This document shows, in pieces, positions 1 through 20,576 of a stretch of 20,576 nucleotides of DNA. The position numbers were made by a program, and so were the translations under genes. This stretch comes from a virus. Under the pieces are notes generated by a model, which searched no databases, had not been told where the DNA came from, and saw nothing but the letters and a program-made list of their open reading frames with translations. Location of the stretch: IMG/VR virus record IMGVR_UViG_3300033145_000922, positions 1-20,576 of that record, one strand, 5' to 3'. Position 1 is the first letter of the stretch, and every line of letters begins with the position of its first letter.

Positions 1-3
1 GGC

Positions 4-33
4 TTGCTTTTTTTGTGTCAAAAATGGTATAAT
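4..33 (+). promoter_or_regulatory. Possible sigma70-type extended -10 promoter
   Basis: A perfect TATAAT lies at 28-33, preceded by TG with one intervening base (25-27), which makes an extended -10 element. A weak -35 candidate, TTGCTT, lies at 4-9 with an 18-base spacer and matches only three of six consensus positions. The expected transcription start is near base 40, which is also the A of the best start codon of the first gene. The surroundings are AT-rich and the window begins here, so a chance match is possible. Confidence 0.35.
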
Positions 34-39
34 GAAATC

Positions 40-723
40 ATGTCTAAATCAAAAGTATTAAAAACACTAAAAAAGAACACTGTGCATGTGCGAAAAAACA
101 TTAAACGTGAAATTCGGTCAGGGTTGAGGGGTGAGACTGCCGCCCAGGTAATAGGTTCTATTTTCCCCGGGTGTGAGATTTTTGGGGTCACCAAAGGGCA
201 GTTTTGTTGTATCAATATTATTGAACACCTGCTCAAGCAAACAGGCCCGGCTGATGTGGTTATTTGTACTTGGTCAGCCGCGTCAGGTGATATTCGGGCG
301 GCATCAAACATGCTGAATCTCCGCAGAATAAAATCTCTCAAATTTATAGTTGATTTTTCTTTTAAGTCTCGAAAACCACAATTTTGTCAGGAGCTAATTG
401 ACGCATTTGGCTCTGATGCTATCAGGGTAACATCAATTCACGCAAAATTTATAACGATTAAAAACGATAAATACAATTTAGTGGTTAGAACTTCCATGAA
501 TTTAAATTTTAATCCCAGATTTGAAAACTTTGAAATCTCTGATGATAAAAACATGTTGGATTATTTACAGGATATAGTTTCTGATATTTGGGCGACACAA
601 GAGCCATTAGATGGGTTTGTTTCTCCCTCTCACGGAAAGCAGAGTTTTAATAAGTTGTACCGACAAGATCAGTTTGGCGCGGGTGATTTAATTGACTCTT
701 GCGATGAAATGGATGTGTTATGA
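40..723 (+). CDS. Phospholipase D-like domain protein upstream of terminase
   Basis: This 227-residue protein looks like the short PLD-superfamily proteins found in some phage genomes. The visible signature is a C-terminal half-motif, His134-Ala-Lys136, followed by Thr-Ser152-Met-Asn154 and then Asn-Pro-Arg-Phe-Glu162. This matches the HxK...GSxN pattern of one HKD half-site with Gly replaced by Thr. The Asp usually found four residues after the Lys is absent, although Asp143 is close. PLD enzymes cleave phosphodiesters in lipids or nucleic acids; the substrate here is unknown. I chose the ATG at 40; the frame is also open from base 1 and has an in-frame TTG at 4, so the gene could start upstream of the window. 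It overlaps the next gene by ATGA. It is AT-rich (about 28% GC in one counted line), unlike the packaging genes after it. Confidence 0.6.
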   Translation: MSKSKVLKTLKKNTVHVRKNIKREIRSGLRGETAAQVIGSIFPGCEIFGVTKGQFCCINIIEHLLKQTGPADVVICTWSAASGDIRAASNMLNLRRIKSLKFIVDFSFKSRKPQFCQELIDAFGSDAIRVTSIHAKFITIKNDKYNLVVRTSMNLNFNPRFENFEISDDKNMLDYLQDIVSDIWATQEPLDGFVSPSHGKQSFNKLYRQDQFGAGDLIDSCDEMDVL

Positions 724-1172
724 AAGGTCGAAAAAAAACGCCAACGAGATTGAAAATGCTGCAGGGGACATACAGGAAGGATCGCGCTCCAGCGAATGAG
801 GTTTTTCCGGAGGATAAAATTCCTGATCCCCCTAAATTTCTATCAAAAGAAGCTAAACGAGAATGGAGCCGGATGAGTGTGGCTCTTTTTTCGTTGGGCC
901 TGCTTTCTGAGATAGATCGGTCTGCCCTGTCTCTATACTGTCAGGCGTGGGGTCGGGTGGAAAAGTATGAAAAAATCATAGCTGAAAAAGGCGAGCTGTA
1001 TAAAACCCAGAACGGTGAAGTCCGTGTCTCTCCAGTGATGTCAATCCTCAATACGGCTTACACTCAATTGTATAAGCTTATCACTGAGTTTGGCCTTAGT
1101 CCCGCGGCCAGGACACGGATATCAACGAAAAAAGGAACAGAGAAAAAAGGGTCATTTGCAAAATATGGCTAA
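720..1172 (+). CDS. terS: Terminase small subunit, P27 family
   Basis: This 150-residue protein is the DNA-recognition subunit of the packaging motor. It binds the viral packaging start site and hands the DNA to the large subunit. The assignment rests on the P27/Terminase_4 layout: a basic N-terminus (KGRKKTPTRLKML), the Pro-rich DPPKFLSKEAKREW segment, the helical LLSEIDRSALSLYCQAW segment, and a basic C-terminus. Its length is usual for the family, and the gene lies directly upstream of the large subunit. It starts at an ATG overlapping the previous stop as ATGA, with no strong ribosome binding site, so translation is probably coupled. Its last eight bases overlap the large-subunit start. 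Confidence 0.88.
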   Translation: MKGRKKTPTRLKMLQGTYRKDRAPANEVFPEDKIPDPPKFLSKEAKREWSRMSVALFSLGLLSEIDRSALSLYCQAWGRVEKYEKIIAEKGELYKTQNGEVRVSPVMSILNTAYTQLYKLITEFGLSPAARTRISTKKGTEKKGSFAKYG

Positions 1173-2874
1173 ATATCCACTTACAAATAAAGCTAATCTT
1201 TATGCCCGTAATATTGTCAGTGGTAAAGTCTCGGCCGGCCTTTTTGTCAGGCAGGCTTGCCAGCGTCACCTCGATGATCTTGAAAAAGCAAAAAGCCCTG
1301 AATATCCATATAAGTTTGATAAAGAAAAAAGCGAGAGGTTCCTTTCTTTTGGTGAGTTGATGCAACATGTGAAAGGAAAGTGGTCCGGCCAAAAAATGAA
1401 ATGGCAGCCTTGGCAGTGTTTTTGTTTTGGTGTCCCTTTTGGCTGGGTGAAAAAAAAGGATGGGTTGCGACGGTTTAATGAAGTTCTTTTGTTAATACCA
1501 CGAAAAAACGGGAAGTCTGTCAGCTCCGCGATTGTTGGAAATTACATGTTGTGCGCGGATAATGAAAAAGGGGCAGAGGTGTATAGCGCGGCCACGTCTG
1601 AGGCGCAGGCTTATGAGGTTTTTCGCCCGGCGTGGCTGATGATAAAAAAAGAGATAGAGTTTAAAAAACATTTCGGGATAGAGTTGATGGGTACGGCTGT
1701 AAATCCTGGGAATATATATGTTCCGGGCAATGAATCAAGATTCGAAACTGTGATCGGGAAGCCTGGAGATGGGGCAAGCCCCCACTGCTGGCTCCAGGAT
1801 GAATATCATCAGGCGAAAACATCAGAGGCTTACGACACCGGAAAAACAGGGATGGGAGCGAGAGAACAGCCTATGTTGTGGACAATCTCAACGGCGGGAA
1901 CCAACACTGCATATCCTTGCTACGCCCTGCAAAAAAGAGTAGAAAAGATATTAGCTGGGAACATTGTGAATGATGATGTTTTCGGTGCTATTTACTCGAT
2001 TGACAAAGATGATGATTGGACGGACTTTTCCTTCTGGAAGAAAGCGAACCCCAATTATAACGTGTCTGTGATGGAGTCCTTCCTTTTGTCCCAGTATAAA
2101 ACCGCAATGCAAGAAACGAGGAAACAAAACATATTAAAGTGCAAACACTTGAATTTATGGAGCAACGCTGGTGACGCCTGGATGAACATGGCCGAATGGC
2201 ACGCTTGCGCTGATACCAGTTTGCGGCTGTCTGATTTTTTAGGGGAGTCTGTTTTTATTGGCCTTGATCTTGCTTCGAAAATTGATATAGCGGCTAAGAT
2301 ATATCTTTTTAAGCGTGATGATAAGTATTTTTTGTTCTCAAATTATTATGTCCCCGAGTCACGAACTTTTCAGGAGGATCACGCTCATTATGCGGGTTGG
2401 GTTTCTGACGGGTATATGAACGCGACTCCAGGTAGTCGGATAGACATAGAAGCCATCCAAGAGAGCATAAAAAAAGATGCTAAAGACTTTGATCTTTCCG
2501 GCTCCGAAAATGGAGGTGGTGAAGTGTGTAACGATCCGTGGAACTCGCAACAACTAATAACCAACCTGCTGAATGAGGGTGTTGAGTGTGTGGAGATACC
2601 TCAGATTCCAAGTTTTTTATCTGAGCCTATGAAAGAGATTGAGGCTCTTGTGAAAGAAAAAAAGATAATGCACGATGGCAATCCTGTGACCTCATGGATG
2701 GTTGCTAATATTTGTGTGAAGAATTATAAAGACAATATATCTCCTTTCAAGGAAAGCGATGAAAATAAAATTGACGGCGGGGTTGCCTTGATTACGGCTA
2801 TGTCGAGGGCTATGTATAATAACTCTGCGGTCTCAGGGTACACCGCCGAACATGGTGTAATGGTGATGGCGTGA
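1165..2874 (+). CDS. terL: Terminase large subunit (Terminase_1/HK97 type)
   Basis: This 569-residue protein is the ATP-driven packaging motor and the nuclease that cuts concatemeric phage DNA. The ATPase half shows a Walker A-like PRKNGKS at residues 112-118, a Walker B region WLQDEYH at 209-215 and TISTAGTN at 240-247, which fits the coupling motif. The nuclease half shows GLDLAS (Asp368), NDPWN (Asp457) and a late acidic region around Asp537 (IDGGVALI), consistent with the RNase H-fold metal site. The ATG at 1165 overlaps the terS stop by eight bases and gives a normal N-terminus. An earlier in-frame start at 1090 would run deep inside terS and was not used. No residue expected for activity is obviously missing. 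Confidence 0.93.
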   Translation: MAKYPLTNKANLYARNIVSGKVSAGLFVRQACQRHLDDLEKAKSPEYPYKFDKEKSERFLSFGELMQHVKGKWSGQKMKWQPWQCFCFGVPFGWVKKKDGLRRFNEVLLLIPRKNGKSVSSAIVGNYMLCADNEKGAEVYSAATSEAQAYEVFRPAWLMIKKEIEFKKHFGIELMGTAVNPGNIYVPGNESRFETVIGKPGDGASPHCWLQDEYHQAKTSEAYDTGKTGMGAREQPMLWTISTAGTNTAYPCYALQKRVEKILAGNIVNDDVFGAIYSIDKDDDWTDFSFWKKANPNYNVSVMESFLLSQYKTAMQETRKQNILKCKHLNLWSNAGDAWMNMAEWHACADTSLRLSDFLGESVFIGLDLASKIDIAAKIYLFKRDDKYFLFSNYYVPESRTFQEDHAHYAGWVSDGYMNATPGSRIDIEAIQESIKKDAKDFDLSGSENGGGEVCNDPWNSQQLITNLLNEGVECVEIPQIPSFLSEPMKEIEALVKEKKIMHDGNPVTSWMVANICVKNYKDNISPFKESDENKIDGGVALITAMSRAMYNNSAVSGYTAEHGVMVMA

Positions 2875-4070
2875 ACATGTTTAGTTTTTTTTCGAGAAAA
2901 GCGCAAAACAAGAAAATAACGCACCCGGCAGAGCTTGCGGCGTTGCTTCTTGGCGGTGGGCGTGAAACCATTGCCGGGATAACTGTCACCCCAGAAAAAG
3001 CAATGACTGTGCCTGCCATAAATAGGGGTGTCCACCTGATGTCAGATATGGTGGCTATGTTGCCGTTAATGTTGTACGAGCGCACCAAAGAGGGGAAGAA
3101 TAAAGCTAAACAGCATGCTCAATATGATTTTGTACATAACACAGTTAATAGATATCAAAGTGCGTATCAGTTCCGGTACTTAATGCAACGGCATTTGATC
3201 TTACGGGGTAATGCGTATGCTTTCAAAAGTCGTGTTGGGGGGCAGATAAGGCAGCTTATGCCTATCCATCCTAACAGGGTCGAGGCGGAGCAGGATGATA
3301 ATTTCAATATTAAATATAAAATTAAAATGTCGAGTGGATTAATAAAGGAGTTTTCAGATAAAGAGATTTTCCATCTTAGGGCGCATTCTGAGGACGGGGT
3401 ACATGGCATAAGTTTCGTTGACGAGGCTCCTGAATGTGTCGCTATGTGTATCGCGGCTGAAAGACACGGGGCTATGCTATTCGGAAATGGTGCGAAGCCT
3501 GGCGGTATTATTTCAACTGATCAGAAACTAAAACCGGAACAAATCCAGATTATAGCGGAGTCATGGACTCAAGCTTTTGGTGGCGAAAACAAGTATTCCA
3601 CTGCTGTCCTCGATGCTGGCATGAAGTGGGCGCAGACAGGGATGGATAATGAGAAAGCCCAATATCTTGGAGTTCGTTCTTTCCAAGTTGCTGAGGCGGC
3701 GAGGTTGCTTGGTATTCCTCCTATTCTCCTTTTCCACTCTGATACCGCCTCCACCTTTGCAAGCGCGAAAGAGCTTGTCCTTGCCTTCCTAAAATTCAGT
3801 CTTGATCCCTGGCTGATATATTGGGAAACTGCGTATAATAGAGAAATAATAGGCGCCACTTTTGCTGATAAATATTTTGTTGAATTTGTAAGGCAGGGCC
3901 TTGAGCGTATGGACTTGGAAAGTCGTGTAAATGCTTACAGTAAACTAATTCAAAACAGGGTTGTGAATCCTAACGAAGTCAGAGAACGTGAAAACATGAA
4001 TCCGTATCCCGAAGGGGACGTGTTTTTAAATCCAAACATTACACCAGGCGGACAAAAAAATGAAAAATAA
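2871..4070 (+). CDS. Portal protein, HK97 family
   Basis: This protein of about 399 residues forms the dodecameric ring at one capsid vertex, through which DNA enters and to which the tail connects. It resembles the HK97 gp3/Phage_portal family: an N-terminal AINRGVHLMSDMVAMLPLMLYER block, the RYLMQRHLILRGNAYA region, and LLGIPPILLFHSDTASTFASA followed by the FLKFSLDPWL helix. Its length is normal for the family. The start is either GTG 2871, overlapping the terL stop as GTGA, or ATG 2877 two codons later. The overlap favours GTG but the choice hardly changes the product. It lies between the large terminase and the maturation protease, as in HK97-like phages. Confidence 0.93.
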   Translation: MNMFSFFSRKAQNKKITHPAELAALLLGGGRETIAGITVTPEKAMTVPAINRGVHLMSDMVAMLPLMLYERTKEGKNKAKQHAQYDFVHNTVNRYQSAYQFRYLMQRHLILRGNAYAFKSRVGGQIRQLMPIHPNRVEAEQDDNFNIKYKIKMSSGLIKEFSDKEIFHLRAHSEDGVHGISFVDEAPECVAMCIAAERHGAMLFGNGAKPGGIISTDQKLKPEQIQIIAESWTQAFGGENKYSTAVLDAGMKWAQTGMDNEKAQYLGVRSFQVAEAARLLGIPPILLFHSDTASTFASAKELVLAFLKFSLDPWLIYWETAYNREIIGATFADKYFVEFVRQGLERMDLESRVNAYSKLIQNRVVNPNEVRERENMNPYPEGDVFLNPNITPGGQKNEK

Positions 4071-4854
4071 AAGCATGTTTGAAAAAAAATCATCGAGGTA
4101 TGAGATTGTTAATAAAAAAGATGAACCTACTCAGATATTTTTGTACGATGAAATCGGGCTAGGGGGGGTAACTGCAGAAACTTTTATCAAAGATTTAGAA
4201 TCAATAAAAAACGATGTTGTGATCAGGATCAAAAGTCCTGGTGGGTCTGTTTTCGATGGGATGGCTATTTACAATGAGATTAGAAATTTTCGGTTTAGTA
4301 CGATAGTATCAATAGACAGCCTGGCGGCCTCAGTTGCGGCTACGATTGCAATGGCCGGAGATAAAATTACAATGGCTGAGGGGGCATTCCTGATGATACA
4401 TGACCCCTATTCTTTGGTTATTGGAACAGCTAAAGATATGAGAAAAGAGGCTAATTTACTCGAAAAGATCAAAGATCAAACGGTAAAAGTATATCAACAA
4501 AAATCAAAAAAAAGTAAAGAAGAGATTGAGAAACTAATGTCGGCTGGAACATGGTATACCTGTGATGAAGCTTTACAGAATGGTTTTATAGATGAAATAA
4601 AAGGGGTGTCCACGGCAGAAAACTTATTTGATCTGTCGGTTTTTAATAATGTGCCTGATTTTTTCAAATCTAACGGTGGCGTGACGCCAAGACCGAAAGA
4701 TTATGAAAAAGCACTGCGAGACGCAGGGATGAGCAGGCGTGAAGCTAAGGCAGTTCTCTCAGAGGGGTTGAGTTCTTTAGAGGGGGCAAGTCTTTCTCTT
4801 TCTGACGATGAATGGGCGGAAGCGCAACGATTAATATTACAAATAGGAGGATAA
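4060..4854 (+). CDS. ClpP-like prohead maturation protease (S14 family)
   Basis: This 264-residue serine protease of the ClpP/crotonase fold is expected to trim the capsid protein after prohead assembly. The SPGGSVFDG motif (59-67) corresponds to the ClpP substrate-binding loop. Ser91 in SLAASVA is the likely nucleophile and His114 in LMIHDPY the likely base. At the place where E. coli ClpP has its catalytic Asp, my by-eye alignment puts Gly163 in AGTWYT, so the third residue is uncertain. A C-terminal tail (about 208-264) carries the RPKDYEKALRDAGMSRREAK segment often seen in phage proteases. The start at 4060 has AGGCGGA at 4046-4052 and overlaps the portal stop by 11 bases; ATG 4075 is an alternative. 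The capsid gene follows three bases later. Confidence 0.9.
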   Translation: MKNKSMFEKKSSRYEIVNKKDEPTQIFLYDEIGLGGVTAETFIKDLESIKNDVVIRIKSPGGSVFDGMAIYNEIRNFRFSTIVSIDSLAASVAATIAMAGDKITMAEGAFLMIHDPYSLVIGTAKDMRKEANLLEKIKDQTVKVYQQKSKKSKEEIEKLMSAGTWYTCDEALQNGFIDEIKGVSTAENLFDLSVFNNVPDFFKSNGGVTPRPKDYEKALRDAGMSRREAKAVLSEGLSSLEGASLSLSDDEWAEAQRLILQIGG

Positions 4855-4857
4855 CAA

Positions 4858-6171
4858 ATGTCTGAAGTAAAAGATCTTTTTACAGAATTAAATAAAGCGT
4901 TCGATGAATTTAAAAGCGCGAATGATGTACGGTTGAAAGCAGTTGAAAAGAATGGTGTGGCAGACCCGTTGCTTGAAGACAAGGTTAACAAGGCTAACGA
5001 GGCTGTAACCGAGCTTGAAATCAAACTGGCTGATGCTCAAAAGGAAGCAAAAAACAGGATGGATAAACTTGAGCTTGAGTTGCAGACGGCGGGGTTGAAT
5101 GCCGGGCAAAGCTCAGGTCAAGACGACATCAAGAATGAGGCAGCTCTGTTTTTCTCTGCGGTTCAGGGAAAACCTGTTGAAAATGTCGATGTTGATGCGT
5201 ATGTCTCATACAAGCAAGCATTCAACCATTATCTGAGGAGGGGAGATAGGGCTTTACCAACGGACATCAAAAACGCTCTTTCGGTTGGGTCTGATCCTGA
5301 TGGTGGACAGTGGGTTCCGGCCTCGACCACTAATAAGATCATAAAAAAGATGTTCGATACGTCCCCAATGCGACAGATTGCGAATGTCGTAACAATTGGG
5401 ACTGACAGACTTGAGATTCCAAAAGACCTCGCGGAGGGGACTTCTGGCGGATGGGTCGGGGAGACAGCATCTCGTGCCGCTACCGCAACTCCTGAGGTCG
5501 GGTTACAGGAAATTCCGGTCCATGAACAATACGCGTCACCGAAAGCAACCCAGAAACTTATTGATGATGCCCAGTTCCCTGTCGAAAACTGGCTGAGAAA
5601 TAAAATTGCTGACAAACTAATAAGCGATGAAAACACGGCGTTCGTGTCCGGCAACGGGGTTATGAAACCTCGTGGATTCACGGATTACAGTACCTTGACA
5701 ACCAATGATGCTTCCAGGGCGTGGGGTGTGTTACAACACGTTCTTTCCGGGTCTTCCGGTGCTTTGCCTGATACCCCTGATGAACTAATCGATATAACCG
5801 GCAAATTAAAGGCTGTGTATCGCAGGAACGCGGTATGGGTAATGAACAGGTTTACGAGGTCGGGGTTGAGGAAGTTGAACGATAGCAATACTCAATATTA
5901 CCTGATATCCGATCTCTCAACCGGTGGAAGTTCTTCTTTATTGGGCTTTCCGATTGTTGAGTTCGACGATATGGACAGCGCGGGCGCAAACAACCTGGTT
6001 GCCGCGTTTGGTGATTTCAATACTGGTTATCAGGTTGTTGATAGAGCTGGGATTCGAGTGTTACGCGATCCTTTCACCGACAAGCCTTATATTTTGTATT
6101 ACACGACCAAGCGGGTTGGTGGGGATGTCACTAATTTTGATGCCATTAAAATATTAAAATGCACCGCATAA
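4858..6171 (+). CDS. Major capsid protein, HK97 fold
   Basis: This 437-residue protein is the main shell subunit. Residues 1 to about 80 are charged and heptad-like (LFTELNKAFDEF, EAVTELEIKLADA), matching the N-terminal delta domain that serves as an internal scaffold in HK97-type capsids. Cleavage by the upstream protease would fall somewhere between this domain and LSVGSDPDGGQWVP at about 141-154, the conserved entry to the mature fold. Later family features include the GGWVGETASRA segment, the KLIDDAQFPVENWL region (typical of the long spine helix) and the C-terminal DPFTDKPYILYYTTKRVGG. No separate scaffold gene is present, as expected. An AGGAGG at 4845-4850, seven bases before the ATG, is among the strongest ribosome binding sites here and fits high expression. 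Confidence 0.94.
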   Translation: MSEVKDLFTELNKAFDEFKSANDVRLKAVEKNGVADPLLEDKVNKANEAVTELEIKLADAQKEAKNRMDKLELELQTAGLNAGQSSGQDDIKNEAALFFSAVQGKPVENVDVDAYVSYKQAFNHYLRRGDRALPTDIKNALSVGSDPDGGQWVPASTTNKIIKKMFDTSPMRQIANVVTIGTDRLEIPKDLAEGTSGGWVGETASRAATATPEVGLQEIPVHEQYASPKATQKLIDDAQFPVENWLRNKIADKLISDENTAFVSGNGVMKPRGFTDYSTLTTNDASRAWGVLQHVLSGSSGALPDTPDELIDITGKLKAVYRRNAVWVMNRFTRSGLRKLNDSNTQYYLISDLSTGGSSSLLGFPIVEFDDMDSAGANNLVAAFGDFNTGYQVVDRAGIRVLRDPFTDKPYILYYTTKRVGGDVTNFDAIKILKCTA

Positions 6172-6189
6172 TAAATAGGAGGTTGAAAA

Positions 6190-6639
6190 ATGTTGAAAGA
6201 TTTCGTATCTAAAACAGCGAACAAGTATCATTATGCAGGGATTTACACTGCCACTGAGACACCCGGTAGCGGGATCGACTTAAAAGGCTGTTCTTCTGCC
6301 ACGGTCATTTGTCTGATTGGGGCAATCACCAACATTGCCAACAGCCCTGTCCCTTCATGGACGTTTACTTTGCAGGATTCGGCTGATGACAGTACTTATG
6401 CCGCGGTTGAGACTGCGGATGTTTTAATAACCTACGGAAAAAATGATGGGGCGGTCGCTTCCGGGGTTTTTGCTACTATTGATGCCGCAGCCGATGATGC
6501 CGCGTTGTATTCTATTGGATATATCGGTGACAAACGGTATATCAGGGTAGTCGCCACTGCGGCTGATACACCGGGCAATACCGCGATTGCGGTGTCTGTT
6601 GTGTGTGAGTCGTTACAGAAACCACAGGACGACAGTTAA
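6190..6639 (+). CDS. Putative head decoration / minor virion protein
   Basis: This 149-residue protein is not assigned to a named family with certainty. It has the look of small phage structural proteins encoded right after the capsid gene: alternating beta-strand-like segments, LQDSADDSTYAAVETAD (sample-versus-spread phrasing common in such proteins) and the C-terminal GYIGDKRYIRVVATAA motif. It is rich in Ser, Thr, Ala and Asp and has no signal peptide or membrane segment. The strong AGGAGG at 6177-6182 suggests high expression, as for a capsid-bound protein present in many copies. It ends at TAA 6637-6639, and the accessory cassette begins at the very next base. A decoration role is inferred from position and sequence style. 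Confidence 0.6.
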   Translation: MLKDFVSKTANKYHYAGIYTATETPGSGIDLKGCSSATVICLIGAITNIANSPVPSWTFTLQDSADDSTYAAVETADVLITYGKNDGAVASGVFATIDAAADDAALYSIGYIGDKRYIRVVATAADTPGNTAIAVSVVCESLQKPQDDS

Positions 6640-7206
6640 TTGAAAACATGTGTAATTATAGCAGGAGGGCCGTCTCTGGTTAGGGAGGATGTCTCTCTGG
6701 CAGAGCGGTCAACCTGGATGATTATGGGTGTAAACAACGCTTTTAAGATTTGTGAGAAATTAGACTACTGGTATGCTTGTGACGCTGCTTTTTGGAAACG
6801 AAACAAGGGCGGACTCGGTGTTCAAGTTAAAAAGTATTCTTTAGAGCAGACTCCCTACACGGATGTTTTTTGTCTTACTAATTCAGGTGTGACCGGGGTT
6901 TCAATCGATTGGCCGTGTCTGAAAACAGGCGGAAACAGTGGCTATCAGGCAATTAATTTAGCGGTCTTGCTGGGGTTCAGGAAGATTGTCCTCTTGGGTT
7001 ACGATATGCAAAGAACTTATGGGAAAGCCCACTGGCATGAAGACCATAAAGGGAATAACCCCACGGACAACAGTCTAAAAAGGTGGGTTGACGAGTACAA
7101 CAACTTAGCTGTCATATTAGATGGGATCGGGGTAGAGGTGCTCAACGCGTCACGAGAAACAGCGTTAAAGTGTTTTAAAAAAGTTTCTTTAGGAGCTGTA
7201 TTATGA
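6640..7206 (+). CDS. MptE/DUF115-like protein (Rossmann-type, accessory)
   Basis: This 188-residue protein shows hallmarks of the 6-hydroxymethylpterin pyrophosphokinase MptE-like/DUF115 group, which also includes motility-associated and sialyltransferase-like proteins. The hallmarks are GGPSL at 9-13 after a beta strand (CVIIA), NNAF at 32-35, GGNSGYQAINLAVLLG at 97-112 and IVLLGYDM at 116-123, followed by a histidine cluster HWHEDH at 131-136. The fold probably binds a nucleotide or nucleotide-sugar. The true reaction is unknown; family members have been linked to pterin diphosphate transfer and to flagellin glycosylation. It starts at TTG, directly abutting the previous stop, and overlaps the next gene as ATGA. 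Its GC (about 47% in two counted lines) resembles the phage core more than the three genes after it. Confidence 0.7.
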   Translation: MKTCVIIAGGPSLVREDVSLAERSTWMIMGVNNAFKICEKLDYWYACDAAFWKRNKGGLGVQVKKYSLEQTPYTDVFCLTNSGVTGVSIDWPCLKTGGNSGYQAINLAVLLGFRKIVLLGYDMQRTYGKAHWHEDHKGNNPTDNSLKRWVDEYNNLAVILDGIGVEVLNASRETALKCFKKVSLGAVL

Positions 7207-7769
7207 GTCGTGGATACTCTCAAGCTCTTGAAAGCAGAGGCGAAGAAGTTTTAAGACGTTTATCTGGGGTCGAAGCTCCTGTTGTTGTTGAGATCGGGGT
7301 TGCAACCGGCAAACTATCAAGGTTTTTGCTTAAAAAAAGAAATGATTTAATTTTGTACATGGTTGATAATTGGTTGCCGCAAGAAAAACAGCCTGTAAGT
7401 TATGTTGCTACAAATGATAGCAATTCTCAATTGACTGAACATGCTCAAGTGGATCGGAGACAATGTGCTTTGACCGTCAAAAATTCTTTTTCAGACAGGG
7501 CAGATATTTTAAATATGAATTCGGTTGATGCAGCGCAAATAATACAAAATGGAATTGATCTTGTTTTTTTGGATGCGGATCATTCTTATTCTGGTGTCAC
7601 TGCCGATATTCTTGCCTGGAAAGGAAAAGTAAAAAAAGGAGGGTGGCTTGGCGGACATGATTATAAAAACTTTGATTCTCGGTTTAATTTTGAAGTGACT
7701 AAAGCCGTAGACGATTTGTTTCCTTTAATAGAAATTGGTGCAAATTATACATGGTGGGTTTTAAGGTGA
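7203..7769 (+). CDS. Class I SAM-dependent methyltransferase
   Basis: This 188-residue protein fits a Rossmann-fold methyltransferase of the Methyltransf_24 type. Motif I is VVEIGVATG at 28-36. Asp55 in LYMVDNW sits where the SAM ribose-binding acidic residue is expected. DLVFLDADHSYSGV at 119-132 is the motif IV region, followed by KVKKGGWLGGHDY at 142-154. The DADH...GGHDY pattern is shared with small methyltransferases encoded in polysaccharide clusters, so a sugar or glycan acceptor is plausible, but this is inferred. Downstream and upstream genes overlap it (ATGA before, GTGA after), so it is probably translationally coupled to both. It is AT-rich (about 30% GC in one counted line). Confidence 0.8.
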   Translation: MSRGYSQALESRGEEVLRRLSGVEAPVVVEIGVATGKLSRFLLKKRNDLILYMVDNWLPQEKQPVSYVATNDSNSQLTEHAQVDRRQCALTVKNSFSDRADILNMNSVDAAQIIQNGIDLVFLDADHSYSGVTADILAWKGKVKKGGWLGGHDYKNFDSRFNFEVTKAVDDLFPLIEIGANYTWWVLR

Positions 7770-8326
7770 TTTTGGCTGATAAATATATATTCGTACATGT
7801 CCCTAAGACTGGCGGTCAGTCTATTTCCAGGGCGTTGGGTGGGAAAACCCAAGATATTGCGACCCATACACCTTTGTCTGCTGTAGACAAAGACAATAGG
7901 TTTGCTTTTGGGTTTGTCCGTAATCCTTGGGATCGTATGGTTAGCTTGTATTGTTTTCTTTGTCAAAAAACTTTTAAAGTCACGGATAATTTTAATCAAA
8001 AAGAAGTGAAAAAGGCTGGATTTAAAAAATGGCTTATGCAATATGAATTTTATATGCAGGAGGATTGTTTGAGGGAAGGGTTGCAACCCATGCAGAGGCG
8101 GACACAGCTTTTTTGGTTGAGAAATTGTGACTATGTCGGGATGTTGGAACGTATAGAAAATGATTTTAAAATCGCCTGTAAATTAGCAAGTATTAAACAA
8201 GAGACACTACCACATGTCAACAAGACTGAACGTGGTGTGTATCAGCAATATTATGACAATAAAAGCCGAGAGCATGTGGCAAAATTTTTTGAGCCGGAAA
8301 TAACAAAATTTGGATATTTATTTTGA
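7766..8326 (+). CDS. Sulfotransferase family protein (Sulfotransfer_2-like)
   Basis: This 186-residue protein is a predicted PAPS-dependent sulfotransferase, which would move sulfate onto a hydroxyl, typically of a carbohydrate. YIFVHVPKTGGQSI at 7-20 is the 5'-phosphosulfate-binding loop with Lys14. FGFVRNPWDRMVSLY at 48-62 is the 3'-phosphate-binding segment, with Arg52 and Ser60 in the expected places. Its length is at the short end for this family, whose phage and bacterial members are often about 200 residues. I chose GTG 7766, which overlaps the previous stop as GTGA and has GGTGGG six bases upstream. ATG 7751 would add five residues and overlap 19 bases. The gene is AT-rich (about 30% GC in two counted lines). 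Confidence 0.8.
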   Translation: MILADKYIFVHVPKTGGQSISRALGGKTQDIATHTPLSAVDKDNRFAFGFVRNPWDRMVSLYCFLCQKTFKVTDNFNQKEVKKAGFKKWLMQYEFYMQEDCLREGLQPMQRRTQLFWLRNCDYVGMLERIENDFKIACKLASIKQETLPHVNKTERGVYQQYYDNKSREHVAKFFEPEITKFGYLF

Positions 8327-8889
8327 AACTCATAACAGTAAATAAATCCGGGGGTGTTTATAGGCCTGAACATACGGACAGGCTGGAAAGTCAATGTAAA
8401 AAGTTTGCTCCTGGTGTTGAATTTGTTTGCTTGGATGATAGTAATTTATTACATAATTGGCCAGGCTGGTGGTCAAAGATGGAAACATTTAGATTTTTGG
8501 GGCCTGTCCTCTACCTTGATTTAAGCAATACAATTATCAATGATCTAAAACCATTACTTTATATCGCTAAAAAACATTCATTTGTTGTTACTAAAGATTT
8601 TAATTTTCCTCAAAGGCTTGTTCAAAGTTGTATAATGTCCTGGGCTGGGGACATGAGATGGCTGTATGAAAAGTTCTTAAAAACCCCCAGTGCTTATATA
8701 GAAACATATAAAACACCAGATCGCTGGGGTGATCAAGGGTTTATTGAAGTTCATGCCAACACGTGGAAATACTGGCAGGATATCTTACCGGAATCTGTCT
8801 GCAGCTACAAAAAAAACAAGATTATTCCTGATAATTGCAGGATTATTAATTTTCATGGAAAGCCTAAACCTTGGGAGGTTAAAAATTGA
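8323..8889 (+). CDS. Glycosyltransferase-like protein with altered DXD
   Basis: This 188-residue protein resembles small GT-A-type glycosyltransferases found in phages and surface-sugar clusters. Recognisable parts are the N-terminal MKLITVN strand, WPGWWSKMETFRF at 46-58, PVLYLDLSNTII at 61-72, DRWGDQGF at 133-140 and the C-terminal INFHGKPKPWEV at 175-186. The site that is normally Asp-x-Asp, binding the metal and nucleotide-sugar, reads Asp66-Leu-Ser68, so metal-dependent catalysis may be weakened or altered. It starts at TTG overlapping the previous stop as TTGA, with GGAT about eight bases upstream. It is the most AT-rich gene here (about 23-28% GC in two counted lines). Donor and acceptor cannot be read from the sequence. 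Confidence 0.7.
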   Translation: MKLITVNKSGGVYRPEHTDRLESQCKKFAPGVEFVCLDDSNLLHNWPGWWSKMETFRFLGPVLYLDLSNTIINDLKPLLYIAKKHSFVVTKDFNFPQRLVQSCIMSWAGDMRWLYEKFLKTPSAYIETYKTPDRWGDQGFIEVHANTWKYWQDILPESVCSYKKNKIIPDNCRIINFHGKPKPWEVKN

Positions 8890-9485
8890 TTATACCAACA
8901 CGAGTAACCGCCCCTGCGGTTGAGCCGGTTACTTTGTCAGAAATAAAAACGCATTTGCGAGGGATTAATCATCTCGAACATGAAACATTGCTTAGGAATC
9001 TGATTGAATCTGCCCGGCAACAGGTGGAAGCTCAAACAGGGCGTGCTTTGGTGCAGCGTCAGGTAATTGCCTATTTCGAAGGTTGGCCTGATTCCAACGT
9101 GTTCGAATTACCTTTTCCGAAACTGCAAAGTGTCACTACAGTAAAATACACAGGCACGGACGGAACACAGTCAACTTTCTCAACCGACAACTATTCTGTC
9201 GATATCGATTCAGAGCCAGGCAGGGTAGTCTTAGGCTATTCAAAAACATGGCCATCCACGACATTGCACGAGCTTGATAACCCCATTGAGATTACGTATT
9301 TATGCGGTTACGCTCCTACGGCTGACAGTCCGGCTGATTATGTTGCCAACATACCTGAGAGTATAAAAACCGCCATGAAGTTCATTGTGGAACTTAATTA
9401 TGACCGACCGCCAGACGGGTACGCAAAGACTCTTGAAAACGCGGTGGATGCCCTTCTCGCGGTTTACAAGGTCTGGGGGTTTTAA
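8886..9485 (+). CDS. Head-tail connector, gp6-like (phiE125 gp8 family)
   Basis: This 199-residue protein is the adaptor ring that binds below the portal. It matches the gp6-like/phiE125 gp8 family: VEPVTLSEIKTHLRG near residue 15, LIESARQQVEAQTGRALVQRQ, the FELPFPKLQSVTTVKY strand region, and the closing block NIPESIKTAMKFIVELNY...AVDALLAVYKVWGF. The start is TTG 8886, overlapping the cassette's last stop as TTGA. A very good GGGAGGT at 8873-8879 inside the upstream gene supports this start despite the weak codon. Its GC content returns to about 40%, so the AT-rich patch ends at this boundary. Confidence 0.88.
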   Translation: MIIPTRVTAPAVEPVTLSEIKTHLRGINHLEHETLLRNLIESARQQVEAQTGRALVQRQVIAYFEGWPDSNVFELPFPKLQSVTTVKYTGTDGTQSTFSTDNYSVDIDSEPGRVVLGYSKTWPSTTLHELDNPIEITYLCGYAPTADSPADYVANIPESIKTAMKFIVELNYDRPPDGYAKTLENAVDALLAVYKVWGF

Positions 9486-9488
9486 CTC

Positions 9489-9803
9489 ATGATATCGGCC
9501 AGGATGGATGAACAAATTGTCTTGCGTTCAGTTTCAACTACAACCGATGATTATGGTCAGGCGGTTGAAACGTATAGCGATGATATCACAGTGTTCGCGA
9601 ATGTGACACGGCAGGGGGGAAAGGAAATTTTCAAATCTGGCAAAGTGTCAGAAGTAGATACCGTTTTCAAAATAAGGTGGTTTTCTGATATAGATGAAAC
9701 CTGGCAGATAGTGTATGATAATACAACATACAAAATAGTAGGAAAACCGAAAGAGTTAGGGCGGCGGGACGGAGTTGAAATTATTGGAAAGGCGCAGGAG
9801 TAA
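9489..9803 (+). CDS. Head-closure / head-tail adaptor (SPP1 gp16-like)
   Basis: This 104-residue protein matches the Phage_H_T_join family, which forms the stopper ring that closes the filled head. Typical features are the opening ISARMDEQIVLRSVSTTTDDYGQ, the VFANVTRQGGKEIFKSGKVSE strand segment, the KIRWFSDIDETWQIVYDNTTYKI core and a short C-terminal strand pair ending in GVEIIGKAQE. Its length is normal. It starts three bases after the connector and shares one base with the next start (TAATG). The order connector, stopper, gp10, terminator is the standard head-tail joining module. Confidence 0.87.
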   Translation: MISARMDEQIVLRSVSTTTDDYGQAVETYSDDITVFANVTRQGGKEIFKSGKVSEVDTVFKIRWFSDIDETWQIVYDNTTYKIVGKPKELGRRDGVEIIGKAQE

Positions 9804-10249
9804 TGTTACAGGCAAAATTAACAGGCGCGAAAGAATTAGAAGGATTGTTGAAAGAGTTTCCGCTCAGGATTCAGAGAGATATCATTAATTCGGTTGCGGC
9901 GCGTGGGGCAGCCGTTGTAAAAAAGCATGCAAAAAAGAACCTCAAACAAAACGGGAGTGTCCTCACGGGGGACTTGTTAAAATCAATAAAAACCAAAAAA
10001 ATGAAAGGGGTGCACGGTGTATATTCTATTTTCACAGCAAAAAAAGCCTTTTATTCTCATTTTATTGAATTTGGCACAAACAAAATGGCCGCCAAACCGT
10101 TTTTCAGGCCCGCAATTGATGAAAACACAGACGAAATTATGATGGAGATGAAAACACGCATGGCAAAGCGCATGGCAAAAGAGGCTGTGAAAATGAGTGC
10201 TAAATATAGGTCAATGTCAAAAACTTACAGGAAAAAGTTGGCGAAATGA
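9803..10249 (+). CDS. HK97 gp10-like head-tail joining / minor tail protein
   Basis: This 148-residue protein is recognised by GSVLTGDLLKSIKTKK followed by FYSHFIEFGTNKMAAKPFFRPAIDEN, the hallmark of the HK97 gp10 family. The family lies at the head-tail interface between stopper and tail terminator, and its exact role is not fully settled. The protein is very basic, with a Lys/Arg-rich C-terminal extension (KRMAKEAVKMSAKYRSMSKTYRKK) longer than in many relatives. A ribosome binding site (GCAGGAG) sits just inside the upstream gene. It overlaps the next start as ATGA. Confidence 0.88.
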   Translation: MLQAKLTGAKELEGLLKEFPLRIQRDIINSVAARGAAVVKKHAKKNLKQNGSVLTGDLLKSIKTKKMKGVHGVYSIFTAKKAFYSHFIEFGTNKMAAKPFFRPAIDENTDEIMMEMKTRMAKRMAKEAVKMSAKYRSMSKTYRKKLAK

Positions 10250-10650
10250 GCATAGAAGAGGGGATAAGATACATCCTGATAAATGATACTGACGTGGCTG
10301 CCTTAATATCTGCCCGCGTGTATCCAATGTTGATGCCGCAGGGGTATACACTTCCAGCGATTGTATATCAGAGAATAAGCGTGGACAGGCCACACACATT
10401 AGATCAAGGGCCGGTGGGCCGTGCAATCGGGAGGTTTCAGGTCGATTGTTATGCTGAGACATACGCTGCCGTAAACGAACTTGCCAATAAAGTTCGGTTG
10501 GCTTTAGATGGGTTTAAGGGCGACATGGGAAGTCAATCAGTGAGCGTGGGTGGAATACATTTGATGAGTGATCGTGATCTTTTCGAGGAAGCCACGGAAA
10601 TATACAGAGTAACACACGATTATTTTGTGCCATATTTTGAAACAATTTAA
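10246..10650 (+). CDS. DUF3168 tail terminator/completion protein
   Basis: This 134-residue protein fits DUF3168, the family of ring proteins that cap the head-proximal end of the tail tube and set its final length. Visible marks are IRYILINDTDVAALISARVYP near the start, QGYTLPAIVYQRIS, the RFQVDCYAETYAAVNELANKVRLAL helix and a closing RVTHDYFVPYFE strand. Its length is typical. It begins within an ATGA overlap with the gp10-like gene and ends 14 bases before the tail tube gene, from which it is separated by a strong ribosome binding site. Confidence 0.85.
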   Translation: MSIEEGIRYILINDTDVAALISARVYPMLMPQGYTLPAIVYQRISVDRPHTLDQGPVGRAIGRFQVDCYAETYAAVNELANKVRLALDGFKGDMGSQSVSVGGIHLMSDRDLFEEATEIYRVTHDYFVPYFETI

Positions 10651-10664
10651 AGGAGGACAGTGAA

Positions 10665-11105
10665 ATGACAGATGTAAGTGTAACTGCGAGCAAAGGGCTA
10701 TTGTTGAAAAAAGGGGACGGGGCAAGTCCCGAGGTGTTTACTTCGGTGGCTGGTATCCAGGATATGCCAGCGATTAGCACGGCAAAGTCCGTGAAAGATC
10801 AAACTGATTTAAGTGACAGCATAAAAGATTACGGGCTTGGGATCGGGGAGCCACCGTCAATATCATTGACATTGTTTTGGGATGTAGATCAAACACCCCA
10901 TACGGCCCTTATTACAGAGCATACAAACGAAACCAAAAGTAATTATCAAATCCTGTGTCCTGATTCACCTGCCACAACGTACACTTTCAGGGCACTGGTG
11001 ACCGGTTGGTCAACTCCTTACTCTGGGGTGGATGGTGACCTGATGTGGGATGTTAATTTTCAGTTGGTTGAAAACGAAAGTTCTGAAATAGTGACAAAAA
11101 GTTAA
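10665..11105 (+). CDS. Major tail tube protein
   Basis: This 146-residue protein is the probable tail tube subunit, which stacks as hexamer rings around the tape measure. The evidence is position (after the tail terminator, before the frameshifting chaperone pair), strong AGGAGG at 10651-10656 fitting a high-copy protein, and an all-beta, tube-like sequence: opening KGLLLKKGDGASPEVFTSVAGI, then SISLTLFWDVDQTPHTALI, TTYTFRALVTGWSTPYSG, and a closing DLMWDVNFQLV strand. No Ig-like extension is present, so it is a minimal tube protein. The family is clear by pattern, though I cannot name the exact subfamily. Confidence 0.83.
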   Translation: MTDVSVTASKGLLLKKGDGASPEVFTSVAGIQDMPAISTAKSVKDQTDLSDSIKDYGLGIGEPPSISLTLFWDVDQTPHTALITEHTNETKSNYQILCPDSPATTYTFRALVTGWSTPYSGVDGDLMWDVNFQLVENESSEIVTKS

Positions 11106-11115
11106 GGGGTGAAAT

Positions 11116-11526
11116 ATGGGGCTATTAAAAAAAGATCAAGTGCTCGCTTTCAAACTGTCGCCGGAAATTCAGACGTTCCTTTCCAAAACATTAGCTGGGG
11201 AGGTTAGTTTTAAGCGGATGACCGCAGCCGGGAATTACGCTATTGAGAGTTACACCACTATTTTCAATGATGATGGGAGCTATGAACGGAACTTTACGCA
11301 CCTCAAAGCAGCCATGGTAGCTTTTTCGATGGTAGATGGTGATGGTAACTTGTTTTGGGAGCAGGGAGATATAAAGGGGGCCTTAACTGAGTTCTCCCAG
11401 GAGGTGATTGACGAACTGTTTAATTTTGCAACGGAAGTTAACCCCGCTTTACCCGGTAAAAACAATGAAAAAGAAGATGCTGAGGATCTTGAAAAAAACC
11501 AGGAAGGGTCTTCGAGTACCGATTAG
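11116..11526 (+). CDS. Tail assembly chaperone, short form (lambda gpG-like)
   Basis: This 136-residue protein is read without frameshifting and occupies the slot of the lambda gpG-type chaperone, which coats the tape measure before tube assembly. It has no strong family motif I can name, and the call rests on position between tail tube and tape measure, on size, and on the frameshift signal near its end. Its tail is acidic and flexible (NNEKEDAEDLEKNQEG), as is common at the G/T junction. AAGGGGTG just before ATG 11116 gives a good ribosome binding site. The zero-frame stop is TAG 11524-11526, 25 bases after the slippery site ends. Confidence 0.83.
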   Translation: MGLLKKDQVLAFKLSPEIQTFLSKTLAGEVSFKRMTAAGNYAIESYTTIFNDDGSYERNFTHLKAAMVAFSMVDGDGNLFWEQGDIKGALTEFSQEVIDELFNFATEVNPALPGKNNEKEDAEDLEKNQEGSSSTD

Positions 11527-11816
11527 CCCTGGCACTGGGCAAGACCCGAAAAGAGTTGTTGGCGGGGCTGGATATATACGAGCTACAGGAATGGCAGTTG
11601 TTTTGGGATATAGAGGGCGGTTTTGGTGATATGAAAAGGGATTTGTTTTTTGGGCAACTCTGTTGTTTGCTTGCGAATATTCACCGAAACCCGAAAAAAC
11701 AGGCTCCTTTCAACCTTGAGGATTTTACGTTGAGGCCGAGAAAAGGACGCAGTAAAAATAACACAAAAAAGATCAGAAGTATATTAGAAGCGTTGACTGG
11801 GGTGAAGAATGGCTAA
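11116..11816 (+). CDS. Tail assembly chaperone, -1 frameshift fusion (gpGT-like)
   Basis: This is the longer product, made when ribosomes slip back one base at 11493-11499. It has 128 residues from the first frame, then 105 from the -1 frame starting with CCA at 11499, giving about 233 residues in all. The -1 frame is closed by TGA at 11490-11492 and opens exactly at the slippery site. It encodes RLALALGKTRKELLAGLDIYELQEW, which looks like a genuine folded domain of the gpT/GTA-adjacent type. The frame has no convincing separate start; TTG 11556 lies inside this conserved stretch. Its last eight bases overlap the tape measure start. By analogy with lambda, the fusion would recruit tail tube subunits to the tape measure. 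Confidence 0.82.
11493..11547 (+). promoter_or_regulatory. -1 programmed ribosomal frameshift signal
   Basis: The heptamer A AAA AAC (11493-11499) lies in the correct phase: zero-frame codons are AAA 11494-11496 and AAC 11497-11499. A six-base spacer, CAGGAA, follows. GGGTCTT at 11506-11512 then pairs perfectly with AAGACCC at 11541-11547. A second hairpin, GCCC (11526-11529) with GGGC (11537-11540) and a seven-base loop, stacks directly against the 3' strand of the outer stem. The layout of slippery site, short spacer and structure is classic. A local alternative hairpin, GAAG/CTTC around 11503-11513, would compete. Confidence 0.85.
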
Positions 11817-13908
11817 AAGTAATGATATAGGCTCGCTTGTTACTAATTTACAGCTCAATGACGCAAAGTTTCATAAAGACATGAAACGGGCTACGGTTGG
11901 TGTTCGGTCTTTTTCGGCCAAAACAAACAAGTTCCTTGCGCGGGCGGAAAGGGGCTGGAAAAGCTTTTCCAGGTCAGTGGGTAGTATCACCAAAAAACTA
12001 CACCCTCTGAAAATGGCATTAGGCGCGGTGGCCGGTGTTGGGGCGATGGGATATTTAATAAAATCGTCTATGAACACAGCAGACGCAATCGGGAAAGCGG
12101 CAGATCGTATCGGGATATCAACTGATGCGTTGCAAGAATACCGTCATGCGGCTGGGTTAGCAGGGATCGATTTGAGTGTGCTTGAGTCTGGGTTGGAAGC
12201 CTTTACGAAGCGGATAGGTGAAGCACGCCAGGGGACGGGTGCTATGGCGACGTACCTCGCAAAATATAATGAGGGGTTATTGGATAGCATTGTGAACGCC
12301 GGCTCCACTTCTGATGCGTTAAGCCTGCTTTTCACCGAGATGTCTAACATGTCGAGCGCGAGTGACAAGGCGGCTTTGTCAGCGGCGGCTTTTTCAAGGT
12401 CTGCCGGATTAAAAATGACGCTCCTCGTAAAGGGAGGTATCGCTGGGCTTACCGGTACGTTGAAAGAAGCTCGTGATTACGGATTAATCGTCAGTGAAAA
12501 AGTAATTCGTGATTCTGAATTAGCAAATGATAAGATGGCAACTGTTTTGGCGGCGGTCAAGGCCAAATTTGTCGAAATGGCGGCGTCTTTTGCTCCGGCA
12601 GTGACAGAAATAAGCGAACGTTTTTTGAACTGGATTAAAGAAAATAAAGAGGCAATAGAAAGCAAACTAAAAGATTTACAAAAATATGTTGTTGACTCCG
12701 TTAATGGGATTGTTGGGGCTTTTAAGCTGATGTCCGGGGGAGAGCTTATCCCGAAACTTGATGCCAGCAATCTTGAGACATTCTCAATTACTGCGGCAAA
12801 TACGGCTATATCTGTCTTGGGTCTGGCTCAGTCATTCCTCCGGCTTTCTAATGCCATGAGTGTTTTCGACTCACCTACGAAAAAGGGGCGGGCACGAATT
12901 GGAGCAGTCGTTAATGAGCAAACGGCAAAATACCTTAAGAGTATAGGGAAACGAGCAGAAGCATCGGGAGATACAGAGAAAGCCAGAGAGTTCTACAAGA
13001 GAGCGTCTGCCGCTGGCCAGGTAGCCGTTGATTTTCGAAACCAGTTAGTATCACTGGCTGAACCGATAGACGCCGCTAACCGGAAGATAGCGGAATACCA
13101 GACTAAAATAGATGCATTATCTCAACACATTGTCCAGGCCCATGAAAAAACGGCGGTAGCTGGAACAAAAGCAAAGGAACATATAGAGGAAGTCATCCGT
13201 GTTATTAATGGCACGCCGGTGACGATGTACATTAACGTTAGTGATGCCTTAAAATCAGTAGATAAAGTAGATAAGGCATTTGATCGGTTGAAAAAAAAGA
13301 TATCAACAATCAATTCCAATGTCAAAATGACAGGAGAGGCCTCAAGCAGAAAACCGCTCACGGAAAAAATCAACGATGTGCTGGACTTATATAAGCTTTT
13401 CCCGGAGCAAATGAAATTAGGGATCGACATGACTTCTCTTTCCGGGGCTTATGCGGCCTTGGAAAAAATACCTGCGAAGCTAAAACTATATGAGACTGTG
13501 AGAAGCACTGCTATAAGTGCTGAGGAAAGTCTGGCCAGGGGAGTAAAAAGGCAAGGCTCTGCTATCCACTGGGGGAATCTGCGCGCGAGAAGCACGAGTT
13601 ATCGGAGGAAGAGAGAGTCCGCTGAAGTGGACATCGAAGCGTACACCACGATGCGGCAGGGTCTCCTTAGCATGATCGAAAGCGGATATTATAACCGGGG
13701 TGGTTCCCCGGGCCTCCAGGATGGGGGAGGAACGCAGCCTGCCCGGCTCAACATCGGCCCAGTCACCGTGACTGTTTCTGGCACGGGGGGGGATAGAGAC
13801 CTCGCAATATCTCTCGCTGACGAACTGGATCATGAAATTGCTAATAAAATAATACATAACAGATCAGAGATAACGGCGGCACTGGGGATAACAAATGTCA
13901 GCAATTAA
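11809..13908 (+). CDS. Tail tape measure protein
   Basis: This 699-residue protein sets tail length and is held inside the tube before ejection. It is mostly helical with long Ala/Lys/Glu-rich stretches. A hydrophobic segment at about 69-84 (MALGAVAGVGAMGYLI) is typical of tape measures that later contact the host membrane. ADAIGKAADRIGISTDALQEYRHAA at about 91-115 is a widely shared tape-measure motif, and NIGPVTVTVSG near the C-terminus is also characteristic. It is a short member of the class; if one residue spans about 0.15 nm, as in studied siphophages, the tail would be roughly 100 nm, which is an estimate. GGGGTGA at 11799-11805 provides the ribosome binding site. Confidence 0.9.
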   Translation: MAKSNDIGSLVTNLQLNDAKFHKDMKRATVGVRSFSAKTNKFLARAERGWKSFSRSVGSITKKLHPLKMALGAVAGVGAMGYLIKSSMNTADAIGKAADRIGISTDALQEYRHAAGLAGIDLSVLESGLEAFTKRIGEARQGTGAMATYLAKYNEGLLDSIVNAGSTSDALSLLFTEMSNMSSASDKAALSAAAFSRSAGLKMTLLVKGGIAGLTGTLKEARDYGLIVSEKVIRDSELANDKMATVLAAVKAKFVEMAASFAPAVTEISERFLNWIKENKEAIESKLKDLQKYVVDSVNGIVGAFKLMSGGELIPKLDASNLETFSITAANTAISVLGLAQSFLRLSNAMSVFDSPTKKGRARIGAVVNEQTAKYLKSIGKRAEASGDTEKAREFYKRASAAGQVAVDFRNQLVSLAEPIDAANRKIAEYQTKIDALSQHIVQAHEKTAVAGTKAKEHIEEVIRVINGTPVTMYINVSDALKSVDKVDKAFDRLKKKISTINSNVKMTGEASSRKPLTEKINDVLDLYKLFPEQMKLGIDMTSLSGAYAALEKIPAKLKLYETVRSTAISAEESLARGVKRQGSAIHWGNLRARSTSYRRKRESAEVDIEAYTTMRQGLLSMIESGYYNRGGSPGLQDGGGTQPARLNIGPVTVTVSGTGGDRDLAISLADELDHEIANKIIHNRSEITAALGITNVSN

Positions 13909-14632
13909 GATCGGTTATATCAACATACTGGAAACATCCACTGTGACGTTAGTCGGGGCGTCCGAAGACCCTGACTATCCGCTCTACAGGCTGTATGATC
14001 GGAATATTGGAAGGCTCGCCAAGACAGACACCACCGATAATCAGGACATCAAAGTTCAACAATTGGGTGGGAATCAAGTCGTTAACACTCTTTTTATACC
14101 TGCAGGCCACAACCTGGATGGCGTGACGATGAACCTCAGATATAGCGATGATGGTATAACATATTTTTACGCCTCTTCTCAATGGTCACAATCTGGCGAA
14201 GGGCAGATATTGAAGGAGTTCGCTGCTCAAACACGGGAGTACTGGATGACAAACTGTTCCGCTTTTTCTAACCCCCCCGAAGCCTCAGAGTATTATTTGA
14301 CTTTTTTGTATTCTTTTGTGTGCGCGCCCCTATATGGTCTTTCAGATGGAGACCATCACAATGTATCCCGGAACGAAACAAAATCAGGTATAGCACATTT
14401 TCTCAGCCACGGTGAAAGCAGACGGCAGATGTCGTATAAACTCAACAATATATCAAGTGCGGAAAAGACTGAGATGGAAAGCTGGAATAACGAATGGGCT
14501 GGGTATAAACCTTTCCTGTTTGTCGATCATAACGCAAACGTTTTTTTTGCGGAACTTGCTTCACCTATTAAGTTTCAACAATTTTACAATTATTTTACTG
14601 CTGAGATATCGATACAGGAGGTTTTGGGCTGA
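13895..14632 (+). CDS. Distal tail / tail-tip protein with jelly-roll-like N-terminus
   Basis: This 245-residue protein follows the tape measure, the usual place of the distal tail (Dit-like) protein that starts the tail tip. The first about 100 residues read like a beta-sandwich of the discoidin type found in phage tail-tip proteins: LYRLYDRNIGRLAKT, VVNTLFIPAGHNLDGVTMNLRYSDDG. The second half (ETKSGIAHFLSHGESRRQMSYKLNNIS, then KPFLFVDHNANVFFAEL) may form the core ring domain. I cannot assign a named family with certainty. It overlaps the tape measure by 14 bases and shares one base (TGATG) with the next start. Confidence 0.6.
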   Translation: MSAIKIGYINILETSTVTLVGASEDPDYPLYRLYDRNIGRLAKTDTTDNQDIKVQQLGGNQVVNTLFIPAGHNLDGVTMNLRYSDDGITYFYASSQWSQSGEGQILKEFAAQTREYWMTNCSAFSNPPEASEYYLTFLYSFVCAPLYGLSDGDHHNVSRNETKSGIAHFLSHGESRRQMSYKLNNISSAEKTEMESWNNEWAGYKPFLFVDHNANVFFAELASPIKFQQFYNYFTAEISIQEVLG

Positions 14633-16950
14633 TGGCCTTGACTGACCGCACTCAAGCTCAAAGACTCGATCTCGCCTGGCTAAAACCGATTTACATGGTG
14701 CATATCGAATTAACCGCCAAAACTTTATATCTATCTGACCAGAATTATAAGTATACTTATGGGGCTACAACTGTCAATTACGAATCCTATCTGAGCGATC
14801 TGGAAACCATCGCTGCTCAGGTTGGGAGTGTGGGTAGAGAAAAAAACACGTCTTTCAACCTCAAAGTATTCAATGAAGCGTTCGGCTCGGATGATTATTT
14901 GATTGAGCTGCACGACTCTAACTCTTTTCTTTCCAGGAAAGTATCTATCTACGAAATTCGCACAATCACAAAGGATGAGACTTTTGCAAGTGATGTAAAA
15001 ACACTCCTCTGGACAGGGTACACGGAAAAGGTTAAGGCCATTACGAAGGAATCTTTTATTATTGTGTGTTCTTCCCGCCTGTATCACCTGCGGGATAAAT
15101 TGAGTATTAAAAAAGTCAACCTGTCTGACTTTCCATCTGCTGATCCTGACGATGTTGGGAAACCAAGAAATATAATATATGGGGATATTGAGCATGTGCC
15201 TTGCCTGGCAATTAAAGCCGGGGTTGTTGATACACTGGCCGCGGATATTACCAGCAGCGCGACAACGATCTATATTTCAGGTGCGTCTATTTCTGAGTTC
15301 CCCACCGGGGCTTGCACAATCCAGATTGATGATGAAAAGATCAGTATCACTTCTCGGTCTGGAAATACTTTCACTGTGGCGTCACGTGGGTATGATTCTA
15401 CAACTGCAACTGAGCATGACAAAGGCGCGTCCATCGCAGAAGTGCTAACTGAATATATTTATGAGGGAGCTTGTCATCCAGGAAAATCAATAGGGAGCGT
15501 TTTCGTAGATGATGTCCGTCAACTCAGTGGTTACACAGCCTATACCGGCCAGTCAGGAGATGAGCTTACAGGTTACGAAGATACAGCTGTTATAGAATTT
15601 TCAGTATTACCCGTAGTTAAACATCAAGTTAATCTTGATGTTAGCACAGGATCACATAATCATGTCGCGAGTTCAAGCGGAAGCTCATCAAAACTTACAT
15701 ACATGTCTGGAACAGGGGCTAATGATTTTTCAAACCCTGCAAATGCTTATGATGGTTCGGATGTTACTTATGCGCAAGGAGACACTGAGTTTGATGGTTT
15801 TTCCGAGTCCATGTCTCTTTCACACGGATTAGATACTGATTTGGGAACAATTACAGAACAGTATGTCCATGTAATTGTTGATTGCCAGTATGATGACGTG
15901 GATGTTGATTTATATTTTAATGATGACTTATTCACCAATGCTATTGGTGGATCAACAGCTAAAGTTACAAAACGGATTAACGTGACCGCAAGTAAAGCCT
16001 GGGACCCTGGTGATGTGAAGGTTCTTTTAAAAAAATCAAATCCCCATGCAAGTATGTGGGTACGCATATATGAAATATGGATAGAAACTATATATACCGC
16101 AGACATTAGTATCAATAATTCCGCCGCCACCGGGGTAGCCCTTTCCGGTAATTCGTCAGCCAATACCGTTATAGGCAATAAGGTCACCATCAATATGACC
16201 GGTTATCAGGATGATGGGAGCGGTACATATACCGGAACACCAGATGCCCTCATAGAACAGCCTGACCACGTTATGAAGCACATGTTGATTGAGCTACTGG
16301 GAATGACGGCGGGGGATATTGGTTCATCTTTCGCCGCATCCGGCACTTTATACGCTGCCGCTATCTCTGGCGGTTATAAGCTGGCCTTCCTTGCGAACGA
16401 GATATCTGAAAAAGCAGACAAGGTGCTGTATACCCTGGCCCATGATTGTCGGTCTATGTTGTATGACTTCCAGGGTGATTTTGAACTTGTTTATTTGCCT
16501 GACACGGTTTCGAGCGCGGACGAAAACATAACAGCAGATGAAGTAATGAACGATCCTGTGTATGAGCTTTCAGATGTTTCAGAAATTAAAAATAAATTCA
16601 ACGGTTATTACCGGCGGGATTATCGAAAGCCAGGCGGGTCCCCAGGTGATGCGTATATGGACATGGTTGACGTGGATTCTGGGGCAGGTGATATGCCGAT
16701 AGATATCGAGCTAAAATCTGTTAGGCTGTCAGCGATGGCCACCGATGTAATTGAATGGATGATAGATCAGCAGGAAGCAGCCATGAAATCAATATCACTA
16801 ATCACCACCTGGCACAGGACCGGTATGTCTCCTTCAACTACATTCGATTTTTCGGCGGGAATATATGGGAGCACCATTTTCAGGCTGGAGCAATTTTCAA
16901 TTGACCCGAAGACGCGAAATGTCACACTAAAAGGCAGGGAGACAACCTAA
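14632..16950 (+). CDS. Tail hub / baseplate-like tip protein with inserted domains
   Basis: This 772-residue protein is the largest in the window and occupies the central tail-tip (Tal-like) position. Residues 1 to about 195 and 485-772 look like the conserved phage core, including DFQGDFELVYLPD and a C-terminal FRLEQFSIDPKTRNVTLKGRE. Two insert-like regions interrupt it. Residues about 199-272 (TLAADITSSATTIYISG... FPTGACTIQIDDEKISITS...) match a small beta domain recurrent in phage tip proteins. Residues about 336-490 form a Ser/Gly/Asp-rich, beta-sandwich-like segment (NAYDGSDVTYA, CQYDDVDVDLYFND, WVRIYEIWIETIY) that suggests carbohydrate binding. AGGAGG at 14616-14621 precedes the ATG. 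Confidence 0.68.
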   Translation: MALTDRTQAQRLDLAWLKPIYMVHIELTAKTLYLSDQNYKYTYGATTVNYESYLSDLETIAAQVGSVGREKNTSFNLKVFNEAFGSDDYLIELHDSNSFLSRKVSIYEIRTITKDETFASDVKTLLWTGYTEKVKAITKESFIIVCSSRLYHLRDKLSIKKVNLSDFPSADPDDVGKPRNIIYGDIEHVPCLAIKAGVVDTLAADITSSATTIYISGASISEFPTGACTIQIDDEKISITSRSGNTFTVASRGYDSTTATEHDKGASIAEVLTEYIYEGACHPGKSIGSVFVDDVRQLSGYTAYTGQSGDELTGYEDTAVIEFSVLPVVKHQVNLDVSTGSHNHVASSSGSSSKLTYMSGTGANDFSNPANAYDGSDVTYAQGDTEFDGFSESMSLSHGLDTDLGTITEQYVHVIVDCQYDDVDVDLYFNDDLFTNAIGGSTAKVTKRINVTASKAWDPGDVKVLLKKSNPHASMWVRIYEIWIETIYTADISINNSAATGVALSGNSSANTVIGNKVTINMTGYQDDGSGTYTGTPDALIEQPDHVMKHMLIELLGMTAGDIGSSFAASGTLYAAAISGGYKLAFLANEISEKADKVLYTLAHDCRSMLYDFQGDFELVYLPDTVSSADENITADEVMNDPVYELSDVSEIKNKFNGYYRRDYRKPGGSPGDAYMDMVDVDSGAGDMPIDIELKSVRLSAMATDVIEWMIDQQEAAMKSISLITTWHRTGMSPSTTFDFSAGIYGSTIFRLEQFSIDPKTRNVTLKGRETT
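15620..15642. repeat. Perfect 9-bp inverted repeat, 5-base loop
   Basis: AACATCAAG (15620-15628) and CTTGATGTT (15634-15642) are exact inverted copies separated by TTAAT. The repeat lies inside the tail-hub gene at the left edge of the AT-richer inserted domain. It has no following T-run, so it is not a factor-independent terminator. It could be a relic of the insertion, a local mRNA hairpin, or chance. Confidence 0.7.
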
Positions 16951-17501
16951 TGGCGTTTTACGAATTCATGCTCTGGGGGAGAGATACCCCGGAAAAAGGC
17001 AGAGTCAACATAGGCGATATCCTGGCTGTGCGGCCACACCCATTCGATTGGGGGAGTGTCGCAATAACTGAAGGTGTAATTGTTATCATCGAGAGCGATA
17101 AAACACTGGCAGAATTGAGGAGCAGGTACTCTTCCCCCCTGTACGACAATGGAAAAACCAGGGATGAAATGAACTCTGAAGCTGCTATTGCTCGGAATGC
17201 TGGGCAGCCGTACAAATTCCCTGCCTCTATCGCGAAACGGATGTTCCGAATCCCGATGGTAAAAATAAAAAAACTTTTCGGAGAGCTGGACACTGCCAAG
17301 GTAAAGGATGAAACCAAAATATATCAACCATTTAAATCTTTGACACCCCTGATTTCGGCGTATGATGGTAAGGGAAAAAATGACCTGGTGGAAGAAAAAG
17401 ACGCAGATACGGGTCAACTAAAGGAAACTGACCTTTTCATCATGAAAAAAGACGCACAGATTATCTACAATAAAGCAACTGAGACTTATGAGGCTCCCTA
17501 A
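16950..17501 (+). CDS. Unidentified tail-region protein
   Basis: I do not recognise this 183-residue protein. It is soluble in character, without signal peptide or membrane segment. The first half is beta-rich and hydrophobic (ILAVRPHPFDWGSVAITEGVIVIIE), and the middle is basic with helical stretches (SIAKRMFRIPMVKIKKLFGE). The C-terminal half is charged (DLVEEKDADTGQLKETDLFIMKKDAQI). AGGGAGA at 16936-16942 is a good ribosome binding site, and the start shares one base with the previous stop (TAATG). Its place between tail hub and fibre suggests a tip accessory protein or a chaperone for the fibre. Confidence 0.6.
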   Translation: MAFYEFMLWGRDTPEKGRVNIGDILAVRPHPFDWGSVAITEGVIVIIESDKTLAELRSRYSSPLYDNGKTRDEMNSEAAIARNAGQPYKFPASIAKRMFRIPMVKIKKLFGELDTAKVKDETKIYQPFKSLTPLISAYDGKGKNDLVEEKDADTGQLKETDLFIMKKDAQIIYNKATETYEAP

Positions 17502-17504
17502 CTA

Positions 17505-19511
17505 ATGGCATCTGCTCGCAGACTCGGCGCAAATTACGGCACTCCTGCCACTTATGGCATAGGCAAGAATTATAATGACTTTGCTACTTGGGAAGCGGCC
17601 ACAGATATTGATCTTGTGACGGATCAAGTTTCAAAAGTCCTCGATGTGGATGCAGGGTCGTGGGACGATAGCATGGCAATGGAGATGCCGGATGCGGCCT
17701 ATTCCGATTCTACATATTTCAGGACTGTCAGAGCCGCTTCGGGTGATGGACATTCGGGGATTATAAAAACTGACGGAACAGTCGCTCATGTTAGAGCGAG
17801 TGACGCATGGAAATGCATTATTATCAAAGAAAGATACGCTCAAGTACAAGATCTTGTAATCACAAACTCGAATGCGTCTTTTAATGGTGGATTGATATAC
17901 TTTACTACTGATGCTATCGGTGCGGCCTTCGTTGGATGTTTATGTGATACAGACGGGGGGTCAAGCACTGAGCAAGGGGTCTTATCTGACAGTCGGACAG
18001 ATGCAGGTTCAGCTTTCGTAATTGATTGCATTATCGCTAACACTGTTGGTACAGGCGTCGCTGGTGGTAGTGGAATACTGGATGTAAAGAACACAACTGT
18101 TGATAATTGTGGTGGTACATGGGGTTTTAGCGAGGGTAGCAGTGGCACACTGATTGCTGTTAATTGTATTTGCCGAAATTCCGGTTCTTCTGGGGATTAT
18201 GATTCAGATGCAGCGTTAACTAAATGTGCGTCTTCTGATGACACTGGATCAACAGGCCTGATAAACCTGACTTTTGATTTCGTTAATGCCGCAGGTGGTG
18301 ATTATCATCTTGATACTGGCTCTCCTGGTATTGGAGAGGGGGACGACCTCTCGGCTACCGGGAATTATGAGTTCGATGATGATGTTGATGGAGATACTAT
18401 CTCTGGAGATTGGAATTGTGGGGCGGATTGGTTCTCATCTGGTCCCACTTACACGCTCACATCAGCCGCAGGCACTTTTACTTTAACCGGGGCAGTTGCG
18501 AATCTCTTAAAAAACCATGTTTTATCAGCAGGGTCTGGCAGTTACGCCTTATCCGGCACTGATGCGGGATTGTTGCATGGTAGAGTTTTAACAACAAGCG
18601 TAGGGGTTTTTACACTATCTGGCACTAATGCAGATTTATTACATGATAGGGTTTTAAATGCTGGGATTGGTAGTTTTGGTTTGTCTGGCACGAACGCAGG
18701 GCTGCTTTATAACAGGGTTTTTAATGTAGACGCTGGCAGTTTTATTTTATCCGGCACAGTAGCAACCTTATTACATGACAGAGTCTTATCGGCCGAAACT
18801 GGTGGCTTTTCTTTAGCTGGCACAGAGGTTACGTTCTTTTACGGGGCCACTTATATTTTAGTGGCTGACGCTGGCAGCTATGTTTTGTCAGGCATAAATG
18901 CAGATTTATTTCATAATCGAGTTTTAACCGCAGTTTCCGGCAGCTATGTTTTGACAGGAGCTGACGCAGAGTTGCTACATGGCAGGGTCTTATCGGCTGG
19001 TATTGGCAGTCTTGTTTTATCCGGCACTGATGCGGGATTATTACATGATAGAGTGTTGTCTGTTAATGTAGGGGTTTTTAACCTGGCCGGTACGGCAGCA
19101 AGCTTATTGCGCAACTATGTTTTGCCTGCTGATGCTGGCAGTTTTATTTTAACTGGCACTGATCCAGACTTATTACATAATCGAGTTTTATCGGCTGGAT
19201 CAGGCAGTTTTATTTTATCTGGAACCGATATTTCATTTGTTTACGGAATAGCTTATATTTTAACGGCTGATTCAGGTAGTTTTGCTTTATCTGGCACAGC
19301 AGCAGACTTATTGCATAATCGAGTTTTAACGGCAGACGCTGGGCTTTTTGTTTTATCCGGCACGGCAGTTGTTTTTGTTTCTTCTGATGTACCTTCAGGG
19401 ATAGTTACTGTCGCTTTTACACCGTCACAACTGATTGTCTCATTTACGGTTACAGCCCCGAAGGTTTCTTCTACGTCATTGTCACCGGGAATAACTTTTA
19501 CTAACAATTAA
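17505..19511 (+). CDS. Tail fibre: beta-helix-like region plus 22-residue repeats
   Basis: This 668-residue protein is a likely receptor-binding fibre. An N-terminal segment (YGIGKNYNDFATWEAATDID) resembles the start of phage and bacterial parallel beta-helix proteins. Residues about 100-310 look beta-helical (DLVITNSNASFNGG, AFVGCLCDTDG, CIIANTVGTGV, LDVKNTTVDNCGG, LIAVNCICRNSG), and end in the CGADWF-type closing motif common to such proteins. Residues 317-628 are fourteen tandem units with the pattern VLxAxxGSFxLSGTxAxLLHxR. The last 40 residues are a short beta-rich tail. At least ten Cys lie in the beta-helix part and none in the repeats. A GAGG lies at 17490-17493. Attachment of the repeat region to host surface is inferred. 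Confidence 0.75.
   Translation: MASARRLGANYGTPATYGIGKNYNDFATWEAATDIDLVTDQVSKVLDVDAGSWDDSMAMEMPDAAYSDSTYFRTVRAASGDGHSGIIKTDGTVAHVRASDAWKCIIIKERYAQVQDLVITNSNASFNGGLIYFTTDAIGAAFVGCLCDTDGGSSTEQGVLSDSRTDAGSAFVIDCIIANTVGTGVAGGSGILDVKNTTVDNCGGTWGFSEGSSGTLIAVNCICRNSGSSGDYDSDAALTKCASSDDTGSTGLINLTFDFVNAAGGDYHLDTGSPGIGEGDDLSATGNYEFDDDVDGDTISGDWNCGADWFSSGPTYTLTSAAGTFTLTGAVANLLKNHVLSAGSGSYALSGTDAGLLHGRVLTTSVGVFTLSGTNADLLHDRVLNAGIGSFGLSGTNAGLLYNRVFNVDAGSFILSGTVATLLHDRVLSAETGGFSLAGTEVTFFYGATYILVADAGSYVLSGINADLFHNRVLTAVSGSYVLTGADAELLHGRVLSAGIGSLVLSGTDAGLLHDRVLSVNVGVFNLAGTAASLLRNYVLPADAGSFILTGTDPDLLHNRVLSAGSGSFILSGTDISFVYGIAYILTADSGSFALSGTAADLLHNRVLTADAGLFVLSGTAVVFVSSDVPSGIVTVAFTPSQLIVSFTVTAPKVSSTSLSPGITFTNN
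18453..19388 (+). repeat. Fourteen 66-72 bp coding repeats with a 402-bp super-period
   Basis: Fourteen tandem units encode residues 317-628 of the fibre. Twelve are 22 residues long. Units 6 and 12 are 24 residues long and end differently (VTFFYGATY and ISFVYGIAY). This divides the array into two blocks of six units, 18453-18854 and 18855-19256, each 134 codons, plus two final units. The frame is kept throughout and there are no spacers. Identity is high enough at DNA level for units 2 and 9 to share more than 20 identical bases. Confidence 0.9.
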
Positions 19512-19538
19512 CCCTATAAAACATAAGGAGATAAAAAC

Positions 19539-19946
19539 ATGGCAACTTTTACTAAGTTTCACACATTTGTTGATGCGGTGATGGAAGGCTCGCACACGTT
19601 TGCAACAGATCAGCTCACTGTAGCTTTGACAAACACAGCACCAACCGCGGCAACAGATGATATGCTGGCAGACATTACAGAAATCGCATACACAAACTGC
19701 TCTGCAAGAACTATTACAACAATATCATCAACTCAAACCTCTGGCACTTATTCTCTTGTTGTTGAAGACTTAACTTTGACCGCATCAGGCGGAGCAATCG
19801 CACAGTTTCGATATGTTGTGGTCTATAATGATACTGCAACAAATGATGAGCTGGTGTGCTATTACGATTATGGGTCTGCGGTTGATGTTGCAGATGGTGA
19901 AACTTTCAAAATTGATTTTGGGTCAAGTTTATTTACGTTAGCCTAA
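19539..19946 (+). CDS. Small probable virion protein, unidentified family
   Basis: This 135-residue protein is acidic, Thr-rich and probably all-beta. It begins MATFTKFHTFVDAVMEG and includes LTVALTNTAPTAATDDMLADITEI, TYSLVVEDLTLTASGGAIAQFRYVVVYND and a closing KIDFGSSLFTLA. Proteins of this style recur next to tail fibre genes in phages and are probably structural, but I know no fixed role. AAGGAGA at 19525-19531, eight bases before the ATG, is strong. There is no signal peptide or membrane segment. The 27-base gap before it is the longest in the window. Confidence 0.65.
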   Translation: MATFTKFHTFVDAVMEGSHTFATDQLTVALTNTAPTAATDDMLADITEIAYTNCSARTITTISSTQTSGTYSLVVEDLTLTASGGAIAQFRYVVVYNDTATNDELVCYYDYGSAVDVADGETFKIDFGSSLFTLA

Positions 19947-19962
19947 AAGGGGGTGGTGTGAT

Positions 19963-20301
19963 ATGCCAACGCTACTGACAACCCACGCAACGGAAGAAAG
20001 CACCTATGCTATTGTCGCGTCATTTACAGACGATGCCGGAGCCGCGGTGGCTCCAGATACGTTAAAATGGACACTTACAAATGATATGGGAACGATTATT
20101 AATAACAGGGAAGACGTTGTAATCAGTTCCCCTTCCACATCAGAAACAATCGTATTGAGTGGTAACGACTTAAGGGTTGGGATCAATGAGGTTGTTCGGG
20201 TTTTTACAATCACAGGGACATACACTTCTGATCTGGGTTCAGGGTTACCTTTCACTGGACAAGCTACTTTTGTTATCGATGATTTTATTGCTGTGAAGTG
20301 A
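19963..20301 (+). CDS. Small Ig-like-fold probable virion protein
   Basis: This 112-residue protein has the strand pattern of an immunoglobulin-like beta-sandwich: TYAIVASFTDDAGAAVAPDTLKWTLTNDMG, then TSETIVLSGNDL, EVVRVFTITGTYTSD and QATFVIDDFI. Single Ig-like proteins are common accessory parts of phage tails and heads, where they bind weakly to cell-surface sugars. The specific role is inferred from fold style and location. A G-rich ribosome binding site (GGGGGTGGTG) lies just upstream. No signal peptide is present, in contrast to the next gene. Confidence 0.65.
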   Translation: MPTLLTTHATEESTYAIVASFTDDAGAAVAPDTLKWTLTNDMGTIINNREDVVISSPSTSETIVLSGNDLRVGINEVVRVFTITGTYTSDLGSGLPFTGQATFVIDDFIAVK

Positions 20302-20309
20302 GGTGCTTT

Positions 20310-20576
20310 ATGAGATTAAAAACGCTTTTTTTTGCGATTGTTTTTGTTTTTCTGGTTTTCTGGCTTCCGTTAGCTTACATAGCTTTTGGGGCGGAACAAC
20401 AGGCCACAATAACATGGACGATACAACCGGAATCACCAGCACCAACATATTTCCAAGTGTACCAGGCAGACAACCAAGATATGACCGGGGCGACTTCTCA
20501 GGGGCTGCAACCTGAGACGCTCAACCCTTACTCTGCCCCGTTAGCAATATCTGTGCCAAACAACGCCGTGACAATA
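20310..20576 (+). CDS. Secreted protein with signal peptide, 3' end cut by the window
   Basis: Eighty-nine codons are open from ATG 20310 to the end of the window, with no stop, so the gene is partial. GAGGTG at 20300-20305 precedes it closely. The product starts MRLKT followed by about 20 hydrophobic residues (LFFAIVFVFLVFWLPLAYIA) and a likely signal peptidase I site after Ala-Phe-Gly, before AEQQ. The mature part begins ATITWTIQPESPAPTYFQVYQ, resembling the first strands of a fibronectin type III or similar beta domain. No lipobox Cys is seen. Export from the bacterial cytoplasm is predicted. It may be a host-modifying (moron) gene or an envelope protein of the lysis or exclusion type, but I cannot tell which. 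Confidence 0.75.
   Translation, partial: MRLKTLFFAIVFVFLVFWLPLAYIAFGAEQQATITWTIQPESPAPTYFQVYQADNQDMTGATSQGLQPETLNPYSAPLAISVPNNAVTI

Follow-up and report, generated by a model that had tools for sequence, protein, structure and literature searches.

The closest described relatives of the genes considered here are found in phages D3, PMG1 and P1. In D3 and PMG1 one gene annotated as an alpha-2,3-sialyltransferase (D3 orf7, PMG1 gp8) lies between the major head protein and the head-tail adaptor; P1 carries a cluster of pmgO, pmgP, ppp and pmgQ, and knock-down and, earlier, deletion have shown its three pmg genes to be dispensable (PMC10695390). In bacteria, the PF01973 domain (Maf_flag10), which is CstII-like, belongs to enzymes that O-glycosylate serine and threonine residues of flagellin with nonulosonic acids, Neu5Ac or Kdo (PMC11339370). 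Sugars on virus particles are known as well: capsid and tail-tube proteins of mycobacteriophages are glycosylated, as the citing text reports (Freeman et al. 2023, cited in PMC12619734); among giant viruses, PBCV-1 A64R is a fusion of glycosyltransferase and methyltransferase, and the acceptors of Mimivirus L230 are collagen-like (PMC4691112).

The window (the whole stretch of DNA analyzed, 20,576 bases of a viral record) holds a cassette of four genes in the head operon of what is, judged by its sequence, a siphophage distantly related to D3. Its terminase is ~45% identical to those of D3-type Pseudomonas phages, the best isolates among the matches listed, and 60-64% identical to those of three uncultured contigs. 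A sequence-only reading had placed four overlapping genes between a putative decoration gene and the head-tail connector, and had quoted motifs for four enzyme classes; the open reading frames are found there (Table 1), overlapping by 4, 19 and 4 nt, and every motif quoted is present in them. A Clp-type protease gene is also among the neighbors of the cassette. The methyltransferase, sulfotransferase and glycosyltransferase genes have the lowest three GC values of 24 genes compared (0.36-0.38), which fits the expectation for later arrivals. The product of the gene just upstream, which would be a decoration protein and the glycan acceptor, has a combined serine and threonine content of 18.8%, against 13.3% for the capsid protein. 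Elsewhere in the window (17505-19511), a putative fiber protein of 668 aa contains a run of ~26-residue repeats (AGSFxLSGTxAxLLHNRVL).

Table 1. The cassette and its neighbors in the window
Feature	Coordinates	Strand	Evidence and remarks
HK97-type major capsid protein, alternative acceptor	4858..6171	+	PF05065 E=2.2e-69
Putative head decoration protein, proposed acceptor	6190..6639	+	phrog_5707 (unknown function) E=1.5e-15; cassette directly downstream
Maf/MptE-like (GT42/CstII-like) putative ulosonic-acid transferase	6640..7206	+	PF01973 E=1.5e-7; phrog_4603 E=5.5e-42
SAM-dependent methyltransferase (Methyltransf_24), putative sugar O-methyltransferase	7203..7769	+	PF13578 E=6.8e-16
PAPS-dependent sulfotransferase (Sulfotransfer_2)	7751..8326	+	PF03567 E=1.5e-8; phrog_3347 E=5.8e-15; PKTGGQS and RNPWDRMVS
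GT8-like (GT-A fold) glycosyltransferase, DLS replacing DLD	8323..8889	+	phrog_1962 E=1e-36
gp6-like head-tail connector, downstream border of cassette	8886..9485	+	PF05135 E=1.5e-6; phrog_442 E=1.7e-24

The first gene of the cassette encodes a protein that scores 31.8 bits against PF01973 (curated cut-off 34.6), and 42 of its 44 aligned relatives match that model at E<=0.01. The PHROG family that it matches is labeled ‘alpha-2,3-sialyltransferase’, and a profile of the family, compared with solved structures, finds the Campylobacter jejuni sialyltransferase CstII at E=0.0012. The protein is a single domain of 188 aa in a phage head operon, not the three-domain architecture of Maf; it is therefore classed as a relative of the Maf catalytic domain, and not as a Maf protein. 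Two other loci encode a 240-aa protein between decoration gene and connector (L003:2043-2768, L004:5205-5924), with GxGPxS...NG...D...NST.A motifs, that resembles a remote MptE-like relative; it has no match in Pfam or PHROG. Similar-looking proteins with an ...ISI(L/M)E... motif lie between capsid and MptE-like gene in two more (L063:4782-5543, L074:8811-9482), the former matching phrog_4652, a family of unknown function.

The methyltransferase scores 59.5 bits against Methyltransf_24 (cut-off 26.3) and has a SAM-binding motif of the ExGxxxG type (EIGVATG); the best solved relative of its family profile is 6g7d (E=1e-4), which we take to be a mycobacterial mannoside O-methyltransferase. The sulfotransferase scores 35.6 bits against Sulfotransfer_2 (cut-off 22) and carries both PAPS motifs, for the 5'-phosphosulfate (PKTGGQS) and for the 3'-phosphate (RNPWDRMVS); Lys19, Arg57 and Ser65 are invariant in an alignment with seven relatives. 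Searched alone against viral sequences, the sulfotransferase gave no confirmed relative; an alignment was required to detect any. The glycosyltransferase has no Pfam match; its family profile matches 6mw5 (E=1.8e-7) and glycogenin, and its structure model (pLDDT 96.5) matches a GT8 enzyme in Foldseek (E=2.6e-6) and the PBCV-1 A64R structure (E=3.5e-4). At the place of the DxD metal-binding motif it reads DLS, as do its counterparts in loci L023, L024 and L025, where L063 and most others have DLD; it is therefore filed by fold only, as GT8-like. These profile matches, with PF01973 just below threshold in the window, bear out the assignments first made from the letters alone (DUF115-like protein, methyltransferase, sulfotransferase, glycosyltransferase), and the families back the view of the cassette as glycan-modifying.

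Other arrangements of sulfotransferase-like genes were seen. In L023, a relative that shares the decoration-like gene of the window, the third cassette gene (L023:6349-6915) sits between MptE-like gene and glycosyltransferase and looks sulfotransferase-like (GASRSGTS, YRPRKQIEAS), while being unrelated to the window sulfotransferase; its candidacy as a second sulfotransferase type found no support from Pfam, PHROGs, NCBIfam or PDB sequences, and the protein stays without a family assignment. Many viral contigs (L106-L174) carry 2-8 sulfotransferase genes, clustered or in a row, with no head genes detected nearby.

The order MptE-like gene, methyltransferase, sulfotransferase, glycosyltransferase, connector is found again in three further, distinct phage contigs of IMG/VR: 3300035537_000039 (L025, with L026 and L027 near-identical), 3300032096_000001 (L063) and 3300009537_000855 (L103, with the MptE-like gene doubled); partial versions are found in L024, L104, L018 and L183. 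Chance is ruled out by this repeated occurrence of all four genes, identically ordered and placed, in other contigs. Of 80 viral loci selected by MptE, 72 have a head gene (capsid, portal, connector or stopper) no more than 3 kb from the MptE-like gene; the corresponding figures are 22/77 for glycosyltransferase-selected loci, 3/76 for sulfotransferase-selected viral loci and 0/80 for genomic sulfotransferases. Training of the profiles for head genes drew in part on the MptE-selected loci, which favors that set, and the loci were not fully dereplicated. The MptE-like gene is the anchor of the cassette. MptE distances show little correlation with terminase, portal, connector and glycosyltransferase distances (r 0.03, 0.19, 0.06 and -0.04), probably because the distances are saturated.

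HK97-type phages had been expected from the sequence-only reading to run without interruption at this point; that expectation fails, as a PF01973-type gene occupies the capsid-connector site in D3, PMG1 and dozens of uncultured phages. Its impression that sulfotransferases are uncommon in a virion operon agrees with the neighborhood survey just given, and a search of the open-access literature turned up no paper that describes a sulfotransferase in a phage head operon. Among the 83 ORFs scanned in the capsid-connector interval of 38 distinct MptE-bearing loci, 12 match FkbM methyltransferases and 5 match GT2, with matches to further transferases; the extra ORFs that could be assigned are mostly methyl- and glycosyltransferases. 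The diversity of these matches marks the site as a variable hotspot for glycan enzymes, of which the four-gene set of the window is one version. Two relatives are without the cassette: L002, with a capsid 46% identical, carries small ORFs where the cassette would be; in L335 (terminase 63%) the connector directly follows the decoration-like gene, but this is not a clean empty site, as the capsid there is only 28% identical.

At 27 viral loci the MptE-like gene is preceded, at a distance of no more than 400 bp or with an overlap at its start, by a collagen-like ORF, defined by at least 8 consecutive GXY triplets; such an ORF is present in 23 of 80 MptE-selected loci (~30%) versus 0 of 76 sulfotransferase-selected loci. 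In the window the decoration-like gene occupies that place. A gene of either kind beside the MptE-like gene suggests that the acceptor is encoded next to the transferase; the collagen-like protein is plausibly another acceptor, and possibly a glycosylated virion fiber. These ORFs run to as many as 87 GXY triplets (L056:8299-9486, L057:922-2172, L039:694-1548 and L092:8838-9602 are examples, with ~23 other loci), and in many uncultured phages those beside the MptE-like gene sit downstream of the portal gene.

The cassette is most likely an accessory virion-glycosylation module in the head operon. The sequence establishes the families of four soluble enzymes and their gene order at a recurrent site; we infer the donor, the acceptor, the succession of steps and the biological effect, in a pathway that we hold to be moderately probable. 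That is, the Maf-like enzyme would transfer, in the cytoplasm, a CMP-activated ulosonic acid (Kdo or another host-made nonulosonic acid) to serine or threonine of an abundant protein of the head surface, for which the decoration-like product of the gene next upstream is the likeliest candidate. A nucleotide-activated hexose would be added by the GT8-like enzyme, and the glycan would be capped by the methyltransferase, through O-methylation, and by the sulfotransferase, through PAPS-dependent sulfation. Finally, a short anionic methylated glycan would coat the particle and alter its surface interactions, while being dispensable for assembly. Counting against this pathway are the preference of Foldseek for thiamin pyrophosphokinase, the PF01973 score below cut-off and the glycosyltransferase without the second Asp of DxD. 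The target had earlier been put as virion or host surface. The virion is now favored by the head-module location, the absence of transmembrane segments, the Maf homology and the decoration- or collagen-like genes upstream, although its modification is still something that we infer from these features.

A different target would be the host surface, with a polysaccharide or glycolipid there being altered by the enzymes, either in the lysogen or at a late stage of infection. Such a change might, for example, keep progeny from binding again to debris, or shut out other phages. By sequence, the closest relative with a solved structure is CstII, which acts on lipooligosaccharide; P1 and D3 are temperate phages and could alter their lysogens. 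However, the 72 of 80 loci place the MptE-like gene in the head module, not in lysogenic-conversion regions; none of the four cassette proteins has a hydrophobic stretch of transmembrane strength, which disfavors assembly of an envelope glycan; and the cassette holds no gene of flippase or lipid-carrier type. We consider a host-surface target unlikely.

Much less likely again is that the enzymes hypermodify bases of the phage DNA with a sulfated or methylated sugar, as protection against restriction. Phage DNA-modification systems have been proposed to include sulfotransferases and glycosyltransferases, according to the paper that cites that work (Iyer et al. 2013, cited in PMC10829341). Within the 20.6 kb window, however, the cassette has nothing but head and tail genes around it, and no gene for base modification was recognized. 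Homologs also occur in P1, in whose DNA we know of no glycosylated bases. A shade lower still we would place the idea that the MptE-like protein is a pyrophosphokinase or another nucleotide enzyme, the genes serving small-molecule metabolism: the Pfam name is 6-hydroxymethylpterin diphosphokinase, and Foldseek with the structure model (pLDDT 95) ranks thiamin pyrophosphokinase first (E=0.01), a sialyltransferase being weaker (E=0.15). Yet the sequence profile favors CstII, the MptE-like gene accompanies glycan enzymes at one site, and the Maf glycosyltransferases themselves belong to PF01973.

An extension of the virion-glycosylation reading, offered tentatively and a little short of an even chance, supposes that many HK97-type phages use the capsid-connector interval as a swap site for enzymes of virion glycosylation: a stand-alone Maf-like transferase would take the lead, the glycosyl-, methyl- and sulfotransferases that go with it would be interchangeable, with decoration or collagen-like head proteins as their substrates, and the virion glycan of the window phage would be sulfated. 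To our knowledge, that chemistry is known in no phage particle. Since the four-gene set recurs in other uncultured phages and its first gene stands beside head genes in many, sugar coats built by the virus itself may be more widespread than has been assumed. If the extension is true, virion glycosylation would be a common modular trait of tailed phages, with sulfation possible, and would matter for the stability and adhesion of virions and for their recognition by the immune system; P1 pmgO, pmgP and pmgQ and D3 orf7, so far annotated only as morphogenetic or sialyltransferase-like, would gain a testable function.

How, then, does the cassette compare with described systems? The D3 and PMG1 proteins belong to the same MptE-like family (~31% identity), and their gene occupies the same place; it is, however, a single gene, with no sulfotransferase or glycosyltransferase there and a methyltransferase a few genes downstream. 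The P1 cluster combines two MptE-like proteins with the same glycosyltransferase family; it differs in including a protein phosphatase gene (ppp), in having no sulfotransferase or methyltransferase, and in not lying between capsid and connector. With the Maf flagellin O-glycosyltransferases the window protein has in common the catalytic domain family, and the first step proposed for the cassette is O-glycosylation of Ser/Thr in the cytoplasm with ulosonic acids; it is without the N- and C-terminal Maf domains, however, and the flagellin-specific acceptor recognition shown for Maf cannot apply to it. In the mycobacteriophages the likeness lies in glycans on virion proteins, and the citing text mentions no Maf-like or sulfotransferase component. 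PBCV-1 A64R and Mimivirus L230 likewise serve virus-encoded glycosylation of capsid or fiber, but in giant viruses of eukaryotes with other gene content. Virion glycosylation is thus already known from giant viruses, collagen-like proteins included (PMC4691112), and, as the citing text has it, from mycobacteriophages (PMC12619734). What sets this cassette apart is the Maf-like starter gene, the recurrent site in the head operon, and the sulfotransferase.

Follow-up and report, generated by a model that had tools for sequence, protein, structure and literature searches.

Does the overlap between two candidate tail assembly chaperone genes of a virus carry a programmed −1 frameshift signal, and is the stem just downstream of the slip site part of that signal or a side effect of the codons in which it lies? 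We addressed this question in the whole 20,576-base IMG/VR virus record IMGVR_UViG_3300033145_000922, hereafter named the window. The main survey is reportedly that of Xu et al. 2004. In lambda, the G-T frameshift and its conservation are established, and the gpG:gpGT ratio is crucial for tail assembly (passages of PMC5009743).

Two chaperone frames and the heptamer at their overlap

The window has the gene order of a siphophage head-tail region: small and large terminase, portal, protease, capsid, head-tail connectors, tail tube, G/T and tape measure. The tail tube protein gene adjoins the G/T pair (phrog_158, E 2.2e-12). The G-like chaperone gene is thus found 3' of the tail tube gene and 5' of the tape measure gene, as in the lambda-type order, and the tape measure protein is the expected client of the chaperones. 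Searches for close relatives of the window found none with the whole fusion protein, none above 80% identity and no nucleotide match among phages; the tape measure protein gave one weak match only.

Elsewhere in the window, four genes in the interval from capsid to head-tail adaptor (6640-8889) resemble a glycan-modifying set. This location is unusual for such genes, which are possibly involved in virion decoration. A 668-aa protein (17505-19511) contains, from a by-eye reading of the ORF list, many imperfect repeats like GSFxLSGTxAxLLHxRVL; it has no PHROG match, and the search for tandem repeats in the DNA was also empty, none being reported. The first ORF (34-723) has no Pfam match at E 0.01.

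Both halves of the predicted product match known chaperone families (Table 1), as the first-pass annotation had proposed for these genes. Against Pfam, G reached Phage_TAC_13 at E 0.097 only and missed the cut-off. The heptamer A AAA AAC is in the right phase, the 0-frame codons at the slip site being GAA AAA AAC (AAA AAC at 11494-11499). Base by base, the −1 frame opens right after TGA 11490-11492, precisely where the annotation had placed it, and stays open to 11813. The predicted G-T fusion has 233 aa with its junction at N128/P129, which are indeed the residues named at first. As in lambda-type cassettes, the overlapping −1 ORF carries a T domain and has no good start of its own. The only start codon listed for the T frame, TTG 11556, is inside the conserved part; initiation there would lose the conserved FxxRLALALGKT start of T, which counts for entry by frameshifting.

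T homologues were gathered from phages, plasmids, viral contigs and genomes, and 156 loci were scanned. The T frame was found in 141 of them with a profile built in the analysis, and the RLA..LG anchor in 140 (L013, without anchor, was dropped). At 85% identity, the 140 anchored loci formed 104 groups including the window (L001), with 36 near-copies merged. An in-phase heptamer precedes the anchor in 98 of the 104 representatives: AAAAAAC in 66, GGGAAAC in 15, AAAAAAA in 8 and others in 9. As a background, in-phase X XXA/T heptamers occur at 40 of 9193 positions in the rest of the T frame. The distance from the heptamer to the anchor (RLALALG codons) is 39 nt in 69 representatives, 42 in 16, 36 in 9, 33 in 2, 48 in 1 and 27 in a single one, the window. 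No recognised heptamer was present in 6 of the 104 representatives. Eight loci lack a heptamer. Two of them, L072 and L145, start only at the junction, so that their heptamer may simply be cut off, and both were merged into heptamer-bearing groups. A further genome profile search returned 26 loci, repeats of earlier loci included, which are outside every count. Most of them have the heptamer; it is absent in L190 and L192, and occurs only out of place in L191 and L197.

As a separate observation, a 0-frame stop directly follows the heptamer in 31 of the 104 representatives, for example L038, so that G ends at the slip site.

At the overlap, relatives hence conserve an X XXY YYZ heptamer in phase, as in lambda-type cassettes, and this pattern appears to be the conservation of a programmed site. 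The first-pass annotation had staked its reading on such conservation, which is borne out, in the right phase, by 98 of the 104 non-redundant sequences. Together with the known chaperone families, this strongly supports frameshifting. From its sequence, the locus is very probably an ordinary −1 programmed ribosomal frameshift cassette of the lambda gpG/gpGT type, a known type.

Table 1 Features of the window around the G/T junction, and the glycan-type gene set
Feature	Position	Strand	Basis or remark
Glycan-type gene set	6640-8889		MptE-like/sialyltransferase-like phrog_4603; methyltransferase PF13578; sulfotransferase PF03567; glycosyltransferase phrog_1962
Gene G, tail assembly chaperone, 0-frame product, 136 aa	11116-11526	+	ORF; phrog_344 E 6.2e-7
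Weak Shine-Dalgarno-like GAGGA, 6-7 nt upstream of heptamer	11482-11486	+	sequence
TGA closing the −1 frame, directly 5' of slip site	11490-11492	+	sequence
Slippery heptamer A AAA AAC	11493-11499	+	in phase; position kept in 98/104 representatives
−1 frame T domain, 107 aa + stop, predicted to be reached via frameshifting	11493-11816	+	PF06223 Phage_tail_T E 4.8e-10; phrog_337 E 9.6e-14
6-nt spacer	11500-11505	+	sequence; commonest spacing in relatives 5-7 nt
5' arm of outer stem, GGGTCTT	11506-11512	+	sequence; fold
TAG, 0-frame stop	11524-11526	+	begins 25 nt past heptamer
Inner 4-bp hairpin, GCCC 11526-11529 / GGGC 11537-11540	11526-11540	+	fold; pairing probability about 0.5; codons A-L-A-L-G
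3' arm of outer stem, AAGACCC	11541-11547	+	sequence; fold; codons K-T-R
Tape measure protein gene	11809-13908	+	phrog_8125 E 6e-29; start overlaps T-frame end

The window's stem and its base pairs

The six-base spacer, the perfect 7-bp stem and the enclosed second 4-bp hairpin described in the first-pass annotation are all present as sequence, the two outer arms being exactly complementary. However, the nested arrangement had been called unusually clean, which overstates it. The minimum free energy structure of a 61-nt segment differs from the two-stem picture, with six of the seven outer pairs and an extra 3-bp hairpin (11512-11514/11520-11522) in addition to the inner one, and the fold is no better than dinucleotide shuffles (z −0.70; 46/200 as good). 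A 181-nt segment gave z −0.43 (63/200 as good). With synonymous-codon shuffles, which keep the T protein and the codon set, the window reached z −1.24 (14/100 as good) and −1.54 (8/100). The pairing probability of the outer stem was 1.0 in segment 11500-11560, 0.01 in 11500-11580, 0.75 in 11500-11600 and 0.00 in 11440-11620. With 20 nt more downstream, 11523-11530 pairs with 11564-11571 and the outer stem is displaced. Rfam gave no match at gathering scores, and no copy of the exact heptamer-spacer-stem pattern was found in viral contigs.

On one reading, the frameshift is real but the stem would be a functionless by-product of the RVF and KTR/ALALG codons, the heptamer alone slipping enough; in favour of this, the fold does not exceed shuffles and a competing fold exists. 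Similarly, the inner arms lie on conserved codons, and the inner hairpin appears largely dictated by Ala-Leu-Ala-Leu-Gly. We regard this explanation as a serious contender, somewhat short of an even chance. Against it, only 2.1% of 1000 codon shuffles of the window yield a perfect stem with 7 or more bp whose spacer is 4-9. Taken alone, the window's stem is weakly above chance.

The other point in favour of a by-product is the lack of pair-by-pair conservation, as analysed in a gapless block of 45 nt, from the RxF codons to KTx, in 103 relatives. The window's outer pairs form in 34.4% of cells versus 32.3% after shuffling, a level reached by 9/2000 shuffles with relatedness uncontrolled. The inner pairs form in 63.8% of cells versus 63.2% and give no signal; their frequency in relatives comes from the position of the hairpin on the Ala-Leu-Ala-Leu-Gly codons. 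The outer excess is small and the inner one is nothing, so that covariation of both stems, the check first suggested for them, fails. In a fixed register, columns 13-17/53-57 and 19-25/46-52 of the 69 sequences at distance 39 were not above shuffling (z 0.9 each), for which a six-base periodicity of the 3' side is partly responsible, and no consensus structure emerged from RNAalifold. A single conserved helix was rejected on these two results. For this reason, the spacing of the stem was tested instead.

On the upstream side, the GAGGA element is a possible minor stimulator. A Shine-Dalgarno-like 4-mer is kept in 53% of the codon shuffles of the window, and the element is not significant alone. 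Across relatives, such 4-mers occur at a gap of 5-9 upstream of the heptamer in 53 of 107 sequences versus 40.0 in codon shuffles (z 3.8), most of the signal coming from the amino acids of the Glu-rich end of G.

Stem spacing across relatives

In structure-stimulated −1 frameshifting, the downstream stem is located about 5-8 nt from the slip site. The window's spacer is 6 nt, and relatives peak at 5-7. In 98 representatives, the 60 nt just after the heptamer have a mean fold z of −1.68 under the dinucleotide null, with 54% below −1.5. At other positions, the mean z is about 0 to −0.7 nearly everywhere, and the overlapping segments at −15 and +5 give −1.02 and −1.17. Stems were counted in 109 sequences, namely the 98 representatives, window included, and 11 added short-junction relatives. 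With the codon-preserving null, the mean z in this set is −1.35 after the heptamer versus −0.34 to −0.41 further down. The earlier statement that many siphophages have no clear downstream structure is thus unfit for this chaperone family, where structure is enriched under both nulls.

A perfect stem with 7 or more bp and a start 4-9 nt past the heptamer was found in 24 of the 109 sequences versus 4.1% expected. By exact spacer, 5, 6 and 7 nt account for 8, 9 and 7 stems, and a second rise is seen at 9, 10 and 11 nt (5, 5 and 8). Applied 90 nt further downstream, this test found 10/107, which exceeds the codon null; hence the null is somewhat lenient, and relative to real coding sequence the enrichment shrinks from 5-fold to about 2.4-fold. 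A second set of 53 further non-redundant viral relatives, from which 27 duplicates had been removed first, showed stems by the same length and spacer criterion in 17 sequences versus 3.3% under the null. Across all spacers, nearly all stem starts in this set lie 3-14 nt past the heptamer, 6 nt being the commonest, and the range 15-34 is empty. This set was chosen by AAAAAAC at distance 39 and is therefore no test of the heptamer. That both sets of relatives are strongly enriched in stems at the window's spacing argues against a mere by-product of coding.

Several of the distance-39 relatives have their 5' arm on the variable E-R-P-E-R codons, with the A-L-A-L codons as the 3' arm. Across relatives, the position of the stem seems to be kept while its pairing partners drift, and the window's stem would be the local version of this common feature, not an unusual extra.

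The junction of the window is about 12 nt shorter than that of most relatives between the heptamer and RxF (KKPGRVF versus KKLxxRPERxF), so that the usual 5' arm is missing. The window's stem is built on the RVF and KTR codons, still 6 nt past the heptamer. In a relative at distance 30 (L166), a stem of 10 bp begins at spacer 7 and, as in the window, its 3' arm is beyond the anchor. Two more relatives at distance 27 (L175 and L178) were found by pattern. By eye, L178 could pair GACGGT/ACCGTC at the window's spacing, a reading that differs from the predicted fold; it is not among the 109 sequences counted, as the contig ends within its T frame. No such stem was found in L175. A common origin of the three distance-27 junctions is unsupported by the tree (94 columns, poor support).

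That the window swapped one stem for another is a fair inference, short of demonstration. We tentatively propose, at rather less than even confidence, that selection keeps a stem about 6 nt past the slip site while the pairing partners turn over, and that the window rebuilt its stem from RVF and KTR, which would be compensation by shape and not by base-pair covariation. Should this pattern hold across the family, frameshift stimulators here would escape ordinary covariation tests, since the pairs change at a constant spacing; a spacing-based, codon-preserving test finds such stems. We found no report of such a spacing peak in the literature searched, outside which most subscription papers fell. 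Overall, the spacing result for the family is what deserves to be retained, and the window by itself is an ordinary, well-formed example.

Proposed mechanism and comparison with known systems

In the proposed mechanism, most ribosomes would read gene G to its TAG and release the 136-aa protein. At A AAA AAC, a minority would move one base backwards, with tRNA-Lys and tRNA-Asn now paired to AAA AAA, and translation in the −1 frame would then yield the G-T fusion of 233 aa. On the lambda model, the tape measure protein would be coated by G, and the tail tube protein would be recruited through the T part. We lean slightly towards a role of the stem in pausing the ribosome and setting the ratio of the two products.

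Alternatively, a pseudoknot could stimulate slippage if the loop (about 11523-11530) paired with 11564-11571 with the outer stem still formed. This loop-downstream duplex has a probability of 0.88-0.96 in four segments tried and 0.22 in one, but it competes with the outer stem in nested folding. Moreover, relatives show no enrichment of such loop-downstream pairing (n=82/162, mean z −0.03; window z −1.28), the remaining sequences being left out for want of a 6-bp stem, a loop or enough downstream sequence. A pseudoknot is thus unlikely.

A switch of frame by transcriptional slippage on the run of seven A at 11492-11498 is very improbable in spite of the length of that run, because GGGAAAC, without a long homopolymer, occupies the same place in 15/104 representatives and A runs rarely exceed seven: they are 6 or 7 long in 134 of 140 six-A sites (162 sequences), and 6 reach 8-9. 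The strict conservation of phase also disfavours it. Two separate genes or a sequencing error, with no fusion, can hardly be credited: relatives are often annotated as two ORFs, but in many phyla the two frames are found with this same offset and a heptamer between them, and one named relative, Dubu, is annotated as a joined gene.

Ribosomal frameshifting at the heptamer, the preferred reading, can be compared with known systems. Frameshifting of 6-7% is given for two tail-chaperone genes in passages of PMC3711429. PRFect uses downstream folding energy as one feature, with no clear peak in its sweep of window sizes and offsets as described in passages of PMC10885494. Structures are often, not always, found downstream of such sites, according to passages of PMC3483164 on the Burkholderia phages KL1 and AH2. 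In both phages, a frameshift is likewise predicted in the G-T tail genes, and mfold predicts stem-loops downstream of it. Unlike the window, they have different heptamers, and their structures are single folds, with no null model in those passages. In KL1, GGGAAAC lies directly before the stop, like the 31 representatives mentioned above, whereas the stop of the window starts 25 nt later.

The E. coli dnaX and IS911 signals share with the window an A-rich heptamer and a downstream stem-loop, and dnaX an upstream Shine-Dalgarno-like element (passages of PMC5009743), a likeness that carries no claim of homology. In contrast with the window, with its weak GAGGA at a gap of 6-7 nt and its 6-7 bp stem, dnaX has A AAA AAG, a Shine-Dalgarno element about 10 nt upstream (10 nt in the same passages) and an 11-bp stem. 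Lambda gpG/gpGT is alike in gene order, in the chaperone pair with a −1 slip near the end of G, in T fused to G and in the tape measure gene that comes next (passages of PMC5009743). On the other hand, the lambda slip site is G GGA AAG (passages of PMC7618472), while the window has A AAA AAC followed by a predicted stem 6 nt downstream.
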